DNA from: Rubrivivax sp. | GTDB lineage: Bacteria; Pseudomonadota; Gammaproteobacteria; Burkholderiales; Burkholderiaceae_C | DNA length: 64,000 bases | Direction: 5' to 3' | Assembly: GCA_020248945.1 (NCBI GenBank) | Contig: JADCGQ010000004.1 | Coordinates: 124,001 to 188,000, forward strand | Shown: positions 1-64,000 of the stretch, piece after piece | Position numbering within the stretch: position 1 is the stretch's first letter | Layout of the letters: each line of letters opens with the position of its first letter | Made by a program: the position numbers and the translations under genes | Notes under the pieces: generated by a model | Database searches by the model: none | The model's input: only the letters and a program-made list of their open reading frames with translations | What the model was told of the DNA's origin: nothing

Positions 1-167
1 CCGGCTGGGGCCTCCACGGCCGGTGTCTGCCGCAGGCCCGCCTCGGCGACCACGCGCACCCGCAAGCCGTCGGCCACGCGGCGGCCGCTGGCGTCGTCGA
101 CGAAGGCCATGCCGAAGGCCGGGCGGAACACCGGCCGCTCGAGCACCACGTGTGCGGGCGTGCTCAT
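1..167 (-). CDS. Hypothetical protein in eCIS operon (5' part only)
   Basis: Only the first 55 or so codons are visible; the gene runs off the left edge. The ATG at 167 overlaps the stop of the DUF4255 gene (ATGA), so the two are translationally coupled in one minus-strand operon. The visible residues (start MSTPAHVVLERPVF) contain no domain I recognise. Its place directly after a Pvc16-like gene suggests a structural or accessory part of a contractile injection system. That is inference from position only. Confidence 0.6.
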   Translation of the reverse strand, partial: MSTPAHVVLERPVFRPAFGMAFVDDASGRRVADGLRVRVVAEAGLRQTPAVEAPA

Positions 168-757
168 CGCCGCACCCCGGCCATTGCGAACTCGCGCTCG
201 CGCACCGGCGGGCCTTCGCTGATCAAGACCTCGGAGTCGATCAGCAGCATGCGCGCCGTGTAGCCCATGGCCACCGGCAGCGTCGCCTTGGCCTTGTCCC
301 ACAGCGCCATGAAGTCGGCCAGCGCCAGCGGGTCGGCCAGCAACTCCACCGCCTCGTCGGCGGCAAAGACCTCGGGCTCGGCGAGCTGCCGGTTCAGCTC
401 GCCGCTGGCCAGCACCGGGTGGTCTTCCAGCTCGCGCAGCGCCCAGCCGAGCAGGCGCTGCTGGGTGTCGGCGGCCGTGGCGCTGGGCACCAGCAGGTAG
501 TGCAGATCCAGCGGCAAGGACGGCTTGGTGCGCCGGCCGTCGGGCGTGCGCCGTGGCGGCAGCGCGCGGCGCGGGTTCACCGCCACGCGCCACAGGCACA
601 GCGCAATGCCGTCGGGCAGCGCGGTGGTGCCGGCCAGGCGCTGCGGCTGCACGAGCTCGAAGCTCGCCGAGATCGGGAAGCGATCGCGCGGGAAGCCTTC
701 TTCCAGCACGGCCAGGATGGCCTTGCTGGTGGCGGCGATGGCGTTCCAGGTGGCCAT
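164..757 (-). CDS. DUF4255 / Pvc16-N-like tail cap protein of an eCIS
   Basis: This 197-aa protein starts MATWNAIAATSKAILAVLEE, a pattern typical of the DUF4255 (Pvc16 N-terminal) family. In Photorhabdus virulence cassette-type particles, Pvc16 caps the tail tube. The body has the family-like segments ALCLWRVAVNPRR and LPLDLHYLLVP, followed by a late region (LADFMALWDKAKATLPVAM). There is no signal peptide or membrane segment, as expected for a particle protein assembled in the cytosol. It lies 7 bp downstream of the small gene at 765-995 and overlaps the next gene by ATGA. The family call is from recall of the motif, not from a search. A related phage-tail-like particle is the main alternative. 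Confidence 0.72.
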   Translation of the reverse strand: MATWNAIAATSKAILAVLEEGFPRDRFPISASFELVQPQRLAGTTALPDGIALCLWRVAVNPRRALPPRRTPDGRRTKPSLPLDLHYLLVPSATAADTQQRLLGWALRELEDHPVLASGELNRQLAEPEVFAADEAVELLADPLALADFMALWDKAKATLPVAMGYTARMLLIDSEVLISEGPPVREREFAMAGVRR

Positions 758-764
758 GGTCAGT

Positions 765-995
765 TCAGCCCGGCGCCGTCCAGCGCCAGCGCACGCGGCC
801 GTCGGCGGCCGCTTGCGGGCGCACGCAGCCCTCGTGCTGCAGCTGCTGCAGGGCCGCGATCACGTCGGCCTCGCGCGCAGCAGGCGCCAGCCACCAGCGC
901 GCGATGCCGTCGCTGGTGTCGGCGGCCTGGGGATGCTGCTGCCAATGGCGACGCAAGTCCCGCAACACGATCGCGACAGCGTCGGGGGCGTTCAT
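765..995 (-). CDS. Small winged-helix-like protein at the head of the eCIS operon
   Basis: This 76-aa protein starts MNAPDAVAIVLRDL and contains the segment QAADTSDGIARWWL, then EADVIAALQQLQHEG and a DGRVRWRW strand. The helix-helix-hairpin layout resembles a small winged helix. Small proteins of this kind occur next to DUF4255 genes in contractile injection loci (recalled, not searched). It is the first gene after the sigma-54 promoter at 1061-1074. The ATG at 995 is chosen because it gives a normal N-terminus; a GTG at 1019 would add eight Ala-rich residues. Neither has a clear ribosome binding site. Confidence 0.6.
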   Translation of the reverse strand: MNAPDAVAIVLRDLRRHWQQHPQAADTSDGIARWWLAPAAREADVIAALQQLQHEGCVRPQAAADGRVRWRWTAPG

Positions 996-1060
996 CGCGG
1001 CGGCGGCAGCAGCGGGCACGGAAGGTCGAATGGAATGGGCTCACGGTCTGCCTCATCTGC

Positions 1061-1074
1061 GCAAGCGGCGTGCC
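1061..1074 (-). promoter_or_regulatory. Sigma-54 (RpoN) promoter of the eCIS operon
   Basis: On the minus strand this reads GGCACGCCGCTTGC, with exact GG-N10-GC spacing. It matches the consensus TGGCACG-N4-TTGC except for A in place of the first T. Transcription would start near 1050 and run left into the genes at 995 and 757. A sigma-54 activator gene lies only 230 bp away on the same strand, which supports the call. Confidence 0.75.
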
Positions 1075-1124
1075 TGCGCGCGGCCCACGCCAAGTGCTTG
1101 ATTCCAAAGGGGCGGCGTGGACGA

Positions 1125-1146
1125 CGGTGGACTCTTCCGTCCACCG
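1125..1146. promoter_or_regulatory. Inverted repeat, likely proximal activator site
   Basis: CGGTGGAC and GTCCACCG (8-bp perfect arms) are separated by 6 bp. It lies about 85 bp upstream of the predicted sigma-54 transcription start, where enhancer-binding activators normally bind. It shares the GGTGGAC core with the palindrome at 1186-1206. Confidence 0.5.
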
Positions 1147-1185
1147 CTCGGCTGCGCGGCGCCCTGGGCGGGCGGTGGTGTCGCG

Positions 1186-1206
1186 CTTGTCCACCCGGTG
1201 GACAAG
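1186..1206. promoter_or_regulatory. 21-bp palindrome, likely distal activator site
   Basis: CTTGTCCACC and GGTGGACAAG form 10-bp perfect arms around a single C. It is centred about 146 bp upstream of the predicted sigma-54 start, and a further partial copy (CTTGTCCA) follows at once. It lies between the activator gene's stop (1292) and the promoter, so it could also act as a stem-loop in the activator transcript. Operator is preferred because the GGTGGAC core recurs at 1125-1146. Confidence 0.5.
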
Positions 1207-1291
1207 CTTGTCCATGTGCAGGCGGCCCGCAGGCGCCGCAAACGAAACAGCCGCCCGAAGGCGGCTGCGGCAAGCGAGCGAGCGAGCGACG

Positions 1292-2329
1292 CTATACGGC
1301 GCGGTAGCGGGCCGCGTCGATGTCGTGCTTGCGCAGCAACTCGAAGAACGCACGGCGGTGCTTGCGCGCCAGCCGCGCCGCCTGCGCGATGTTGCCGCCG
1401 GCCTCGGCCAGCGTGCGCTCGATGTAGTGGCGCTCGAAGTCGCGCACGGCGCGGGCCTTGGCCGCGTTGAAGCCTTCGGCCGCCGCCGGCGGCGCAGCGG
1501 CGGCCTGGGCCGGGCCGAGATCGAGGTCGTCTGCCGCCAGTTGCGGGCCGCTGGCCAGCAGGGCCGCCCGGTCGACCGCGTGCTTGAGCTCGCGCACGTT
1601 GCCTGGCCACGACCACGCCATCAGCCGCGCCAGGGCAGCCGGCGAGATCGACTGGATCGCGTGCTGCCCGTCGCGGCGCGACAAGGCCAGGAAGTGCTCG
1701 GCCAGCGCGGGCACGTCGGCCATGCGCTGGCGCAGCGGCGGCAGCATCAGCGTGAGCATGTTCAGCCGGAACAGCAGGTCCTGGCGGAACTGCCCGGCCG
1801 CCGCCAGCGCATCGAGCGGCCGGTTGCTCGCCGCCACCACCCGCACATGGGCCTGGCGCAGCTGGCTCGAGCCCACGGGCCGGTACTGCTGGTCTTGCAG
1901 AAAGCGCAGCAGCTTGGCCTGTGCGGCCAGCGGCAAGGCGTCGATCTCGTCGAGGAACAGCGTGCCGTGTTCGGCCTCGGCCACGAGCCCGCTGCGCGCG
2001 GCATGCGCGTGCGTGTAGGCGCCGCGCACGTGGCCGAAGAGTTCGTCCTCGACCAGCTCACCCGGGATCGCCGCGCAGTTGACGGCCACGAAAGGCCCGC
2101 CCGCGCGCGCCGAGGCGTAATGAAGGGCCTGGGCACAGACCTCCTTGCCGGTGCCGGTTTCGCCGAGGATGAGCACCCCGGCGTCGCAGCGCGCGTAGCG
2201 CGGCAGCCGCGCCAGCGCCGCGACGAAGGCCGCGCTGTGGCCGACGAGCCCGGCACGGCGGGCCACGGCCAGCAGATCGGACGCCAGCGGATCGGCAGGA
2301 GCCTGGACGTTGTCGAGACAGTCGTTCAC
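1292..2329 (-). CDS. Sigma-54-dependent transcriptional activator lacking a receiver domain
   Basis: This 345-aa protein is an AAA+ sigma-54 interaction domain plus a C-terminal Fis-type helix-turn-helix (GGNIAQAARLARKHRRAFFE). Walker A is GETGTGKE near residues 56-63 and Walker B is GTLFLDEID near 122-130. There is no N-terminal receiver or GAF domain, only about 30 residues before the AAA+ core, so activity is probably controlled by expression or a partner. The GTG at 2329 is chosen because AAAGGAG lies 7 nt upstream; the frame stays open further 5' without a better start. The sigma-54 contact loop reads GAYTHA instead of GAFTGA. It is transcribed toward the eCIS genes and is the likely activator of their promoter. 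Confidence 0.88.
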   Translation of the reverse strand: MNDCLDNVQAPADPLASDLLAVARRAGLVGHSAAFVAALARLPRYARCDAGVLILGETGTGKEVCAQALHYASARAGGPFVAVNCAAIPGELVEDELFGHVRGAYTHAHAARSGLVAEAEHGTLFLDEIDALPLAAQAKLLRFLQDQQYRPVGSSQLRQAHVRVVAASNRPLDALAAAGQFRQDLLFRLNMLTLMLPPLRQRMADVPALAEHFLALSRRDGQHAIQSISPAALARLMAWSWPGNVRELKHAVDRAALLASGPQLAADDLDLGPAQAAAAPPAAAEGFNAAKARAVRDFERHYIERTLAEAGGNIAQAARLARKHRRAFFELLRKHDIDAARYRAV

Positions 2330-2614
2330 GAGGGCTCCTTTCTCTGGGCGGGCGGCGCCATCGGGGTTGGGTGCACGCGGGCCGCCAGCATAGGCGCCGC
2401 TCCCCTTTGGCGACAGTGGCGAACTAGGGGCCGGCACATCCCTCGGGCACCCCCACGAGAGCGCCCCGCCCGCCTCGACACATCCGGTTGCGAGATCGGC
2501 CCCCAAGGCGCGGATCACGCCATCGCAGGCTCACGCCATGAGCCACTGGATCGCCAGACTGCCGTTCCACAGGATCCGCACAGGGCGGGTTCTTCGACAC
2601 GACAGGAGCGAGCC

Positions 2615-3787
2615 ATGTTGCAGACCTCGATCAGCTTCGACACCCCCCAGGCCGCGCCGCGCGGCGAAGACCGCTGTGCGTTCCAGATCGGCTGGGACCA
2701 CGCGCGCCATGGGCTGCACCTGCCTGCGATCCTTCCGTCGGCCCTGCCGGCCGAGCACGGCCCGCAGCCGCTGCGCCAGGGCTGGCATGCCGCCCAGGCC
2801 GTGTTCGGCCGCCGCATCTGGCCGGCCCGGCCCGCGGTGCGCCAGTGGCTCGCGCTGCGCCTGGCCGCCTGGCAGGCCGGCGAGGCCTTCGACACCGACG
2901 AGCTGACACCCCAGCACCTGGCACAGATCGCCACGCTGCGCTGCCCCGTGCGCCGGGTGCCGCTGGGCGGCGCCCCCGGCACGGCCGATGCGCCGGTGGT
3001 GGTGCGGCTCAACAGCCAGGCCGCGTGGGCGGCGGGCCATCTCGTCATGCTCAGCGCCGCCGCGGCGCAGGCCCTGGCGGGCGTGGATGTCGACGAGGCG
3101 CGCCGCCGCGCGCGAGACTGCGAACGGGAACACGAAAGGGCCAGCGACACCCCCAGCGGCACCACCCACGGCCTCGACGCCGCCGGCTGGTGGCGCGTGG
3201 CCGCGCTGCGCAGCTTTGCCACGCCGCTGCCCTTTGCCACCGCGGCCGGCCAGCCGCTGGCCGTGCTGCCGCCCAACCGCGTGCGCCTGCTCAACGCCGC
3301 GCAGGGGCTGCAGGCGCTGGTGACCCAGGCCTTTGCGGCCCCGGGCTGGGCCGCCCGCTGTGCCGCCATCGCGGCCCTGCTGCCCGAGCACACGTTGCGC
3401 CACGACTTCAACCTCTTCGTCGGCGCGATGGCGCCGCGCGTGCTGGCCGCCCCCACCCAAGGGCAGGGCCTGCGCGACGCACTCGAAGACGCCTGGCTGC
3501 ACGAGCGCGTGCAGCGCCGCTGGCAGCACCTGGTGCTGAGCCTCGGAGAGGCCGGCACCGAAGCGCTGCTCGAGCGCGTGGCGGCGCTGCCGCAACCGGG
3601 CCGCCATGTGCTGCAGCACGCCCCGGCCCAGGCCGTGGAAGCCTGGCGCCTGCCGGCGCGCCCCGAGCGCCCGACGCTGGCCCGCCTGAGTGGCCGCGCA
3701 CCGCGCCGGGGGCCGGGCGCTGCGGCGACAATCGCGCCGAGCCTCACCCCCACCCCGCGCGCCCGGCCCGCCACCCTGCCTGCATGA
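2615..3787 (+). CDS. Conserved-looking hypothetical protein upstream of moeB
   Basis: This 390-aa protein starts MLQTSISFDTPQAAPRGED. The ATG has AGGAG 8 nt upstream. The N-terminal third is rich in Trp and Arg (FQIGWDHARHGLHLP, QGWHAAQAVFGRRIW), the middle has a hydrophobic strand region, and the last 50 residues are Pro/Arg-rich and look disordered. There is no signal peptide or convincing membrane helix. I recognise no family. It overlaps the start of the MoeB/ThiF gene by 4 nt (ATGA), so the two are probably translated together. The 285 bp upstream are shared with the divergent sigma-54 activator gene. Confidence 0.7.
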   Translation: MLQTSISFDTPQAAPRGEDRCAFQIGWDHARHGLHLPAILPSALPAEHGPQPLRQGWHAAQAVFGRRIWPARPAVRQWLALRLAAWQAGEAFDTDELTPQHLAQIATLRCPVRRVPLGGAPGTADAPVVVRLNSQAAWAAGHLVMLSAAAAQALAGVDVDEARRRARDCEREHERASDTPSGTTHGLDAAGWWRVAALRSFATPLPFATAAGQPLAVLPPNRVRLLNAAQGLQALVTQAFAAPGWAARCAAIAALLPEHTLRHDFNLFVGAMAPRVLAAPTQGQGLRDALEDAWLHERVQRRWQHLVLSLGEAGTEALLERVAALPQPGRHVLQHAPAQAVEAWRLPARPERPTLARLSGRAPRRGPGAAATIAPSLTPTPRARPATLPA

Positions 3788-4533
3788 ACGACGACCAGCT
3801 GCTGCGCTACAGCCGACACGTCCTGCTCGACGAGATCGGCATCGAAGGGCAGCAGCGGCTGCTGGCGAGCCACGCGCTCGTCATCGGCGCTGGCGGGCTG
3901 GGTTCGCCGGTGCTGCTGTACCTGGGCAGCGCCGGCGTCGGCCGCATCACGGTGGTCGACCCCGACACGGTGGACACCACCAACCTGCAGCGGCAGATCG
4001 TGCACTCGCTGGCCACGGTGGGCCTGTCCAAGGCGGAATCGGCCGCGGCCCGCATCGCCAGCCTGAACCCTGACGTGGCCGTGCGCGCGCTCGTGCAGCG
4101 CGCCGACGCGGCCCTGCTCGACGAACTCGTGCCGCAGGCCGACGTGGTGCTGGACTGCAGCGACAACTTCGCCACGCGCCATGCCGTCAATGCTGCCTGC
4201 GTGCGCCACGGCAAGCCGCTGGTCAGCGGCGCGGCCATCGGTTTCGATGGCCAGGTCAGCGTGTACGACAGCCGCCGTGCCGGCGCGCCGTGTTACGCCT
4301 GCCTGTTTCCGCCCTCGGCCGCGCACCAGGACGTGGCCTGCGCGACGATGGGCGTGTTCGCGCCGCTGGTCGGCCTGATCGGCAGCGTGCAGGCGGCCGA
4401 GGCGCTGAAGCTGCTCGTCGGCACCGGCGAGCCGCTGGCCGGCCGGCTGCTGATGCTGGACGCGAGCCACATGCGCTGGGACGAGGTGGCCTTTGCGCGG
4501 CAGCCGGGCTGCGAGGTCTGCGGTGGCCGCTGA
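3784..4533 (+). CDS. moeB: Molybdopterin-synthase adenylyltransferase / ThiF-family E1-like protein
   Basis: This 249-aa protein activates the C-terminal Gly-Gly of a small sulphur carrier (MoaD or ThiS) by ATP-dependent adenylation. The Rossmann nucleotide site is GAGGLGSPVLLYLGSAGVG at residues 35-55, followed by DPDTVDTTNLQRQ. The zinc-binding pairs CYAC and CEVCGG are both present, and DVACATMGVFAP carries the conserved cysteine. The length is normal for MoeB/ThiF. The Mo-cofactor and thiamine roles cannot be separated from sequence alone; moeB is the usual naming for a stand-alone copy. The ATG overlaps the preceding stop. Confidence 0.9.
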   Translation: MNDDQLLRYSRHVLLDEIGIEGQQRLLASHALVIGAGGLGSPVLLYLGSAGVGRITVVDPDTVDTTNLQRQIVHSLATVGLSKAESAAARIASLNPDVAVRALVQRADAALLDELVPQADVVLDCSDNFATRHAVNAACVRHGKPLVSGAAIGFDGQVSVYDSRRAGAPCYACLFPPSAAHQDVACATMGVFAPLVGLIGSVQAAEALKLLVGTGEPLAGRLLMLDASHMRWDEVAFARQPGCEVCGGR

Positions 4534-4954
4534 GACCCTGCGCCGCGTACTGCCGGCCTGGGCCTTGCAGCGTGGGCCCTGGCGCGCGCTGCTGCTCGTG
4601 CTGCTGGCCGTGGTGTCGTGGTTCGCCTTTGCGCGCGTGCAGTTCAACGACGGCGGCCTGCCGCTCGACAAGGGCCGGCACCTCGCCGCCTTCGCCACGC
4701 TGGCCTGGGTGGCCACGCAGGCCTTTGCAGGCGCGCACGCGGCCTTCGTGCGCATCGCACTGGCCTTGCTGGCCTACGGCGTGTTCATCGAGCTCGTGCA
4801 GAGCCAGATTCCGGGCCGCTACGCCAGTGGCCTGGACGTGGCGGCCGATGCCGTGGGCATCGGGCTCGGGCTGCTGGCGGCGCGCTTCTTCAGCCTCGTG
4901 CGCCAGCCGGCTCGGGCGGCAGCGACAGCAGGCCACCGACAAAAAGCTGCGTGA
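4523..4954 (+). CDS. VanZ-like membrane protein
   Basis: This 143-aa protein has about four membrane helices and the VanZ-family signature: a Lys-Gly-Arg-His step before the second helix (LPLDKGRHLAAFATLAW) and IELVQSQIPGRYASGLDVAADAVG near the C-terminus. The GTG at 4523 overlaps the end of moeB by 11 nt; an in-frame start at 4493 would add ten residues. Its last 65 bp overlap the 3' end of the convergent tetR gene. The function of VanZ-like proteins outside vancomycin clusters is unknown. Confidence 0.75.
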   Translation: MAAETLRRVLPAWALQRGPWRALLLVLLAVVSWFAFARVQFNDGGLPLDKGRHLAAFATLAWVATQAFAGAHAAFVRIALALLAYGVFIELVQSQIPGRYASGLDVAADAVGIGLGLLAARFFSLVRQPARAAATAGHRQKAA

Positions 4955-5507
4955 CCAGCGGCGCCATCGCCTCGTGCGTGAGTGCGCCATCGGCGCGCAG
5001 CCAGGTGAAGGTCCAGTTGATCATGCCGAAGAGCAGCATCGCCACCGGCTTGGCCAGCCGGGCCGCGGCGAGTTCGGGCCGCACCGCCGCCACCGCGTCG
5101 GCAAAGGCCTGCACGACGCGGCGCTGGCCTTCGAGCAGCGCCTCGCGCTCGGGCGCGGGCAGGAACTTCACGTCTTCGGTGAGCACGCGGTGCTCGTGCT
5201 GCGCATGCGCGTAGGCGCGCAGGAAGCGCTCGATCAGGCGCGCCAGGTGCGGCTCGGGCGGCAGCGCTTCGGCCGCGACCTCGCCCACCAGCGCCTCGAG
5301 CCGCGCCACGTGGCCACCGGCGATGGCGGCCAGCAGCGCCGGCTTGTCGCGCACGTAGTGGTACAGCGTGGCCTTGCCCAGGCCGGCGGCCTCGGCCACC
5401 TGCTGCATCGTGGTGGCGGTGTAACCCTGGTTGGCGAACAAGCGCGCGGCGGCGGCCAGCAGCTGATCGCGCTGCGCGTCGAAGCCCTGCGAGCGCGGTC
5501 GGGCCAC
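4890..5507 (-). CDS. paaR: TetR-family repressor of the phenylacetate operon (PaaR-like)
   Basis: This 205-aa protein has an N-terminal TetR helix-turn-helix (LLAAAARLFANQGYTATTMQ, then AGLGKATLYHYVRDK) and an all-helical ligand-binding C-terminal domain. The GTG at 5507 lies 4 bp after the paaE stop, making this the last gene of the paa operon. PaaR-type TetR proteins of betaproteobacteria repress paa genes and are released by phenylacetyl-CoA (family knowledge). An inverted repeat of the expected kind lies upstream of paaG at 11852-11867. Ligand and target are inferred from context. The 3' end overlaps the VanZ-like gene on the other strand. Confidence 0.82.
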   Translation of the reverse strand: MARPRSQGFDAQRDQLLAAAARLFANQGYTATTMQQVAEAAGLGKATLYHYVRDKPALLAAIAGGHVARLEALVGEVAAEALPPEPHLARLIERFLRAYAHAQHEHRVLTEDVKFLPAPEREALLEGQRRVVQAFADAVAAVRPELAAARLAKPVAMLLFGMINWTFTWLRADGALTHEAMAPLVTQLFVGGLLSLPPEPAGARG

Positions 5508-5511
5508 CCGC

Positions 5512-6585
5512 TCAGCGCTCGTCGAAGCTCACGACGACGCGCTCGGTCAGCGGGTGCGCCTGGCAGGTGAGCACGAAGCCGGCGGCGATGTCGGCGGGCT
5601 CCAGCGCGAACTGGCGGTCCATGCGCACGCGGCCTTCGATCAGCTTGGCGCGGCAGGTGGCGCAGACGCCGCTCTTGCACGAAAACGGCAGGTCCAGGCC
5701 GCTGCGCGTGGCCGCGGCCAGCAGGTTGGCATCGGCCGCGGTGTAGTCGATCTCGCGCGTGAGCCCGTCGCGCACGAGGGTGATGCGCGCCGTGGCGGCA
5801 TCTCCCGGCTGCGGCTGTGGCGCGCGGGCGCTGCGTTCAGCAGGCGGCACGCCAAAGCGTTCGACATGGATGCGGGCCTCGGGCACGCCGTGGCTGCGCA
5901 ACGCGGCCTCGACCTCGTCGTTCATGGCGTGCGGGCCGCAGACGAAGGCGGCGTCCACCGAGGCCGCGCCCCCCACGAGGCGCAGGACGGTGCCCAGCCG
6001 CTCGGCATCCACCCGGCCGCTGGCCAGCGGTGCATCGACTTGCTCGCGCGAGAACACCGTGAACAGCGCCAAGCGGGCCAGGTGGCGGCTTTTCAGGTCC
6101 TCGAGTTCCTCCTTGAACATCGTGCTCGCTGCCTGGCGGTTGGCGTACACCAGCGTGGCGCGGGTGTCGGGCGACGCGGCCAGATGCGCCTTCAGGATCG
6201 ACAGCACCGGCGTGATGCCGCTGCCCCCGGCCACGGCCAGCACATGCCGCGGGCGCGCGCCCAGTGCACGGCCGAAGTGGCCCTGCGGCGGCAGCGCCTC
6301 GATCACGTCGCCCGGCTCGAGCTGCGCATGCAGCCAGCTCGAAAACGCCCCGCCTTCGACGCGCCGCACGCCCACGCGCAGCGGCTCGCCGGGCGCGGCG
6401 CAGAGCGAGTAGCTGCGGCGCAGGTCCTGCCCCTGCACCTGCGCGCGCAGCGTGAGGTACTGGCCGGGCTCGAAGCGCCAGCGCTCGGTGTCGCCGTCGA
6501 TCGACTCGAAGCGGATCACGCGCGCCTCGGCGGTGTCGGCCTCGACGGCGGCCACGCGCAAGGGATGGAAGTGCAGGCCCGTCAT
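5512..6585 (-). CDS. paaE: Phenylacetyl-CoA epoxidase reductase subunit PaaE
   Basis: This 357-aa protein passes electrons from NAD(P)H to the PaaAC epoxidase. It has a ferredoxin-reductase FAD domain (RRSYSLCAAPGE near residues 55-66), an NAD domain (GGSGITPVLSILKAHL), and a C-terminal plant-type 2Fe-2S ferredoxin with CKSGVCATC plus a later single Cys (LTCQAHP). The ATG at 6585 overlaps the paaD stop (ATGA). The length matches known PaaE. Confidence 0.95.
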   Translation of the reverse strand: MTGLHFHPLRVAAVEADTAEARVIRFESIDGDTERWRFEPGQYLTLRAQVQGQDLRRSYSLCAAPGEPLRVGVRRVEGGAFSSWLHAQLEPGDVIEALPPQGHFGRALGARPRHVLAVAGGSGITPVLSILKAHLAASPDTRATLVYANRQAASTMFKEELEDLKSRHLARLALFTVFSREQVDAPLASGRVDAERLGTVLRLVGGAASVDAAFVCGPHAMNDEVEAALRSHGVPEARIHVERFGVPPAERSARAPQPQPGDAATARITLVRDGLTREIDYTAADANLLAAATRSGLDLPFSCKSGVCATCRAKLIEGRVRMDRQFALEPADIAAGFVLTCQAHPLTERVVVSFDER

Positions 6586-7097
6586 CACAAGGGCTTGAAG
6601 TGTTCGAAGGGTTCGCGGCAGGCGAGGCAGCGGTAAAGCGCCTTGCAGGCCGTGCTGCCGAAGGCCGACAGGCGCTCGACCTGGGGGCTTTCGCAGCGTG
6701 GGCAGGGCACGCGGTGGGCCATCAGCCGCACGGGGGTGCCTTCGTCGCCGCAACGACCCGGTGGCGCGATGCCGTAGCGGCGCAGCGCCTCGCGGCCGGT
6801 GTCGGTGATCCAGTCGGTGGTCCAGGCCGGGGCGAGCTGGTGCGTCACGCGCACGGGGCCGAGGCCGGCGGCCTCGAGCGCGGCGCGCGTCGACTCGGCG
6901 ATCACCTCGGTGGCCGGACAACCGCTGTAGGTGGGCGTCAGCACGACCTCGGTGCCATCGGCACCCACGTGCACGCCGCGCACCACGCCCAGGTCGACGA
7001 GGCTGAGCACCGGCACCTCGGGGTCCATCACCTCGCGCAGCGCGGCCCAGGCGCGGGCCTCGGCGGCCTCGCGGCTGAGCAGTTCGGCGCCGCACAT
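6585..7097 (-). CDS. paaD: Phenylacetyl-CoA epoxidase assembly factor PaaD
   Basis: This 170-aa protein has an N-terminal MIP18/DUF59-like domain (ALREVMDPEVPVLSLVDLG, then TPTYSGCPATEVI) and a C-terminal zinc-ribbon-like part (CPRCESPQVERLSAFGSTAC, then CLACREPF). PaaD is needed for maturation of the ring-epoxidation complex, probably by iron-sulphur cluster delivery. The start at 7097 overlaps the paaC stop, and the stop overlaps the paaE start. Confidence 0.93.
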   Translation of the reverse strand: MCGAELLSREAAEARAWAALREVMDPEVPVLSLVDLGVVRGVHVGADGTEVVLTPTYSGCPATEVIAESTRAALEAAGLGPVRVTHQLAPAWTTDWITDTGREALRRYGIAPPGRCGDEGTPVRLMAHRVPCPRCESPQVERLSAFGSTACKALYRCLACREPFEHFKPL

Positions 7098-7906
7098 CAC
7101 CACACCCCGCCGGGGTAGCGTCGCGGCAGGTACTGCAGCTCGGCGAGGATGAAGCCCAGGTGCTCGCTGTGGCGGCCGAGTGTGCCGGTGCTGACGAAGG
7201 GCGTGGCCGCTGGCGGCTCCAGCTTCGCCTCGGCCAGAACGGCAGCCACCTCGGCGTGCCACGGCTCGCGCAGCTCGGCGCGCGAGGGGCCCAGGCCCGA
7301 GGCGGCCGCCGTGGCATCCACCTCGTCGGCAACGAAGAGTTCGGCCACATACGGCCAGGCCCGCGCCAGCGCCGCGCGCAGCCGGCTCGCCGACTCGTCG
7401 GTGCCGTCGCCCAGCCGCACCACCCAGCCGGCCGCGTGCTGGTGGTGGTAGCGCACCTCCTTCAGCGACTTGGCGGCGATGGCGGCCAGCGACGCATCCG
7501 ACGAGCCCTGCAGCCGGGTGAAGAGGGCCTTCATCCACGAGGCCACCAACAGGTTGCGCAGCACGGTGTCGGCGAAGTCGCCGCCGGGGCTGTGGGCGCT
7601 GGGCTTGCGCAGGGGCTGCTCGACCAGCGTGAGGTTGAGGAACTGGTGCTCCTCGCGCAGGAAGGCCAGCGCGTCTTCGCCGAAGCCCTGCCCTTCGAGC
7701 GCCGCGGCATGCGTGAGCAGCGCGCGCGCCTGGCCGAGGCTGTCGAGCGCCAGGTTCGACAGCGCGATGTCTTCCTCGAGCACCGGCGCGTGGCCGCACC
7801 ACTCGGCCAGGCGCTGGGCGTGGATGAGGGCGGTGTCGGCGATGCGCAGCACGTAGCGCACCGGCGGCGTGAGGCGCAGTTCGAGGGACGCGGAGACGGT
7901 GGTCAC
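7097..7906 (-). CDS. paaC: Phenylacetyl-CoA epoxidase structural subunit PaaC
   Basis: This 269-aa ferritin-like protein forms the inactive structural partner of PaaA in the epoxidase core. Typical segments are APVLEEDIALSNLALDSLGQ and LREEHQFLNLTLVEQP, and KEVRYHHQHAAGWVVRLGDG in the later helix. The start is GTG at 7906, 10 bp after the paaB stop; no upstream ATG fits. The stop overlaps the paaD start. Confidence 0.95.
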   Translation of the reverse strand: MTTVSASLELRLTPPVRYVLRIADTALIHAQRLAEWCGHAPVLEEDIALSNLALDSLGQARALLTHAAALEGQGFGEDALAFLREEHQFLNLTLVEQPLRKPSAHSPGGDFADTVLRNLLVASWMKALFTRLQGSSDASLAAIAAKSLKEVRYHHQHAAGWVVRLGDGTDESASRLRAALARAWPYVAELFVADEVDATAAASGLGPSRAELREPWHAEVAAVLAEAKLEPPAATPFVSTGTLGRHSEHLGFILAELQYLPRRYPGGVW

Positions 7907-7916
7907 GGCAGTGGCC

Positions 7917-8216
7917 TCACAGGTGGTTCACCGACTCGGGCAGCTCGTAGAACGTGGGGTGGCGGTAGACCTTGTCTTCGGCCGGATCGAAGAGCATGTC
8001 CTTGTCGCCGGGGTCGCTGGCGGTGATGTGGGCGCTGGGCACCACCCACACGCTGCTGCCCTCCTGGCGCCGCGTGTAGACCTCGCGCGCCAGCTGCACC
8101 GCCATGGCCGCATCGGGCGCGTGCAGGCTGCCGCAGTGCTTGTGTTCGAGGCCGGCCTTGGGGCGCACGAACACCTCCCAGAGCGGCCACTCCGTGCCAG
8201 CGGGGCCCGCGCTCAT
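7917..8216 (-). CDS. paaB: Phenylacetyl-CoA epoxidase subunit PaaB
   Basis: This 99-aa protein contains the PaaB pattern [20 protein letters not shown] and ends with [16 protein letters not shown], both typical of the family. PaaB is a small bridging subunit of the PaaABC complex. The ATG at 8216 overlaps the paaA stop (ATGA). Confidence 0.95.
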
Positions 8217-9214
8217 GCGGCGGCCTCCGCGGTGGCGCGCTTGGCGGCGTGCGCCAGCGCTGCCTCGCGCACCCAGGCGCCTTCGTCCCAGGCCCGCACG
8301 CGGGCCGACAGCCGCTCGGTGTTGCAGGGCCCATGGCCGCCGACGACGCGCCAGAACTCGCTCCAGTCGATGGCGCCGAAGTCGTGGTGGCCGCGCTCGG
8401 CGTTCCACTTCATTTGCGCGTCGGGCAGGCTCACCCCCAGCACCGCGGCCTGCTCCACGCAGGCGTCGACGAACTTCTGCCGCAGCTCGTCGTTGCTGAT
8501 GCGCTTGATGCCCCAGCGCGCGCTCTGCGCACCGTGCACGCTTTCGCCATCGGGCGGGCCGAACATCATCAGGCTCGGCCACCACCAGCGGTTCACCGCG
8601 TCCTGCACCATCGCGCGCTGTGCGTCGGTGCCCTGCTTCATCATCACATGCAGGCTGTCGAAGCCCTGGCGCTGGTGGAAACTCTCCTCGCGGCAGATGC
8701 GCACCATGGCGCGGGCATAGGGCGCGTAGCTGCAGCGCGTGAGCGGCACCTGGTTCATGATGGCCGCGCCGTCGACCAACCAGCCGATCACGCCGATGTC
8801 GGCCCAGGAGAGCGTGGGGTAGTTGAAGATGCTGCTGTACTTGGCCTTGCCGCTGTGCAGCGCGTCGAGCAGCTGGTCGCGGCTGGTGCCGAGCGTTTCG
8901 GCCGCGGCGTAGAGGTAGAGACCGTGGCCGCCTTCGTCCTGGATCTTGGCCAGCAGGATCGCCTTGCGCTTGAGCGTGGGCGCGCGCGTGACCCAGTTGC
9001 CTTCGGGCAGCATGCCCACGATCTCGGAGTGCGCGTGCTGGCTGATCTGCCGCAAGAGCGTCTTGCGGTAGTGCTCGGGCATCCAGTCCTTGGCCTCGAT
9101 GAAGCCGCCATCGTCGATGCGGGCCTCGAATCGCCGTTCGAGCTCGGCTTCTTCCAGGCTGCGCAAGGCGCGGCGCTCTTCCTTCGGGGCCGTGTCCATC
9201 GCTTGCGTGTACAT
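8213..9214 (-). CDS. paaA: Phenylacetyl-CoA epoxidase catalytic subunit PaaA
   Basis: This 333-aa diiron oxygenase makes the 1,2-epoxide of the aromatic ring of phenylacetyl-CoA. The diiron helices carry the expected Glu/His residues ([18 protein letters not shown] and [12 protein letters not shown]). [20 protein letters not shown] is a typical early segment. The ATG at 9214 is chosen; a second Met at residue 6 could also serve. It is 11 bp downstream of paaK. Confidence 0.97.
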
Positions 9215-9225
9215 CGCGGTGCTTC

Positions 9226-10533
9226 CTAACGTGAGCGTTTGTCGACCACGCGCCCGGCCTTGCCCACCAGCGTGCGTTCGATGGTATCGGGCAGACCCAC
9301 GTCGACCGTGGTGGACACGCCGATGAGCGTCTTGATGCGCTGCTGCAGCTCGGCCGCGATCGGGCCGGCCGCGGCGTGCCGGTGCTCGGGTGCCAACTCG
9401 CAGCGCACCGTCACTTCATCGAGCAGCGCCTCGCGTGTGACGACCAGCTGGTACTGCCCCGAAAGCTGCCCGTGCTGCAGCACCAGCTCCTCGATCTGCG
9501 TCGGGAACAGGTTGACGCCGCGGATGATGAGCATGTCGTCGCTGCGGCCGACGATCTTGCCCATGCGCCGCATGCTGCGCGCGGTGGGCGGCAACAGGCG
9601 CGTGAGGTCGCGCGTGCGGTAGCGGATGACGGGCAGCGCCTCCTTGGTGAGCGTGGTGAACACGAGCTCGCCTTCGCTGCCTTCGGGCAATACCTCGCCC
9701 GTCTCGGGATCGATGATCTCCGGGTAGAAGTGGTCTTCCCAGATCACCGGGCCGTCCTTCGCTTCGATGCATTCGTTGGCCACGCCCGGGCCCATCACTT
9801 CGCTGAGGCCGTAGATGTCGACGGCGTCGAGGGCTGCCGAATGCTCGATGTCGCGGCGCATCGCCTCGGTCCAGGGCTCGGCGCCGAAGATGCCGACGCT
9901 CACGCTCATCTGGCGCGGGTCTTTGCCTTGGCGGCGGAACTCCTCGCAGATCACCTGCATGTAGCTCGGCGTGACCATGATGATGTCGGGCCGGAAGTCC
10001 TCGATCAGCGCCACCTGCTTCTCGGTCTGGCCGCCGCTCATCGGGATGACGGTGCAGCCCAGCCGCTCGGCGCCGTAGTGCGCGCCCAGGCCGCCGGTGA
10101 ACAAGCCGTAGCCGTAGGCGATGTGCACGATGTCGCCCGGCCGGCCGCCACTGGCGCGGATGCTGCGCGCCATCAGGTGGGCCCAGGTGTCGATGTCGGC
10201 CTGCGTGTAACCCACCACCGTGGGCTTGCCGGTGGTGCCGCTGCTGGCGTGGATGCGCACCACACGCTCGCGCGGCACGGCGAACAGGCCGAAGGGGTAG
10301 TTGGCGCGCAGGTCGGCCTTGGCCGTGAACGGGAACTTCGCCAGGTCGGCCAGCGTGCGGCAGTCCGACGGGTGCACGCCCTTCGCATCGAAGGCCTGGC
10401 GGTAGTGCGGCACGTGCTCGTAGGCGCGTTGCAGCGTGGCCTGCAGGCGCTGCAACTGCAGGGCTTGCAGCTCGTCGCGGCTGGCGGTTTCGATCGCTTC
10501 CAGTTCGCCGGGTTTCGGGGCCTTCACGGGCAT
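9226..10533 (-). CDS. paaK: Phenylacetate-CoA ligase
   Basis: This 435-aa AMP-forming ligase makes phenylacetyl-CoA, the first step of the pathway. The phosphate-binding loop is [14 protein letters not shown] near residues 93-106. The segment [20 protein letters not shown] and the late [19 protein letters not shown] are hallmarks of PaaK. The start ATG at 10533 has GGAG 7 nt upstream. The gene sits between paaI and paaA. Confidence 0.96.
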
Positions 10534-10571
10534 CTCGGGTCTCCTTGGGTCTCTGGGCTCGCGGCCGGTGT

Positions 10572-11027
10572 TCAGCTGCCGCGCTGCTTGCCGATCGGCA
10601 AGCCTTCGACCACCGGACGCCCCTTCATCGTGTAGCTGCGCCCGCGGAAGGCCGCCACCCGCTCGCCACGTTGGTTGCTCACGGCAATGTCGTACACGCC
10701 GGTGCGGCCGCTCTTGGCCACCTCGGTGGCCACTGCGGTGAGCACGTCACCTTTGCGCGCCGCGGCGATGAGGTTCATGTCGAAGCCCGAGGCCACCGTC
10801 ACCTCGTTGTAGGCGTTGCAGGCAAAGGCAAAGGCGCTGTCGGCCAGGGTGGTGACGAAGCCGCCGTGGCAGATGTCGTGGCCGTTGAGCATGTCTTCGC
10901 GCACCGCCATCGTCAGCGTGGCGCTGCCGGGGCCGACGGCGACGATCTGCATGCCGAGACCGCGGCTGGCACGGTCGTTTTCCCACATCGCGTCGCGGCA
11001 GGCTTCGGCCAGGGCTTGGGCGTCCAT
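10572..11027 (-). CDS. paaI: Phenylacetic acid degradation thioesterase PaaI
   Basis: This 151-aa hotdog-fold acyl-CoA thioesterase probably hydrolyses dead-end aromatic CoA intermediates. The segment LNGHDICHGGFVTTLADSAF is the family active-site region, including the Asn/Asp-bearing loop and HGG. The ATG at 11027 lies 2 bp after the paaG stop. Confidence 0.93.
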   Translation of the reverse strand: MDAQALAEACRDAMWENDRASRGLGMQIVAVGPGSATLTMAVREDMLNGHDICHGGFVTTLADSAFAFACNAYNEVTVASGFDMNLIAAARKGDVLTAVATEVAKSGRTGVYDIAVSNQRGERVAAFRGRSYTMKGRPVVEGLPIGKQRGS

Positions 11028-11029
11028 GG

Positions 11030-11815
11030 TCAGCGGTCCTTGAACTGCGGCGGGCGCTTGGCGAAGAAGGCCGCCACGCCTTCGCTGAAGTCGTGCGCGC
11101 GGCCGAGCTCGCCCTGGGCCTGCGCCTCCCACGACAAGGCCTCGGCCGGGTCGGCCGGGGCCGAGGTGTCGACGAGCCGGCGCGTTTCGGCCAACGCACG
11201 CGAGGGCATCTGCGCCAGCTTGGCCGCCAGCGCCTGCACGGCGGCGGCAAAGGCGGCGTCTTCCACGCACTGCCAGATCAGGCCCATGCGCTCGGCGGTC
11301 TCGGCGGGCAGCTTGTCGCCCGTCATCGCCAGGCCCAGGGCGCGCGCGCGGCCCACGAGGCGCGGCAGCAGCCAGGTACCGCCGCAATCGGGCACCAGAC
11401 CGATCTTGCTGAAGGCCTGGATGAAGCTGGCGCTGCGCGTGGCCACGACGATGTCGCAGCACAGCGCCAGGTTGGCGCCCGCGCCCGCGGCCACGCCGTT
11501 GACGGCCGCCAGCACCGGCACCGGCATCGAGCGGATGCGCAAGGCCAGCGGCTTGTAGAAGCGCTCGACCACCGCGCCCACGTCGACACCTTCTCCCTGC
11601 ATCGCCGGGTCGGCCAGATCCTGCCCGGCGCAGAAGCCGCGGCCGGCGCCGGTGATCACCACCACGCGCACGGCGGGGTCGGCGGCCGCGGCGTCGAGCG
11701 CGGGCCGCAGCAGGCCATGCATCTCGGCCGTGAAGGCGTTCAGCGCAGCCGGCCGGTTGAGCGTGAGGGTGCACACCGGGCCTTCGTGCGCCACCAGCAG
11801 TGGGGGTTCGGACAT
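11030..11815 (-). CDS. paaG: 2-(1,2-epoxy-1,2-dihydrophenyl)acetyl-CoA isomerase PaaG
   Basis: This 261-aa crotonase-family protein converts the ring epoxide to the oxepin form. The oxyanion-hole segments are GAGRGFCAGQDLAD and AAVNGVAAGAGANLALCCD, and FSKIGLVPDCGGTWLLPRLV carries the family acidic residue. It is the first gene of the paa operon, 37 bp downstream of the palindromic operator at 11852-11867. Confidence 0.95.
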   Translation of the reverse strand: MSEPPLLVAHEGPVCTLTLNRPAALNAFTAEMHGLLRPALDAAAADPAVRVVVITGAGRGFCAGQDLADPAMQGEGVDVGAVVERFYKPLALRIRSMPVPVLAAVNGVAAGAGANLALCCDIVVATRSASFIQAFSKIGLVPDCGGTWLLPRLVGRARALGLAMTGDKLPAETAERMGLIWQCVEDAAFAAAVQALAAKLAQMPSRALAETRRLVDTSAPADPAEALSWEAQAQGELGRAHDFSEGVAAFFAKRPPQFKDR

Positions 11816-11851
11816 GGGCGAGGACAGCGTCGACGACAGGGGCCGAATTAT

Positions 11852-11867
11852 TCGACCGGACGGTCGA
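11852..11867. promoter_or_regulatory. TetR-type (PaaR) operator
   Basis: TCGACCG-GA-CGGTCGA is a perfect 7-bp inverted repeat with a 2-bp spacer. It matches the general form of PaaR boxes in betaproteobacteria (ACCGNNCGGT core, recalled). It lies between the divergent paaG (start 11815) and dusC (start 11911) genes in an AT-richer patch that probably holds the paa promoter. Confidence 0.68.
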
Positions 11868-11910
11868 TGAATTCAAGCCCAGGACTTTCCCGCATCACAA
11901 TCCGCCGCCC

Positions 11911-12930
11911 ATGCCCACGCTGCCGCCTCGCCTCGTCCTGCTCGCGCCGATGGAGGGCGTGCTCGACCACAGCCTGCGCGACGTCATCACGCGCATCGGT
12001 GGCATCGACCGCTGTGTGTCGGAGTTCATCCGCGTCACCGACAGGCTGCTGCCGCCGCGGGTGTTTCTGCGCTTGATGCCCGAGCTGCGCGAGGGCAGCC
12101 GCACGCCGGCCGGCGTGCCGGTGCGGGCGCAGCTGCTGGGATCGGACCCCGCCGTGCTGGCCGACAACGCGGCGCGGCTGGCCGAGATGGGCGCCGAGGG
12201 CGTCGACCTGAACTTCGGCTGCCCGGCCAAGACCGTGAACCGCCACCGCGGCGGCGCCGTGCTGCTGGACGAGCCCGAGCTGGTGCACGCCATCGTCGCC
12301 GCCGTGCGCCGCGCGGTGCCGGCTGGCGTGCCGGTGAGCGCCAAGATGCGCCTGGGCAACCAGGACGACGGCCGGCTGCTCGACAACGCGCAGGGCATCG
12401 CCGCTGCGGGCGCCTCGGAACTGGTGGTGCACGGCCGCACCAAGGTGCACGGCTACCGTCCACCGGCCTACTGGGACCGCATCGCCACCGTGCGCGAGGC
12501 GCTGGCCGGCCAGCAGGTGCGTGTGGTGGCCAACGGCGAGGTCTGGACGGTGGACGACGCCGGGCGTTGCCTGGCCGAAAGCGGCTGCGACGCGCTGATG
12601 CTCGGCCGCGGCCTCGTCGCCGACCCCGGCCTGGCGCTGGCCTTGCGCGGGCTGGCGGCGCCGGGCTGGGCCGAGGTGGCCCCGCTGTTGCCGCGTTATG
12701 CCGAACTGGTGCGCCCCCGCGTGGAGCCGCGCCACCGCGCCGGGCGGCTGAAGCAGTGGATCAACCAGCTGCGCCGGCGCTTCCCCGAGGCGCAAGCCCT
12801 GTACGAGGCCGTGCGCACACTGCACGACGCCGACACGCTGGTGCAGGTGGTGCGGGCGATGACGATGCCGGAAGGCGACCTCGCCCAGGAAAAAGCCCGC
12901 GTGTCTTGCGATCACGCGGGCTTCGTCTGA
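11911..12930 (+). CDS. dusC: tRNA-dihydrouridine(16) synthase
   Basis: This 339-aa FMN enzyme reduces a uridine in the tRNA D-loop. The start LLAPMEGVLDHSLRDVITRI, the catalytic Cys in NFGCPAKTVNRHRGG, and VHGRTKVHGYRPPAYW point to the DusC branch rather than DusA or DusB. The ATG at 11911 is taken because the frame has no better earlier start. The last codons overlap a strong stem-loop (12893-12923). Confidence 0.93.
   Translation: MPTLPPRLVLLAPMEGVLDHSLRDVITRIGGIDRCVSEFIRVTDRLLPPRVFLRLMPELREGSRTPAGVPVRAQLLGSDPAVLADNAARLAEMGAEGVDLNFGCPAKTVNRHRGGAVLLDEPELVHAIVAAVRRAVPAGVPVSAKMRLGNQDDGRLLDNAQGIAAAGASELVVHGRTKVHGYRPPAYWDRIATVREALAGQQVRVVANGEVWTVDDAGRCLAESGCDALMLGRGLVADPGLALALRGLAAPGWAEVAPLLPRYAELVRPRVEPRHRAGRLKQWINQLRRRFPEAQALYEAVRTLHDADTLVQVVRAMTMPEGDLAQEKARVSCDHAGFV
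12893..12923. terminator. Stem-loop inside the 3' end of dusC
   Basis: AAGCCCGCGTG pairs perfectly with CACGCGGGCTT across a 9-nt loop. The stem is preceded by A residues and followed by TCGTCT, a weak U tract. It lies within the last dusC codons and ends 7 bp before the stop. It may terminate transcription of dusC and, read the other way, of the convergent aminopeptidase gene. Confidence 0.5.
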
Positions 12931-13085
12931 AATCGAGACTTCAGGCGGTGGTGACGGGTTCCAGACTTCCGCCCATTGTTGCGGCCGGTTCCCACCTGAG
13001 GTGCTTCGCAGTATGCCGGATCGCGGTGACGGCGATGTGACGAAAAGCGGGGTGAATCCGGGGCAATTGCGGTGCGGCACCGGCG

Positions 13086-13109
13086 CTTCGACAGGCTCAG
13101 CGCGAACGG
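13086..13109. repeat. REP-like dispersed repeat unit
   Basis: CTTCGACAGGCTCAGCGCGA followed by ACGG is a sequence I recall as a common intergenic repeat in betaproteobacteria and xanthomonads. Only one copy is in this window. It lies just downstream of the aminopeptidase gene, in a 189-bp convergent gap that otherwise shows no gene. Confidence 0.45.
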
Positions 13110-13119
13110 ATGCCGCGTT

Positions 13120-14517
13120 TCACCCGCCGAAGCGGCGCTGCAGGTAGGCCAGCAGCGTGCGCAGCGTCTGCGCCTCGCCGCCCACCGGCCGGCCCGGGCG
13201 GGCTTGGTCGTTCCAGGCGAACAGGTCCAGGTGCAGCCACTCCTGCTGCGCCGGCACGAAATCTTCCAGGAACAGCGCGGCCGTGATCGCCCCTGCCAGC
13301 CCGCCACGGCCGGTGTTCACGATGTCGGCGATGTCGCTCTCGATCAAGCCGTGGTAGCCGGCCCACAGCGGCAGGTGCCACAGCGGATCGCCGATCTGCA
13401 GCCCCAGGTCCACCAGCTCACGCGCCTGCGCCGTGTCGCGGCTGAACAGCGCCGGCAGATGCGCCCCCAGCGCCACGCGCGCCGCGCCGGTGAGCGTGGC
13501 CATGTCCAGCAGCAACGCCGGCTGGCTTTCGGCGCCATAGGCCAGCGCATCGCACAGGATCACGCGGCCCTCGGCATCGGTGTTGCCGATCTCGATGTGC
13601 AGGCCCTTGCGCGTGCGGAACACGTCGCCCGGCCGGAAGGCGTTGCCGGCGATGGCGTTTTCCACCGCCGGGATCAGCAGTTGCACGCGCAGCGGCAGCT
13701 CCAGCGCCATCACCAGCTGCGCCAGGCCCAGTGCGTGGGCGGCACCGCCCATGTCCTTCTTCATCAGGCGCATGCCGTCGGCGCTCTTGATGTCGAGGCC
13801 GCCGCTGTCGAAGCACACGCCCTTGCCGACGATCGTCACCAGCGGGTGCTTCGGCCGCCCCCAGGTGAGCTCGATCAGCCGCGGCGCCCGCCCGCTGGCT
13901 GCATCGGCCGCCCGGCCCACGGCGTGGATGGCGGGAAAGTTCTGCGCCAGCAGCTCGTCGCCGACGACCTCGCGGAACTTCGCGCCGTGCTGCTGCGCCA
14001 CCAGGCGCACGGCTTCGGCCAGCGCACCCGGGCCCATCTGCTCGGCCGGTGTGTTGACCAGGTCGCGTGTGGCCGCCATCGCCTCGGCGACGATGAGCGC
14101 ACGGCGCGCCTCGTCGGTGGACGCCAGCGTCAGCTCGGCCGGCTCGCGGCGCGCGGGCTTGAAGAGATCGAAGGTGTAGCCGCCGAGCTCCCACGACAGC
14201 GCCGCCGTGCCGTCGTCGAGCACCACGCCGCCCTCAAGCTTGGGGGCCAGGTGGTACGCACCCACCGGCAGCGCCCTGGGCAAGGCACTCAATGCAAACG
14301 GGTCGGCGCCCGAGCGCACGCCGGCCAGCACCGCACAGGGCTTGCCGTCGGCGCCGGGCACGAGCACGTGGCTGTCGGGGCTGCCATTGAAGCCCAACGC
14401 CTGCACCCAGGCGCGGCCGGCGGGTTCGAGCGTGGCCAGCGTGGCGCCCAGGCGCTCGCGGTCGACGACGTGGATGGGGATGCTGCCCTTGCGGGGCTTG
14501 GCGAGGCGGACGCTCAT
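13120..14517 (-). CDS. Leucyl aminopeptidase family protein (peptidase M17)
   Basis: This 465-aa dizinc/manganese aminopeptidase contains the M17 signature NTDAEGRVILCDAL and the metal/catalytic segment GKGVCFDSGGLDIKSADG followed by MKKDMGGAAH. The N-terminal third is the usual non-catalytic macro-like domain. The start ATG at 14517 gives MSVRLAKPRKGS; the frame is open further 5' but contains no M17-like residues. Its role is cytosolic peptide turnover. It belongs to the PepB-like branch rather than being clearly PepA. Confidence 0.92.
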   Translation of the reverse strand: MSVRLAKPRKGSIPIHVVDRERLGATLATLEPAGRAWVQALGFNGSPDSHVLVPGADGKPCAVLAGVRSGADPFALSALPRALPVGAYHLAPKLEGGVVLDDGTAALSWELGGYTFDLFKPARREPAELTLASTDEARRALIVAEAMAATRDLVNTPAEQMGPGALAEAVRLVAQQHGAKFREVVGDELLAQNFPAIHAVGRAADAASGRAPRLIELTWGRPKHPLVTIVGKGVCFDSGGLDIKSADGMRLMKKDMGGAAHALGLAQLVMALELPLRVQLLIPAVENAIAGNAFRPGDVFRTRKGLHIEIGNTDAEGRVILCDALAYGAESQPALLLDMATLTGAARVALGAHLPALFSRDTAQARELVDLGLQIGDPLWHLPLWAGYHGLIESDIADIVNTGRGGLAGAITAALFLEDFVPAQQEWLHLDLFAWNDQARPGRPVGGEAQTLRTLLAYLQRRFGG

Positions 14518-14725
14518 CGGTGGCGGTGGGGTGTCAACAAGGAAGCGCGGATTGTGGCGCCCGACAGCAGCCGAATCCGCGGCCTCGGCGCGCGATGGCC
14601 GAGCCGCCGGCGCCAGGGAACAAGGAATCCCGTGGGCTCGAGCCCCACAGGCTGGGCTGGCCGCCAGCAGCAGCCGGGGCAGGCAGCGAAGGTCACAATG
14701 CAACATCCAGCCGCCGGGACCCATC

Positions 14726-15424
14726 GTGGACATTCGCGCCTTCGACCTGCCGCGCTACTTGCGAGTACTGCCCCTCTTCAGCCACCTGAGCCCAGCCGAA
14801 ACCGAGCGATTGGCGCTCGGTTGCCAGTTGCGGCGCTTCGCGCGCGGTGAGGCCATCTTCCACATGGGCGAACCGTGCGAGGAGTTCCACGTCGCCGTCA
14901 CCGGCCAGGTCAAGCTGTATGCCGTGTCGCCGGCCGGCCAGGAAAAGGTGGTCGAGATCGTCGGCCCGGGCGGAAGCTTCGCCGAGGCGCTGATGTTCAC
15001 CGGCCAGTCCTACATCATCAATGCACAAAGCCTGAGCGACACCCTGCTGCTCAGCGTGAAGAAGGTGGCCGTCGTCGCCGAGATCGAGCGCGATCCGCGC
15101 CTGGCGATGCGCATGCTGGCCGGTCTCTCGCGCCGCCTGCATGGCTTGGTGCAGGACGTGCAGGGCTATGCGCTGCACAGCGGCGTGCAACGCGTCATCG
15201 GCTACCTGCTGCGCGGCGTGTCGACCGATGACAGCGTGGGCAGCGAAGCCATCACCGTGTCGCTGCCGGTAAGCAAGTCGGTCGTCGCCTCCCGCCTGTC
15301 ACTGACGCCCGAGTACTTCTCGCGCGTGCTGCACGAGCTCGAGGCCGCTGGCCTGATCGAGATCGACAAGCGGGACATCGTCATCCGCGACGCGCGCCGC
15401 CTGGCGCGTTACCCGTCGGACTGA
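14726..15424 (+). CDS. Crp/Fnr-family regulator (Dnr-like)
   Basis: This 232-aa protein has an N-terminal cyclic-nucleotide-binding fold and a C-terminal winged helix (PVSKSVVASRLSLTPEYFSR). The recognition helix keeps the E-x-x-S-R residues that in FNR and Dnr read TTGA half-sites. It lacks the N-terminal Cys cluster of FNR, so it is not an oxygen-sensing Fe-S protein. It is better read as a Dnr/NnrR-type NO-responsive factor. The start is GTG at 14726. It is convergent with the nir genes, whose control region at 18619 carries a matching site. Confidence 0.85.
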   Translation: MDIRAFDLPRYLRVLPLFSHLSPAETERLALGCQLRRFARGEAIFHMGEPCEEFHVAVTGQVKLYAVSPAGQEKVVEIVGPGGSFAEALMFTGQSYIINAQSLSDTLLLSVKKVAVVAEIERDPRLAMRMLAGLSRRLHGLVQDVQGYALHSGVQRVIGYLLRGVSTDDSVGSEAITVSLPVSKSVVASRLSLTPEYFSRVLHELEAAGLIEIDKRDIVIRDARRLARYPSD

Positions 15425-15437
15425 AGCGCGGCAGCCT

Positions 15438-16007
15438 TCAACGCCCGGTGGCTGGGGACCCCTGGCTGGCAGCGCCCGGCACATGAGGGATCAGCCGCCG
15501 CACGTCGAGGTGCAGGATCGCCGTACCGCCGAGCTGGTGCACAAGCACCCAGGGATGGCGGCCGTCGACCACGATGCCCAGCACCGGTGCCGACAGCAAG
15601 CTGCGCCGGATGGCCAGATAGCCCGGGCGGGCCAGGCCCTCGCCCATGCGGTAGTCGTGCACCAGACCTTCGAACACGGGCTCGGCCTGAGGGTCTACCG
15701 ACAGTTCCCACACCTCGTTCACGTCACGCAGAGCCACGATGAAGCTGCGCCTGCTCGCGTGTTCCGCAAGGGCCAGCACCTCTCCGAGCCGGCCCGCGCG
15801 GTCGGCCAGCAACCAGCTGCGCTGCGTCACGCCGCCGGCATCCTTCAGGCTCAGCGTGTGGCCTTGCGCCACCAGCCGCCAGTGGCCGTCGCTGCTGGTG
15901 CATGACACCGGGTCGGCCTGTGCTGAAGGTGCCGCCAAGGCCAAGCCCAAGCCCAAGGCCAGGGCCAGACCCCAGCCCCGGCCTGCCGCGACTAGCGTGG
16001 CGAACAT
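15438..16007 (-). CDS. Short secreted protein with cytochrome-d1/NirF-like segment
   Basis: This 189-aa protein has a Sec signal peptide (about residues 1-32, ending SAQA) and one Cys soon after. The mature part has RSFIVALRDVNEVWELSVDP followed by EGLVHDYRMGEG and, near the end, LDVRRLIPHVP. These segments resemble conserved stretches of d1-type beta-propeller proteins found in nir clusters (recalled), but at under half the length of NirF or NirN. It is the last gene of the nirS operon and overlaps the preceding gene by 16 nt. Function is unknown; a d1-heme insertion or trafficking role is inference. Confidence 0.6.
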   Translation of the reverse strand: MFATLVAAGRGWGLALALGLGLALAAPSAQADPVSCTSSDGHWRLVAQGHTLSLKDAGGVTQRSWLLADRAGRLGEVLALAEHASRRSFIVALRDVNEVWELSVDPQAEPVFEGLVHDYRMGEGLARPGYLAIRRSLLSAPVLGIVVDGRHPWVLVHQLGGTAILHLDVRRLIPHVPGAASQGSPATGR

Positions 16008-16414
16008 GGGCGGGGCGGCCAGGGCGCCAGCCGCAGCAGGCGGCCTGTGCGCAGCGCCGCAGCAAACTCGTCGCACACGCGCTGCGCCGACCAGCCCAGC
16101 ATGGCGCCGAGCGCTTCGTATGGCTGGGTCACCAGGGGCAGCCCGCAGTCCGTCGCGGTACGCAACTGCGCAAGATCGGCCGGTGTGTCTTCTGGCATGT
16201 GAGCCGCCCAGCACGGACCCAAGCCGCCGATCGCACGCTGCGCCATCAGGCGGCGCAGGCGCTCGATGACCGCATCGCCGCCGAGCCCGAGAGCGGCACC
16301 GAGCGCGGCATAGGGCTCCGCGGTCAGGCCCAGGCCGCCGCTGGCACACGCCAGCAGGGCCACGTCCAGAGGCGCCAGGGCGCGGGGGAGTCGGCCGGGG
16401 CGGGTCTGGGCCAT
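15992..16414 (-). CDS. Tandem-HTH protein related to siroheme decarboxylase subunits (NirD/L/G/H)
   Basis: This 140-aa protein has two similar helix-turn-helix blocks: GGLGLTAEPYAALGAALGLG (residues about 26-45) and CGLPLVTQPYEALGAMLGWS (about 89-108). This motif (LPL..PY..L...LG) is typical of the Lrp/AsnC-like NirDLGH proteins that decarboxylate siroheme in d1-heme synthesis. The sensor (RAM-like) domains that carry the active site in those enzymes are almost absent: about 30 residues separate the two blocks and the protein stops after the second. It may be regulatory, structural or decaying. Confidence 0.65.
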   Translation of the reverse strand: MAQTRPGRLPRALAPLDVALLACASGGLGLTAEPYAALGAALGLGGDAVIERLRRLMAQRAIGGLGPCWAAHMPEDTPADLAQLRTATDCGLPLVTQPYEALGAMLGWSAQRVCDEFAAALRTGRLLRLAPWPPRPCSPR

Positions 16415-16436
16415 GCCGGGGGCGATCCGGGTTGGT

Positions 16437-16760
16437 TCAAAGCGTCAGGATCCAGTCGATTGCAGTCTTCAGGTCGGCGTCGCTGATCTTGTCCGGCGCG
16501 CTGGGCGGCATCGGTATCGGGCCGTACACGCCCTTGCTGCCCGTGCGCACCTTCTGCATCAGCGCGGTCGCCACGTCCGGGCCCTGGCCCTTGTATCTGG
16601 CCGCGACGGTGCTCAGGGCCGGGCCCACGAGCTTCTTCTCCTTGTGGTGGCAGGCCAGGCAGCCCGCCTTGTTCATCAGATCCTGGGGTTCGGCGTGCGC
16701 TGGCGCCGTAGCGCCGAACACCAGGCACGCCAGCAGGGCGCCTGACAAGGGTGTCTTCAT
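16437..16760 (-). CDS. nirM: Periplasmic cytochrome c (c551-type, NirM-like)
   Basis: This 107-aa protein has a signal peptide ending AHA, one c-type heme site (CLACH) and a likely axial Met in YGPIPMPPSAP. Proteins of this size directly after nirS donate electrons to cytochrome cd1. It lies 16 bp downstream of nirS in the same operon. Confidence 0.88.
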   Translation of the reverse strand: MKTPLSGALLACLVFGATAPAHAEPQDLMNKAGCLACHHKEKKLVGPALSTVAARYKGQGPDVATALMQKVRTGSKGVYGPIPMPPSAPDKISDADLKTAIDWILTL

Positions 16761-16776
16761 GAGGCGGTCTCCGTCT

Positions 16777-18583
<1,807 letters not shown>

Positions 18584-18618
18584 GTGGGTGGCGGCTGACA
18601 GGCGGGCGCGTGGACCCC

Positions 18619-18632
18619 TTGATCCATGTCAA
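18619..18632. promoter_or_regulatory. FNR/Dnr box between nirS and the TonB-dependent receptor
   Basis: TTGATCCATGTCAA matches the FNR/Dnr consensus TTGAT-N4-ATCAA with one substitution; TTGAT-N4-GTCAA is a common Dnr form. It is centred about 125 bp from each of the two divergent ATGs (18501 and 18752), so it could serve either promoter or both. Confidence 0.68.
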
Positions 18633-18671
18633 ACCGGCTGCGCCGTGGCGTTGGCGAAGGCAAGCAAACCA

Positions 18672-18685
18672 GAACCAGTTCAAGG
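18672..18685. promoter_or_regulatory. Inverted copy of the CCTTGAACTGGTTC motif
   Basis: GAACCAGTTCAAGG is the exact reverse complement of CCTTGAACTGGTTC at 18568-18581. The two copies flank the FNR/Dnr box almost symmetrically, which suggests a shared factor binding on both the nirS and receptor sides. Confidence 0.4.
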
Positions 18686-18751
18686 CCACGGCTCAGGCAG
18701 CGGCGGATGCTCGCGTCGAGCCCAGCCACCCCGCCTGAAGAAGGATCCCCG

Positions 18752-20749
18752 ATGCACATCACTGCACGCCATCGCCTGCTCGTCCGCTCCGTCTTGGCGG
18801 CCCTGACGAGCCTGACCGGGCTGGCGGTCGCCGCGCAGCAGGCCGGTGTCGACACCCCGCCCGTCGGCGCCCCGCCGCCGCAGACGGTGGTCGTCACTGC
18901 ATCACGCCATGCCATGTTGGCCGTCGACGCCCCGGCATCGCTGAGCGTGGTCAACCGCCGCGACATCGAAGCGCGCGGGGCCGACAACGTACTCGACGCC
19001 GTGCGTGCCGAGCCCGGCATCTCGCTGCAGGGCCGCGCGGTGGGTGGGCGCAAGGTGATTGCGCTGCGCGGGCTGGACAGCCGTCACACGCTGTTCCTGG
19101 TCGACGGGCGGCGCATCGGCGCCAGCGACGGCGTGATCGGGGCCAGCGACTTCCAGTACGACTGGATTGCCAGCGACGACATCGACCGCATCGAAGTCGT
19201 GCGCGGGCCCTTGTCGGTGCTCTATGGCAGCGAAGCCCTGGGCGGCGTGGTCAACATCATCACGCGCCGGCCCCGCCAGACCTGGCGCCTGGGCAGCAGC
19301 GTCGAAGGCTCGCAGGCGGCAGGCAGACGCGGTGGCGAGGGCCATCGTCTGGCGCTGCAGGCCGACGGCCCTCTGAGCGCGGAACTCGGCCTGCGGGCCG
19401 GTGCCGCGCACAGCCGCGTCGAGGCCCTGGCCTCGCCCGTGGACACACGCCTGTCGGAGCTGGAGGGCCGGGACAAACGCGACGCCTGGCTGCAGCTGGC
19501 TTGGCAGGCGGCCGCAGGCCACCGGGTCGATCTGGCTCATCGCCAAGGCCACGAACTGCGCGATGCTGGCGCGCGTGAACGGGGTGGCGCCCGGCGCTAC
19601 CACCAGACCGTCAACGAGATCGAACGTTCGATGACGTCGCTCGACTGGCTGGCGGATTGGGCCGCGCCAGCCGATGCCGAGGGCCTGAGCAGCGAGCTGC
19701 GGACCTACCGAGCGACGATCGCCGCGGACAATCGGCGCAGCGCGGGCGTGGCGACGAATCCTGCGCAGCACATTCAGGATGACGTGGTCGAAGGCCAGGT
19801 GCGGTGGCCCTGGGGTCGGCATGCCGGGGTGGCGGGCTTCGAACTGCGCGAGAGCACGCTGGCCGATCCTGGCCTGCCGGGCGGTGCGGCAGACAGCCGC
19901 CACCGGGCACTGTTCCTGCAGAACGAGTTCGGCATGGCGACCGCCCTGCGCCTGACGGCCGGCCTGCGCTTCGACAGCCACAGCCGGTTTGGACACGAGC
20001 TCAGCCCGCGTGTCTACCTCGTCTGGCGCGCCAGCCCGGGCTGGACCTTCAAGGGCGGCTACGGGCACGGATTCAGCGCACCCAACTTGAAGCAGATCGT
20101 GCCCGGCACACGCGCCGAAGGCCCGAACCTGTTCGTCGGCAATCCGGCCCTGGGGCCCGAGACCAGCGACAGCGTCGAGTGGGCCGCCGGCTGGTCACAG
20201 GGGCCGATGCAGGCACAGCTGACGCTGTTCGAGCAGCGCGTGCGCGATCTCATCGACATCCGGCTTCTCAGCGCCGGCGCTGCTCCGGGCACCGGGACCT
20301 ACACCTACGAGAGCCTGACCAGGGCGCGGATGCGCGGGCTCGAGTCCAGCTGGCTGCAGCCTCTGGGCGCGGGCTTCGGCATGCAGCTGAGTTATGCCTA
20401 CCTCGACGCCCGCAACGGCACCGGCCAGCGGCTGGACCGCAGGCCACGCCACACCGCCAGCCTGCGGCTGGAATGGAACGGCGGCCCCTGGCAGGCCGGG
20501 TTGGACGCCGAGTTCAGCGGCGGCCAGACCCTGCCGACGGCAACCGCCACGGCCACGGGCGCCACCGCGCAGGCCGTGCCCGACATCACCCTGCTGGGCG
20601 CCCACGTGGTGCGGACCCTGCCCGCCGGGCTGACGCTCACCGTCGGCGTGCACAACCTCACCGACCTTCGGCTGGCCGAGCGCTCGCCGCTGTTCACGCA
20701 GGTGGAACGACCCCGCAGCTGGCGTGTGGCGTTGCGCGGCCGCTGGTAG
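18752..20749 (+). CDS. TonB-dependent outer-membrane receptor
   Basis: This 665-aa protein has a signal peptide (about 1-30), a TonB box-like TVVVTASR near residue 46, a plug domain (LSVVNRRDIEARGADNVLDA through GSEALGGVVNIITRR) and a 22-strand barrel with the terminal aromatic residue expected (WRVALRGRW). The layout is like CirA/BtuB-type receptors. The ATG at 18752 has AAGAAGGA 7 nt upstream. It is divergent from nirS and shares its control region. The substrate is unknown; copper, heme, a siderophore or a corrinoid are all possible. Confidence 0.92.
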   Translation: MHITARHRLLVRSVLAALTSLTGLAVAAQQAGVDTPPVGAPPPQTVVVTASRHAMLAVDAPASLSVVNRRDIEARGADNVLDAVRAEPGISLQGRAVGGRKVIALRGLDSRHTLFLVDGRRIGASDGVIGASDFQYDWIASDDIDRIEVVRGPLSVLYGSEALGGVVNIITRRPRQTWRLGSSVEGSQAAGRRGGEGHRLALQADGPLSAELGLRAGAAHSRVEALASPVDTRLSELEGRDKRDAWLQLAWQAAAGHRVDLAHRQGHELRDAGARERGGARRYHQTVNEIERSMTSLDWLADWAAPADAEGLSSELRTYRATIAADNRRSAGVATNPAQHIQDDVVEGQVRWPWGRHAGVAGFELRESTLADPGLPGGAADSRHRALFLQNEFGMATALRLTAGLRFDSHSRFGHELSPRVYLVWRASPGWTFKGGYGHGFSAPNLKQIVPGTRAEGPNLFVGNPALGPETSDSVEWAAGWSQGPMQAQLTLFEQRVRDLIDIRLLSAGAAPGTGTYTYESLTRARMRGLESSWLQPLGAGFGMQLSYAYLDARNGTGQRLDRRPRHTASLRLEWNGGPWQAGLDAEFSGGQTLPTATATATGATAQAVPDITLLGAHVVRTLPAGLTLTVGVHNLTDLRLAERSPLFTQVERPRSWRVALRGRW

Positions 20750-21089
20750 GCACCGCCCCGCTGCGCCCTGTCGCGCCCGTGGCATGCAGGGCGTACGGCG
20801 AGTATGCGAAGCCCGTGGGGCCGGTGGCGACGGTGCCGTGCGTGGCGCGTGCCTGGGAGGGGCGCGCAGCGGCATCGCCACCCAGCCGTGAGCCGGCACC
20901 GCCAGCCCGCCGCGCTTGGGAAACCGGGTTCGGGACCACTGGCGCGGACACGTCGGGCCGGCCGCCACGGCTCGGCGCGTCTGGCAGTCGATTCACGGTG
21001 CGTGCCGGCGTTTCGTCGCCATGCGCTCGCCGCCGGGTGACGCCAGCGACACCATCGCGGCACCCGCTCAACAAGCCCCGGAGTGCCTC
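20750..21089. other. 340-bp intergenic stretch, no gene seen
   Basis: No supported reading frame, tRNA, strong terminator or clear repeat was found between the receptor gene and the small membrane-protein gene. The sequence is GC-rich and any promoter for the gene at 21090 must lie here, but I could not identify one. Confidence 0.6.
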
Positions 21090-21434
21090 ATGAACCCGTT
21101 CAGCCTCGTCACCCGCCCAGTGCAAGACCTGCTGCAGGCGCTGGTGATGCCGTTTCGTGCGCTCTTCGTCATCGGCCTCACCGGCACCATCAACTACATG
21201 ACGTACAGCGGCGTCTGGTGGTTCAAGTGGGTGGCGCTGGGCATGGGCATCGCCGTCATCGCCAGCCTCGGGCGGGCGTTGAAGTCGGCGCTGCTGCTGG
21301 CGCTGGTGGCCTGGGTCGGCTGGAAGATCTACCAGCGCTACGGCAAGGCCTCGCGCGAGCGCTTCGACGCCTGGGTGCAGCGCGCCAGCCCGAAGGCGGC
21401 CGAGGTGGTGGCGGCGCTGCGGCAGCCGGCCTGA
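21090..21434 (+). CDS. Small inner-membrane protein, unknown function
   Basis: This 114-aa protein has hydrophobic segments (FRALFVIGLTGTINYMTY, VALGMGIAVIASLGRAL, LLLALVAWVGWKIYQ), suggesting two or three membrane helices, and a charged C-terminal tail. The start ATG at 21090 is chosen as the first Met giving a plausible amphipathic N-terminus. No family recognised. It ends 36 bp before the convergent sapC gene. Confidence 0.7.
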   Translation: MNPFSLVTRPVQDLLQALVMPFRALFVIGLTGTINYMTYSGVWWFKWVALGMGIAVIASLGRALKSALLLALVAWVGWKIYQRYGKASRERFDAWVQRASPKAAEVVAALRQPA

Positions 21435-21469
21435 ACGAGGCCGGTGCCCACCACTCAAGTCAGCTCAAC

Positions 21470-22249
21470 TCAGGCCGGCCGCCCCGGCGTATCGATGGCC
21501 GGCGCGCCCGGCGCCGCGGCACGCTCGACGTGCCAGTCCACCAGGCGGCGCATGTTGCCCATGCTGACCCAGTGCAGGTGCATCAGGCCCAGCAGGCCAC
21601 TGCGGTGCAGCTCGGCCACCACGTCATCGGGCAGCGCGGTGGCCTTCTTGTCGTCGAGCGTCATGAAGCCGTCGACCGTGTGCTTGCTGCCGTCGGGCAG
21701 CGTGACGTCGAAGCGCATGTCCTGCAGCAGATCCAGCTCCTGGAAGCGCTTGCACACCGCACGCGTGCGCTGGATCTCGCTCTCCAGCGTCTCGAGCTGC
21801 GCCTGCGCGTTCTTCAGCAGCTCGGTGGGCTGGCCCTGCTCGTCGAACAGCGGCTGGCCCTCGGCCGTTTGTGCGCCAGACCATTCACTGTCCACGCACA
21901 CGGCGAACTTGTCGTTGTCCATGCGCGCGATGCAGAACGGGTACAGCCGCAGCACCGCCGGCACGTACTGGGCACGCCAGCGGTCGCCGGTGACGTAGAG
22001 GTTGGTGTTCTGCGTCAGGCCGAGCACGGCGATGGGGGCGATGGAATCGCTGCCGTCGGGCTCGGTGCCGGCCTTCACGAAGACGATCGGGAACTCGCGG
22101 CAGACGTCGATGAACTCGACGGCGGCCACGAAAAGGGCGTTCAGCTGGTTGGCCACGCTCCAGTCGGTGACGGGCAGGTTCAGCTTCAGGTTGCGGTGCT
22201 GGATGCTGTCCAGGCCCGTCGGCCGACGGTGCAGGTTCTGATTGATCAA
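21470..22249 (-). CDS. SapC family protein
   Basis: This 259-aa protein matches the SapC family pattern (IAPIAVLGLTQNTNLYVTGD, RAQYVPAVLRLYPFCIA and a central QAQLETLESEIQRTRAVCKR helix). Such proteins are often near S-layer or peptide-related genes, but their biochemical role is not established. The start appears to be TTG at 22249, because GGAG lies 7 nt before it and the TTG overlaps the stop of the upstream CNNM gene (TTGA). No in-frame ATG precedes the conserved region. Confidence 0.82.
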   Translation of the reverse strand: MINQNLHRRPTGLDSIQHRNLKLNLPVTDWSVANQLNALFVAAVEFIDVCREFPIVFVKAGTEPDGSDSIAPIAVLGLTQNTNLYVTGDRWRAQYVPAVLRLYPFCIARMDNDKFAVCVDSEWSGAQTAEGQPLFDEQGQPTELLKNAQAQLETLESEIQRTRAVCKRFQELDLLQDMRFDVTLPDGSKHTVDGFMTLDDKKATALPDDVVAELHRSGLLGLMHLHWVSMGNMRRLVDWHVERAAAPGAPAIDTPGRPA

Positions 22250-23547
22250 GAGTCTTCTCCAGGGGTTTCGGTGCGGGTGGCCATCACCTTGTCGACACGC
22301 TTGCCGTCGAGGTCGACGACCTCGAAACGCCAGCCCTCCCACATCACCGTGTCGGCGGTGCGCGGCAGGCGGCCCAGCAACAGCATGATCATGCCAGCCA
22401 GCGTGTTGTACCGGCCCCGGTCTTCCTCGGGGAGTTCCTTGATCTCGAGCCGGTCCTTCAACTCCGGCACCGGGATCAGGCCGTCCATCAGCCAACCGCC
22501 GTCGGGGCGCTTCACGGCCCAGGCGTCTTCGCCGGTGGCGGCGCCGAACTCGCCGGTGATGGCCTCGAGCAGATCGCGCTCGGTGATCAGGCCCTGCACG
22601 GCGCCGTATTCGTCGACCACGAACACCAGATCGGTACCCGCGGCGCGGAAGTTCTCCAGCAGCTCCATGCCCGACAGCGTCTCGGGCACGAACACCGCGG
22701 CCTCCATGTGCTGGGCCAGATCCATGTTGCCGCCCTTGGCGGCCACCGGCAGCAGCCGGCCGACCGAGAGCACGCCGCGCACGTCGTCCAGCGAGTCGCG
22801 GCACACCGGGTAGCGGCTGTGGCCGCTCTCGGCCACGATGGCCAGCAGTTCCTCGAGCGTGGCCGACTCGTCGAGCCAGACGATCTCGGCGCGCGGCACC
22901 ATCATCGAGCCGATCTGGCGGTCGTCGAGGCGGAACACGTTGCGCACCATCTGGTGCTCCTGCGCCTCGATGACGCCGGCGTCCAGGCCCTCTTCCAGCT
23001 GCGCCGCGATCTCTTCTTCGGTGACGGCGCGCGAAGGCCCGCCGCGGATGCCCAGCAGGCGCAGGATGGCGTCGGTGGCCAGCGTCAAGAAGGCCACCAG
23101 CGGCCGCGTGGCCGTCGACAGCCAGTTCATCGGCGTGGCCACCAGCCGCGCCACCGCCTCGGGGTAGAGCTGGCCCAGGCGCTTGGGCACGAGCTCGCCG
23201 AAGATGATGGTCAGGATCGTGATCACCATCACCACCAGCGCGGTGGCACCGATGCCGGCCACCTCCGGCGTGAGGGCAAACGACGCCACCAGCCACTCGG
23301 CGAACGGCTCCGCGAACGCACCTTCACCGACGATGCCGTTGAGCACGCCGATCGACGTGATGCCGATCTGCACCGTGGACAGAAACTTGGTCGGGTTGTC
23401 GTGCAGGTCCATCGCGGCCTGCGCGCCGGATTCGCCGCTCTCTACCATGACCTGCAGCCGCGCCTTGCGGGCTGCCGTGAGGGCCATCTCGCTCATGGCG
23501 AAGGCGCCATTGAGCAGGATCAGAAACACCAGAAGCGCAACGTCCAT
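22246..23547 (-). CDS. CNNM/CorC-HlyC-type CBS-domain membrane protein
   Basis: This 433-aa protein has an N-terminal DUF21 transmembrane region (residues 1-180, including LLVFLILLNGAFAMSEMAL), a CBS pair (SMMVPRAEIVWLDESATLEE, then VFVPETLSGMELLENF) and a CorC/HlyC C-terminal domain. Homologues act in Mg2+ or Co2+ export or homeostasis; older annotations call them hemolysins. The ATG at 23547 is preferred over one 15 nt upstream. It is translationally coupled to the SapC gene. Confidence 0.9.
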   Translation of the reverse strand: MDVALLVFLILLNGAFAMSEMALTAARKARLQVMVESGESGAQAAMDLHDNPTKFLSTVQIGITSIGVLNGIVGEGAFAEPFAEWLVASFALTPEVAGIGATALVVMVITILTIIFGELVPKRLGQLYPEAVARLVATPMNWLSTATRPLVAFLTLATDAILRLLGIRGGPSRAVTEEEIAAQLEEGLDAGVIEAQEHQMVRNVFRLDDRQIGSMMVPRAEIVWLDESATLEELLAIVAESGHSRYPVCRDSLDDVRGVLSVGRLLPVAAKGGNMDLAQHMEAAVFVPETLSGMELLENFRAAGTDLVFVVDEYGAVQGLITERDLLEAITGEFGAATGEDAWAVKRPDGGWLMDGLIPVPELKDRLEIKELPEEDRGRYNTLAGMIMLLLGRLPRTADTVMWEGWRFEVVDLDGKRVDKVMATRTETPGEDS

Positions 23548-23610
23548 GAGGGCCGCCGGCAAAGCGGCGGTCTTCGGTAGCGAGGGGCGGCAGCGTAGCA
23601 GAATGTGTCG

Positions 23611-24444
23611 ATGACACTCTTCATCGGCGACGTCCAGGGCTGTGACGACGCGCTCGCCCGCCTGCTGGCCGAGGCCGACGCCAGCCCCTCGCGCGACCGC
23701 CTCGTGCTGCTGGGCGACCTGGTCAACCGCGGCCCGGCCTCGCTGGCCGTGCTGCGCCGCGTGGCCGAGTGGGGCGGGTCAGCCGTGCGGCTGCTGGGCA
23801 ACCACGATCTGCACCTGCTGGCCGTGGCGCATGGCGCGCGCAAGCTTCAGCGCGATGACAGCTTCGGCGACGTGCTCGACGCGCCCGATGCCGCGCACTG
23901 GATCGACTGGCTGCGCCACGGCCGCCTGGCCTGCATGGAGGCCGGCTGGCTGTGCGTGCACGCCGGCGTGCTGCCCGGCTGGACAGCGGCGCGCACGCTG
24001 GCGCTGGCCGCCGAGGTCGAGGCGCTGCTGCGCGGGCCGGGTCTGGCGGCGTTTCTGCCCCGTATGTACGGCAACGCGCCGGCGCGCTGGGACGAGGCCC
24101 TGCAGGGCGACGAGCGCCACCGCGTCGTCATCAACGCGCTGACGCGGCTTCGCTTTTGCAGCGCCGACGGCAGCATGGACTTCAAGACGAAAGAAGGCGC
24201 GGGCGGCGCCCCCGCCGGCTTCATGCCCTGGTTCGACGTGCCCGGCCGCGCGAGTGCCGGCGAGCGCATCGCCTTCGGCCACTGGAGCACGCTGGGCCTG
24301 CGCGTGGAACCCACGCTGCTGGCACTCGACACCGGCTGCGTGTGGGGCGGCCCACTCAGCGCGGTGCGCGTGGACGGGCCGCGCCTGGCGCTGGTCCAGG
24401 TGCCGTGCTCGCAGGCCAGGGAGCCCGGGCGCACGGGCTCCTAG
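23611..24444 (+). CDS. apaH: Symmetrical diadenosine tetraphosphatase ApaH
   Basis: This 277-aa phosphatase hydrolyses Ap4A to two ADP. The metal-binding blocks are GDVQGC, GDLVNRGP and GNHDLHLL, with FGHWSTLGL in the C-terminal half. The GDVQGC form (Gln for the more usual His) also occurs in other ApaH. ATG at 23611 is chosen over a GTG 6 nt upstream. Confidence 0.94.
   Translation: MTLFIGDVQGCDDALARLLAEADASPSRDRLVLLGDLVNRGPASLAVLRRVAEWGGSAVRLLGNHDLHLLAVAHGARKLQRDDSFGDVLDAPDAAHWIDWLRHGRLACMEAGWLCVHAGVLPGWTAARTLALAAEVEALLRGPGLAAFLPRMYGNAPARWDEALQGDERHRVVINALTRLRFCSADGSMDFKTKEGAGGAPAGFMPWFDVPGRASAGERIAFGHWSTLGLRVEPTLLALDTGCVWGGPLSAVRVDGPRLALVQVPCSQAREPGRTGS
24421..24440. terminator. Stem-loop at the end of apaH
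   Basis: GAGCCCG pairs with CGGGCTC across a 6-nt loop, overlapping the last apaH codons. No U tract follows, so intrinsic termination is uncertain. It separates apaH from the tRNA gene 20 bp downstream. Confidence 0.4.
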
Positions 24445-24460
24445 AATCGCGCTCGCGCCA

Positions 24461-24548
24461 GGAGGCTTGGGGGAGCGGTTTAACCCAGCAGTCTTGAAAA
24501 CTGCCGGCTCGCAAGGGCCCGTGAGTTCGAATCTCACAGCCTCCGCCA
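24461..24548 (+). tRNA. tRNA-Ser (anticodon TGA)
   Basis: The acceptor arms GGAGGCT and AGCCTCC pair fully, followed by G and an encoded CCA. The anticodon loop CTTGAAA within CAGTCTTGAAAACTG gives TGA, decoding UCN serine codons. A long variable arm (CGGCTCGCAAGGGCCC region) and the T-loop GTTCGAATC are as expected for class II tRNA-Ser. Total 88 nt with CCA. Confidence 0.96.
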
Positions 24549-25384
24549 TTACGCCTCTAGCGAAGGCGGAGATGGCCCCAACGCGACATAGAACCCGCCC
24601 AAGCGATTGCGCTTGGATAAGGCGCCCGGGCTTCGATCATCGCCCATTCCGCCATGCCTCCATGCTGCTGATGTCGCCATCAGCAAGCACGAGAGGTACT
24701 TGGGATGGTGGGTGGGGTGGCGGGTTCACTGGTTCTTGACGATCGTTCTTCTGGGTGGGGATGGCGGACAACCGCTGCGCGATCTGGAACGGCTCGCCTG
24801 CCCCCATCTTGGGCAATCAACGATCGGATCCGTGACGACGGATTCGGTCCTGGGTGTGCTCCTTTCCATCTGGACGAGCAAGCCTGCGGTCGCCACGAAG
24901 CTGCGCGGCAGCATAGAGCGCGTGCTCGACTACGCTGGATCTCAGGGCGCAGCGCCGCCGGCTTCGGCCCCAGGGCGGCGCGTGTACTTGCAAAACCGGC
25001 TCCACGGCAAGCCGCTGTCAGCGGCTTTAGGTGTCGCTGCCGGCGCGTTGCCCATCCGGGCGGTACAGGCCATACTCCATCGGGTGTTCTCCGCGCCTCT
25101 GTCTGACGCACCCAGTCACGACTTCTGTCAAGCCGGGTGGCCCGCGTGCCCGGGTTGCCCGCAAGCGTAAAGTCGAGGCGCGGTCTTCGAGACGGGGACC
25201 GTGTCCCACCAGACTGGGGCGTCGACGGGGGCCGCGGGGCTCTCCCTCAAGGCCGGCCTGGGCCAGGCCGAAAACGGGGATGGGCGGTGGTACGGCCGAC
25301 GGCGCCTGGGGCGGCCCGCCCGCCAGCCACCCCGCTGCGGGCGGGGGCCGGGTCCGCGCCTCATTCCATGATCGGGAGTCCTGC
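24549..25384. other. 836-bp region after tRNA-Ser holding integrase remains
   Basis: No intact gene is supported. The stretch contains a decayed tyrosine-integrase fragment (24805-24950) and a perfect 8-bp hairpin AAGCCGCT-gtc-AGCGGCTT (25009-25027). The last part is the leader of the kinase gene at 25385. Codon use is less biased than in neighbouring genes, consistent with foreign or decaying DNA. Confidence 0.6.
24805..24950 (+). pseudogene. Tyrosine-recombinase (phage/island integrase) fragment
   Basis: One frame reads VTTDSVLGVLLSIWTSKPAV followed by ATKLRGSIERVLDYAGSQG. This matches the core-binding region of P4-type integrases (DVL..L.PIW..K..TA.KLRGRIE.VLDYA). Neither the N-terminal arm domain nor the catalytic R-H-R-Y part is present nearby. 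Its place about 260 bp after a tRNA gene is the usual position for an integrase. It is the scar of a lost or degraded element. Confidence 0.7.
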
Positions 25385-27772
25385 ATGAAAAACGATTCCG
25401 AGCACCTCGACCTCCGCTTCAACTTGATGCTGGCGGCCTTCTTCGTGGCCGTCAGCCTGATGGGCTATCTGGGCTTCACGAAGTTCCGCTCGGACCTGCA
25501 CGCCAAGGAGATCGGCGCGCTGAAGGGCAAGACCGAGACGCTGACCGTCCGCGTCGACACCTGGCTGTCGATGCGCAAGGCCGAGGTGGCCACGCTGGCC
25601 AACACGCCCACGCTGCGCGCCATGGACTGGGCCGTGTCGGGCCCGTTCCTGAAGGCCAAGCACGAGCGCACGCCCTGGTTCCTGATCTTCGCGCAGATCA
25701 ACCCCGACGGCAGCTACTACAACTCCAAGGTCGATTTCGTGAAGGGCCAGAACCTCAGCGACCGCGCGCACTTCAAGGCGTCGATGCAAGGGCAGGCGTA
25801 CGCCTCCGACCCGGTGGTCTCGCGCACGCTGGGCACCGACATCGTGGCCGTCACCAGCCCCATCTACCGCAGCGACGAACCCGGGGCCGAGATCGTCGGC
25901 GTGTTCGGCGGCATGATCGACACCGCCACCATCGTGCGCGAGCTCGGCAGCTTCAGCAACGGGCCGCGCAGCTACGCCTTCGCCGTCAACTCCACCGGCA
26001 TCGCCATCGCCCACCCCGACGAGCGCCGGCGCGGCAACATCAACACCAAGGCGCAGTCGCTGCTCGACGATGCCGACCCCGGCCTGCGCGAGGTGGCGGC
26101 CGCCATGCTCAAGGGCCGGCCCGGCTGGCTGGAGACGACGATCGACGGCCAGCGCGTGGTGGCCTCGTTCATGCCGGTGGCCGAGGCGAAGTGGTTCATC
26201 GCCACCGTCACCGACGCCGACCACTTCTACGGGCGGCTGCGCGGCGCCGACTACGCCGGCGCGCTGGCCTTCGTTCTGCTGTGCGCGGCCATGACGCTGG
26301 TCGTGCGCTACCGTCGGCTGGAGTTCCGCACCCTCGACCAGCGGCGTGCCAACTCCGAGGAGCGCAACCGCGCCAAGAGCGTCTTCCTGGCCGCGATGAG
26401 CCACGACCTGCGCACGCCGCTGAACGGCATCCTGGGCTACGCGCAGATCCTGCTGCAGGGGCGTTCGCTCGACGAGGGCGGTCGCCGCCACGTGCAAGGC
26501 ATCCTCAGCTCGGGCCAGCACCTGCTGAGCCTGATCAACCGCATCCTGGACCTGTCCAAGATCGAGGCCGGCAAGATCGAGCTTGAGCCGCGCGCCGTCG
26601 ACATAGCCAGCCTGCTGCAGGACCTGGTGCGCCTGTTCGACATCGAGAAGGTCAAATACGGCGCTGCCTTCCGCGCCGACATCGAGCTCGGCGCGCACCG
26701 CGTCGTCGTCATCGACCCCGAGCGCTTCAAGCAGATCGTCATCAACCTGGTGGTCAACGGCTTCAAGTACGGCCGCAGGTCCGAGGTGGTGCTGAAGGTG
26801 GTGATGCGCGACGACGGCGCCGGCACCGCGCTGGCGATGGAGGTGCTCGACGGCGGCGCGGGCATGAGCGCCGACGAGGTCAGCCGCGTGTTCACCCCCT
26901 TCGAGCAGCTGAACAAGCACTCCGAGGGCACCGGCCTGGGCCTGGCCATCGTCAAGCAGCTGGTCACGCTGATGCGGGGCACCATCTGCATCGACAGCGT
27001 GCCGGGGCAAGGCACGCGGGTCGCCGTGGTGCTGCCCGTGGAGCCGACCGACGAGGCCGCGGCCCTGACGGCATCGGCCGCGCGCGGCATGCCGCGGCGT
27101 CTGCGCGGGGGCCGAGCCAGCGTGCTGCTCGTCGACGACAACGCGGCCAACCTCGACGTCATGGCCGGCCTGCTGCGCATGGTGGGTTTCGAGGTGCAGG
27201 CCACGGCGGGCGTGGACGACGCGCTGAACGCCTTCGGTGCGCGCGCCTTCGACCTGGTGATCACCGACCTGGTGATGCCCGGGCGCGACGGCTTCGAGCT
27301 CATCCGCGCCATCCGCGAAGGCCCGCGCGCGCCGGCCACGCCCATCATCGTGGCCTCGGCCAGCGCCTTTGCCGAGGACCAGCAGCGCAGCCTGGCGGCG
27401 GGTGCCAATGCCTTCCTGAGCAAACCGGTGGAGGCCCTCTCGCTGCTGCAGCAGGTGGCAGCGCTGCTGAAGCTCGAGTACGAGTACGGCGATGAGCAGG
27501 TCGCCACGTTCGCACCGCCGCCTGCCCAGGGCAGCCTGACGCAGGCGCTGCATGCGCCGGCGGCCCGGGCCCTGACGGAGCAGCTGCGCGCCGCCGCCGA
27601 GCTCGGGCAGATGCGCCGCGTCGAGAGCCTGCTCGAAGGCGTGGAGGATGCCGCGCTGAAGACCGCGCTGGCCCAGGTGCTGGCACGCGGGCTGCACGAG
27701 CAGGACTCCGACCTCGCGCTGCAGGACCTCACTCTGGCCTTGAAGGAAACGCATGAAGTCGCGACTGTCTGA
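25385..27772 (+). CDS. Hybrid sensor histidine kinase with periplasmic Cache domain
   Basis: This 795-aa protein has TM1 (about 14-34), a periplasmic double-Cache region (35-280; PWFLIFAQINPDGSYYNSK, FGGMIDTATIV), TM2 (285-305), HisKA with SHDLRTPLNGILGYA, HATPase (NLVVNGFKYGR, GTGLGLAIVKQL), a receiver with phospho-acceptor Asp in LVITDLVMPGRDG, and a 75-residue helical tail. The ATG at 25385 follows GGGAG. It is the first gene of a five-gene signalling operon. The ligand is unknown; Cache domains often bind small organic molecules. Confidence 0.93.
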   Translation: MKNDSEHLDLRFNLMLAAFFVAVSLMGYLGFTKFRSDLHAKEIGALKGKTETLTVRVDTWLSMRKAEVATLANTPTLRAMDWAVSGPFLKAKHERTPWFLIFAQINPDGSYYNSKVDFVKGQNLSDRAHFKASMQGQAYASDPVVSRTLGTDIVAVTSPIYRSDEPGAEIVGVFGGMIDTATIVRELGSFSNGPRSYAFAVNSTGIAIAHPDERRRGNINTKAQSLLDDADPGLREVAAAMLKGRPGWLETTIDGQRVVASFMPVAEAKWFIATVTDADHFYGRLRGADYAGALAFVLLCAAMTLVVRYRRLEFRTLDQRRANSEERNRAKSVFLAAMSHDLRTPLNGILGYAQILLQGRSLDEGGRRHVQGILSSGQHLLSLINRILDLSKIEAGKIELEPRAVDIASLLQDLVRLFDIEKVKYGAAFRADIELGAHRVVVIDPERFKQIVINLVVNGFKYGRRSEVVLKVVMRDDGAGTALAMEVLDGGAGMSADEVSRVFTPFEQLNKHSEGTGLGLAIVKQLVTLMRGTICIDSVPGQGTRVAVVLPVEPTDEAAALTASAARGMPRRLRGGRASVLLVDDNAANLDVMAGLLRMVGFEVQATAGVDDALNAFGARAFDLVITDLVMPGRDGFELIRAIREGPRAPATPIIVASASAFAEDQQRSLAAGANAFLSKPVEALSLLQQVAALLKLEYEYGDEQVATFAPPPAQGSLTQALHAPAARALTEQLRAAAELGQMRRVESLLEGVEDAALKTALAQVLARGLHEQDSDLALQDLTLALKETHEVATV

Positions 27773-27835
27773 GCAGCGCCGCCGGGGGCGGGCCCGTCCG
27801 GGGCCCGTGCCGTCAGGCCTTCTGTCGGCCCGCGC

Positions 27836-29803
27836 ATGAGCCCGGGCCTCGTCGCCACGCCCGGCGCGGGCGAAGTCACGGTGCTGGTCGTCGACGACAA
27901 CGCGGTCAACTTGCGCATGATGGGCGAGCTGCTGTCGGCCGCGGGCGCCCACTCGTCGTTCGCCAAGCTCGGCGCGCAGGCCCTGCGCCTGTGTGAGCGC
28001 GCACGGTTCCAGCTGGCGGTGCTCGACCTGAACCTGCCCGACATGGACGGCTTCCAGGTCGCCGAAGGCATCCGCCGGCTGCAGCCCGAGTGCGAGATCG
28101 TCTTCTGCTCGGCCTACAACAACCGCGAGAACCGCGACCGCGCGTTCGGCGAGGGAGCGATCGACTTCATCGAGAAGCCCTACGAGACGGCGGCCACGCG
28201 CAAGCGCCTGGCCATGCACCTGGAACGCCTGGCGCTGCGGGCAAGCCTGTCGCGGCAGGTGGCCAAGCTCGACACCATGGTGGCGACCATTCCCGATGCC
28301 GTGATCTCCGCCGATCGCGAGCAGCGCGTCGTGGGCTGGAACGCAGCTGCCGAGCGCATCTTCGGCGTGCCCGAGGCTGCCGCGCTGGCGCGGCCGCTCG
28401 CGGACTTCCTGCCCGACTCGCCGGCGCTGGTGATCGGCACGCCGGACGCGGCCGGCGTGCGACTCGACGGCTCACCCTGGGCCATGCTGGCTCTGCGCGC
28501 CGACGGCCAGCCCATCAGGGTGGAGGCCAAGCTTTCGCACTGGTCGCAGGCCGGCCAGGACTACCTGACGCTGATCGTGCGCGACGTCAGCGAGCGCGAG
28601 CGCCTGATGGAGGAACTGCACCTGGCCAAGGACGTCGCCGAGCGCGCCAGCCGCGCCAAGTCTGAGTTTCTGGCCAACATGAGCCACGAGATTCGCACGC
28701 CGATGAGCGCCATCCTGGGCCTGACGCACCTCGCCCTGCGGCACGCCACCGACGACAAGACGCGCGACTGCGTCGAGCGCATCCGCCGTTCGGCCGACCA
28801 CCTGCTGGCCATCGTCAACGACATCCTCGACCTTTCCAAGATCGAGGCCGACAGGCTCACGCTGGAGCACACCGAGTTCCCGCTCGCGGCGGTGCTCGAC
28901 CGCGTCTCGGAACTGCTGGGGCCCAAGGCCGCGGCCAAGGGTCTGCGCCTGGTGACCGAGCTCGATCCTGCAGTCCCCGAGCGGCTGATGGGCGACCCGC
29001 TACGGCTGCGGCAGATCCTCATCAACTTCGGCGACAACGCGGTCAAGTTCGCCGACCGCGGCGAGGTTCATGTCTCGGTGCGGCTGGTCGGGCGGGCAGA
29101 CGGCGCCGCACGAGTGCGCCTGGCCGTGCGCGACGAGGGCATCGGCCTGAGCGAGGAGCAGGCGGCGCGCCTGTTCGCCGACTTTCAGCAGGCCGACGCG
29201 TCCACCACCCGCAAGTACGGCGGCACCGGCCTGGGCCTGTCGATAGCGCGCCGCCTGGCGCAGCTGATGGGCGGCGAGGTGGGCGTGGACAGCCGCCTGG
29301 GCGAGGGCGCCACCTTCTGGTGCGAGCTGCCGATGGAGGTGGCGGGCACGCCGGCCTCGGCACTCGACGCCGGGCCGCCCGGCGCGGCGGCGGCCGATTC
29401 CGGGCCTTCGGGCGCAACGGGCAGCCGCCTGCTGGTGGTGGACGACAACGACACCAATCTCATCATCGCCAAGGAGATCCTCAGCAACGCAGGCATGGTG
29501 GTCGAGACGGCCGCCAACGGCGAGCAGGCGCTGGACAAGCTGCGCGACGGCGCCTACGACCTGGTGCTGATGGACCTGCAGATGCCGCAGATGGACGGGC
29601 TGCAGGCCACACGAGCGCTGCGCGAGCAGCCCGGCCACCGGGCCACGCCCGTGGTGGGCCTGACCGCCAGCGCCATGCTCTCCGAGCGCGACGATTGCCT
29701 GGCCGCCGGCATGAACGACGTGCTCACCAAGCCCTACGAGCCCGGGCACCTGATCGAGGTGGTCGAAAGGTGGCTTCGACGGGCGAAGGCCGAGCCGGGC
29801 TGA
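27836..29803 (+). CDS. Cytosolic hybrid kinase REC-PAS-HisKA-HATPase-REC
   Basis: This 655-aa protein has an N-terminal receiver (LLVVDDN-like [16 protein letters not shown]; Asp in [12 protein letters not shown]), a PAS domain (about 145-260), HisKA ([16 protein letters not shown]), HATPase ([12 protein letters not shown]) and a second receiver ([13 protein letters not shown]). No membrane segment. With a receiver at each end it can take phosphate from another kinase and pass it on. It starts 63 bp after the preceding kinase. Confidence 0.93.
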
Positions 29804-29870
29804 TGCACGCCGCCGCGATCCCCGACATGCCTACTGGCGTAACCTGCGCGCGACGGAAGGAGTGGCGGCC

Positions 29871-30266
29871 ATGACGACCATCCCGGTGCTGCTCGTCGAC
29901 GACAGCGAGCCCGACCGGCTCTTCGCCTCGATCGTGCTCGGCCGCAGCGGCCGGCCGCTGGAGGTGCGGGAGTTCGAGTCGGCGGCCGACGCCTTGGCAG
30001 AGCTGGCGACAGCGCCGCAGCCGCCGACGATCATCCTGCTCGACATCAACATGCCCGGCATGGATGGCTTCGACTTCCTGCGGGCCTTTGAACAACTGCC
30101 CGAGGAGCGCCGGCGCGGCACCAGCGTGGTGATGCTGAGCAGTTCGCCGCTGGACAGCGACCGCGACCGCGCCCTGTCGCACGCCTCCGTCAAGGACTAC
30201 ATGGTCAAGCCGCTGAGCGTGCAGCAGGCGCGCAGCCTGGCCGATCGCTTCGGGACGCCGGCATGA
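29871..30266 (+). CDS. Stand-alone receiver (CheY-like) protein
   Basis: This 131-aa receiver has DDSE, the phospho-acceptor in [14 protein letters not shown], a Ser in VVMLSSSP and Lys in YMVKPLSV, so the active-site set is complete. There is no output domain. ATG at 29871 is preferred to a GTG at 29862 because AAGGAG lies 10 nt upstream. It overlaps the next gene by 4 nt. Confidence 0.92.
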
Positions 30267-31249
30267 CCCGCCCGCGCGGCGCCTGCGCCGCGGCGTGGCG
30301 GACGGTTGCGCGGTGGTGCCACAGGGCCACCCTGGCTGCAGTGGCCGGCGTGCTGGCCGCCGGCGCGGCCGCAGCGGCGGGGAGCGGGCCCGCCGAACCG
30401 GCGGCCGCTGCTGCGCTGCAGACGGTGCGCTTCGTGCCCGAGCGCGACTACGGGCCTTTCGTGTTCGCAGAAGACGACGGTCGCGTGCGCGGCCTGTCGG
30501 TCGACCTGCTGGAGCGCCTGGCCCCGGCCGCGGGGCTGAAGCTGCAGGTGCTGTCGCCGGCCCCGCTGGCCGAGCAGCTGGCGCGTCTGCGCGCTGGCGA
30601 GGCCGAGCTCGTGTCGTCGCTGCGGCCGACGCCCGAGCGCGCCGCCTACCTCGCGTTCACGCGGCCCTACGTCAGCGTGCCGGCCATCCTGGTGGTGCGG
30701 CAAGGGGCCGCGCTCGCGGCCGGCGACGGCCCGGCGGTGCTGGCGGCGCTGGCCGGCCGCAGCGTTGCGGTCGGCGCGGGCTACGCCGTGGAGGCCTTCG
30801 TGCGCGGCCGCTACCCGCAGGTGGCCTGGGCCGCGGTGCCCGACGACGTGCAGGCCCTGCGCGGCGTGGCCGAGGGCCGGTACGACGCCGCCGTGCTGGA
30901 CGCCGCCAGCGCCGCCTTCGTGACGCGGCGCCACGGCATCGCCGGCCTGCGCGCGGCCGGGCCGATCGGCTTTGACTACGCGCTGAGCCTGGCGGTGCCC
31001 AAGTCGCGCCCCGACCTGCTGCAGCGGCTGGACGCCGCCATCGCCGCGTTGCCGCTGCAGGAGCGGACCGCAATCCAGCAACGCTGGATGGGCCCGCTGC
31101 ACGGCAGCGAGCTGATGGCCCCGGCGCGGCCGCCGCTGCTGTGGGTGGCCGCGGGGCTGCTCGTGCTGGCGGCGCTGCTGGGCGGCGTGCTGGCGTGGCG
31201 GCGCCGCGCCCGGCCCGAGGGCGGCGCGCGGACGCCGGGCACGCTGTGA
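30263..31249 (+). CDS. Periplasmic solute-binding protein (family 3) with C-terminal anchor
   Basis: This 328-aa protein has a signal sequence (about 1-40), a bacterial extracellular solute-binding family 3 fold (RFVPERDYGPFVFAEDDGRV, GLSVDLLERLAP, ELVSSLRPTPERAAYLAFTR) and one C-terminal membrane helix (LLWVAAGLLVLAALLGGVLA) followed by Arg-rich residues. Such anchored binding proteins are usually sensory domains of kinases rather than transporter parts. The ATG overlaps the receiver stop. The next gene starts inside its stop codon, so it probably works with that kinase. Confidence 0.85.
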   Translation: MTRPRGACAAAWRTVARWCHRATLAAVAGVLAAGAAAAAGSGPAEPAAAAALQTVRFVPERDYGPFVFAEDDGRVRGLSVDLLERLAPAAGLKLQVLSPAPLAEQLARLRAGEAELVSSLRPTPERAAYLAFTRPYVSVPAILVVRQGAALAAGDGPAVLAALAGRSVAVGAGYAVEAFVRGRYPQVAWAAVPDDVQALRGVAEGRYDAAVLDAASAAFVTRRHGIAGLRAAGPIGFDYALSLAVPKSRPDLLQRLDAAIAALPLQERTAIQQRWMGPLHGSELMAPARPPLLWVAAGLLVLAALLGGVLAWRRRARPEGGARTPGTL

Positions 31250-32961
31250 TGCCACCGGCCGGCGCCGACGACAAGGCCGAGCCCGCGGCCGCCCAGCCGG
31301 CGGCCTGGGTGTCGCAGCAGCCGCTGCTCTGGCTGGCGCCGGCCCTGGGCCTGGCCCACGCGCTGGCGGCCGTGCTGTCGCTGGAGCTGTCGCGCCAGCC
31401 GGGCAGCGTGGCCGCCATCTGGTACGCCAACGCGCTGGCCGTGGCCGCGCTGGCGCACCGGGGCCCGCGCGAATGGCCCTGGCTGCTGGCGGCCGTGGCG
31501 CTGGGCAACGCGGCCGCCAACGCGGCCTGGGGCGACCAGCCGCTGGTGGCGCTGTCCTTCGTGCCGCCCAACCTGTTCGAGATCGCCCTGGCCGCGGCGC
31601 TGCTGCGCCGCGCCGGGTTGCACGACAGCGGCATCGCCTCGGCCGCGGCCCTGGGGCTGGCGCTGCTGCTGGGCGGCCTGCTGCCGTCGTGCGTGGCGGC
31701 CACGGCGGCGCTGTTCACCTTGGGGGCCTCGGTCGAGCACGGCTTCACGGGCCTGTGGCTGCCCTGGGTGGAAGGGGGCGTGATCGGCAGCCTGTCGGTG
31801 CTGCCGCTGGCGCTGCTGGTGGCGCGCGAGGGCCCGCGGCCGCTGCTCGCGCTGGCCGGCAACGTGCCGGCCTGGGCGATGGCCTGCGCCGCCGTGGGCG
31901 CCACGCTGATGGCCGCCGCGCTGCTGCCGTTCTCTCTGGTGTACGCCACGTTGCCCCTGCTGGCCGCGGCACTGGTGCTGCCGTTGGCGGGCGCATACCT
32001 GCTCACGCTGATGGTGTCGGTGACGCTGGCGGCGGCGCTGGGCACCGGGCTGCTGGTGCCGCCGCCGCTGAGCGCGGCGTGGCAGCAGGTGTTCGTGTAC
32101 CTGGCGGTGGCCGCGGCGCTGCTGCCGGGCCAGCTGCTGGCGACATCGCTGCACGAGCTGCGCCGAAGCCGCGAGCGGCTGGCGAAGCGCACGCAGGCGT
32201 TGCGGCGCGCCAACGAGGGCCTGGAGCAGTTCATGCACTTCTCGGCGCATGACCTGCGCGAGCCACTGAACACCATCGCCAGCTTTGGCGGCCTGCTGCA
32301 GGAGGACGCCGCCGCCGCCGGGCTCGACGAGGGCTCGCGCCGCCACCTGGCGCTGATGCTGCAGGGCACGCAGCGCATGCGCACGCTGCTCGACGACATG
32401 CTGCAGTACGTGAGCGTGCAGCAGGGCGAGCCGCCACCGCTGCAGCCGGTGGACCTGGACGCGCTGCTGCAGGACGTGCGCGAGGCGCTGGCGCAGCGGC
32501 TGGTGCAGACCGGCGCCCGCGTCGACGCCGAGCCGCTGGGCCAGGTGCTCGGGCACCCGGCCATGCTGCATCTTGTGCTGCAGAACCTGCTGAGCAACGC
32601 CGTGAAGTTCGTCGAGCCGGGCCGCGTGCCCGAGATCAGCCTGCGCGCCTTCGACGAGGGCCCGATGCGCGTGCTGCAGGTGCAGGACAACGGCATCGGC
32701 ATCGATCCCGACGCCGCCGCGCGCCTGTTCCAGCCCTTCCATCGGCTGCACCCGCGGCGCCGCTACGAGGGCACCGGCCTGGGGCTGGCGATCACCCGCC
32801 GCATCCTGGAGCTGCACGGTGGCCGCATCGAGGTGCAGCCCGCGCCGGGCGGCGGCAGCTGCTTCACGCTGCGGCTGCCGCGCCCACCACATCACCCGGC
32901 CGGCTCTGTCGGACGGGCGGACATAGCTCAGCGCCGCCGGGCAGGTGGAGCTGACGCTTAA
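31249..32961 (+). CDS. MASE1-type membrane sensor histidine kinase
   Basis: This 570-aa protein has an N-terminal MASE1-like region with about eight membrane helices (residues 25-300; GSVAAIWYANALAVAALAHR is a MASE1-like feature), HisKA with FSAHDLREPLNTIASFGGLL, and HATPase (LQNLLSNAVKFV, GTGLGLAITRRIL). There is no periplasmic loop large enough for sensing, so the partner binding protein at 30263-31249 may provide it. The stop TGA of that gene overlaps this ATG. Confidence 0.88.
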   Translation: MPPAGADDKAEPAAAQPAAWVSQQPLLWLAPALGLAHALAAVLSLELSRQPGSVAAIWYANALAVAALAHRGPREWPWLLAAVALGNAAANAAWGDQPLVALSFVPPNLFEIALAAALLRRAGLHDSGIASAAALGLALLLGGLLPSCVAATAALFTLGASVEHGFTGLWLPWVEGGVIGSLSVLPLALLVAREGPRPLLALAGNVPAWAMACAAVGATLMAAALLPFSLVYATLPLLAAALVLPLAGAYLLTLMVSVTLAAALGTGLLVPPPLSAAWQQVFVYLAVAAALLPGQLLATSLHELRRSRERLAKRTQALRRANEGLEQFMHFSAHDLREPLNTIASFGGLLQEDAAAAGLDEGSRRHLALMLQGTQRMRTLLDDMLQYVSVQQGEPPPLQPVDLDALLQDVREALAQRLVQTGARVDAEPLGQVLGHPAMLHLVLQNLLSNAVKFVEPGRVPEISLRAFDEGPMRVLQVQDNGIGIDPDAAARLFQPFHRLHPRRRYEGTGLGLAITRRILELHGGRIEVQPAPGGGSCFTLRLPRPPHHPAGSVGRADIAQRRRAGGADA

Positions 32962-33006
32962 GCCGCCGCGGCGCGACGGAACCACGCACCTGGTGCTGGG
33001 GCGGGA

Positions 33007-33033
33007 CGCAAAGAGTCCAGTGGACTGTTTGCG
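33007..33033. repeat. 27-bp near-perfect palindrome
   Basis: CGCAAA-G-AGTCCA around a central G pairs with TGGACT-G-TTTGCG; only two mirrored G positions fail to pair. It lies in the 249-bp gap between the convergent MASE1 kinase and DUF2796 genes. It could be a bidirectional terminator stem (no U tract seen) or a protein-binding site. Confidence 0.5.
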
Positions 33034-33083
33034 CCAGCCGAAGGGCCCACCAGTGATCCGCAGGCCTTGATGAAGGGAACCCG

Positions 33084-33146
33084 ATGATCTCGAATCTCAA
33101 GCTGTCCATGGAACAAGCCGATATCGAGAGACACACCGAGGTCTGA
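33084..33146 (+). CDS. Possible 20-aa small ORF
   Basis: An ATG preceded by AAGGGAA (about 6 nt) opens a 20-codon frame, MISNLKLSMEQADIERHTEV, ending TGA. Base composition here is less GC-rich than in flanking genes. There is no other support, and chance occurrence is quite possible. Confidence 0.2.
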   Translation: MISNLKLSMEQADIERHTEV

Positions 33147-33210
33147 CGCCCCGAGGCCAGGGGCGCGCCCGGCGGCCGCTGTCGTCCGCAGCCACCCCGG
33201 CTCGGGAGCT

Positions 33211-33747
33211 TCACCGAGCCAGCGCCACCCGCCGGTTGTTCTTGCGCAGCGTCTGCTTCGCTGGCCCGCTGCCACCGGCCACCTGCACGTTGATGCGCTC
33301 GGTGCGCGCAAATGCGTCGAACAGCAGCACGTCGACGCCCTTCAAGGCGGCGGGCGTCTGGCAGCGCCACTCGACGCTGGCCCCGACATCGGCGTGGCCG
33401 GTGTCCTTGTCGCCCGGCTGGGCAGCGCCTTCCAGCTTGCCAGGAGCCACCGTCACGGTGCCGGGCGTGCAGCCCGCGGCCGCGTCAGGCCTGAGCCAGC
33501 GCGGGGCGTCGCGCAGCAGCGCCAGCGCGGCCGCAGCGGCCGTGGCCTCCGCGCCGGGCCGCGGGCGGCGCTCGTGGCCGACCAGGCTGTCCTGCGGGGT
33601 ATCGAGCTGCACCGACAGCAGCGCGCCTTCGACAGCGATGTTCAAGGACATCACGCCGTGCACATGGGCTTTTCCGGCGCTCGCGGTTGTCGGCGACGTG
33701 GACAGTGCCAGCGCCAGCAGCATGGCCGAGAGGGTCGCAACTCGCAT
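33211..33747 (-). CDS. DUF2796 (ZrgA-like) zinc-uptake accessory protein
   Basis: This 178-aa protein has a signal peptide (about 1-24), then GKAHVHGVMSLNIAVEGALL, the DUF2796 start. It also has the typical LDTPQDSLVGHE and the late LLFDAFARTERINVQV. ZrgA-family proteins act with ZnuABC-type zinc importers in the periplasm. It is the last gene of the metal-uptake operon, 29 bp after the binding-protein gene. Confidence 0.85.
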   Translation of the reverse strand: MRVATLSAMLLALALSTSPTTASAGKAHVHGVMSLNIAVEGALLSVQLDTPQDSLVGHERRPRPGAEATAAAAALALLRDAPRWLRPDAAAGCTPGTVTVAPGKLEGAAQPGDKDTGHADVGASVEWRCQTPAALKGVDVLLFDAFARTERINVQVAGGSGPAKQTLRKNNRRVALAR

Positions 33748-33776
33748 GGTCGGGGTCTTCTGCAAAGGCAGCCGGG

Positions 33777-34697
<921 letters not shown>

Positions 34698-35561
34698 TCA
34701 GGCCCGGAGATGCCGCGCCGGTGCCCGCGAACCCCAGCGCAGGCCGCGCGGCGCCACCAGCACCGAGACGACGTAGACGAGGCCCAGGCTCAGCACGATG
34801 GCCGGCCCGGTGGCGAGTTCGTAGCGGTATGACAGCACCAGCCCCACCGTGCTGCCGATGGCACTCAACACGCCGGCCAGCATCAACATGCCGGGCAGCT
34901 CGCGCACCCACAGCCGTGCGGCCGCCGCCGGCAGGATCATCATGCCCACCGACAGCAGCGTGCCCAGCGCATGGAAGCCGGCCACCAGGTTGAGCACCAG
35001 CAGCATCAGGAAACCGTAGTGCGCCACCGGGCTGAGCCGGCTGACTGAACGCAGGAAGGCCGGGTCCACGCACTCCAGCACCAGCGGCCGGTACAGCAGC
35101 AGCAAGGCCACGGCGGTGACCGCCGCGATGACGGCCAGCAGCAGCAGCGTCGCGTCGTCCAGCGCCAGCACGCTGCCGAAGAGCACGCGCAGGAGGTCGA
35201 CGTTGCGGCCCTGGCTCGAGATGATCAGCACGCCCGCGGCCAGCGAGAGCAGGTAGAACGCCGCCAGGCTGGCGTCTTCGCGCAGCGCCGTGCTGCGCGC
35301 CACCAGGCCCGAGGCCAACACCACGGCCATGCCGGCCAGCAGGCCACCGGCCGTCATCGCGCCCAGGCTCAGGCCCGAGGCCAGGTAGCCCAGCGCCGCG
35401 CCGGGCAGGATGGCATGGGCCATGGCGTCGCCGGTCAGGCTCATGCGGCGCAGCAGCAGGAACACGCCCACCAGCGGCGCGCTGGCGCTCAGCAGCAGGC
35501 AGCCCAGCAGCGCACGCTGCATGAAGCCGAATTCGGCGAAGGGGTTCCAGGAGGCGTCCAT
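34698..35561 (-). CDS. Metal ABC transporter permease (ZnuB/MntB family)
   Basis: This 287-aa protein has about eight membrane helices. SLTGDAMAHAILPGAALGYL and FHALGTLLSVGMMILPAAAARL are family signatures, the former being the coupling-type region. It lies 12 bp upstream of the binding-protein gene and 8 bp after the ATPase gene. Confidence 0.92.
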   Translation of the reverse strand: MDASWNPFAEFGFMQRALLGCLLLSASAPLVGVFLLLRRMSLTGDAMAHAILPGAALGYLASGLSLGAMTAGGLLAGMAVVLASGLVARSTALREDASLAAFYLLSLAAGVLIISSQGRNVDLLRVLFGSVLALDDATLLLLAVIAAVTAVALLLLYRPLVLECVDPAFLRSVSRLSPVAHYGFLMLLVLNLVAGFHALGTLLSVGMMILPAAAARLWVRELPGMLMLAGVLSAIGSTVGLVLSYRYELATGPAIVLSLGLVYVVSVLVAPRGLRWGSRAPARHLRA

Positions 35562-35569
35562 CGCGGGCC

Positions 35570-36427
35570 TCAGTGCCGGTGGCCGGCGTGGCTGGCATAG
35601 CCCGTGCCGTGGACGTGGGCGTGGCCCTGCACCGGGGTGTGGGCTGGACCGTGCACGGCCCCGGCGGGCACGGTCGGCGCTTCGCAGGGCTCGGCGTGCT
35701 CGTCGAAGGCCTCCACCAGACCCGAGGCGCGCTGCAGGTTCGCCGGCACCAGCACCTCGGCCGTGGGCCCGAGCGCGATCAGCTCGCGCGCCAGCAGCAG
35801 CGTGCGCGGAAACTGCCGGCGCACGAGGTCGAGGTCGTGCAGCACCACGATCACCGTGCGGCCCTCGCGGTGCCAGGCGGCGACGCGGTCGAACAGGTGG
35901 TGGGCGGTGGGTTCGTCGACCGCGGCGAAGGGCTCGTCGAGCAGGATCAGCGGCGCATCACGCAGCATCAGCCGCGCGAACAGCACGCGCTGGAACTGGC
36001 CGCCCGAGAGCGTGTCGAGCGTGCGCTGCTCGAACCCGGCCAGCCCGACCTCGGCCAGCGCGGCACGGCACCGGTCCAGGCGCGCGCGCCCCAGCGGCCG
36101 CCAGGCACCGACCTCGTGCCACAAGCCCATGGCCACGGTGTCGAGCACCGAGACAGGAAAGCTGCGGTCGATGTCCGCCTGCTGCGGCAGGTAGCCGATG
36201 CGCGCCTTGGCGTCGGCCCGCTCCACGCGCCCGCCCATCGGCGCCAGCACACCCGCCAGCGCCTTGAGCAGCGTCGACTTGCCCGCGCCGTTGGGGCCGA
36301 CGATGGCGAGCAGCTCGCCCGCCTGCACCTCGAGATCCACGTGGTGGACAGCGGGGTGGCGGTCGTAGCCGATGGTCAGGTCGTGCAGGCGCAGCACGGC
36401 AGCAGGGGCGTGGGCGGGAGCCCTCAT
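35570..36427 (-). CDS. Metal ABC transporter ATP-binding protein with His-rich tail
   Basis: This 285-aa ATPase has Walker A GPNGAGKSTLLKAL, ABC signature LSGGQFQR, Walker B LILLDEPFAAVD and the switch His in VVLHDLDLV. After the ATPase core, about 40 extra residues contain many His (GPAHTPVQGHAHVHGTGYA), a tail that could bind or sense zinc. It is the first gene of the uptake operon. No clear Zur box was found upstream. Confidence 0.92.
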   Translation of the reverse strand: MRAPAHAPAAVLRLHDLTIGYDRHPAVHHVDLEVQAGELLAIVGPNGAGKSTLLKALAGVLAPMGGRVERADAKARIGYLPQQADIDRSFPVSVLDTVAMGLWHEVGAWRPLGRARLDRCRAALAEVGLAGFEQRTLDTLSGGQFQRVLFARLMLRDAPLILLDEPFAAVDEPTAHHLFDRVAAWHREGRTVIVVLHDLDLVRRQFPRTLLLARELIALGPTAEVLVPANLQRASGLVEAFDEHAEPCEAPTVPAGAVHGPAHTPVQGHAHVHGTGYASHAGHRH

Positions 36428-36671
36428 CGTGGCGGGAACTCGGCGTTTCTTGAGACGGCATTATCAACTACGCCGCCACAAGCGCCAGATCGTCGCGGCA
36501 TTGGCCCCAAGCAAGCAGGCCTCCAGCAGGCTACCGCCCACCGAGCCGACGAGCAGGTTGTTCAACAGCCCTGGGTGCTGCGCACAGCCGGCGCAGGCCG
36601 GTTGATCCGATTTGCCCGAAACAGGCTCCCGCAGCGCCCGAAACAACAAGCGATCCCGCGCGCAGAAGCCC

Positions 36672-37117
36672 ATGGACGACGACAGCCACGACAGCCGAGA
36701 GTCCGAGTCCGTGGCCGCGGTGCTCAAGGTCTTCGCCATCCTGCAGGCCTGGCCGATCGCAGCGACATCGGCATCTCCGACCTCTCGGTGCGCCTGACGA
36801 TGCCCAAGGTCACGGTCTACCGCTTCCTGCAGACCGTGACGACCCTGGGCTGCGTGCGCCAGGAGTCCGACACCGAGCGCGACGGCCTGACGATGCGCAT
36901 GCACGAACTCGGCGCCAGGTCGCTGCGCAATCCCGACCTGGTGGAACTGGCCGAGCCGCACATGCAGCGCCTGTCCGTCGCCACCGGCGAGACAGTGCAC
37001 CTGGGCATGCTGATCGACAGCGAGATCATCTGCGTACACAAGGTCGCCAACCGCGACATCAGCCGGCAACTCGGCTGCACGGAGTTTCCGCCGAATGCGG
37101 CGCCAGAGCCTCGCTGA
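36672..37117 (+). pseudogene. IclR-family regulator, frameshifted and truncated
   Basis: The first frame reads MDDDSHDSRESESVAAVLKV and FAILQA, then breaks. A second frame continues DIGISDLSVRLTMPKVTVYR, TVTTLGCVRQESDTERDGLT and VATGETVHLGMLIDSEII, matching the HTH and start of the effector domain of a KdgR-like IclR protein. One base appears lost near 36746-36749 (QA-L became QAW). After IICVHKV the match ends, so about the last 60% of the protein is missing. No function is expected. Confidence 0.8.
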
Positions 37118-37142
37118 GCGCCACTGCGGCGGCCTGCAACGC

Positions 37143-37874
37143 TCAGATCGACGCCGTGGCCTCGAGCTTGCGGATTTGGATCTCGCCGGCCGACTCGGTG
37201 GGCCGCGGCGGCGGCGTGGCCAGCGCGCGGGTCGAGGTCGAGCCGAGTTCGCCCTGCAACTCGATGACGCCAGCCGGGGCCATCGAGCCCAGCGCCGCAT
37301 AGGCGGCAGCCAGGGCCTCGTCGTCGCTGATCGAGTCCACCTCGGGATGGTGCTCCATCGGCTGCGACGGCAGCAAGTCTTCGGGCTCGGCCACCGCGGC
37401 GGTGCGGTAGGCGTCGGCTTCCTTGGAAGGATCGTGGTGCTCGCGGTCGATGATGGCCACGGCCATCTTCGATCGCAGGTTGGCCAGGCCGGCAGGCGAC
37501 CAGTTGGTCACCAGGCCCTCGAACTGCTCCAGCGCCTTCTGCAGCACCGGCAGCGGCAGCTTGTGCAGCGCTTTCAGGCCCTTCTTCTGCAGCGCGTGTT
37601 CGACGAACACCAGCTGCTTCAGCGCGACGCGGGTTTCGGGCACTTCGTCGAGCAGTTCCTTCAGCTGCGTGAGCAGCAGGTCGAGCTCGCCGCGGGCCTT
37701 GCGCCGGGCCTCGTCGACAACTGCATTCTTGCGGCTCGGCTTGATGCCATCGGGCAGGCGCGGTTCGAGCACGATTTCCACGCCCTGACGGCCGCGCCTG
37801 AGCGCGAGATCGTGGCGGAAGAAGGCCGCAGCGGCCACGCTGATCGGCTTGAAGATTCTTGAGAGGGCACCCAT
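37143..37874 (-). CDS. Hypothetical cytosolic protein
   Basis: This 243-aa protein starts MGALSRIFKPISVAAAAFFR. It is helical in the middle (LDLLLTQLKELLDEVPETRV), has no membrane segment, and has an acidic Pro-rich C-terminal third with AGVIELQGELGSTSTR. I recognise no family. It stands alone between the IclR pseudogene (26 bp away) and the diguanylate cyclase gene. Codon bias is typical of the host, so it is probably real. Confidence 0.7.
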   Translation of the reverse strand: MGALSRIFKPISVAAAAFFRHDLALRRGRQGVEIVLEPRLPDGIKPSRKNAVVDEARRKARGELDLLLTQLKELLDEVPETRVALKQLVFVEHALQKKGLKALHKLPLPVLQKALEQFEGLVTNWSPAGLANLRSKMAVAIIDREHHDPSKEADAYRTAAVAEPEDLLPSQPMEHHPEVDSISDDEALAAAYAALGSMAPAGVIELQGELGSTSTRALATPPPRPTESAGEIQIRKLEATASI

Positions 37875-38021
37875 CGGCTGTCGTGATCGTCAGGTTGAGG
37901 CCGCCGACATACGTCGGCCGTGACGGAATTGTCGGCACCGCGGGCGACAGCCTTGAGGCGGGGTTGTGACCAAAGGCATCGGCGCGCCGACGAGCGGCAG
38001 GCGCCGAGCCGCACGCGCGCC

Positions 38022-39665
38022 TCAAACGCTGCAGGTGCGGTTTTTCCCTGTGCGCTTGGCCTCGTAGAGGCCCTTGTCGGCGCGCTCCAGGGCCGGCTCC
38101 AGAGCCTCGCCGGGGCGCCAGGTCGTGACCCCCCCCGAAAAGGTGACGAAGACCTCCCGGCCCTCGTGCAGGAACAGCGCCTCGCTCAGGCTGCGCTGCA
38201 GCCGCGTCAGCGCCAGGCGCGCTTCTTCAAGCCCCGTGCCCGGCATCAACACCACGAACTCCTCGCCGCCGAAGCGCGCCAGATGGTCCACCGGACGCAG
38301 CCGCTCGCGCACCGCCGCCGCCAGGGCCTTGAGGGCCTGGTCACCGGCGGCATGGCCAAGGGTGTCGTTGAGCTTCTTGAAGTTGTCGATGTCGATCAGG
38401 CCCACCGCCAGGCTGGCCTGATCGCCGGCTGCACCATCGGCGAGCGCGCGGTGGCTGCGCGCCGCTTCGGCCTCGAAGGCCTGCATCAGGCCACGGCGGT
38501 TGGCCACCTGTGTGAGCACGTCGGTCGAGACCTCGTCGGACAGGCGCTTGAGCTCGGACTCCAGCGCCCGAACGCGCGCCTCGAGCTCGCCGGCCCGGGC
38601 CTGGTCGGCCTGCAGCTTCTCGTGCGAGCGCGCCACGGCGCCCTGCACCACCCGGGTGTCGTCGAGCATGGCCTGCACGACGTCGGCCAGCCCCGGCAGC
38701 GAATCGGCCGCGGCGATGGCCTCGGCGTGGCGCTCGGTGGCCAGCTGGAAGCGGCCGGTGTGCTCGCCCAGATCGCCGACCTCGCGCACCATGTCGTTGA
38801 TCAGGCGCTTGAGCGCCTCGCGCGCGGCCAGGCGCTCGCCGAGCACGCCGCGCTGGCGCTGGCGGGTCTCGGCCAGCAGCGACTGCGCGGCACGCAGGCC
38901 GCGCACGCTGCGGTCGCTGCCCAGGGCGGCTCGCAGGCGCTGGCACTGGCCCTGCACCCAGCCGTCGTCCTCGGTCAGCTCGGCCAGGCCCTCGGTCAGC
39001 TCGTGGCACAGCGAGGCCAGCCGCTCGACGACCCGGTGGCCGCGGCCCAGCAGTTCACTGGCTTCGTCGCACAGCTCGGACACCACCAGCACCTGTACCG
39101 GCGTGGCGCCTTCAGCCGCGATGGCATCCGCGGCTGCAGCCAGGCGCTGCGCCAGTGCCACCGCGTCGGGCTCGGCAGCCGGCAGGGCCAGCCGCAGCGT
39201 GCCCGCCAGGGCGGCGACGATGGCGCCCCAGGCGCCGCTGTCGCCCGCTGCGACCTCGGCGGCCGGGGCGGGCAGGCCGACATCTTCGAGCCCGGTGGCG
39301 GCCGGATCGGCGGCCTGGTCGGTCTCCCAGGCCGTCATCAACGAGCCCAGGCGCTGCTGCAGGCGCGCAGGGTCGCTGCGGCTGCCGTCGAGCACGCGCT
39401 GCAGGCTGTCGCGCCGACGTGCGAACGTCCATTGCCGGCCACCGCGCGGCAACTGCTTGGCCACCCGCTCCACCAGCTGCACCCAGCCCTGCCCTTGCAC
39501 CTTGGCATCGGGCGGCGCGGGCGGCAGCGGGCCGCCGGCTTCTTCGGCATAGGCACGGGCGTAATGCTCGGGCGTCGGCTCGAGCTGGGCCTGGGCCAGG
39601 CGGCGCAGCGCGCCCTTGGCCAACTGGGCGGGGGTCGGCCGATCGGTCGATGAGATGCCGGCCAC
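38022..39665 (-). CDS. Diguanylate cyclase (GGDEF) with long helical N-terminus
   Basis: This 547-aa protein has a 370-residue N-terminal region of predicted helices ending in a coiled coil (QADQARAGELEARVRALESE), then a GGDEF domain. The active site is ARFGGEEFVVLMPG (GGEEF, active form), with the Asp-bearing GLIDIDNFKKLNDTLGHAAG. No membrane segment or known sensor domain. The start is GTG at 39665, 7 bp after the phosphodiesterase stop, so the genes are co-transcribed. Confidence 0.92.
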   Translation of the reverse strand: MAGISSTDRPTPAQLAKGALRRLAQAQLEPTPEHYARAYAEEAGGPLPPAPPDAKVQGQGWVQLVERVAKQLPRGGRQWTFARRRDSLQRVLDGSRSDPARLQQRLGSLMTAWETDQAADPAATGLEDVGLPAPAAEVAAGDSGAWGAIVAALAGTLRLALPAAEPDAVALAQRLAAAADAIAAEGATPVQVLVVSELCDEASELLGRGHRVVERLASLCHELTEGLAELTEDDGWVQGQCQRLRAALGSDRSVRGLRAAQSLLAETRQRQRGVLGERLAAREALKRLINDMVREVGDLGEHTGRFQLATERHAEAIAAADSLPGLADVVQAMLDDTRVVQGAVARSHEKLQADQARAGELEARVRALESELKRLSDEVSTDVLTQVANRRGLMQAFEAEAARSHRALADGAAGDQASLAVGLIDIDNFKKLNDTLGHAAGDQALKALAAAVRERLRPVDHLARFGGEEFVVLMPGTGLEEARLALTRLQRSLSEALFLHEGREVFVTFSGGVTTWRPGEALEPALERADKGLYEAKRTGKNRTCSV

Positions 39666-39672
39666 AGGCGCT

Positions 39673-41877
39673 TCAGCCGTTGACCAGCCGTGGCACGCCG
39701 GAATCGTCGGCGCGGCCGCTGAGCAGCGCCTCGTTCTGCACGATCCAGCGCTGCAGCTCGGCCGCCGGCAGGGCGCGGCTGAACTTGAAGCCCTGCATCA
39801 TGGTGCAGCCCAGGCGCTCGAGCACGCGCAGCTGGCGATCGGTCTCGACACCTTCGGCCACCACGCGCAGCCCGAGCGCCCGCGCCAGCGCGATGATGGC
39901 CGTGACCACCGCGGTGCTCTTCGACGCCAGATCGAGCTCGCGCACGAAGCTGCGGTCGATCTTCAGTTCGGAGATCGGCAGTTGCGACAGGTACGACAGG
40001 CTGGAGTAGCCCATGCCGAAGTCATCGATCGAGATCTCGACGCCGATGTCCTTGAGCCGGTGCAGCGAGGGAATGACGGCCTGCAGATCCTTCATCAGGC
40101 TGTCCTCGGTGATCTCGAGGTGGATCATGCGGTGCGGCACGCCGGACTGCGTCGCGTACTCGTGGATTTGCTCGACGAGGTCGGTGCGCTCGAACAGCCG
40201 ACTTGGCATGTTCACGGCGATGGCGTCGTCGAACCCGAAGGCGTCCTTCCACACGCGGGCCTGGCGCGCCGCCTCGCGCAGCGCCCACTGCGACATCGGC
40301 GCGATGAGGCCGGTGTCCTCGGCCAGCGGAATGAACTCGCCGGGCGGCACCAGCCGCCCCTGGCGCTGCCAGCGCATCAGGGCCTCGACCTTGGCCACTC
40401 GGCCGGCCTGCACGTCGATCTGCGGCTGGTAGTGCAGCACCAGCTCCTCGCGCTCGATGGCCTTGTGCAACGCCGTCTCGAGCTCGAGCTTCTCGCGGCC
40501 CTGGCCGGCGAGCATGGGGTTGTAGACGGCGGAGGCGTTCTTGCCCTGGTTCTTGACCGAGTACATCGCCACGTCGGCGTTGCGAAGCAGGTCGACGACG
40601 CTGCTGCCATCGCGCGGGTAGATCGCCACCCCGACACTGGCGGTGACGAAGCACTCCTGGCCGCTCACGAGGAAGGGCTCGCGCAGTTCCTCGAGCACGC
40701 GCTGCGCCACGCGCTCGGCGTCGGGGTCGCCGCCCACCTCGGGCAACAGCGCGACAAACTCGTCGCCACCCAGGCGCCCCACGGCCTCGAGCGCGCGGTG
40801 CGAGCGCGCGCCGGCGCTTTCGACCGAGCCGTCGAGCACCAGGTCGGAGTGGCGCACACAGGCCACGAGCCGGCGACCCACCTGCAGCAGCAGTTCGTCG
40901 CCGGCGCCGTGGCCGAGGGTGTCGTTGATCACCTTGAAGCGGTCGAGATCGATCAGCAGCAGCGCGAACTGGTGCTGCAGCCGCTTGGCGTGCTCCAGCG
41001 CACGCTCGGCCCGCAGGATGAGCTGGCGGCGGTTGGGCAGGCCGGTGAGCGAATCGAAGTTGGCCAGGCGTCGGATCTCGTCCTCGGCCTGGCGCCGATC
41101 GGTCACGTCCTGCACGATGCCGCGATAGGCCGAGGCGCGGCCGTGCTCGTTGAACTCGGGCTCGGCCTCGACGTGGATGATGCGTTCACGCCCGTCGAGC
41201 AGCACCGCGGGCACGTCGGTGGTCACGGGCGACATGTGGCGCAAGGCCTTGTGCAGGTCGTCGCTGAGCTTGCGCCGGGCCTCGGCGGGCACCATGCGCA
41301 ACAGCGAACGCATCGACACCGCGTCGAGCGGGCCGAAGCCGAACACGCGCAGCGCCTCGGGGGCGAGCTGAAAGCCCAGCTGGCGTCGCGACTGGAAGCT
41401 GCCCATGCGGGCCAGGTCCTGGGCGCGCGTCAGCTCGGCACGGCTGCGCTCGAGCTCGATGCGCGTGCGGCTGGCGCGCAGCAGGTAGCGCAGGCGGCCC
41501 TCGAGCAGGCTCCACTGCGTGGCCTTGACGAAGAAGTCGGTGGCGCCGGCGTTATAGGCCTTGGTGATGGACGCGTCGTCGTCCAGGCCGGTGAGCATGA
41601 GCACCGGCATGTTCTCGAAGCTCGGCATCCGGCGCAGGGTGCGGCAGGTATCGAAACCGTCGAGCCCCGGCATCATGGCGTCGAGCACGACGAGATCGAA
41701 GCTGCGCTGGCGCAGCAGCTTCAGGGCCAGTTCGCCGCTCGAGGCCTCGGTGATGCGGAATCCGCGCTCGCGCAGGGCCAGCGCAGTGAGCAGCAGGTTG
41801 ACCTCGTCGTCGTCGACGAGCAGCACCTCGGGCTGTTCGGGCAGCCCCTCGTCGGCGCGTGCGTGAACGACGCTCAT
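39673..41877 (-). CDS. Response regulator with PAS, GGDEF and EAL domains
   Basis: This 734-aa protein has a receiver (VLLVDDDEVNLLL, Asp in LVVLDAMMPGLDG), a PAS region (about 150-280), GGDEF (GRLGGDEFVALLPE, intact) and EAL (KVEALMRW; ITEDSLMKD; SIDDFGMGYSSLSYL). It can in principle both make and break c-di-GMP, with phosphorylation choosing. It lies 31 bp downstream of the Hpt gene in the same orientation. Confidence 0.95.
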   Translation of the reverse strand: MSVVHARADEGLPEQPEVLLVDDDEVNLLLTALALRERGFRITEASSGELALKLLRQRSFDLVVLDAMMPGLDGFDTCRTLRRMPSFENMPVLMLTGLDDDASITKAYNAGATDFFVKATQWSLLEGRLRYLLRASRTRIELERSRAELTRAQDLARMGSFQSRRQLGFQLAPEALRVFGFGPLDAVSMRSLLRMVPAEARRKLSDDLHKALRHMSPVTTDVPAVLLDGRERIIHVEAEPEFNEHGRASAYRGIVQDVTDRRQAEDEIRRLANFDSLTGLPNRRQLILRAERALEHAKRLQHQFALLLIDLDRFKVINDTLGHGAGDELLLQVGRRLVACVRHSDLVLDGSVESAGARSHRALEAVGRLGGDEFVALLPEVGGDPDAERVAQRVLEELREPFLVSGQECFVTASVGVAIYPRDGSSVVDLLRNADVAMYSVKNQGKNASAVYNPMLAGQGREKLELETALHKAIEREELVLHYQPQIDVQAGRVAKVEALMRWQRQGRLVPPGEFIPLAEDTGLIAPMSQWALREAARQARVWKDAFGFDDAIAVNMPSRLFERTDLVEQIHEYATQSGVPHRMIHLEITEDSLMKDLQAVIPSLHRLKDIGVEISIDDFGMGYSSLSYLSQLPISELKIDRSFVRELDLASKSTAVVTAIIALARALGLRVVAEGVETDRQLRVLERLGCTMMQGFKFSRALPAAELQRWIVQNEALLSGRADDSGVPRLVNG

Positions 41878-41908
41878 CGGCTCGCGTGCGGGAGGGCGCG
41901 GTACAGGT

Positions 41909-42283
41909 TCACGGGCGCAGGATAGCTGCAACCGAACGTTGCGCGGCCTCGGCGGCCACGACGAGACGGTCGATGTCGTGGCGTAGGTCCGTTGCATCCC
42001 CGCTGCGCAGCTTGGCTTCGACCTCGGCGCACACGCGCGAGAGCGCCAGTGCGCCAACGCTGGCCGATGAACTCTTCAGCGTGTGGGCGATGCCGGCCAC
42101 GACACCGGCGTTACCGCCATCGCCCTCGGCATCGAGCTGCGCGATCATGCGCGCCAGCGAGGTGTCGAACGCGGTCATCACGCGCATCAGCACGCCCTGG
42201 CGGCCGTCGGGGTCGAGCTCGCGCAGGCGGGCCAAGGCCTGGGGATCCAGGGGCATCGGCGAGTCATCGGGTTCAGCGGTCAT
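41909..42283 (-). CDS. Hpt phosphotransfer protein
   Basis: This 124-aa helical protein has the Hpt signature AGIAHTLKSSSASVGALAL, where the His accepts phosphate. It is the first gene of the three-gene c-di-GMP operon (Hpt, REC-PAS-GGDEF-EAL, GGDEF). It probably passes phosphate between a hybrid kinase and the receiver of the next gene. Confidence 0.9.
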   Translation of the reverse strand: MTAEPDDSPMPLDPQALARLRELDPDGRQGVLMRVMTAFDTSLARMIAQLDAEGDGGNAGVVAGIAHTLKSSSASVGALALSRVCAEVEAKLRSGDATDLRHDIDRLVVAAEAAQRSVAAILRP

Positions 42284-42527
42284 GGCGGAGCCTGTGGCAC
42301 TTCGAGTGGGGTCGCGAAACGAGTGGGTGCGGGTCAGTTCTGCTTCTGGTGTGGCTGTGCAGGCAGTGCACAGGATAACCACCGTTCGCCGTCCAAGGCG
42401 ATGGCGTCTTTACCTTCGACGTGACTGCTGTTTCGGCTGGGGCATCGCCGAACTTGAGCCCGCTCGGGGCGGACCGACAGGCTCCCTAGAATCGGGCCAT
42501 GCCTGCTGTCTCCTCTCTGGTCCTCTG

Positions 42528-43496
42528 ATGCGGGGGCTTTCGTGTCGTCGCGTGGCCCGCGCGATGCCGGCCCTCTGGGTGCCGATGGCGCTGGCCGGCT
42601 GCACTGGCGAGGGGGCCTCCATCGGCGGCATCGCCTTCGTCGCGGTGCTGCTGGGCGCGCTGGCCGCCGGGCTGGCCTACCTGCTGGGGCGCGCCCATGG
42701 GGTGGCTGCGGCCAAGCAGCCGGTGGCAGCCGCCCTGGCCAGCGGCCCGCAGGCCCGCGATGTCGCCGCCCCGGCCGTCGAGGCTCCGCCGCCGCCACCC
42801 GAGCCACCCCCGGCCCCCAACGCGGCCGAGCAGGACAGCTACAGCTTCACGCTGTCGCACGACCTGCGGGCACCGCTGCGCGTTGTGGAGGGCTTCACGC
42901 GCATCGTCAAGGAGGACTACGGCGCACAACTCGACCGCGTCGGCAACGACCACCTCGAGCGCGTACTCGGCGCGGCGGCGCGCATGAACCTGATGATCGA
43001 CGCGCTGCTGGCACTGGCACGGCTGTCGCAACAGCCGCTGTCGCGCCAGCCGGTGAACCTGTCTCAACTGGCGGGATACGTGGTCGACGACCTGCGCCGC
43101 GGCACGAACGAACGCGTGGTCGACGCCGACATCGAAGCCGGCCTGTCCGTCACGGGCGATCCGACGCTGCTGCGCCTGGTGCTCGAGAACCTGCTGGGCA
43201 ACGCCTGGAAGTACACGGCCAAGTCGGCCTCGCCGCGCATCGAGATGCGCCGCGAGAGCGCGGCCGGCGCCCCGACGCTGGCCTTCGTGGTGCGCGACAA
43301 CGGCGCCGGCTTCGACATGCGCTCGGCCGACCGCCTGTTCGGGCTCTTCCAGCGGCTGCACAGCGCCAGCGACTTCCCGGGCCACGGCGTCGGCCTGGCT
43401 TCGGTGCGGCGCATCGTCGAGCGGCACGGCGGGCGCGTCTGGGCGGAGTCGGAACCGGGCCGCGGCGCGGCGTTCCACGTCGAGTTGCCGGCCTGA
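42528..43496 (+). CDS. Sensor histidine kinase with putative lipobox
   Basis: This 322-aa protein has a short N-terminus containing WVPMALAGC (a lipobox-like LAGC at Cys25), one membrane helix (IAFVAVLLGALAAGLAYLLG), a Pro-rich linker, HisKA with LSHDLRAPLRVVEGFTRIV, and HATPase (LENLLGNAWKYT, FPGHGVGLASVRRIV). The HATPase G2 box reads GHGVGL, as in phytochrome-like kinases of the HisKA family. There is no sensor domain, so a partner must supply the signal. It is divergent from the Hpt operon. Confidence 0.88.
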   Translation: MRGLSCRRVARAMPALWVPMALAGCTGEGASIGGIAFVAVLLGALAAGLAYLLGRAHGVAAAKQPVAAALASGPQARDVAAPAVEAPPPPPEPPPAPNAAEQDSYSFTLSHDLRAPLRVVEGFTRIVKEDYGAQLDRVGNDHLERVLGAAARMNLMIDALLALARLSQQPLSRQPVNLSQLAGYVVDDLRRGTNERVVDADIEAGLSVTGDPTLLRLVLENLLGNAWKYTAKSASPRIEMRRESAAGAPTLAFVVRDNGAGFDMRSADRLFGLFQRLHSASDFPGHGVGLASVRRIVERHGGRVWAESEPGRGAAFHVELPA

Positions 43497-43515
43497 CGGC
43501 CGACCCGCGGGCCGG

Positions 43516-44160
43516 TCAACCGCGCGACAGGTCTTCCACCGCCGCCAGCACCCGTTCGGCCTGCGGCGCCAGCGCGAGGCCCGCTTCGTCGGCCTGCCGC
43601 CGCAGGCGTTGCAAGGCCAGGGCGCGCGTCAGCGAATAGCGGTGCATCAGCACGCCCACGGCCATCGGCACGGGGTCGGCGAGCGGATCGTCGCTCGCCA
43701 CGGCGGGCGACGCCGGCTCGGCACCGCCGCGGCGCAGCGGCGCCGCACCCGCACGCAGGCGGCCGAACGCGGCCTCGACAGCCGGCACGATCTGCCCCAC
43801 CTCGAGCGGCTTCACCAGGTAGGCCAGCGCACCGAGCGACTTGACGGTGGCCAGCGTCTGCTCGTCGGCAAAGGCCGAGAGGAACATGAACGGGATCGCG
43901 TACTTGTCGCGCAGGGTCTCGGCGACATCGAAGCCGCTCATGCCTTCCATGCGGATGTCCAGCAGCGCCAGCGCCGGCCGGTGCTCGCGCGCCAGCAGGA
44001 TGGCGTCGTCGCCGTTGTCGGCGTCGATGACCTCGTACCCGGCATCGACGAGGCCCTGCGTGACGGTGGCCAGCACCAGGCGGTCGTCGTCGACGACGAG
44101 GATGCGGCCCTTGCCCGCGGGCGGCGGCGCGGTGGTGGCAGGGGCGCTCGAGGGCAGCAT
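43516..44160 (-). CDS. Response regulator with ANTAR RNA-binding domain
   Basis: This 214-aa protein has a receiver (ILVVDDDRLVLATV, Asp in ALLDIRMEGMSGF, Lys in YLVKPLEV) and a C-terminal ANTAR-like domain (VPMAVGVLMHRYSLTRALAL, then LRRQADEAGLAL). ANTAR regulators bind paired RNA hairpins to prevent termination. It lies 24 bp after the HisKA_2 kinase gene, its likely partner. Confidence 0.88.
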   Translation of the reverse strand: MLPSSAPATTAPPPAGKGRILVVDDDRLVLATVTQGLVDAGYEVIDADNGDDAILLAREHRPALALLDIRMEGMSGFDVAETLRDKYAIPFMFLSAFADEQTLATVKSLGALAYLVKPLEVGQIVPAVEAAFGRLRAGAAPLRRGGAEPASPAVASDDPLADPVPMAVGVLMHRYSLTRALALQRLRRQADEAGLALAPQAERVLAAVEDLSRG

Positions 44161-44184
44161 GCGCGAATTGTCGCCGATCCGAAT

Positions 44185-47100
44185 TCAGCGATCGGCCGCC
44201 AGCGGCGCCGGCAGCCGCACCGAGGGCGGCCGCAATTCGATCTGCGCCACCACGTCGGCGCCCTCCTGGCTGAGCGTGAACGTGGCGCTGCGCCGGGGCA
44301 GCAGCGCGCGCACCAGGCCCAGGCCGGCGACGGCACTGCGGTGGCGCGTCAGCTCGAAGCCCGGCGGCAGGGTGCCAGGACCGGCGATGCGCAGCACCAC
44401 GCCTTCGCCGAGCAGCGCCAGCGTGCAGCGCAGGTCACCGCCATCGCCGTGCTTGATGGCGTTGGTGAGCAGTTCGTTCAGCGTCAGCGCGATCGGGATC
44501 GACTCGCTCTCGGGCAGTTCGTGCACCACGACGACTTCGTCGTGGACGTGGATCGTGTGCCCGAACATGCGCTGCACCGACGTGGCCACCGCGCGCAGCA
44601 GCCCGGCCACGCCCAGCGGCCCGGTGCTGCCGACCTGCAGGCCGTAGACCTGCGCGATGGCCTGCACCTGGCCGACCGCCTCTTTCAGGATCTGCGAGAC
44701 GTCGGGGTGCTTGTTGGCGGTCTGCAGCAGCAGGCCGGCCACGCCCTGGAGGTTGTTCTTGATGCGGTGGTGCACTTCCTTGACCAGCACCTCGCGCTGC
44801 GCAATGGCCGCCTGCAGCCGCGCCTGCTCGGCGGCGCGCTGCTCGGTCACGTCGCTGGCCACCAGCAGCACCAGCGACGCCGAGCCGACACCGCCCTCGC
44901 CCGGCTCGGCCAGCGGGGCCAGGCGGCAGTCCCAGACGCGGGTCTCGGCGCTGCTGTCGCCGCGCCCGTCTTCGCTGCGTCCGTTCACGCTGCGCCACTC
45001 ATGCTGTCGCTGCCCGCCGCCTTCGGCCACCTCGCGCAGCCAGCCCTGCAGCGCCGCCGCCAGGACGGGGTCGGCCACGGGTCCACCTTCGTGAATGCCA
45101 GCGCCCAGGAAGGCGGTCGCGGTCTGGTTGGCCTGCTGCACCGTCATCGTGGCCGCATCGAACAGGGCGATCGCCGCCGGCGCCGTTTCGATGACACGTT
45201 GCAGCGAGGCCTGGGCCTGGGCGATACGCAATTCGGCCTGGCGGCGGCGTTCGATGTCGAGCAGCGCGAAGGTGACCTCGCGGCCGCCGCTGGCACCGCG
45301 GCTGAGCACGGCGTTGCCCGCGACCCAGAACTCGCGCCCGTCGCGGCCACGCATGCGGCACTCGAAGGTCTCGGCCGTGCCTTCCTCGAGCGTGGCCAGC
45401 CAGTTGCCGCGGCGCAGCGGGTGGTCGGGCTCGGGGGTGGCGACGATCGACGTCGGCTCGCCCAGGAAATCGGCCAGCTCGCCGGCGAACATGCGCCGCG
45501 CCGAGCGGTTCATCCACTCGATGCCGCGGTCGGAGACGGTGACGATGCCCACCAGCACCGAATCCAGGATGGCCCGTGTGCGCTCGGCTTGCTCGGCCAG
45601 CGACTCGCGGGCGCGGCGGCGCTCGTCGATGTCGACGAAGCTGCTGATGACGCCGGCATCGGCGTCGTCGCTGTCGACCTGGCGCACCGCCACCTGCACC
45701 CACACCAGCGCGCCGTCGCGCTTCTTCAGCAGGCGCTCGCCGCGGAAGCGCCCGTCGTCGTGCAGGCCGCGGGCGATGCGGGCCTCGAAGTCGACACAGC
45801 TGCGCGCGTCGGCATACAGCTCGGCCGGGTCGAGCGTGGCCAGTTCGGTGGCGCTCCAGCCGGTGAGCACCGCCATCGCCTGGTTGGCGCGCTCGATGCG
45901 CGTGCCACGCTGGTAGACGATGCCGACCTCCGACACGTTGAACATCAGCTCGCGGTCGCGCACGGTCTTCTCGAGCTCGGCCTGCTGCGTCTTCAGGCGC
46001 GAGATGTCGGTGAGCACGGCCACCGACTCGGCCTGCTCGCCCGCCGGCCCGGCGCGCCGCACCGTCAGCGAGTACCAGCGCGGCTGGCCGTCTTCGCGCA
46101 CCAGCGGCAGCTCGGCCTCGAAGGTGCGGCCCTCGGCCAACGCGGCCAGCGCCTCGCGCACGCCGTCGAGCGGGCCGATGCTGCGCGCCAGGATCTCCTC
46201 GAGCGAGGCCCCGGCCGCGGCGCCGGCACCGAAGCCCAGCATGCGTTCGAAGCGGCGGTTGCAGCGCACCAGCGCCGGCCCGCGCAGGTAGGCGATGCCG
46301 GCCGGCGAGCTGTCGAGGATGGTCGTCATCTCGTGCAGCAGCTGCGTGCTGCGCTGCTTGGCGCCGTGCTGCTCGGTGACGTCGCGCGTGATCACCGACG
46401 TGGTGCGGCGCCCGCCCGGCAGCAGGTTGGGCTGCACGCGCGTCTGCAGCCAGCGCTGGCCCAGCTCGGGGTGGCGCACCGCGTAGGTGACGAACGCGGC
46501 CTCGCCCTGCTTCAGCGCCTGCTGCAGGCGCTCGTAGTCGGGCAGTGACGACGGCAGCACGAGCTCACGGCTCACGCCCATCAGCGCGCTGGCCTGCGCG
46601 CTGGCCGCGCCGGCGTCGGCCGTGCCGGCGCCCGCAGGCGCGGTCGGCAGCAGCCAGCCGCGGGCGGGGTCGTAGGTGGCCACGCCGATGCTGCCGGTGT
46701 CCATCAGCATGCCCATCTCGCGCTGCGCGAGATCGCGCTCGTCCTCGGCGCTGCGGTCCTGCACCACGGCCATCACGCGCGTTTCGCCGAGCTGGCCGAC
46801 CTGGCACGACAGCCGCGCCCACAGGCGCCGCGGGCCCTGCGCCAGCGGCAGCAGCACCTGGCGCTCCACCGGGCGCGCACCGGGCACGAGCGCCGGCTCC
46901 AGCGCACCGTCCTGCCAGCCCAGCAGCTGCTGCAGCTCGGGCGCGGCGCCGTCGAGCACCTCGGGTACGCGCTCGACCAGTCCGTCGAAGGCCGCATTGC
47001 TGCGCAGCACGAGGCCGTGGCTGTCGTACACCAGCATGCCCTGGGGGCTGAGTTCGAACCAGTGGGCTATCTCGGCATCGGCCCGCCGCGCCTGCTCGAG

Positions 47101-47460
47101 CGCATCGTGCTCGGCGGTCTGGTCGTGCAGCAGCATGAGCCAGCGTGCCGGCGGAGCCAGCGCGCTGGCATCGACCATCGTCACCGCGAACCAGCGCAGC
47201 CGGCCGTCCGCCGCCACGATGCGCTGGCGCATCGGCGTGGACGGCCAGGGCTGGGTGCGTGTCAGCAGGCTCAGTTCACGGTCTTCGGGCGGCTGCCATT
47301 GCAGCGGATCGACGCCACGCAGCTGGCGGTGCGGCAGGCCCACGAGCTGGGCAAAGGCCTCGTTGGCATCGATCAGGCGGAATTCGGCGTCCTGCAGCGC
47401 CACCGGCATCGGTGTCGCCCACAGGCCTTGCAGCAAGGTGGCGGTGGCTGCCGGCGTCAT
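44185..47460 (-). CDS. Cytosolic multi-PAS sensor kinase of the HisKA_2 family
   Basis: This 1091-aa protein has about seven PAS domains in a row and no membrane helix (for example TILDSSPAGIAYLRG near 390, FNVSEVGIVYQRG near 515, RAILDSVLVGIVTVSD near 645, RVIETAPAAIALFDA near 775). The kinase part has VKEVHHRIKNNLQGVAGLLL, the HisKA_2 phosphorylation site, and a HATPase with LTLNELLTNAIKHG. HisKA_2 kinases commonly pair with ANTAR receivers such as the next gene. It overlaps the HDOD gene stop by 4 nt. Confidence 0.92.
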   Translation of the reverse strand: MTPAATATLLQGLWATPMPVALQDAEFRLIDANEAFAQLVGLPHRQLRGVDPLQWQPPEDRELSLLTRTQPWPSTPMRQRIVAADGRLRWFAVTMVDASALAPPARWLMLLHDQTAEHDALEQARRADAEIAHWFELSPQGMLVYDSHGLVLRSNAAFDGLVERVPEVLDGAAPELQQLLGWQDGALEPALVPGARPVERQVLLPLAQGPRRLWARLSCQVGQLGETRVMAVVQDRSAEDERDLAQREMGMLMDTGSIGVATYDPARGWLLPTAPAGAGTADAGAASAQASALMGVSRELVLPSSLPDYERLQQALKQGEAAFVTYAVRHPELGQRWLQTRVQPNLLPGGRRTTSVITRDVTEQHGAKQRSTQLLHEMTTILDSSPAGIAYLRGPALVRCNRRFERMLGFGAGAAAGASLEEILARSIGPLDGVREALAALAEGRTFEAELPLVREDGQPRWYSLTVRRAGPAGEQAESVAVLTDISRLKTQQAELEKTVRDRELMFNVSEVGIVYQRGTRIERANQAMAVLTGWSATELATLDPAELYADARSCVDFEARIARGLHDDGRFRGERLLKKRDGALVWVQVAVRQVDSDDADAGVISSFVDIDERRRARESLAEQAERTRAILDSVLVGIVTVSDRGIEWMNRSARRMFAGELADFLGEPTSIVATPEPDHPLRRGNWLATLEEGTAETFECRMRGRDGREFWVAGNAVLSRGASGGREVTFALLDIERRRQAELRIAQAQASLQRVIETAPAAIALFDAATMTVQQANQTATAFLGAGIHEGGPVADPVLAAALQGWLREVAEGGGQRQHEWRSVNGRSEDGRGDSSAETRVWDCRLAPLAEPGEGGVGSASLVLLVASDVTEQRAAEQARLQAAIAQREVLVKEVHHRIKNNLQGVAGLLLQTANKHPDVSQILKEAVGQVQAIAQVYGLQVGSTGPLGVAGLLRAVATSVQRMFGHTIHVHDEVVVVHELPESESIPIALTLNELLTNAIKHGDGGDLRCTLALLGEGVVLRIAGPGTLPPGFELTRHRSAVAGLGLVRALLPRRSATFTLSQEGADVVAQIELRPPSVRLPAPLAADR

Positions 47461-48749
47461 CCCTCGAGCTGCTGCGCCTGGCGCAGCGCCGCGAGCAGCG
47501 CGCGGTTGACCTCGGCCGGCCCGAGCAGCAGCCGCTCCGACCACTCGCGGATGTCGAACACCGACTCGGACTCGATCGCGCGCACCAGTTCGAGGTAGGG
47601 GCCGAAGGGGCCGTCGGCCGGCTCGTCGCCCAGCAGCGTCTGGCGCACCCGTTCGGGCACCGGCACGCTCTTCAGCAAATCGGCGAAGGGCTGCTGCAGC
47701 AGCTTGTCGAGCAGCGAGAACACGCCGCAGATGAACATCTCGCCGCGCATCTCGGTGTCGCTCTGGGCGCGGCCGAGTTCTTCCATCATCAGGCCGCGGC
47801 GCACGGCCGCGAACAGCAGTGGCTTGGCGTTGGCGCCCTTGCTCGACGAGGCCAGCAGCAGCGCCAGCCAGCGCTTCAGGCGCCCGTAGCCGAGCATCAT
47901 GATGGCGTGACCGAAGCTCGTGACCTCGGCACTCAGGCCAAAGGCCGGGGAATTGAGGTAGCGCAGCAGGCGGAACGCGAGCGTCGGGTCGCGCTTGAGC
48001 ACGGCCTCCAGGCGCTGCACCGGCTCTTCGCGGTCGACGCCCTGGATCAGCTCCATGACGACCTGGATGTCGGTGGCGATCTTGCTGCGGGCGGCGGCGG
48101 CCGGCATCGGGTCGTCGAAGGGCCAGCCCAGCACCGCAACGGCGCCGCGCTGGAAGGCGGCTTCGGCCGCGGCTGTGCTGCGCACGCCCGCCTGCACGGT
48201 GCTCACCTGGCGCACGCCCGGCGCGGGCGCCGCCGCGCCACGGCGGTCTTCGGCGGCATCGACCAGCGCGTGGCTGAAGCAGGCCAGCACCTCGGGTGCC
48301 ACCGGCACCACGGGCCGGCCCTTGATGAGCAGCACCGCGCCGGCAGCGCGCAGCTGCTGCAAGGCGGCGGCATGCGCGGGCTCGGTGGCCATGAAGGCCG
48401 GCACTTCGAGCATCAGGTGCGGAGCCGGCGGGGCCCGCATCACGGCATTCAGCAGCGCTTCTCCGGCGACGTTGAGCGACACCGGCGTGAGCGCCGGCGC
48501 GGCCGGGCGGCCCGCAGCGGCCTCGCGCGCGGCCTGCGGTTGCAGCGGGCGCAGCGTGAGCCTCAGGTCAGCGGGCTCGGCGGGCGCGGGCCACACCTCC
48601 TGCAGCGCCTGCATCAGCGCCGCCACGTCCAGCGGCGCATCGGTGCGCTCGGGAAACAGCGTCAGTCGCGTGGCGACCACCGCGCGCTGGCGGTCGATGA
48701 TCGGGCTGTAACCCAGGGCCAACTGACCCAGAACCGGTTGATCGAACAT
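47457..48749 (-). CDS. HDOD-domain protein with degenerate EAL-like N-terminus
   Basis: This 430-aa protein begins MFDQPVLGQLALGYSPIIDR, resembling the start of YuxH/CdgJ-type proteins in which an EAL-like domain without catalytic residues precedes HDOD. The HDOD part holds DPTLAFRLLRYLNSPAFGLS, then SFGHAIMMLGYGRLKRWLAL and CGVFSLLDKLL. HDOD proteins act as signalling scaffolds, often in motility. It starts 46 bp after flgL and is coupled to the multi-PAS kinase gene. Confidence 0.9.
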   Translation of the reverse strand: MFDQPVLGQLALGYSPIIDRQRAVVATRLTLFPERTDAPLDVAALMQALQEVWPAPAEPADLRLTLRPLQPQAAREAAAGRPAAPALTPVSLNVAGEALLNAVMRAPPAPHLMLEVPAFMATEPAHAAALQQLRAAGAVLLIKGRPVVPVAPEVLACFSHALVDAAEDRRGAAAPAPGVRQVSTVQAGVRSTAAAEAAFQRGAVAVLGWPFDDPMPAAAARSKIATDIQVVMELIQGVDREEPVQRLEAVLKRDPTLAFRLLRYLNSPAFGLSAEVTSFGHAIMMLGYGRLKRWLALLLASSSKGANAKPLLFAAVRRGLMMEELGRAQSDTEMRGEMFICGVFSLLDKLLQQPFADLLKSVPVPERVRQTLLGDEPADGPFGPYLELVRAIESESVFDIREWSERLLLGPAEVNRALLAALRQAQQLEG

Positions 48750-48795
48750 GGGGTGTGTCGCGCCGGGAAGGCGTCGTCCAGAAGAGGTTGAAGAG

Positions 48796-49722
48796 TCAGC
48801 GGAGGTACTCGAACAGGCTCATCTGCTGGACGATGGAATACGTCTTCAACGCCGCATCGTAGCCGGTCTGCCTGTTCTGGAAATCGGAGATCGCCGCCAG
48901 CAGATCGAGGTCTTCGGCCTCGGATCGTTCGGTCTGCGCGTCGAGCTTGGCCTGCTGCACGCGCTGCTCCAGGCCGTCGAGCCGGTTGAGCGATTCGCCG
49001 GCCCTCGAGCGCCACGACGCCAGCTGGTCTGACGCGATGTCGAACTCGCCCAGACCACGGCTCACGGTGGCGGCGATGTCGCTGCTGCTGCGGCCCGGCG
49101 TGTCGAGTTCCTCGATCACGCGGTCCATGGCATCGAACAGCGACACGGTGGTGCCCGGGCTGGCCGGGTCCTCGGCCTCGAGCCAGGCCGAGCGGCCGTC
49201 GATCGACAGCGGCGTGGCACTGCCAACCGCCGCCTGCAACTGCCCCGCGGTGCCGACGTAGGCCACGCCGCCGGGCGCGTCGACCAGCGGGGGCGTGTTG
49301 CTGCCCAGGCCGCCAAAGAGGTAGCGGCCGGCGCCGTCCTGCCGGTTGGCCACGGCCAGCAGGTCGTTGCGCAGGCCGCGGATGGAGTCGGCGATGGCCC
49401 GGCGTTCGCTGTCGCCGTAGCTGCCGTTGCCGGCCGAGACGAGCAGGTCGCGTGCCTGCGCCACCATCTCGCCGGCATTGCCCAAGGCGGACTCCGACAA
49501 GGCCATGGCGTTGCGGCTGGCATTGAGCGCGCGCAGTTGCGCATCGCTGCGCTGCTGCACGGCCAGGGCGCGTTCGGCCACCGCGGCGGCCGCGGGGTCG
49601 TCACTGGCGCGCAGCACGCGCTTGCCGCTGGTCAGGCGCTCCTGCGAATCCGTCAGCGCGGCCTGCCGCTTCTGCAGATTGCTGATCGAGGTTTCGTAGG
49701 CGTTGGAAGAGGCGATGCGCAT
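48796..49722 (-). CDS. flgL: Flagellar hook-filament junction protein FlgL
   Basis: This 308-aa flagellin-related protein starts MRIASSNAYETSISNLQKRQ and has the conserved LTSGKRVLRASDDPAAA and a C-terminal coiled coil ending SLFEYLR. It joins hook to filament with FlgK. A Met 24 nt upstream is possible but the MRI start fits the family. It is separated from flgK by a repeat (49755-49831). Confidence 0.94.
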   Translation of the reverse strand: MRIASSNAYETSISNLQKRQAALTDSQERLTSGKRVLRASDDPAAAAVAERALAVQQRSDAQLRALNASRNAMALSESALGNAGEMVAQARDLLVSAGNGSYGDSERRAIADSIRGLRNDLLAVANRQDGAGRYLFGGLGSNTPPLVDAPGGVAYVGTAGQLQAAVGSATPLSIDGRSAWLEAEDPASPGTTVSLFDAMDRVIEELDTPGRSSSDIAATVSRGLGEFDIASDQLASWRSRAGESLNRLDGLEQRVQQAKLDAQTERSEAEDLDLLAAISDFQNRQTGYDAALKTYSIVQQMSLFEYLR

Positions 49723-49754
49723 GGTCTGTTGTCTCGTCGGGTTCAACCAAGCTG

Positions 49755-49831
49755 CCGCCGCGGAACCGGCTTGGCCGGGCCGCTGGGGGCGCCCCCTCGC
49801 GGGGGAGCGCCGCAGGCGCTTCGGGGGTGGG
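49755..49831. repeat. GC-rich repeat, copy A (flgK-flgL gap)
   Basis: About 77 bp containing GCGGAACCGGC, GGGCCGCTGG, GCGCCCCCTCGCGGGGGAGC and TTCGGGGGTGGG. It is closely similar to the stretch at 56227-56305, in the same orientation. It forms strong GC hairpins (GGCGCCCCC pairs with GGGGGAGCGCC). It resembles dispersed intergenic repeats I recall from Burkholderiales genomes. Confidence 0.75.
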
Positions 49832-49834
49832 ACA

Positions 49835-51799
49835 TCAGTTTCCGGCGACGTCGATCAGTTGCTGGAACAGGGTCTGCGCCACCTGCAGTACCTTGGCGGC
49901 GGCCTGGTAGCTCTGCTGGTACTGGATCAGGCGCGCGGCCTCCTCGTCGAGGTTGACGCCGGACATGTCGGCGCGCAGCGTCTCGGCCTGCCCGGCCACG
50001 GCCTGCGAGATGTTGGCCGACGAGGTGGCGCTCTGCACCCGCACGCCGATGTCCGCCAGCGCGTTGCTCCAGCTCTCGATAGGCGTGCGACCGCCAGTGA
50101 TGCCCATGTCGCGCAGCGCCTGCAACGCGGTGGCGTTGCCGTTGTTGGCGGCCACCGCACCGGGCGGCGTGGGCAGCACCGTGATCACGTCACCACTGCG
50201 CGGCACGCCCGACAGGCGCATCGAGAAGCCGTTGATGTCGGTGCCCGGCCCGGGGATGCTGCCGCCGGGCGTCCAGGTGGCGCTGCCGGTGCCGAGCAGG
50301 CCGCCGCCACCGTCGCGCAGCTCCCAGCTGTAGTCGCCGCTGTCACTGGTGAAGTTGATGGTGGCCGTGGCGCCGGCTATCGGCGTCGCGCCGCCGACCA
50401 TCGAGAACGAGGCCACCGCCGCGGTGCCGGTATTGGCCGGGCTGGGCGTGGCCACCAGCGGTGCGGCGGCGGCGATGTCCAGCGGGTGGTCGAGCAGCGC
50501 GGCAAAGCCGTTCGCGGCGCGCGACACCGGCTGCAGCCGGAAGCGGTCGCCGGGCTGCGGCGCCGGCGAGCCGAAGGTGATCTGCATGCCGTCGACCGTG
50601 TCGCCGTCGACCACCGCGGTCTGCAGGCCGTCGGTCAGGCGCGTCAGCATCCACGAGCCGGAGCCCGGGGTGGTCTCCTCGAGCGTGTACTCGCTGGCCT
50701 GGAGCTGCGACGAGTCCGTGATGCTCAGGCTGACCGAGCCGATGTAGCCGCCGCCGGCATCGCGGGCGTTGGCCATGTTCGACAGCACGCGGGCCTCGCC
50801 GATGGCGAACATCGGCGACGAGGGCACGCCGCCGGCCGGCGGCTGCAGGTTCAGGCCGACGCGCTGCTGCGCGTTGATGGCACCGCCCACCGACGCCGCC
50901 AGCTGCCCGATCAGCGCCCGCGCCTCGACCAGATCCTCGTTCTGGAAGCGCAGCAGGCCGGTCAGCGCGCCACCGGACAGCGCGGTTTCGTCGAGATCGC
51001 GGCGGGTCGATCCTTCGACCAGCGCGACGCCGAAGCGCGAGGGATCGGACCTGTCCTGCAGCAGCTTCAGCTCGGCCGCCTGCGTGCCGAGCACGAGGCG
51101 CTGGCCACCGCCGATGAACACCGACATCGAGCCGTCGCTGGTTTCCATGCGCGTGACCTGCACCTGCTCCGACAGCCGCGACAGCAAGCGGTCGCGCTCG
51201 TCGAGCAGATCGTTCGGGGGCTGGCCGAGGCCGCGCAGGTCGGTGATGCGGCGGTTGATGTCGGCAATGCCCTTGGCCAGACTGTTGATCTGCGACACGC
51301 TGACACGCAACTCCGCGCCGACACCGGCCTGCGCGTTGTCGAGCGCCTCGCCGGCCTCGACAAAGCGGTCGGCCAGGTCGCGCGAGCGCGCCAGCACGAC
51401 TTGCCGCGACGACAGGTCGTCGGGGCGGTTGGCCAGGTCGCCGAAGGCGTTCATCAACTCGTTGGTGGCGGCGCCGAGGCCGCCTTCGCCGAGCTTGAAC
51501 ACCTCTTCGAGCTTGCGCAGCTGCGACAGCCGCGCCGCGTCCATGGCCGAGGTCGAGCGGGCCGCGGCGGCCTCGCGCGTGAGGAAGGCGTCGTGGGCCC
51601 GCGTCACCGACTGCACATCGACACCGCGGCCGAAGAAGCCGGCGCCCGTGAACTGGCCCTCGGACGTGGTCAGCGACACCTGCTGCCGCGAGTAGCCGGA
51701 AACGCTGGCGTTGGCGATGTTGTGGCCGGTGACCTGCAGCCCGGCGTAGCTGGCTGCCATGGCCCTCATGCCCAGCGACATCAGCGGAGAGGCGCTCAT
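49835..51799 (-). CDS. flgK: Flagellar hook-associated protein FlgK
   Basis: This 654-aa protein starts MSASPLMSLGMRAMAASYAG and has the rod/hook N-terminal motif TGHNIANASVSGYSRQQV and the C-terminal NLDEEAARLIQYQQSYQAAA motif. Both helical ends form the junction core. The ATG at 51799 has GGGAGAA 7 nt upstream. Confidence 0.96.
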   Translation of the reverse strand: MSASPLMSLGMRAMAASYAGLQVTGHNIANASVSGYSRQQVSLTTSEGQFTGAGFFGRGVDVQSVTRAHDAFLTREAAAARSTSAMDAARLSQLRKLEEVFKLGEGGLGAATNELMNAFGDLANRPDDLSSRQVVLARSRDLADRFVEAGEALDNAQAGVGAELRVSVSQINSLAKGIADINRRITDLRGLGQPPNDLLDERDRLLSRLSEQVQVTRMETSDGSMSVFIGGGQRLVLGTQAAELKLLQDRSDPSRFGVALVEGSTRRDLDETALSGGALTGLLRFQNEDLVEARALIGQLAASVGGAINAQQRVGLNLQPPAGGVPSSPMFAIGEARVLSNMANARDAGGGYIGSVSLSITDSSQLQASEYTLEETTPGSGSWMLTRLTDGLQTAVVDGDTVDGMQITFGSPAPQPGDRFRLQPVSRAANGFAALLDHPLDIAAAAPLVATPSPANTGTAAVASFSMVGGATPIAGATATINFTSDSGDYSWELRDGGGGLLGTGSATWTPGGSIPGPGTDINGFSMRLSGVPRSGDVITVLPTPPGAVAANNGNATALQALRDMGITGGRTPIESWSNALADIGVRVQSATSSANISQAVAGQAETLRADMSGVNLDEEAARLIQYQQSYQAAAKVLQVAQTLFQQLIDVAGN

Positions 51800-51812
51800 C
51801 GTCGGTTCTCCC

Positions 51813-52736
51813 TCAAGCACTCAGCGTGCGCTGCAGCCGCAGCGTGGTGTTGATGACGCGCGTCAGCTTCTCGGCATAGGCCGGGTCGGTGGCGTAGCCG
51901 GCCTGCTGCAGCCCCTGCGCAAAGCGCGCCGCATGGCTGGCGTCACCCGCTTGCGCGGTGCGCGATTGCGCCGCCACGGCCTGCGTGGCTGCGGCGTAGC
52001 GCGGGCTGGACTTCATCATGCGGGCGTAGTCGGCAAAGCTCTCGGCGTAGCTGCCGTAGGCGCGGAATCTGGCCGTGACCTTCTGCGCCCGGCCTTCGAT
52101 GTACTCGGTCGTCGTGATCTCCGCGACCGGGCCCTTCCAGCTGCCGCCGGCCTTGATGCCGAACAGGTTGAAGCTCGGCGAGCCGTCGGCATGGCGGATC
52201 TCCTTGCGGCCCCAGCCGGTTTCGAGCGCCGCCTGCGACACCATGAACGGGGCTGGGATACCGGTATCGGCCTCGGCGCGCTGCGCCGCCGCGCTGTGCT
52301 GCTGCACGAAGCCGGCAGCGCCGGCCTGCGGCACGCGCACCGGCTGCGGCTGGGCGGCCAGCGGCGCGAGCGTGTTGTTGGCGCTGCCGAGCGTGGGAAT
52401 CGGCCCCGGCGCCAGGCCCATCTGGCGCTCGAGCTGCTTCTGGATCGCCTCCGACAAGCCGCCCAGGCGGCCCGAGAGCTGCTGCGCGAACTGGCCGTCG
52501 AGCATCGAGGTCGACAGGTTGCGGCCCGAGAGCTGGCCCTCGGCCTCGTCGCCGGCCAGCGTCGTCGAGCGCATCGACTTCAGCAGCTCGTTCATGAACA
52601 GCGTCTCGAACTGCTTCGAGGCCTCGCGCACGGCGCCGCGCGGGTCGGCCGCGGCGCGCCCGCGCAGCGCGTCGAGCGAGCGGGCGTCGAAGGCCAGGTT
52701 CGGCGCGTTCATGGCGCTGTTCAGTGACGAGCTCAT
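51813..52736 (-). CDS. flgJ: Flagellar rod-capping and peptidoglycan hydrolase FlgJ
   Basis: This 307-aa protein has an N-terminal rod-cap region (EASKQFETLFMNELLKSMRS) and a C-terminal glucosaminidase domain (SQAALETGWGRKEIRHADGS, FNLFGIKAGGSWKG, FRAYGSYAESFADYARMM). It opens the wall for rod assembly. The two-domain form is usual in beta- and gammaproteobacteria. Confidence 0.95.
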   Translation of the reverse strand: MSSSLNSAMNAPNLAFDARSLDALRGRAAADPRGAVREASKQFETLFMNELLKSMRSTTLAGDEAEGQLSGRNLSTSMLDGQFAQQLSGRLGGLSEAIQKQLERQMGLAPGPIPTLGSANNTLAPLAAQPQPVRVPQAGAAGFVQQHSAAAQRAEADTGIPAPFMVSQAALETGWGRKEIRHADGSPSFNLFGIKAGGSWKGPVAEITTTEYIEGRAQKVTARFRAYGSYAESFADYARMMKSSPRYAAATQAVAAQSRTAQAGDASHAARFAQGLQQAGYATDPAYAEKLTRVINTTLRLQRTLSA

Positions 52737-52738
52737 GC

Positions 52739-53881
52739 TCAGATCACCTCGATCTCGGCGCGCAGCGCGCCGGCGGTCTTCATGGCCTGCAGGATGGCCA
52801 GCAAGTCCATTGGCGTGGCACCCAGCGAGTTCAGGGCCTTCACGACATCGGCCAGCTTGGCGCCGGCCGGCAGCGCGATCAGCGCCCCGCCCTGCTGCGA
52901 GATGGCGATGTCGCTCTTCTCGGCCTGCACGGTCTGGCCGCCGGCCAGCGCGTTGGGCTGGCTGACCACGGGCGTGGTGCTGATGGTCACCGACAGGTTG
53001 CCGTGGGCCACGGCGCATGGCCCCAGCGTGACGGCGTCGTTGACGATCACCGAGCCCGTGCGTGCGTTCAGCACCACGCGCGCCGCTGGCTGCGCCAGCT
53101 GCACCGTGAGGTTCTCGATGGCAGCCAGGAAGGCCAGGCGCGCACCCGGCTGGGCCGGCATCTTCACGCGGACGCTGCGGCCGTCCAGCGGCGTCGCGGT
53201 GTCGTCGCCGTGGTGGCGGTTGATGGCCTCGGCGATGGCCGCTGCGGTGGCGTAGTCGCTGGCGTTGACACCCAGCGTGAGCGCCTCGCCGTCGAGCAGC
53301 GGCGTGGGCACGCTGCGCTCCACCGAGGCGCCTTCAGGGATGCGCCCGGCCGACAGGTGGTTGATCTGCACCTTGCTGCCGCCGGCGCTGGCGCCGGCCC
53401 CGCCGACCAGCAGGTTGCCCTGGGCGAGGGCGTAGATCTGGCCGTCGGCACCGCGCAGCGGCGTGGCGATCAACGTGCCGCCGCGCAGGCTCTTGGAGTT
53501 GCCCATCGAGCTGACGGTGACGTCGATCGTCTGTCCGGGTTGGGCAAAAGGCGGCAGCTGCGCCGTCACCAGCACCGCGGCCACGTTGCGCGGCGACAGG
53601 CTCACGCCCGGCGGCAGCGTGACGCCCAGCTGCTGCAGCAGCGACTGCAGGCTCTGCGTGGTGTTGGGCGACTGCGTGGCCTGGTCGCCGGTGCCGTCGA
53701 GCCCGACGACGAGGCCATAGCCCAGCAACTGGTTGCTGCGCACGCCCTGCACCGCGGCCAGTTCCTTGATGCGCACGTTGGCTTCCACCGGCATCGGCCA
53801 CCACAGCGCCGTGCTCGCGGCCAGGGCGGCCAGTACCAGCGTCCAGCGCATCAGTCGATCGGGGTCGGAGGGGCGGCTCAT
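52739..53881 (-). CDS. flgI: Flagellar P-ring protein FlgI
   Basis: This 380-aa protein has a signal peptide (about 1-34) followed by VRIKELAAVQGVRSNQLLGY and GLVVGLDGTGDQ, the FlgI N-terminus. It ends MDLLAILQAMKTAGALRAEI. It forms the bushing ring in the peptidoglycan layer. The start ATG is at 53881. Confidence 0.97.
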   Translation of the reverse strand: MSRPSDPDRLMRWTLVLAALAASTALWWPMPVEANVRIKELAAVQGVRSNQLLGYGLVVGLDGTGDQATQSPNTTQSLQSLLQQLGVTLPPGVSLSPRNVAAVLVTAQLPPFAQPGQTIDVTVSSMGNSKSLRGGTLIATPLRGADGQIYALAQGNLLVGGAGASAGGSKVQINHLSAGRIPEGASVERSVPTPLLDGEALTLGVNASDYATAAAIAEAINRHHGDDTATPLDGRSVRVKMPAQPGARLAFLAAIENLTVQLAQPAARVVLNARTGSVIVNDAVTLGPCAVAHGNLSVTISTTPVVSQPNALAGGQTVQAEKSDIAISQQGGALIALPAGAKLADVVKALNSLGATPMDLLAILQAMKTAGALRAEIEVI

Positions 53882-53895
53882 GGCTCGGATGGGGC

Positions 53896-54564
53896 TCAGA
53901 TGGGCAGGACGTTGATGAAGAAGCGCTGCAGCCAGCCCATGGCCTGGGCTTCGGCGGCAGCGCCGCGGCCGCGCTGCTCGAGCCGCACGTTGGCCAGCGC
54001 GGCGCTGGGCACGGTGTTGCCGCTCTGGATGGCGCGCGGATCGACCTGGCCTGAAAAGCGCAGCACGTCGATGTTCTGGTTCACGCCGATTTGCTTTTCG
54101 CCGGCCACCACCAGGTGGCCGTTGGGCAGCACCTGCTTCACGACCACGGTGATGGTGCCGCTGAAGTTGTTGCTGTTCTCGGTGCTGCCGCTGCCCTCTG
54201 AACTGGCCGTGGTGCTGGCGTCGGCGCTGGCGCGGCGCAGCGCGTTCGGGCTCACGCCCGGCAGCGCGGTGATGCCGCCCGACATGGCGCCGGACTTCTC
54301 CACCGAGCTCGTGCTCTTGGCGGTGGCCGTCACCTTCTCGACGATGTTCACCGTCAGCGTGTCGCCGACCAGGCGGGCGCGGTGGTCCTCGAACAGCGGT
54401 CGGTACGCCGCGGAGGCGAAGATGGAGCCGGTGGCCTGCGTGGGCGCGGCGGGCGCCGGTGCGGGCGGCGTCGGCCGGGTGTCGCCGACGTCGACGTGCG
54501 GGCCGATGTAGGCGCAGCCCGAGAGCAGCGCCGCCAGCAGCGGCAGCCAGGTGCTCGCGCGCAT
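53896..54564 (-). CDS. flgH: Flagellar L-ring lipoprotein FlgH
   Basis: This 222-aa protein has a lipoprotein signal with lipobox LLSGC, then GSIFASAAYRPLFEDHRARL and VGDTLTVNIVEKVTATAKS, both typical. It ends QAMGWLQRFFINVLPI. It forms the outer-membrane ring. Its ATG overlaps the flgG stop by one base (TGATG). Confidence 0.96.
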   Translation of the reverse strand: MRASTWLPLLAALLSGCAYIGPHVDVGDTRPTPPAPAPAAPTQATGSIFASAAYRPLFEDHRARLVGDTLTVNIVEKVTATAKSTSSVEKSGAMSGGITALPGVSPNALRRASADASTTASSEGSGSTENSNNFSGTITVVVKQVLPNGHLVVAGEKQIGVNQNIDVLRFSGQVDPRAIQSGNTVPSAALANVRLEQRGRGAAAEAQAMGWLQRFFINVLPI

Positions 54565-55346
54565 CACAGCTGCCCCAGACGCTGCAGCATCTGGTCCGAG
54601 GTCTGGATGGCCTTCGAGTTGAGCTCGTAGGCGCGCTGGGTGGCGATCATCGACACCAGCTCCTCGACGACGTTGACGTTGCTGCCCTCGACGAAGCCGC
54701 TCTGCAGCGCGCCCAGGCCGTTGGTGGTGGGTGCACCGGCCTGCGGCGCACCGCTGGCGGCGGTTTCGGCGTACAGGTTGCCGCCGCGGCTTTCGAGGCC
54801 GGCCGGGTTGACGAACGAGGCCAGCTGCAGCTGCCCCAGGTTCTGCGGCGCCACCTGTCCGGGGAGCGTGGCGTTCACGGTGCCGTCGGCGGCCACCGTC
54901 ACCGCGGTGGCGTTGGCAGGCACCGTGATGCCGGGCTGCACCGGGTTGCCGGCGTTGGTGACGAGCTGCCCGTTGGCGTCGACCTGGAACGCGCCATCGC
55001 GCGTGTAGCCGGTGGTGCCGTCGGGCAGCGTGATCTGGAAGAAGCCCTGGCCCTTGATCGCCAGGTCGAAGTTGTTGCCCGTCTGCTGCAGCGCGCCCTG
55101 CTGGAAGTTGCGCGTGGCCGACGCCGCCCGCACGCCCAGGCCCACCTGCAGGCCGGTGGGCAGCGTGGTCTGCTCGGCCGCGGCTGCGCCGGCGGGGCGC
55201 AGGTTCTGGTACATCAGGTCCTCGAACTGCACACCGGCGCGCTTGAAGCCGTTGGTGCCGACGTTGGCGAGGTTGTTCGAGATGGCGTCCAGCTTGGTTT
55301 GCTGGCCTTCCATGCCGGTCTTGGCGATCCAGAGTGAGCGAATCAT
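54564..55346 (-). CDS. flgG: Flagellar distal rod protein FlgG
   Basis: This 260-aa protein starts [20 protein letters not shown] and has the rod motif [20 protein letters not shown] and the C-terminal [20 protein letters not shown]. Length and motifs match FlgG (distal rod). Confidence 0.97.
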
Positions 55347-55470
55347 GGGGTGGTGCCTGAGGCCTTGAAGATGAATGGCATCTTCCGTCGGGCTTGAGGC
55401 AGGCCATGGGCCGAAAAGCGGGTTCGGCGGGGGCCAGTTCCGGGCTGGGTGTGCGCCTCGGCGCGCGCCG

Positions 55471-56205
55471 TCAGCCCGCCGACGGCGACAGCAGCTTCGC
55501 CGCCTGCTGCTCGCGCGCTTCGGCGCCCTGCAGCGCCTTCATCTGCTGCTCGAACTGGCGCGCCGCGGCGATCATCGCCACCATCGTCTCGACCGGGCTC
55601 ACGTTGGAGCCTTCGAGCATGCCGCTGCTCACGCGCGCGGTCGCGTCGGCCGGCAGGTCGGCACCGTCGCCGGCACGAAACAACCCGTCCGTGCCACGAA
55701 TCAGCGGCGCCTCGGGCGTGACCAGCTTCAGCCGACCCACAGGCTGCGGCCGGGCGTTGCCCACCGAGCTGGAGATGCTGCCGTCGACACCGATCTCGAT
55801 CTTGGCATTCAGGCCCACGGTGATCGGGCCGCCGTCGCCGAGCACCGGCAAGCCGGCGGGCGTGACGATCTGGCCCTGGGCGTCGACCTCCAGTGCACCA
55901 GCGCGCGTATAGGCCTCGGTGCCGTCGAGCGACTGCACGGCGAACCAGGCGTTGCCCTGCGCCGCGACGTCGAGGCTGCGGCCGGTGGCCTGCATCGCGC
56001 CGGGCCGCGAATCGTGGCCGATGGTGCTCTCCAGCACATAGGCGCGGGTGGTCGCGCCCTCGCCGCGCACCGGCACGGCGCGGAAGGCCTGCATCTCGGC
56101 GCGGAAGCCCGTGGTCGAGGCATTGGCCAGGTTGTTGGCGAGCGAGTCCTGGCGCTGCAGCGTCGCCTTCGCTCCGGCCATCGAGAGGTAGATGAGTCGA
56201 TCCAT
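55471..56205 (-). CDS. flgF: Flagellar proximal rod protein FlgF
   Basis: This 244-aa protein starts [20 protein letters not shown] and has [20 protein letters not shown] and, near the end, [20 protein letters not shown]. The 124-bp gap to flgG has no gene but holds a small AAGAT/ATCTT hairpin near 55368-55384. Confidence 0.95.
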
Positions 56206-56226
56206 TTGAGCTCCGGGTCAAGCGGC

Positions 56227-56305
56227 CACCGCGGAACCGGCTCTGCCGGGCCGCTGGCGGCGCCCCCTTGAGGGGGAGCGGCGTCAGCCGCTCCGGGGGT
56301 GGGCC
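56227..56305. repeat. GC-rich repeat, copy B (flgE-flgF gap)
   Basis: About 79 bp matching copy A at 49755-49831 over its full length with scattered substitutions (GCGGAACCGGC, GGGCCGCTGG, GCGCCCCCTTGAGGGGGAGC, CTCCGGGGGTGGG). Both copies lie directly after the stop codon of a large hook gene (flgE here, flgK at copy A) in the same orientation. Confidence 0.75.
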
Positions 56306-57568
56306 TTATCTCAGGTTGACCAGGGTCTGCAGCACCTGGTCCTGCGTCTTGATGGTCTGCGCGTTGGCCTGGTAGATGCGCTGCGCGACGATCATGTTCA
56401 CCAGCTCACCGGTCAGGTCGATGTTGCTCTCCTCCAGCGCGCCGTCCTGCAGCACACCCAGGTTGCCCTGCCCCGGCACGCCCAGGATTGCCTCGCCCGA
56501 GGCGTTGGTGCGTCCCCAGCGGTTGTCGCCCAGCGGCTGCAGGCCCTGCGGATTGCGGAAGTTCGAGATCTCGATCTGGCCGGCCGCCTGCGCGCGGCCG
56601 TTGCTGTAGCGCGCGGTGACGACGCCGTCGCCCTCGACCACGATGGCGGTCAGCTGGCCAGCGGCGTAGCCGTCCTGCGTCGCGTCGGTCACGCCGAAGG
56701 AGGCACCGAACTGCGTGGCCGACAGCAGGTCGAGCTCGACGCCAGCGATGGCCTCGGTGGTGCCGCCGCCCGGCAGTGTGGTGGCCGGGATGTCGAAGGT
56801 CACGGGCCCGGCGGGCGCGGTCGGTGCGCTGCCGTCGGCGGCGAAGGTCATGGCCGTCACGGGCAGCGGCGCGGCGGCGGTGCCGGCCACGGTGTTGCCG
56901 TTGGCGGTGGCGAACACGTTCCAGGCGTTGTCGCCGCTCTTCTGGAAGTAGTAGGTCAGCGCCACCTCGCGGCCCTGCAGGTCGTACACGGTCATCGAAG
57001 TGGCGTTGTTGTAGGTGCGCGCGTCGCCAAAGTCGATGGCCGGGCCGGTGCCCGGCACCGTGACGGCCGATCGCGAGTCCAGGTTGAACTCGAGCCCGAT
57101 CGCCGAGCTGGCCGCCGGTGCGATGCCACCCGTGGGCAGCTGCAGCGCCGCCGATACGCCGGGCAGCACGCCGCCGAGGCCGTCGGTGGCGTAGCCCATC
57201 AGGCGCAACCCGCCGTTGTTGACGATGTAGCCCTCGCGGTCGACCTTGAACTGGCCGTTGCGGGTGTAGCTGATGGCGGCGTCGGGCCCCGCGACCTGGA
57301 AGAAGCCGGCGCCGTTGATCGCGAGGTCCATGGGGTTATCGGTGATCTTGATGGTGCCCTGCGTGAACTGCTGCGCGACGGTGGTGACGTTGGTGCCGAT
57401 GCCCACGCTGTTGGTGCCGGCGCCGTTGAGCGCGTTGGCGTACACGTCGCTGAACTCCGCCCGCGACACCTTGGTGCCATAGGTGTTGGCGTTGGCGATG
57501 TTGTTGCCGATCACCTGCAGGTTCTTGCTGGTGGCGTTGAGTCCGGAGAGGCCTTGCTGGAAGCTCAT
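56306..57568 (-). CDS. flgE: Flagellar hook protein FlgE
   Basis: This 420-aa protein starts MSFQQGLSGLNATSKNLQVI and has GNNIANANTYGTKVSRAEFS and the C-terminal LEESNIDLTGELVNMIVAQR motif. The variable middle is Ala/Gly-rich, as in other hook proteins. Confidence 0.97.
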   Translation of the reverse strand: MSFQQGLSGLNATSKNLQVIGNNIANANTYGTKVSRAEFSDVYANALNGAGTNSVGIGTNVTTVAQQFTQGTIKITDNPMDLAINGAGFFQVAGPDAAISYTRNGQFKVDREGYIVNNGGLRLMGYATDGLGGVLPGVSAALQLPTGGIAPAASSAIGLEFNLDSRSAVTVPGTGPAIDFGDARTYNNATSMTVYDLQGREVALTYYFQKSGDNAWNVFATANGNTVAGTAAAPLPVTAMTFAADGSAPTAPAGPVTFDIPATTLPGGGTTEAIAGVELDLLSATQFGASFGVTDATQDGYAAGQLTAIVVEGDGVVTARYSNGRAQAAGQIEISNFRNPQGLQPLGDNRWGRTNASGEAILGVPGQGNLGVLQDGALEESNIDLTGELVNMIVAQRIYQANAQTIKTQDQVLQTLVNLR

Positions 57569-57602
57569 GGCGATGTCCTGCGGTTCGCGGTGGATAGGGG
57601 GG

Positions 57603-58262
57603 TCAGTTGAAGCCCTGCACGTCGCGCCAGGCGACAAGGCCGCTGGAGGCGGTCTCCAGCGTGAGGGTGTTGCCGGTGGTGCGCACCGCCTCGACGCGGT
57701 CGCGCATCAGCGGGCTGGCCGGCACCACCTGGGTGCCCTGGGCGGCGACGACGCGGAAGTTGTAGGCGCCGTCGGGCAGCGAGGCGGCGCGCCAGGTGAA
57801 GCCGTGTCGCCCGGCGTCCTGGGTGCCCAGGTTGAGCGTGTCGACGACGCGACCGGCACCGTTGAGCACCTCCACCTTCACGCTGCCGGCGGTGCGGGAG
57901 AGCTCGAACCCGCCGACAGCGCGGCCAGCCTCGAGCTGCAGCTTGTTGCCGCGCACGGTGATGTCGCGCCCCACGAGCGAGGCGCCCGACAGCGCCTGCA
58001 GCTGCGCGAACTGGGTGTTCAGCCCGTCGACGGTGGCGTTGAGCTTCTCGATGCCGGTGACGGTGTTGATCTGCGCCATCTGACTCGTGATCTGCGCGTT
58101 GTCCATCGGGTTCATCGGATCCTGGTTCTGCAGCTGCGTCACCAGCAGCTTCAGGAACCGGTCGGCCCCGCCGGCCTCGTTGGCGGTGGGGGTGGCGGCC
58201 CCGCCGCCCGGCAGCGCGGCGAAGGGGTTGGCGCTCGCGACGGCGGCGTTGACCGTGCTCAT
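57603..58262 (-). CDS. flgD: Flagellar hook-assembly scaffold FlgD
   Basis: This 219-aa protein has DRFLKLLVTQLQNQDPMNPM followed by ITSQMAQINTVTGIEKLN, the FlgD N-terminal signature. The C-terminal Tudor/Fn3-like part includes LPDGAYNFRVVA. It caps the growing hook. Its ATG overlaps the flgC stop by one base. Confidence 0.95.
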   Translation of the reverse strand: MSTVNAAVASANPFAALPGGGAATPTANEAGGADRFLKLLVTQLQNQDPMNPMDNAQITSQMAQINTVTGIEKLNATVDGLNTQFAQLQALSGASLVGRDITVRGNKLQLEAGRAVGGFELSRTAGSVKVEVLNGAGRVVDTLNLGTQDAGRHGFTWRAASLPDGAYNFRVVAAQGTQVVPASPLMRDRVEAVRTTGNTLTLETASSGLVAWRDVQGFN

Positions 58263-58693
58263 CAGGATTGCCCCATCTGCAGCGTCTTCTGCAACAGGCT
58301 GCGCGCGGTGTTCATCACCTCGACGCTGTTCTGGTAGGAGCGCGAGGCGCTGATCATGTTGACCATCTCCTCGACCGGGTTGACGTTGCTGTAGGTCACG
58401 TAGCCCTCGGCGTCGGCGCTCGGGTGGCGCGGGTCGTGCACGCGGCGGCCGGGCACGTCGCTCTCGGTGATGGTGCTCACGCGCACGCCAGCGCTGGCGT
58501 CGCGGGTGGCGCTGAAGGCGTCGCGTGGCCCGGCCAGCGCCGTCTGGAACACCACCTGGCGCGCCTTGTAGGCCTGGCCGTCGGGGCCGGCCACGGTGTC
58601 GGCATTGCTCAGGTTGGAGGCGACGACGTTCAAGCGCTGGCTCTGCGCGCTGATGGCGCTGGAGGCGACGTCGAAGATCCGCAACATGCTCAT
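58262..58693 (-). CDS. flgC: Flagellar proximal rod protein FlgC
   Basis: This 143-aa protein starts MSMLRIFDVASSAISAQSQR and has NVVASNLSNADTVAGPDGQA and the C-terminal NPVEEMVNMISASRSYQNSV motif. Normal FlgC length. It is 52 bp after flgB. Confidence 0.96.
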   Translation of the reverse strand: MSMLRIFDVASSAISAQSQRLNVVASNLSNADTVAGPDGQAYKARQVVFQTALAGPRDAFSATRDASAGVRVSTITESDVPGRRVHDPRHPSADAEGYVTYSNVNPVEEMVNMISASRSYQNSVEVMNTARSLLQKTLQMGQS

Positions 58694-58745
58694 GGTTCAG
58701 CTCCCAGGGCCTTGAGGCCACGGTCAGGGTCAGGTCAGGGCGGGG

Positions 58746-59153
58746 TCAGGGCGAATTGGCGCTCTTCATCGCATCGAGCGTCGTGCGCACGTTGCCGTTG
58801 ATGAAGCGCAGCGTGGCGTCGAACTTCAGCGCGTTGTCCATGAAGTTGGCGCGCTCGCGGTCCATGTCGACGGTGTTGCTGTCGAGGCTGGTCTGCGCCG
58901 GCTGCACGTACTGCAGCTGCGGGCTCGGGCGGCCGCCGGGCGTGAGGATGTCGCGGGCGATGCCCGCGCCCGGTGCGCCACCGGCCACGTCGCCCCGGGC
59001 GCTGCGCAGGGCCTGCGCGAAGTTGAAATCGCGCGCCTGGTAACCGGGGGTGTCGGCGTTGGCGATGTTGCCGGCGATCACCTGCTGCCGCTGCGCGCGC
59101 AGCGCCAGGGCCTGGCCGTGGAAGTCGAGCGCGTCGGTGAGTCGGTTGATCAT
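58746..59153 (-). CDS. flgB: Flagellar proximal rod protein FlgB
   Basis: This 135-aa protein starts MINRLTDALDFHGQALALRA and has IAGNIANADTPGYQARDFNF. It is the first gene of the flgBCDEFGHIJKL operon and is divergent from flgA across 130 bp. The start at 59153 is chosen by the FlgB N-terminus; the frame stays open upstream. Confidence 0.95.
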   Translation of the reverse strand: MINRLTDALDFHGQALALRAQRQQVIAGNIANADTPGYQARDFNFAQALRSARGDVAGGAPGAGIARDILTPGGRPSPQLQYVQPAQTSLDSNTVDMDRERANFMDNALKFDATLRFINGNVRTTLDAMKSANSP

Positions 59154-59283
59154 GGTGGGCACGGGTTGGGTCGTGTGCCGGCATTGTTGGAAGGGCAGGC
59201 CTGCGGCTGTAGCCCGATAAGCGGCAGCAAGCGCGGTCATTTCCGGCCCGTGGGCGCCCGCTTCCGACCTAGAGTGCGGCTCC

Positions 59284-60036
59284 ATGACTCACGCTGTCCG
59301 CAGTCCCTTTGCCGCCTTCGCACCTGCTGCTCATGCAGCAGGCTCGCTGATGGCGGCCGTGGCCGTGGTCGCGACGGCGGGCACACCCGCGGCTTCGGCG
59401 AGCCCTTTGCCACCGGCAGCCCTGGCCAGGGCTGCGGACCTGGCGGCCGAGCTGGCCCAGGCCCAGGCACCGGCGCGCGCGCGAATCGTGGCCCTGCCGG
59501 GCACGCCCGACGCGCGCCTGAAACTGGCCTCCTGCCCGGACATTCAGGCCCAGCCGCTGCCCGGCGCGCCGGCCTGGGGCCGCACCCGCGTGCTGCTGCG
59601 CTGTGCCACCGGGCCGGTGGCCTGGCGCATCACGCTGCCGGTGACGGTGCAGGTCTGGGCGCCGGCGTGGCTGGCCACACGGGCGCTGCCCTCGGGCATG
59701 GCGCTGAGCGACGATGCGCTGGCGCCGGGCGTCATCGACTGGGCGGCCGCCGCCACCCCGGCACTGGCCCTCGCCACCCCACCGGCCGGGCGCACGCTGG
59801 CCCGACCCCTGGCAGCGGGCGAGCCGCTGCGAGAGGCCGACCTGCGCGCGCGCCAGTGGTTCGTGGCCGGCGACACGGTGCAGGTCACGGCCCGGGGTTC
59901 AGGTTTTGCCGTCAAGGCCGAAGCACAAGCCATGACTCCCGGTGTCGAAGGCCGCCCAGCCCGATTGAAGAGCAGCAGCGGCCGTGTCTTCATGGCCACG
60001 CCGGTGGGCGAGCGACGGGCCGAGGTGGTGCTGTGA
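59284..60036 (+). CDS. flgA: Flagellar P-ring assembly chaperone FlgA
   Basis: This 250-aa protein has an N-terminal signal (about 1-40), an SAF-type domain with SGMALSDDALAPGVIDWAAA, and the C-terminal GDTVQVTARGSGFAVKAEAQ and GVEGRPARLKSSSGRVFMAT typical of FlgA. It guides FlgI assembly in the periplasm. Confidence 0.93.
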   Translation: MTHAVRSPFAAFAPAAHAAGSLMAAVAVVATAGTPAASASPLPPAALARAADLAAELAQAQAPARARIVALPGTPDARLKLASCPDIQAQPLPGAPAWGRTRVLLRCATGPVAWRITLPVTVQVWAPAWLATRALPSGMALSDDALAPGVIDWAAAATPALALATPPAGRTLARPLAAGEPLREADLRARQWFVAGDTVQVTARGSGFAVKAEAQAMTPGVEGRPARLKSSSGRVFMATPVGERRAEVVL

Positions 60037-60066
60037 CCGGCCGGATCGTCGCGACCCGCATGGTTT

Positions 60067-60085
60067 CCCCCCGCGAATCGGGGGG
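60067..60085. terminator. Stem-loop after flgA
   Basis: CCCCCCG pairs with CGGGGGG across CGAAT, 30 bp after the flgA stop, followed by TTCG with a poor U tract. It could end the flgA transcript before the flgM promoter. Confidence 0.45.
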
Positions 60086-60111
60086 TTCGACGAGAATCTG
60101 CACGAAAGGCC

Positions 60112-60139
60112 TAAAGTTCATCCGTGCGGAATCCGATAG
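60112..60139 (+). promoter_or_regulatory. Sigma-28 (FliA) promoter of flgM
   Basis: TAAAGTTC, 12 bp, then TCCGATAG: close to the FliA consensus TAAAGTTT-N11-GCCGATAA. It lies 56 bp before the flgM ATG, so flgM and flgN are probably expressed as late flagellar genes. Confidence 0.68.
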
Positions 60140-60194
60140 ACCAGCCATGTTGCCGGGCTCGTCGTTCTGACGGGGTCCCGGCCAGGAGTCCACC

Positions 60195-60476
60195 ATGAAG
60201 ATCGGTCCCTTCGAAGCCAAGAACCTGCCCGCCCCGGCTGCGGCCGAACGCAAGGCCGCGGCCCAACCCGCCGCAGCCGAGCCCAGCGCGCAGGTGCAGT
60301 TGTCCAGCGCGGCGCAGGGCCTCAAGGCTGCCGACGGCGACCCGGCCTTCGATGGCGCCAAGGTCGAACGCATCGCCCAGGCCATCCGCGACGGCAAGTT
60401 CACGGTCAACCCCGAAGCCATTGCCGACAAGCTGATCGTCAATGCCCAGGAACTGCTCGGTCGCAAGTCCAGCTGA
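60195..60476 (+). CDS. flgM: Anti-sigma-28 factor FlgM
   Basis: This 93-aa protein starts MKIGPFEAKNLPAPAAAERK and has an Ala/Pro-rich disordered half and the FlgM C-terminal helix pattern DGAKVERIAQAIRDGKFTVN followed by IADKLIVNAQELL. It binds FliA until it is exported through the completed hook. AGGAG lies 8 nt before the ATG. Confidence 0.94.
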   Translation: MKIGPFEAKNLPAPAAAERKAAAQPAAAEPSAQVQLSSAAQGLKAADGDPAFDGAKVERIAQAIRDGKFTVNPEAIADKLIVNAQELLGRKSS

Positions 60477-60484
60477 GGTCACGC

Positions 60485-60886
60485 GTGAAGTACTCGCCGC
60501 AGGAACTCGATGCCGTGCAGGCCGCCGCGGCGCTCGAACGGCCGCTCAGGGCGGTCGAAGAACAACTGGTGGCGCTGGGCACGGCCCTGCACCGCCAGGA
60601 CGCCGCCGCGGTCGACGCCGCAGCGGAACAGCTGCACGTGGCGCTGGCCGCCGCGGTGGAACACTTCACCCGCGCGGCTCGCCATGGCGCCGTGCCGGCG
60701 CCGCTGCGCCACCGGCTGGCCCTGGCCGGCGGGCAGGTGGCGGCGCAGCGCGAGGCCCTGGCCCGCGCCACCGCCTCGCTCGACCGCGCCATCGACGTGC
60801 TGATCCCGCGCCACGCTCCCAAGTCGTTCTACTCGGCCGCGGGCGCCAGCGAACGCCATGGCGGCGGGGGCGCGCTGCTGGCCTGA
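60485..60886 (+). CDS. flgN: Flagellar export chaperone FlgN
   Basis: This 133-aa helical protein starts with GTG (VKYSPQELDAVQAAAALERP), 8 bp after flgM. It has the FlgN-like pattern of two long helices, and its place directly after flgM supports the name. FlgN carries FlgK and FlgL to the export gate. Sequence alone is weak evidence because FlgN is poorly conserved. Confidence 0.8.
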   Translation: MKYSPQELDAVQAAAALERPLRAVEEQLVALGTALHRQDAAAVDAAAEQLHVALAAAVEHFTRAARHGAVPAPLRHRLALAGGQVAAQREALARATASLDRAIDVLIPRHAPKSFYSAAGASERHGGGGALLA

Positions 60887-60911
60887 AACCGGCACGCCCG
60901 CCTGCCTGCTG

Positions 60912-60942
60912 AACCGGCCCTTGCGGCCGGTTTTCGCATTTT
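60912..60942. terminator. Bidirectional intrinsic terminator
   Basis: AACCGGCC pairs with GGCCGGTT across a 5-nt loop and is followed by TTCGCATTTT; on the other strand a TT and GC-rich run follows. It lies between the convergent flgN and acetyl-CoA hydrolase genes. Confidence 0.8.
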
Positions 60943-62960
60943 CAGAACAGCGTCGTCACGCGCACTGTGCTGCCGTTGTGTTCGACACTGACGCTGCCCT
61001 CGGCACCGCCAGCACGCCCGGCGCCGGCGCGCGCCAGCCGGATCATCTTCTCGTTGTCGGCCAGGATCTCGGCCACGAAGCCGCGCACACCGCGGCGCCG
61101 GGCGTGTTCGGCCATGCGCTGCTGCAGCGCTGTGCCCAGGCCCGAACCCTGCCACTGCGGGTGCACCATGAAGGCGGTTTCCGCCAGGTTGGTGCCGGGG
61201 TCGATGAAGTAGCAGGCCTGGGCCACGATCTGCGGGTTCTCGCGCTCGCCAGCCGCCGCCACGAAGGCCACCTCGTTGTCGAAGTTCAGGTTGCACAGGC
61301 GCTGCACGTCACGGTCCGACAGACCCCGCACCTTGCGGAAGAAGCGCGTGTAGCGGTCGCGGTCGGTGAGCTGGTGGAACAGCTCGCGGATGCCGGCGCC
61401 GTCGCTGCTGGTGCTGGGCCGCACGAGCACGCGGCGCTGGCCCTTCAGCTCGACCTGCAGCTCGTCTTCCACCGCGTAGGCGTGCAGGTTGCGCAAGGCG
61501 TGGTCGCCGCTGACGTAGCCCAGGCGCCGCGCCTCCTCGAACAAGGCAGCGCGGAACTTCGGGTGCGCGATGTCGATCAGCGCCATCGCCCGCTCGCGCA
61601 GGCTCTTGCCGAAGAGGTAGGCGATGCCGTACTCGGTGATGACGTAGTGCACGTCGGTGCGCGCCACCGTCACGCCTTCCTCGGGCAACAGCTGCGGCCG
61701 GATGCGCGACTCCTACGCGTCATCAGAGGTGCTGGCCAGGCAGATGATCGGCTTGCCGCCGGGCGAGCGCGAAGCGCCGCGCAGGAACTCGCCCTGGGCG
61801 GCGAGGCCGCCGTAGAAGGCGCCGCCGAACTGGTCGGCACACACCTGCCCGGTGAGATCGACCGAAAACGCCTGCGTCACCGACACCATCTTGTGCTGCG
61901 TGGCCAGCGTGAACGGGTCGCACACCGCATCGATGGGCTGGAACACGAACAGCGGGTTGCCGTCGATCAGGTCGTACAGCTTGCGCGAGCCCATCGCGAA
62001 GCTGGTGACGATCTTGCCGACGTGCGCCGTCTTGCGCCGGCCGGTCAGGATGCCGCGTTCGATGAGCGGGATGATGGCGTCGGTGATGACGTCGCTGTGG
62101 ATGCCGAGGTCCTGGCGGTCGGCCAGGTGCTTCAGCGCCTCGTTGGTGATGCGGCCGAGGCCGATCTGCAGCGTCGAGCCGTCGTCGATGATGCTGCCCA
62201 CATAACGGGCGATCTGCTGCATCGCCGCCTCGGCCACCGGCGGATGGCCGTACTCGATCACCGGCGTGCTCACGGGCACCAGCCAGTCGATCTCGTCGAC
62301 ATGCAGCGTGCTGTCGCCCTGGCTGCGTGGCATCTGCGGGTTGACCTCGGCGACCACCATGCGCGCCTTGGCCACCGCGGCCGGCAGCACGTCGACGCTG
62401 ACGCCCAGGCTCACGTAGCCGAAGGCATCGGGCGGCGACACCTGCACCAGCGCCACGTCCACCTTGACGCGGCCGATGGCGATGAGCACCGGCAGCCGCG
62501 CAATGGACAGCGGCACGTACTCGGCCTGCCCCTGGCGCACGGCGGCCTGGATGTCGCGGCCGACGAAGAAGCTGCGGTGGCGGTAGCTCGTCGTCGCCTG
62601 CCCCGCTGCGTCGTGCGGCACGGCGTGGTCGGTGAGGAAGTGCACCAGCTCCACGTCGGACGGCCGCAGCTCGAGTTGCTCGAGGGCGGCCACCAGGGTG
62701 CGGGGCGTGGCGCAGGCCGTGCCCACGAAGACATGTTCGCCCGCCCTCACCTGCTGCATGGCCGCGGCGGCCGTGGTGAGCTTGGCGCTGTAGCGTTCGG
62801 TCCAGGTTGGCGGGCCGGCAGGGCCGGCAGCGGCCGACGCCGAAGGCGCGGCTTCCAGGCGTTCAGCCGGCGCAGTGCCGGCCGCGGCGCCCCCGAGGGC
62901 CTCCTTGACACCATCCACCAGACGGGCCAGCAGCCCGCCCGACGAACCCGACTCGCTCAT
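60942..62960 (-). pseudogene. Acetyl-CoA hydrolase/transferase-GNAT fusion interrupted by in-frame TAG
   Basis: A 415-aa part (61713-62960) covers a leader, the hydrolase/transferase N-terminal domain and most of the C-terminal domain. It includes DDGSTLQIGLGRITNEALKH and CADQFGGAFYGGLAAQGEFL, then ends ICLASTSDDA and TAG. In the same frame, with no shift, the sequence continues ESRIRPQLLPEEGVTVARTD, VHYVITEYGIAYLFGKSLRE and a C-terminal GNAT acetyltransferase domain (FMVHPQWQGSGLGTALQQRM). The homologous pattern is read across the TAG, so this is one 672-codon gene with one nonsense codon. It could be a recent mutation, a sequencing error, or read through. Confidence 0.85.
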
Positions 62961-63040
62961 GCACGCCCTCCACGCCCGACCGTGTCCGGGCGTCGGCGAC
63001 TATACCGAGCGTGCCTGCAGAAGCAGCCTCGTACCGCGCG

Positions 63041-64000
63041 TCAGAACTTGAAGGCCAGGCGCAAGCCGCCCCAGTGGCGACCCTTGACGACGATAGGCGC
63101 CGCCGCTTCCTTCATGACGACGAACTGGCCGCCGCCCATGTCGCGCCGGTAGGTCTGCAGCAGGAACGGCCGCTGGTTGCGCGCCGAGGCCAGGCCGGTG
63201 CGGTCGTTGAAGACGCGGCGGTTGCGGCAGTTCGCGGTGTTCCAGGCCAGGTCGCCTGCGCGCTGGGGCTGGTTGTACTTCTGGTTGTGGCAGGCGACGT
63301 AGCCGTTGCGGTCGACGGCGATGCCGAAGACCACCTTGTCCGACAAGCCGAGCAGTTTCTCCTGCACCTGCGGGAACAGGCGCTCGGCCAGCGGCACGAA
63401 GCGCGTCATCACCTGCGGCGGGTTGCTGCCCTCGATGGGCTGGTAGCGCTCGTCGAACAACTCGTTCTCGGACAGCGTGCCGGTGCGCACGGCGTCTTCG
63501 AGCAGTTGCGAGATCTGCGCCGCCGCCTGCTGTGCGGCGCGGATGTAGGGCGTGTCCTCGGTCTCGACGCCGCTCTCGGCGACGATCTCCAGCAACTGCT
63601 CGGAGATGCCCAGGAAGGCCTCGGTGCGCTGCAGCGCGCTGTTCAGCACCTGCGTCGTGCGGCCCATCTCGGCTTCGATGCGCACCATCTGCGTCTGCAA
63701 GCCCGCGCAGACCTCGCGGCTGCTCGTGCTGGCGGACTCGATGCGCCGCACCCCGGCCTCGACCTGCTCGAGCGCGCGGTGCACGGCCCCGGGCTCGCTG
63801 CCGTCGCGGCTGACTTCGCGCGCCAGCGTGCCGATGCGCGCATCGAGCTGCTGCACCGTGCCCATGATGGCCTTCGATGACGACTCGACCTTCGCGGCCA
63901 GGTCCTTCACCGCGTCGGCCACGACGCCGAAGCCGCGCCCGGCCTCGCCGGCGCGCTTGGCCTCGACGCTGGCGTTGAAGGCCACGAGGCGGGTCTGCAA
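63041..64000 (-). CDS. Methyl-accepting chemotaxis protein, 3' part
   Basis: At least 319 residues are visible; the gene continues past the right edge. FNASVEAKRAGEAGRGFGVV is the conserved hairpin side of the MCP signalling domain. The signalling domain is followed by about 150 residues ending IVVKGRHWGGLRLAFKF, with CHNQKYNQPQRAGDLAWNTA in between. This is a C-terminal Cache/PAS-like domain, so the sensor seems to lie after the signalling part. The 80 bp between its stop and the next gene show no feature. Confidence 0.88.
   Translation of the reverse strand: MQTRLVAFNASVEAKRAGEAGRGFGVVADAVKDLAAKVESSSKAIMGTVQQLDARIGTLAREVSRDGSEPGAVHRALEQVEAGVRRIESASTSSREVCAGLQTQMVRIEAEMGRTTQVLNSALQRTEAFLGISEQLLEIVAESGVETEDTPYIRAAQQAAAQISQLLEDAVRTGTLSENELFDERYQPIEGSNPPQVMTRFVPLAERLFPQVQEKLLGLSDKVVFGIAVDRNGYVACHNQKYNQPQRAGDLAWNTANCRNRRVFNDRTGLASARNQRPFLLQTYRRDMGGGQFVVMKEAAAPIVVKGRHWGGLRLAFKF

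Follow-up and report, generated by a model that had tools for sequence, protein, structure and literature searches.

A probable self-contained sigma-54 control circuit with its own activator at an eCIS operon of Rubrivivax sp.

Gene content and organisation of the locus

The stretch of DNA analysed here (64,000 nucleotides, hereafter the window) comes from Rubrivivax sp. and opens with the start of an operon read on the minus strand, together with a regulatory gene (Table 1). An earlier note on this DNA had recommended searching leftward for eCIS genes, and sheath and tube genes were indeed recovered there. Beyond the left-edge gene and on the same strand (G000:C34, about 96-123.4 kb), Pfam identified sheath, tubes, hub, baseplate, AAA+ and eCIS_core genes, the structural matches being PF04984/PF17482, PF06841 (two), PF19266, PF05954, PF04965, PF04865 and PF09684. 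Given these and the Pvc16/DUF4255 (PF14065), AAA+ ATPase (PF00004) and eCIS_core (PF13699) genes, the cluster is classified as an eCIS on its gene content. The operon had been called DUF4255/Pvc16-like; Pvc16 does belong to it, but its first gene is the one encoding a winged-helix protein, as in most loci. A Pfam search returned no family for this protein, and Foldseek gave fold-level matches only, none with E < 1e-3.

Table 1. Features at the left end of the window, numbered from its first nucleotide.
Feature	Position	Strand	Evidence or remark
Next operon gene, hypothetical (start only)	1..167	-	extends past left edge
Pvc16/DUF4255 eCIS gene	164..757	-	PF14065, E 9.7e-27
First operon gene, small winged-helix protein, 76 aa	765..995	-	alignment; AlphaFold2 pLDDT 91.4; fold matches; co-occurrence
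Putative sigma-54 -24/-12 promoter element AGGCACGCCGCTTGCG	1060..1075	-	10/12 consensus positions; similar place in relatives
Candidate IHF site AATCAAGCACTTG	1091..1103	-	exact match to IHF consensus
Predicted proximal enhancer dyad GGTGGACTCTTCCGTCCACC	1126..1145	+	inverted repeat; conserved core in relatives; centre about -86
Predicted distal enhancer dyad GGTGGACAAGCTTGTCCATG	1197..1216	+	core conserved in relatives; about 157 bp upstream of start
Terminator-like hairpin CAGCCGCC-TTCG-GGCGGCTG, then TTTCGTTT	1240..1267	-	inverted repeat; between activator and operon
Putative receiver-less sigma-54 activator (bEBP), 345 aa, GTG start with SD	1292..2329	-	Pfam

The regulatory gene, which had been said to follow the operon start, is receiver-less and lies on the same strand as described, but in transcription order it stands upstream of the operon. 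Its product combines a sigma-54 activation domain (PF00158, E 3.9e-60) with a lid (PF25601, E 6e-21) and a Fis-type HTH_8 domain (PF02954, E 1.1e-6), and no Pfam domain was found N-terminal of the AAA+ domain; on this homology it is placed among the bEBPs. The recognition helix within the HTH reads KHRRAFFEL, and the loop predicted to contact sigma-54 reads GAYTHA in place of the exact GAFTGA hexamer.

Promoter, IHF site and dyads

Sigma-54 promoters carry GG-N10-GC in the consensus context TGGCACG-N4-TTGCW. The exact GG-N10-GC reported earlier at 1061-1074 is present on the minus strand (GG at 1074-1073, GC at 1062-1061 within AGGCACGCCGCTTGCG), in a context with mismatches at both ends. Over the 544 nt that separate the activator gene from Pvc16, no other GG/GC-anchored site reaches 8/12 matches; the predicted +1 for the operon falls at about 1049. 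An rpoN gene is present in the genome, and the operon would be dependent on sigma-54.

A further feature, absent from the earlier account, is a candidate IHF site at 1103-1091, which exactly matches the IHF consensus WATCAANNNNTTR. This predicted site lies between the enhancer dyads and the -24 element, as in IHF-assisted promoters. The same consensus with at most one mismatch was found in 15 of 41 promoters, against 0.32 expected, and the genome contains three HU/IHF-family genes.

Two palindromes had been placed about 85 and 146 bp upstream. Both exist, with centres at about -86 and about -147, the latter being CTTGTCCACCCGGTGGACAAG at 1186-1206. As the core conserved elsewhere is GGAY-N6-RTCC, however, GGTGGACAAGCTTGTCCATG is the better reading of the second site; it overlaps this palindrome and shifts the dyad by about 11 bp, and both dyads then fit GGTGGAC-N6-GTCCAYS (1126-1145, 1197-1216). 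The pattern occurs at five places in the genome, and the sole close pair is the one at this promoter. Compared with shuffled sequences, the window gave no significant result in the dyad-pair test (p about 0.35), and neither did most of the other loci searched singly in this way, so single-locus palindromes were not counted as evidence and the case for the dyads is a comparative one.

Conservation of the circuit across loci

The activator adjoins Pvc16 in 12 of 16 loci of the same family. Culturable relatives that share the circuit include Piscinibacter defluvii, Aquabacterium commune and Corallococcus sicarius. In a broader set drawing on the best 80 of 382 loci, it lies within 2.5 kb of Pvc16 in 35 of 62 deduplicated assessable loci; this count leaves out 23 of the 80 genome-contig loci without a Pvc16 profile match, 8 loci with less than 1.7 kb upstream and four family-set duplicates of genome-contig records (L038-L041). 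A site of at least 10/12 precedes Pvc16 in 31 of the 35 loci with a neighbouring activator versus 2 of the 27 without (same set), and in 10 of 11 held-out genomes; since the loci are related, they cannot be treated as independent events, and p-values computed from the counts are too small. Accidental occurrence of a 10/12 match and palindromes in a GC-rich region could be argued from the dyad-pair test in the window and from the shuffles of some other loci, which often reach 9/12 and, in 2-8% of cases, 10/12. The recurrence of the element at a similar place and with the same partners in the activator-linked loci and held-out genomes makes such an accident scarcely credible.

The dyads are conserved where the recognition helix of the activator is, in line with the conservation in relatives anticipated by the earlier note. 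Exact GGAY-N6-RTCC was found in 11 of 12 loci whose activator carries an RRAxxEL helix, distributed over three phyla, and in 0 of 25 others (one of these, L097, ends before the recognition helix is complete). The RRAxxEL loci hold 18 copies, against 0.16 expected; the exception, L127, has copies with one mismatch only. This motif was picked after viewing the window, L047, L050, L051, L076, L084 and pieces of L087 and L127, which are therefore not independent tests, but the independent ones (L069, L082, L083, L100, L119 and later L048) were all exact. L048 and L051 have no adjacent activator; the former has two exact dyads and a promoter of 8/12 only, the latter one exact and one single-mismatch dyad. 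Both genomes encode elsewhere an RRAFFEL activator (61-63% identical), found after the dyad in L051 and before the dyads in L048. De novo enumeration of exact palindromic half-sites gave GGAC-N6-GTCC in 4 of 12 loci, which is not above shuffles (these also reach 4), a result we put down to variation at the Y/R positions. The same enumeration returned GGCG-N4-CGCC in 10 of 13 KERSRF-group loci (maximum of 20 shuffles, 6).

The palindromes might instead be operators of another factor such as the winged-helix protein, a plausible DNA binder on its predicted structure, with the activator acting elsewhere or without them. We judge this very unlikely: the dyad sequence tracks the recognition helix of the activator, and the Myxococcota loci L076, L084 and L100 have dyads but, by profile, no winged-helix gene. 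The co-variation of helix and site points to the predicted dyads as the cognate sites of the activator, which would bind them.

Among the held-out genomes, the dyad was found in 0 of 11, and the RRAxxEL helix in none of the seven activators seen. A phylum-wide sample of 18 further Pvc16 loci (L197 being the same record as L109), intended as a held-out test, had an adjacent activator in none and so served as a negative, which confines the circuit to one eCIS lineage rather than making it a general eCIS rule. In this sample, L191 combines an 11/12 site with a winged-helix gene; elsewhere in the genome concerned, a 52% identical activator with another helix is encoded.

Activator clade and contact loop

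Thirty-three of the 36 eCIS activators group in a single clade; the free tree sets L052, L053 and L073 apart, and a single origin for all 36 was not rejected (p-AU 0.17). The second glycine of GAFTGA is replaced in 29 of the 36, versus 1 of 37 other activators (non-eCIS matches with a locus returned; six further ones had no locus, and four weak own-genome matches, L033-L036, were excluded). Six eCIS activators have His, Thr or Ala at this position.

Such loops raise the question of whether the activator still works with sigma-54, or acts via sigma-70 or as a repressor, the -24/-12 element being a relic. Single changes in GAFTGA mostly reduce or abolish activity, and two homologues whose loops are altered, TyrR and HupR, are reported to depend on sigma-70 (PMC3162934). 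In NorR, all replacements of the second glycine except D, N, Q, S, C and M were non-functional (PMC2941729), hence also the His of GAYTHA, so that activity of this loop and sigma-54 activation by the window's protein are what we infer. However, Asp and Asn are active at that glycine in NorR (PMC2941729), GAFTDA also occurs in a relative's activator at a flagellar-looking locus, and the -24/-12 element is retained in loci with GAFTDA, GAYTHA, GAYTTA or GAYTNA loops; since selection would not preserve an unused element, it is presumably in use. We therefore consider a loss of sigma-54 function unlikely.

Proposed circuit

The eCIS genes, RpoN, same-strand activator, dyads and -24/-12 element are all present in this genome, and the parts, their order and the pairing of helix and site recur in other loci. 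As the earlier note proposed, they very probably constitute a compact, self-contained sigma-54 control circuit for this eCIS operon. The activator would be expressed from its own, probably sigma-70, promoter and would sit as dimers on the two dyads; IHF would bend the DNA between dyads and promoter, and the AAA+ ring would open the RNA polymerase-sigma-54 waiting at the -24/-12 element. Transcription would then take in the winged-helix gene, Pvc16 and the structural and cargo genes together, probably as one transcript. Lacking a receiver, the activator would not be switched by phosphorylation; its control would probably lie in its amount or in a partner. The best candidate for such a partner is the winged-helix protein, as the first product of the operon, and this protein may have a regulatory role.

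More tentatively, and with doubt on our part, the eCIS activators could be an ancient, dedicated clade in which phospho-signalling was lost as the receiver degenerated or disappeared. With the GAFTGA glycine mostly substituted, their ring would be on whenever made, and the off-switch would have moved to the winged-helix protein, which would feed back on the activator or on the activator's promoter. If true, such an arrangement would represent a new type of sigma-54 feedback circuit that accompanies one eCIS lineage in several phyla.

Little is known of when and how eCIS are produced. A conserved circuit in which activator, enhancer code, IHF site and promoter are all defined would offer a handle on how the particles are turned on, providing named genes for deletion and a promoter usable as a reporter of the inducing signal. 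The helix/dyad pairing connects a locus with its activator also where the two are not neighbours, and the frequent loss of the second GAFTGA glycine is a natural test of the working of the loop.

Comparison with known systems

PspF and HrpR/HrpS also lack an N-terminal regulatory domain, as does the activator of the window; they are controlled by PspA or HrpV and are not known to be tied to eCIS. VasH has an N-terminal sensing domain. Regulators beside eCIS operons, as here, have been described by Geller et al. 2021 (PMC8213781), namely GerE/LuxR, BTAD or RfaH, which differ in family and mechanism; GerE, which adjoins 25.8% of loci, is named in that large survey as the first conserved eCIS regulator, and the word sigma has 0 occurrences in its main text. 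The NorR escape variants G266D and G266N (PMC2941729) are substituted at the second GAFTGA glycine, like 29 of the 36 eCIS activators, but they are laboratory mutants, and the His, Thr and Ala of six eCIS activators fall in the non-functional class of NorR.

Type VI secretion offers a close parallel in its control by sigma-54 and VasH-type activators (Bernard et al. 2011): there, as proposed here, a contractile injector operon is under sigma-54 with a dedicated activator. T6SS2 of Vibrio fluvialis is reported to involve sigma-54, VasH and IHF (PMC5963220), and an IHF consensus is likewise found at the promoter of the window. The present system differs in that it concerns an eCIS, its activator has no N-terminal sensing domain and an altered GAFTGA loop, and the first gene encodes a winged-helix protein. 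Our literature search turned up no publication in which eCIS are controlled by sigma-54, which agrees with the earlier remark that such control is not well described.

Locus layout and eCIS gene cluster

Features from the activator gene, which encodes a predicted receiver-less sigma-54 enhancer-binding protein, to the left window edge, in transcription order
Feature	Window position	Strand	Placement
Sigma-54 activator gene	2329-1292	minus	first in transcription order
Terminator-like hairpin	1267-1240	minus	between activator gene and dyads
20-bp dyad, activator-side	1197-1216		3' of hairpin
Second dyad	1126-1145		between first dyad and IHF consensus
IHF consensus, exact	1103-1091	minus	between dyads and -24/-12 element
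-24/-12 element	1075-1060	minus	ahead of 76-aa gene
76-aa gene (winged-helix)	995-765	minus	between -24/-12 element and Pvc16
Pvc16 (DUF4255)	757-164	minus	
Further gene	crosses left window edge	minus	after Pvc16

To the left of the window, which is G000:C34:124001-188000, the contig continues on the same strand with sheath and tube genes, a further sheath-like and a further tube gene, and genes for CIS_tube, hub and gp25. Baseplate J and Tail_P2_I genes come next, and after them those for a collagen-repeat protein, an AAA+ protein, an eCIS_core protein and glycosyltransferases. Sheath and tube genes thus accompany the Pvc16 operon, and the earlier note's proposal of a sigma-54 circuit for an extracellular contractile injection system (eCIS) need not be withdrawn. 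The genome contains one RpoN match and three HU/IHF-family matches. The eCIS_core protein (G000:C34:96059-99679) has a weak pre-toxin TG match, under the Pfam cut-off, and the glycosyltransferase genes come next (93183-96107). Right of the switch (window 5512-11815), translations judged by eye resemble phenylacetate-degradation genes.

Conservation of the predicted sigma-54 promoter

The sigma-54 consensus is TGGCACG-N4-TTGCW. The window element, AGGCACGCCGCTTGCG, agrees with it at 10 of 12 positions, a match that is weak for the window alone but not once loci are compared. Among 16 same-family eCIS loci, the activator adjoins Pvc16 in 12; these 12 and locus L051 carry a site of 9-12/12 located 320-430 nt ahead of Pvc16, and no convincing site by score was found in L045, L046 and L048 (the last with 8/12 in a similar place). 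Pooling this set with the tube-protein search set (best 80 of 382 named loci), minus duplicates and short stretches, gave 62 assessable loci, and in 35 of them an activator lies no more than 2.5 kb away. Sites scoring at least 10/12 were present in 31 of these 35 vs 2 of the 27 others, i.e. L051 (activator elsewhere in the genome) and L116; at a threshold of at least 9/12, the counts were 35/35 and 5/27. The result was alike before deduplication (26 loci with activator, 28 without). Relatedness among the loci pushes significance up in all these comparisons. Named carriers include Leptothrix, Piscinibacter, Aquabacterium, Ramlibacter, Variovorax, Accumulibacter, Lysobacter, Solimonas, Corallococcus, Citreicoccus, Archangium, two Nitrospirota and one Kryptoniota. 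No neighbouring activator was found in assessable Sphingomonadales, Caulobacter, Acidobacteria-type and Chloroflexota loci, nor in the Burkholderiales loci L055 and L060.

Putative enhancer dyads, recognition helix and IHF consensus

At least one exact copy of the dyad core GGAY-N6-RTCC, a motif selected in part from the tested data, lies within 240 nt upstream of the promoter in 11 of the 12 loci with an RRAxxEL recognition helix in their activator (18 copies vs 0.16 expected), and in 0/25 loci with other activators. The earlier note proposed comparing promoter and palindromes in homologous loci; both recur, the palindromes together with the RRAxxEL helix. RRAxxEL loci range over beta- and gamma-type Pseudomonadota, Myxococcota and Nitrospirota. 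L052 and L053, whose activator helix differs, carry the palindrome TGTCACATCGCGATGTGACA. GGCG-N4-CGCC palindromes, tentatively assigned in 10 of 13 loci of the KERSRF helix group (L056, L059, L062, L065, L131 and others), are likely a second enhancer code.

Dyads were also detected without a neighbouring activator in L048 (two exact) and L051 (one exact, one with one mismatch); their genomes hold RRAFFEL-helix activators 61% and 63% identical to that of the window, the next-best by score being 45% and 47% identical. In L051, lower-GC3 genes (1-2158) occupy the expected activator position ahead of an intact sigma-54 promoter, and the activator is on another contig, as though inserted DNA had displaced it.

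The window's genome (91.9% complete) has five places with GTGGAY-N6-RTCCAY, the sole close pair being at this promoter. As the reversed-pattern control gave more strand hits (12 vs 7), single copies carry no meaning; the close pairing suggests that the activator has a single target operon.

The IHF consensus spans 13 nt. Between enhancers and promoter, it was exact in 6 of 41 promoters, near relatives included (0.01 expected from shuffles), and present with at most one mismatch in 15 (0.32 expected). In 11 of these 15 it starts 28-30 nt upstream of the -24 element; the distance is 35 nt in one and 41 nt in the other three.

The winged-helix gene

In the tube-protein set (best 80 of 382), this gene was present in 22/26 activator-linked vs 0/23 other loci, the four linked loci devoid of it being three Myxococcota and Solimonas. 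AlphaFold2 modelled the 76-aa protein as a confident winged helix (pLDDT 91.4, H-E-H-H-E-E), with PDB matches, among them MarR/LmrR-like and Z-alpha domains, at the fold level only (no E below 1e-3). Because it is made first from the promoter and follows the activator in evolution, we infer that it is the best candidate feedback or partner protein.

Held-out genomes and lineage limits

A search with this protein through 369 genomes of the class matched 13, i.e. 11 new ones, the window's own and G450. A GG-N10-GC site 51-126 nt ahead of the winged-helix gene scored at least 9 in 11/11 and at least 10 in 10/11 new genomes, the nearest control being the above 2/27 activator-less loci. The fetched stretch included an activator in 7/11 (two on the opposite strand), all seven with a GAxTDA loop and none with an RRAxxEL helix, in keeping with the absence of GGAY-N6-RTCC from all 11. 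Profile searches found the activator alone in L244 and no other eCIS gene in L245 and L247.

In a phylum-wide sample, 0/18 further Pvc16 loci (one a duplicate of L109) had an adjacent activator, so the proposed circuit belongs to one eCIS lineage. Tube genes of L058, L063, L067, L068, L071 and L133, from MAGs labelled Bacteroidetes, Chloroflexi-type or Klebsiella, are 76-89% identical to those of the window, reflecting either recent transfer or mis-binned contigs.

Activator phylogeny

One clade (support 100/97) takes in 33 of 36 eCIS activators from four phyla; those of L052, L053 and L073 fell outside it in the free tree (support 100/99), and a single origin of all 36 was not rejected (p-AU 0.17). 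These three, beside eCIS, have a canonical GAFTGA or GSFTGA loop and a WSRMTLY helix, and L052 and L053 have TGTCACA..TGTGACA dyads of their own, roughly 84 and 144 nt upstream of the -24 element. In this group, sigma-54 control was possibly captured a second time, independently.

Some activators, among them those of L047, L050, L082 and L119, start with an N-terminal region of 150-200 aa. Judged by eye, it has a receiver-like pattern that lacks the phospho-accepting aspartate; Pfam detected no receiver in L047, L050 or L038. The region is absent from the activators of the window and of three Myxococcota.

Comparison with known systems

Sigma-54 control is established for T6SS. For eCIS, Geller et al. 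2021 (PMC8213781) name the regulators GerE, BTAD and RfaH, with no occurrence of 'sigma' in the main text; neither 'sigma' nor 'rpoN' occurs in the available text of two reviews. PMC10599522 contains both an eCIS and a sigma-54 term, the eCIS term sitting in the reference list. Among the papers listed, titles and abstract openings yielded no description of eCIS under sigma-54; as most subscription papers lie outside this search, such control may have been mentioned before.

GAFTGA, the sigma-54 contact loop, has its second glycine substituted in 29/36 eCIS activators (Asp 21, His 3, Thr 2, Asn 1, Ser 1, Ala 1) vs 1/37 non-eCIS activators from four genomes. The exception, a GAFTDA activator in a flagellar-like locus (L201 6851-8368, G133), indicates that the variant is not exclusive to eCIS. 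The functional claim is weakest at the GAYTHA loop of the window, which falls in the His/Thr/Ala group. Two readings were considered. In one, neighbouring changes, e.g. Phe to Tyr, compensate in His/Thr/Ala loops. In the other, eCIS activators would be built for being on whenever present, by analogy with NorR, in which the corresponding residue has been changed: according to PMC2941729, Asp or Asn makes it fully constitutive, Gln, Ser, Cys or Met partly constitutive, and all remaining substitutions non-functional.
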